Assembly (NCBI GenBank): GCA_022562855.1
Contig: JADFON010000114.1
Coordinates: 1-6,395 of the forward strand
DNA from: Candidatus Zhuqueibacterota bacterium
GTDB taxonomy: Bacteria > SM23-31
DNA length: 6,395 bases
Direction: 5' to 3'
Both the position numbers and the translations under genes were made by a program. Under the pieces are notes generated by a model. That model ran no database searches, was not told the DNA's origin, and saw only the letters and a program-made list of their open reading frames with translations. This document shows positions 1-6,395 of this stretch, in pieces. The stretch's first letter is position 1; each line of letters opens with the position of its first letter.

Positions 1-231
1 AAGGGCGAAGGCGTGCTTGCAGTACCGACGGACGCGATTATCAGCGAGGATGGAAATGCATATATATACATTGTAAACAGCGGTATGGTGGTGGAAAAGG
101 TTCCCGTCTCACCGGGTATCGTTGACGGGGAATGGGTCGAAATACAAGGTGAGGTTTCAGCGGGTGCGAGTGTAATCCTCGAAGGTCACAATAAAGTAGT
201 CGACGGCACAAAGGTGACCGTTATATCATAG
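1..231 (+). CDS. RND-type periplasmic adaptor (membrane fusion protein), C-terminal end, 5' partial
   Basis: The frame is open from base 1 and stops at TAG 229-231, leaving the last 76 residues; the true start lies upstream of the window. The visible segment reads VLAVPTDAIISEDGNAYIYI, then VVEKVPVSPGIVDGEWVEI, and ends near VVDGTKVTVIS. This is the usual ending of HlyD/AcrA-type adaptors: the last beta-barrel strand (VPTDAI), the membrane-proximal domain with a G.V.G..VEI..G...G..V pattern, and a closing DGTKV.V strand. Such proteins are anchored in the inner membrane and bridge an RND pump to an outer-membrane channel. The next gene on the same strand, 128 bp away, encodes the matching RND pump, which supports the call. 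The lipoyl and hairpin domains are outside the window, so subfamily and substrate cannot be judged. Confidence 0.85.
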   Translation, partial: KGEGVLAVPTDAIISEDGNAYIYIVNSGMVVEKVPVSPGIVDGEWVEIQGEVSAGASVILEGHNKVVDGTKVTVIS

Positions 232-255
232 CAGTGAGTTTTGCAAATCTCATAT

Positions 256-323
256 ACAGATACTGAACAGGCACCAAAAAAAGGGCGCAGGCACCAAAGA
301 AGGAACAGACCCGAACAGATACT
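256..323 (+). repeat. degenerate short direct repeats in the adaptor-pump spacer
   Basis: CAGGCACCAAA occurs at 268-278 and again at 288-298, giving a 20-bp period. ACAGATACT occurs at 256-264 and 315-323. GAACAG occurs at 265-270, 303-308 and 313-318. Together they make most of the 128-bp spacer a patchwork of short repeats. It could be replication-slippage debris or a small regulatory array; nothing in the sequence decides between them. Confidence 0.5.
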
Positions 324-359
324 TATGCAACACGCTCAATTTCATAGAGGACCTTATTC

Positions 360-3300
360 ATGTTTATAACAAAACTATCGGTTGAACGCCCGGTACTTAT
401 GACGATGTTTGTGATGACGTTTGTGATATTGGGATTGTTTTCATTCACGGATCTTGCTATCGATCTCTTTCCCCAGGTTGATTTTCCTTTTATAACGGTT
501 AGAACGATCTATCCCGGATCGGGTCCTGCTGAGATCGAGAATCTCATTACAAAGCATATCGAGGAAGAAACAAGCGCAATAAACGGAATAAAGACTATTA
601 CCTCAACCTCGATCGAGGGAATTTCCATAATTGCGATCGAATTTGAGGTCGGCACCGATATCGACGTTGCGGCAGCCGATGTGAAGGACAAGGTCGAAAT
701 CGCCAAATCGAGACTGCCTTTGGAGGCTGAGGAGCCTGTTATACTCAAGTTCGATATCGGCGCCCAGCCGGTTATGGATCTTGCTATTTCGAGTCCGAGA
801 CCGCTTAATGAATTATTCGATCTCACAGAAGACGTGGTAAAACCTGAATTGATGAAAATTCCGGGTCTTGCCTCGATAAATATTCTTGGGGGCAAAGAGA
901 GGGAGATCAGGGTCGAGTTAAACAGGGAACTGTTGAAAGCTCAGGATCTCAGTATTCTTGACGTGGTTATGGGACTCAGCGAAGCAAACCTGAACCTTCC
1001 AAGCGGACACATAACCGAACGGAGAAAAGAATACACTATCAGGGTTTCCGGTGAATTCGAGACGGTGGACGACATTAAAAACATCTATATTCAAGATTCT
1101 TCTGACAGAAAAGTACGGCTGCGGGACATCGCAACTGTTTTTGACGATTTCAAGGAGCAGAGACAACTCGCACGATTTAACAATATTTCATCTATAGGAA
1201 TCTCGCTCATTAAGAGGTCGGACGCTAATATTGTGGAAGTCACCGACTTTGTCAAAGACAACCTTGAAACGATTGCGGCGCTTCTTCCATCCGACGTTGT
1301 AATTCAAATCGCAAGCGATAATTCCAACTTTATCCGTGATTCGATAAGCGAAGTTGTGAATAATATGGGTATCGGTATACTCCTGACAGCGCTTATTCTT
1401 TTTCTATTCCTGCACACCTGGCAGGGAACAATCATAGCCGCTATCGCAATGCCGACCGCGATCATCGCCACATTTATACTGATAAAGTTTGCCGGTTTTA
1501 CGATAAACTTCATGACATTGCTGGGACTTGCGGTAACGGTTGGCGTGCTTGTGACAAATTCCATAGTGGTACTGGAAAATATTTTCCGGCATATAGAAAT
1601 GGAAGAAGATATTAACCAGGCATGCATAAATGGAACCGCGGAAATAGCCACAGCCGTAGCCGCAAGCACTTTGACAAACATTGTGGTCTTTACCCCGATC
1701 GCTTTTATGGGTGGTATAGTGGGTCAATTCTTTTACCAATTCGGTCTGACGGTGGCTTTTGCTACGTTTTTTTCCTTAATTGTTTCTCTGACGCTGACGC
1801 CGATGCTTGCCTCAAAACTGCTCAAAAAGGAGAAAAAGGAAAGTTACGGTTTTGATGTCGCTGCGCTTCTGATCTTAGTGTTACTACTCTCCATTGTTGT
1901 TTTGCAAATATTAATGGAAGTCGGATCTTATCTTTCTCAGTTTATCGGAACATGGGGAACAATGGTGTCGATTTTGACAGGTATCGCCATTGCCGGGACT
2001 ATCGGGAAAATAGTGATGAGCGCTTCTATAGCGGAATTAAAAAAACATATCCTTTACCGTATCTGGCGTTTCTTCATAAAATTTGCAATTTTTCTTGTCT
2101 CCGGCTCTCTTATATATGGAATCTTTTTCTATCTATTTGGAACCGAATTAGCGGTAATATTGACGCTTTTCCTGGCAGTTGTTTTACTGCTGAATCACTT
2201 TTTCGGAATTCTCGATAAGTTTGGCAGAGTATGGGATAATTTCTACAAGCGTCTTGCGCAGGATTATAAAGGAAGTCTTGAATGGGCGCTGAGTCACAAA
2301 GGATTTGTCGTGATGGTTGTACTTTCCGTATTCTCTGTCTCGCTTTATCTCGGTCAATACATCGGTTCGGAATTCTTTGCTCCGGGAGACCAGGGATATA
2401 TAGGTATCTCTGTTGAACTTCCTCCCGGTTCTAATTTCGACCAGACCAACAAAGCGCTTTTTAGTATCGAGAAGGAATTGGAAGATGTTCAGGAAATCGA
2501 AAGTTATTACACGATACTCGGTCAAGCTCCGGGTACGTTTATCGGTAATAATGAAGGAATCCAATTCGGGCAGATCGTTGTGAAACTGATTTCACGTGAT
2601 CTGAGAACGGCGAGTACGAATGATGTGCTTGAACTCTTAAAACGGAAATTGACAAGAATACCCATGGCAGATATTACCGTCAGGAGGCGCGAAAGCGCGG
2701 GAGGCGGCGACGATGGTAATCCTCTTCAGATAGAGATAAGCGGTGAAAACCTCGACCGGTTGAATCTTTTAGCCGATGAAGTCATGAAAATTGCAAAATC
2801 CACACCCGGTGCGGTCGACATCAGGTCAAGCTGGCGTGAAGGCGTTCCCGAACTGCACCTCGTGCCGAACAGGAAAAAACTCGCAGATTACGGTATTTCA
2901 CTTTCAAGCCTCGCTGCTGTTATACGAACATCGATCGAGGGAAATGTCGCCACCCAATACCGGGTTGGCAATAAGGAATATGATATACGGGTTCAACTCA
3001 GCAAAAAGTATGTCAGATTCGCCGACCAGGTGATGGACATTATCGTCAAGAAAGACGATATGTTTATTCCTTTGAGCGAACTGGCAACCCTCAGGCAGGT
3101 CGAAGGACCCACATCAATATCCCGAAAGAATAAGAAGCGGTTGATCAGTGTGTCCGGAAATTTTGCAAACAGAAGCGGCGGTGATGTTGTAGCGGACATA
3201 AGCGCCGGGATAGACAAACTTGACATCCCCCCGGGATACCTGGTACATTTTGGCGGTGATGCGGAGTTCCAGGAGGAATCGTTCACAGAGATGATCAAAG

Positions 3301-3809
3301 CGCTCCTTCTCGCAATCATACTTGCATATATCGTTCTTGCCGCAATAATGGAATCGTTCGTCAATCCTTTTATTATCATGATGACGCTTCCTCTTGCTCT
3401 TATCGGAGTCATATTGTCACTTGTAATCAGCGGGAAGACAATAAACATAATTTCGTTAATGGCAATTGTCATGCTTGTGGGAATCGTAGTCAATAATGCC
3501 ATTCTGCTCCTCGACTATATGCAGAAACTGCGAAAGCAGGGAAAAACCCTGAACGAAGCGATACTTGAAGCGGCTTCGGTCAGACTTCGTCCCATTTTAA
3601 TGACAAATATCGCTACCGCAATGAGCATGATCCCGCTTGCGCTTGAGTTGGGTGAAGGAGCCGAAATGCGGTCGCCGATGGCAATTGTTTCTATCGGGGC
3701 GCTGATTACATCGACTATTTTTACGTTATACATTATTCCCATTCTGTACAATGTATTTGAAGATATCAAAGATAAACGGGTTATCTCAACAAGCGCCGTG
3801 GGAAACTAA
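360..3809 (+). CDS. RND efflux transporter permease (AcrB/HAE1-like) with extra membrane insert
   Basis: Inner-membrane pump of the resistance-nodulation-division superfamily, which exports small molecules with a periplasmic adaptor (encoded just upstream). The ATG at 360 follows AGAGG (346-350) at 9 nt spacing and gives the canonical RND opening (FITKLSVERPVLMTM). Order seen: TM1 ~12-32; first porter/docking region ~33-330, including LFPQVDFPFI and YPGSGPAEIE; TM2-TM6 ~336-485; a four-segment hydrophobic insert ~496-622; TM7 ~649-669; second porter region ~670-975 (ELPPGSN 686-692, GGDAEFQEES 965-974); TM8-TM12 ~978-1131, including RPILMTNIATAMSMIPLAL. At 1149 residues it is about 100 longer than usual family members (~1000-1050). 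The TM4 motif reads GVLVTNSIVVLEN, with Thr399-Asn400 where AcrB has Asp407-Asp408; TM10 has Asn1045 where AcrB has Lys940. The frame is intact. Substrate cannot be predicted; drug, bile, lipid or signal export are all possible. Confidence 0.95.
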   Translation: MFITKLSVERPVLMTMFVMTFVILGLFSFTDLAIDLFPQVDFPFITVRTIYPGSGPAEIENLITKHIEEETSAINGIKTITSTSIEGISIIAIEFEVGTDIDVAAADVKDKVEIAKSRLPLEAEEPVILKFDIGAQPVMDLAISSPRPLNELFDLTEDVVKPELMKIPGLASINILGGKEREIRVELNRELLKAQDLSILDVVMGLSEANLNLPSGHITERRKEYTIRVSGEFETVDDIKNIYIQDSSDRKVRLRDIATVFDDFKEQRQLARFNNISSIGISLIKRSDANIVEVTDFVKDNLETIAALLPSDVVIQIASDNSNFIRDSISEVVNNMGIGILLTALILFLFLHTWQGTIIAAIAMPTAIIATFILIKFAGFTINFMTLLGLAVTVGVLVTNSIVVLENIFRHIEMEEDINQACINGTAEIATAVAASTLTNIVVFTPIAFMGGIVGQFFYQFGLTVAFATFFSLIVSLTLTPMLASKLLKKEKKESYGFDVAALLILVLLLSIVVLQILMEVGSYLSQFIGTWGTMVSILTGIAIAGTIGKIVMSASIAELKKHILYRIWRFFIKFAIFLVSGSLIYGIFFYLFGTELAVILTLFLAVVLLLNHFFGILDKFGRVWDNFYKRLAQDYKGSLEWALSHKGFVVMVVLSVFSVSLYLGQYIGSEFFAPGDQGYIGISVELPPGSNFDQTNKALFSIEKELEDVQEIESYYTILGQAPGTFIGNNEGIQFGQIVVKLISRDLRTASTNDVLELLKRKLTRIPMADITVRRRESAGGGDDGNPLQIEISGENLDRLNLLADEVMKIAKSTPGAVDIRSSWREGVPELHLVPNRKKLADYGISLSSLAAVIRTSIEGNVATQYRVGNKEYDIRVQLSKKYVRFADQVMDIIVKKDDMFIPLSELATLRQVEGPTSISRKNKKRLISVSGNFANRSGGDVVADISAGIDKLDIPPGYLVHFGGDAEFQEESFTEMIKALLLAIILAYIVLAAIMESFVNPFIIMMTLPLALIGVILSLVISGKTINIISLMAIVMLVGIVVNNAILLLDYMQKLRKQGKTLNEAILEAASVRLRPILMTNIATAMSMIPLALELGEGAEMRSPMAIVSIGALITSTIFTLYIIPILYNVFEDIKDKRVISTSAVGN
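1845..2225 (+). other. RND-internal insert encoding four additional hydrophobic segments
   Basis: Covers roughly residues 496-622 of the RND pump. In AcrB-like proteins TM6 (here ending SLTLTPMLASKLL) is followed by a short amphipathic cytoplasmic helix and then TM7. Here four hydrophobic stretches intervene at about 501-519, 533-553, 571-592 and 595-615, before the usual amphipathic helix resumes (WDNFYKRLAQDYKGSLEWAL). A lysine-rich stretch (KKEKKE) lies just before it. An even number of added segments would keep TM7 and the second porter domain in their normal orientation. Boundaries are by eye. Confidence 0.75.
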
Positions 3810-3820
3810 GGTTATAATTT

Positions 3821-3843
3821 AAGATCGTACTTTAGTAATCTTT
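3821..3843 (+). terminator. weak candidate terminator hairpin after the RND gene
   Basis: AAGAT at 3821-3825 pairs with ATCTT at 3838-3842, and after a two-base bulge TAC 3828-3830 can pair with GTA 3835-3837, closing a four-base loop. It begins 12 bp beyond the RND stop, where a terminator would be expected. The stem is AT-rich and the T-run is only three long, so intrinsic termination is doubtful. Confidence 0.25.
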
Positions 3844-3983
3844 CCCTTGCGCTATTAGAATAGATACATAATGAGCATTTTTATTATGGTTTACACTAAA
3901 CTTCCATGTCATTGTCTGACCTAACAGTATGTTGTTAAATGGCTTGTGTCATTTTCAAAATATTAACTCTAATAGCACAACGG
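3844..3983. repeat. 140-bp segment bounded by 16-bp imperfect inverted repeats
   Basis: The left arm at 3844-3859 (CCCTTGCGCTATTAGA) is complementary to the right arm at 3968-3983 at 14 of 16 positions; mismatches are 3846/3981 and 3850/3977. Inside, CATAAT 3867-3872 pairs with ATTATG 3883-3888 as a separate small hairpin. No obvious target-site duplication flanks it and no protein is encoded. It may be a MITE-like remnant or a structured RNA leader closed by a long stem; the sequence does not decide. Confidence 0.45.
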
Positions 3984-4018
3984 GTTATGTGTACTCACCT
4001 TGCTGCGATTCCGGAAGC

Positions 4019-4040
4019 GGGCGAATACACGGGTTCGCCT
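4019..4040. repeat. GC-rich palindrome resembling a dispersed intergenic repeat
   Basis: GGCGAA at 4020-4025 and TTCGCC at 4034-4039 form a perfect 6-bp stem around the 8-nt loop TACACGGG. One G-T wobble (4019/4040) extends it. From memory, near-identical palindromes (GGGCGAA...TTCGCCC followed by CTACG) recur between genes in many uncultured bacterial genomes as REP-like elements. Here the right flank reads TTTACGC, suggesting a slightly decayed copy. It lacks a T-tract, so it is unlikely to be a terminator. Confidence 0.5.
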
Positions 4041-4190
4041 TTACGCATTTGATGTAGAGAAAACATCCCTTGAAATGTATTTTAATTCCATCACCGGAAA
4101 AAAGGCACAGGCAGCCGGATTATCGTTGGATCATTAATTATTAACGGGAAAGTAGTGAGGTAATCTAAATAATCCATACAGGAGCTTTTT

Positions 4191-4943
4191 ATGCGAAAAA
4201 CTATTATTGCCGGAAACTGGAAAATGAACCTGACCGCAGTTGAGGCAAAGAACCTTGCCCGGTCTATCGCAGACTACGTCGGAAAACGATCCGATCCGTT
4301 GGTTATTCTCTGCCCGCCATCGCCGTTGTTGTCCATCGTAGGTAATGAAATCGCCGCATCCAACGTGGAATTATCTGCGCAAAACGTACATTCTGACGAT
4401 CTCGGTGCATTTACAGGCGAAAGCTCCGATACCATGCTCCATTCAGTCGGCTGCGCCTACACTTTGATCGGGCATTCCGAGAGAAGAGCGATCTTCAACG
4501 AAGACGATGATTTTATTAACAAAAAAGTGAAAAGGGTTGTCGCCGGTCCTCTTAAACCGATTCTTTGCATTGGGGAAACGCTTGAAGAAAGAGAACAGGG
4601 TAAAACCAACGACCGTATAAAACAGCAATTGCGTGACGATCTGAAAAATGTACGGATTTCTAGTGGAGAAGACCTAATCATAGCCTATGAACCGGTCTGG
4701 GCAATAGGAACCGGTAAGACAGCTACACCTGACCAGGCTGAAGAGGTGCATGCATATATCCGTCAACTTCTTGAAGAGATATTTACCGAAAATACGGCAA
4801 ATGCAATGTCGATTCTCTATGGCGGAAGTGTTAAACCGGAAAATGCAGTAGAAATTCTCGCTCAACCGAACATTGACGGAGCGCTTGTAGGGGGAGCAAG
4901 CCTGACCATGGATTCCTTTACCGGTATAATAAATTCGGTTTGA
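4191..4943 (+). CDS. tpiA: triosephosphate isomerase
   Basis: Cytoplasmic glycolytic/gluconeogenic enzyme interconverting dihydroxyacetone phosphate and glyceraldehyde 3-phosphate. The complete 250-residue protein is the normal family length. Catalytic and binding motifs are all present: GNWKMN at 8-13 with Asn9 and Lys11; GAFTGE at 72-77; catalytic His95 in IGHSERR; catalytic Glu167 in AYEPVWAIGTGKTA, which also contains the flexible loop 6; and the phosphate-binding YGGSV (210-214) and GALVGGASL (230-238). The ATG is set by AGGAG at 4180-4184 with 6-nt spacing and by alignment of the N-terminal strand RKTIIAGNWKMN. It is not preceded by gapA/pgk or followed by secG, common neighbours elsewhere; instead an SDR frame begins 25 bp downstream, probably on the same transcript. 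Nothing looks damaged. Confidence 0.98.
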   Translation: MRKTIIAGNWKMNLTAVEAKNLARSIADYVGKRSDPLVILCPPSPLLSIVGNEIAASNVELSAQNVHSDDLGAFTGESSDTMLHSVGCAYTLIGHSERRAIFNEDDDFINKKVKRVVAGPLKPILCIGETLEEREQGKTNDRIKQQLRDDLKNVRISSGEDLIIAYEPVWAIGTGKTATPDQAEEVHAYIRQLLEEIFTENTANAMSILYGGSVKPENAVEILAQPNIDGALVGGASLTMDSFTGIINSV

Positions 4944-4968
4944 CTTCTGCCATATATGAAGGAATTAA

Positions 4969-6395
4969 ATGAATAAAAATGATTTTCTTGAAAAGTACGG
5001 ACCGTGGGCGCTCGTTACCGGTGCATCATCGGGAATAGGCGCCGAATTCTGCCGGCAGCTTTCCGGATACGGGTTAAATATTGTAATGATTGCCCGCAGA
5101 AAGAGTGCGATGGAGGAAATAGCCGCAAACCTGGTCGAAAAGTACTCTGTCGAAGTGAAGACAATCGAATCCGACCTGTCTAAGGATGATTTTTTTGCGA
5201 AGTTAGAACCTGAGATATCATCTCTTGATATTGGTATTCTAATCAATAATGCAGGATTTGGCGTAAAGGGATCGTTCTTGTCAAACAGCCTGGAACGTGA
5301 GCTTGAATTGTTGAACGTAAACTGTCGCGCTCCCCTCGAATTAACACATATAATCGGACAAAAAATGCTTGAGAGAAAAAAAGGCGGGATTTTCTTTCTC
5401 TCTTCCGTACTCGGATATTCGGCTTCTCCCTATTTTGCCAACTATGCGGCAAGCAAAGCATACAACTTATTTATGGGTGGCGCTCTTTGGTCAGAACTCA
5501 AGGCAGCCGGAATAGAAGACCGGCCGGCCCAAGAGATAGTAGCTGCTAAGAACAATTCTTCTCCTGACGACGAGATGGCTGCCCTTGAACGTGCAGGGGT
5601 TACGGCTGTAACCTGGAATGACTTGGGGTACCCGGCACGGCTCAAGGAGATCGCTGACCCGCCGCCGGTGCTCTTCTATAAAGGTACGCTGCTGGCCAGC
5701 GACGACCGCTCCGTGGCCATCGTCGGCACCAGAAGCCCGACGACCTACGGCCGGGAAGCCGCCGCGGTGCTAAGCCGGGGATTGGCGCAGGCCGGACTAA
5801 CGGTGGTCAGCGGGTTGGCGTTGGGAATAGACGGCGTGGCCCACCGTGCCGCTCTGGAGAACGGAGGCCGGACCATCGCCGTTATGGCGGGCGGTCTGGA
5901 CGGGGTGTACCCGAAAGACCATACGGCCCTGTTCGGGCAAGTGCAGGAGCATGGGGCGGTGGTCAGCGAACAGACTTTGGGTGTTAGACCCGACTCTAGG
6001 AGCTTTCCGCGGCGAAACCGCCTGATCAGCGGCATGTCGCTGGGCTCGGTGGTTATTGAAGCCGCGGAGGGCAGTGGGGCCAGGCACACGGTCTACCACG
6101 CCCTAGATCAAGACCGGGAGGTGTTCTGCGTACCGGGGAGTATTTTCTCTCCGGCCAGCGATTTCACCAACCGGATGATAAAAGAAGGCGCAAAGCTGGT
6201 GATGGGAGTCACCGATATATTGGAAGAGTTGAACATGGTGGAGGCCGCCCCAAAGGCGGGGAAGTCGAAAAAGACGTTAAACGCATTGGAGAACGTTCCG
6301 GAGCAATTGTCTTTCGCGACTGCCGATGACGATTTTCCAGAGGAGCAAGCGCTGCTCAGCCGGTTAACGGACGCTCCGCTACATATCGATGAAAT
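4969..6395 (+). CDS. in-frame chimera: N-terminal SDR oxidoreductase joined to DprA, 3' partial
   Basis: One frame stays open for 475 codons from ATG 4969 (GAAGGAA at 4958-4964, 4-nt spacing, 25 bp after tpiA) to the window end. Residues 1-182 are a classical short-chain dehydrogenase: nucleotide-binding TGASSGIG 17-24, NNAG 93-96, catalytic Ser146, Tyr159 and Lys163 (YAASK). The match ends at ELKAAGI (176-182), before the expected next beta strand with its PG motif and the C-terminal substrate region, so the SDR lacks roughly its last third. From about residue 183 the protein is DprA, which loads RecA on incoming single-stranded DNA: YP..L.EI.DPPPVL..KG 221-239, AIVGTR 250-255, SGLALGID 281-288, GGLDGVYP 308-315, FPRRNRLISG 346-355, VFCVPGSIFSPAS 385-397, and the start of the C-terminal winged helix (LHIDE 471-475). 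DprA's N-terminal helical domain is mostly missing. Both halves are thus incomplete, and GC jumps at the join. This is most likely a chimera rather than a working bifunctional protein. The DprA half might start internally at ATG 5575, but no good ribosome site precedes it. Confidence 0.85.
   Translation, partial: MNKNDFLEKYGPWALVTGASSGIGAEFCRQLSGYGLNIVMIARRKSAMEEIAANLVEKYSVEVKTIESDLSKDDFFAKLEPEISSLDIGILINNAGFGVKGSFLSNSLERELELLNVNCRAPLELTHIIGQKMLERKKGGIFFLSSVLGYSASPYFANYAASKAYNLFMGGALWSELKAAGIEDRPAQEIVAAKNNSSPDDEMAALERAGVTAVTWNDLGYPARLKEIADPPPVLFYKGTLLASDDRSVAIVGTRSPTTYGREAAAVLSRGLAQAGLTVVSGLALGIDGVAHRAALENGGRTIAVMAGGLDGVYPKDHTALFGQVQEHGAVVSEQTLGVRPDSRSFPRRNRLISGMSLGSVVIEAAEGSGARHTVYHALDQDREVFCVPGSIFSPASDFTNRMIKEGAKLVMGVTDILEELNMVEAAPKAGKSKKTLNALENVPEQLSFATADDDFPEEQALLSRLTDAPLHIDE
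5499..5530. other. SDR/DprA junction
   Basis: SDR similarity ends in KAAGI (codons to 5514) and DprA-like wording is clear from RPAQEIVAAK (from 5521), so the join lies within about 20 bp. The segment KAAGI(E/D) would suit either parent: SDRs commonly read ELKAAGI-D-V at this point, and DprA N-terminal helical domains commonly carry an AAGL/AGI-D..R...L..A pattern. A short shared sequence at the join is therefore plausible. The 8-bp palindrome GGCCGGCC sits at 5522-5529, just on the DprA side. Confidence 0.65.
5521..6395 (+). other. dprA: compositionally foreign segment carrying the DprA core
   Basis: Sampled 60-base lines here count 47-72% GC, around 60% overall, against 33-48% in lines sampled upstream. 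The change coincides with the switch from SDR to DprA. The segment encodes the DprA Rossmann-like core plus the first turn of the C-terminal winged helix. The wording DREVFCVPGSIFSPAS and the absence of the common SGSLITA motif (here SGARHTV, 369-375) recall Chloroflexota/Dehalococcoidia DprA proteins; this taxonomic reading is from memory and tentative. Confidence 0.65.

Follow-up and report, generated by a model that had tools for sequence, protein, structure and literature searches.

The end of this contig is very probably an assembly chimera of two half-genes from unrelated bacteria, to judge from comparisons with sequenced relatives, and the reading frame that crosses the join, from a short-chain dehydrogenase (SDR) into DprA, almost certainly represents neither a new protein nor a natural fusion. 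The two halves differ in taxonomic origin and in base composition, and the intact relatives of each half stand in normal gene neighbourhoods. A sequence-only reading of the same DNA had proposed either an assembly chimera or illegitimate recombination; the differences between the halves in phylum, GC content and intact neighbourhood, together with a junction that was not found elsewhere, speak for the former.

Results

The window (the whole stretch of DNA analysed) is the entire contig C120, 6395 bases long, from a host bin of 491 contigs with 80% completeness and 2.5% contamination, and the join sits close to its end. A single open frame of 475 codons with zero stops runs on the forward strand from the ATG at 4969 to 6393 and is terminated solely by the contig end at 6395. 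Pfam models matched both parts of its translation, residues 13-182 fitting adh_short (1.1e-28) and residues 206-412 fitting DNA_processg_A (7e-73), with the DprA part starting at about residue 176; the uninterrupted SDR-DprA frame described in the sequence-only reading is thus real. The features around the join are listed in Table 1. Further upstream, positions 360-3809 encode an AcrB/AcrD/AcrF transporter (HAE1-type RND) of 1149 aa, against 1021 positions in the Pfam model, and the Pfam match is split, an extra hydrophobic stretch (about residues 495-650) lying between its two halves. In the leader 5' of this gene (240-320), a span of 50 bases holds two copies of the near-repeat 'caggcaccaaa'; a similar sequence, 'aaaaaaggcacaggcagcc', is found again near 4100.

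Table 1. Features at the end of the contig, with the evidence for each assignment
Feature	Position	Strand	Evidence
tpiA, triosephosphate isomerase (host bin), directly upstream of the SDR gene	4191..4943	+	Pfam TIM 6e-91; tpiA-SDR order shared with G001 and G002
SDR-family dehydrogenase gene assigned to the host bin, 5' two thirds; C-terminal third missing	4969..5493	+	adh_short; identity to G001/G002; GC 44%
Junction block GAACTCAAGGCAGCCGGAATAGAA (ELKAAGIE), fitting both parent genes and containing the breakpoint	5494..5517	+	Start of DprA DNA homology; end of SDR protein homology
Foreign dprA fragment from a SAR202-type Chloroflexota, lacking ~50 codons at the start; 3' side cut by the contig end	5518..6395	+	DNA identity, tree, GC, TIGR00732

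Intact SDRs of 260 aa in G001 and 262 aa in G002 are 69% and 52% identical to the SDR piece, respectively; in these two genomes of the host's family the gene order is tpiA-SDR-secG. The window shares with them a tpiA directly upstream of the SDR gene, but has dprA in place of the SDR end and secG. In its matched residues 13-182 and in the motifs TGASSGIG (cofactor binding, TGxxxGIG), NNAG and YAASK (catalytic, YxxxK), the translation resembles the classical SDRs (PF00106), the nearest NCBIfam model being NF040690 (mycolate_SDR), with a score well under the cut-off. It differs from them in having no C-terminal third, because the contig changes origin there: homology ends at about residue 183, short of the roughly 250-270 aa of a full-length SDR with its C-terminal part, and the shortfall against the intact G001 relative is about 78 of 260 residues (30%), in agreement with the earlier remark that the dehydrogenase is cut before its C-terminal third. 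The missing part lies downstream of the YxxxK motif and is kept in intact relatives. Neither the remaining C-terminal part of the SDR nor secG was found in the host bin. Of five class relatives, four have SecG, and in the two family members it is encoded immediately downstream of the SDR; had the true assembly path been lost at the join, the SDR end and secG would both be expected to be absent from the bin, as they are. On this evidence, bases up to about 5493 are assigned to the host bin.

Base composition changes with the origin of the segments: GC content is 0.44 in acrB, 0.46 in tpiA and 0.44 in the SDR piece, against 0.61 in the dprA piece, and the corresponding third-position values are 0.48, 0.44 and 0.45, against 0.70.

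In DNA sequence the dprA piece matches G106 and G097 with 83-84% identity, and its translation is 79% identical to the DprA of Chloroflexi bacterium casp150-mb.275, in which an intact dprA is followed by topA and then by a tyrosine recombinase gene. The SAR202 genome Io17-Chloro-G4 has the same order with an interrupted dprA frame (L062 4507-5483), split by a frame change into pieces at 4729-5118 and 5118-5483, the result of a sequencing error or else the mark of a pseudogene. In a maximum-likelihood tree the DprA of the window falls in a clade of four (99/97), nested in a clade of nine (100/99) made up of SAR202-type Chloroflexota genomes, apart from the DprA proteins of the family and class to which the host belongs. 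The latter proteins are 43-46% identical to the window DprA, a range that counts only G002-G005, where most of the domain was alignable; the DprA of G001 is a short fragment, 30% identical. Because of its position in the tree and its low identity to these proteins, the window DprA is not the host's inherited copy. The earlier suggestion to search the two halves separately thus led to relatives that differ at the phylum level, the host's family for one half and SAR202-type Chloroflexota for the other. Bases from about 5518 on are identified by these comparisons as dprA of a SAR202-type Chloroflexota.

As in other members of the DprA/Smf family (PF02481, TIGR00732), the Rossmann-like domain is complete in the window, scoring 229 bits with TIGR00732 (dprA; cut-off 191) and 245 bits with PF02481. 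The window sequence differs from these proteins in that SDR sequence replaces the first ~50 codons and the contig end cuts the 3' end. The N-terminal helical domain is incomplete, about 50 residues of intact relatives (FWVALSRVPQLGTVRFRRLESHFGELETVWNAS...) being absent and AGIEDRPAQEIVAAKNN...SPDDEMAALERAGV being retained; the loss amounts to roughly half of the helical region, so the statement that most of the N-terminal domain is gone went too far.

A profile search recovered no second DprA in the host bin, which seems to be without a recovered DprA of its own. The only other PF02481 match in the bin is weak and belongs to a Rossmann-type protein of 168 aa (L094 308-814, G000:C72), which we rejected as a DprA since it is LOG/TIGR00730-like by eye. 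A second, Chloroflexota-like topA was likewise discounted, as the topA fragments in the bin are all divergent (42-50% identical) and presumably belong to the host itself. PADLOC matches raised the ShosA defence system as a reading of the dprA part; those models match DprA-like domains generally, and a housekeeping dprA is favoured because the relatives show an ordinary dprA-topA-recombinase neighbourhood.

At the join, DprA DNA homology starts at 5493-5494 in the nearest genomes and SDR protein homology stops at ELKxxGI(D/E), position 5517; the parent genes therefore overlap by 24 bases (5494-5517), which code for ELKAAGIE here. Alignment on both sides places the breakpoint anywhere within this block, with no single base assignable. 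ELKAAGIE stands in the same codon phase in the SDR and in dprA, and because of this shared phase the frame stays open across the join, which replaces the one-in-three chance previously estimated for an open frame. The accompanying judgement that the open frame is weak evidence for function holds, as the frame follows from the position of the join and carries no independent functional evidence. Ranked by octapeptide among about 100,000 SDR-DprA pairings, the block is among the best 2-16 when the donors read ELKAAGIE or ELKAAGLD, within the best 81-112 with ELKAAGLE donors, and unremarkable for the ELR donors G106 (ELRAAGLE) and G100 (ELRATGLE), a ranking that was computed with the join already known and is supportive only. 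The available relatives of both parents, which stand in for the strain's SDR and the exact donor, agree at just 10-14 of the 24 block bases.

A search for the same junction in independent genomes, also proposed in the sequence-only reading, yielded no record with both halves among genomes, plasmids, phages and viral contigs. None of the best 80 loci in genome contigs began before residue 163, the class relatives matched one side of the join only, none of 1038 plasmid records or 61 phage records covered 80% of the query, and the exact 30-base junction pattern had no match in viral contigs. Viruses and plasmids were rejected as sources of the fusion, with no covering match in viral contigs, phages or plasmids.

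Discussion

The bases from 1 to about 5493, with the AcrB-type transporter, tpiA and the SDR, derive from the host bin; a SAR202-type Chloroflexota, presumably of the same sample, is the source of those from about 5518 to 6395. An assembler working with short overlaps or k-mers probably passed from the SDR gene into dprA via the similar stretch of about 24 bases, and the seamless open frame would then be an accident of that stretch lying in equal codon phase. We infer that the join is a computational artefact or a library chimera, not an event in a cell, and that the sample contained both source organisms; we would not expect a fusion protein to exist. Species of low and intermediate coverage are prone to enter chimeric contigs (PMC7881036). 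The contig resembles the metagenome chimeric contigs of that study in that a brief stretch of similarity connects two organisms close to where a short contig ends, and differs from them in that the join keeps the frame open, the similar stretch being in equal codon phase in the two genes.

Real illegitimate (microhomology-mediated) recombination, by which Chloroflexota DNA would have been inserted into the SDR gene of the host lineage to give a non-functional hybrid, is an unlikely source of the join. The similar block of 24 bases would suit such joining as well as it suits an assembler, and a recent event would look identical in a single assembly. However, the foreign part is unameliorated (third-position GC 70% vs 45%) and reaches the contig end, so that the far side of an insertion is not seen, no mobile element appears in the ORF list or sequence of the window, and no second genome among those searched has the junction. 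That a recent recombination in one lineage should have given an expressed SDR-DprA hybrid is highly improbable. A natural functional fusion, in which an NAD(P)-binding fold would be linked with a RecA loader, could appeal to the 475 open codons and the complete Rossmann domain of DprA, but is scarcely credible for halves that differ in phylum and GC, with an SDR short by about 30% in the part after YxxxK that intact relatives retain, a DprA without some 50 N-terminal residues, and no further instance in the sets searched.

The assembly chimera favoured here carries a caution: where unrelated genes encode a common short peptide in equal codon phase, a chimeric contig may keep its frame open, and the fusion protein that gene callers then annotate is false. 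It would be wrong to assign the dprA call to the host genome.
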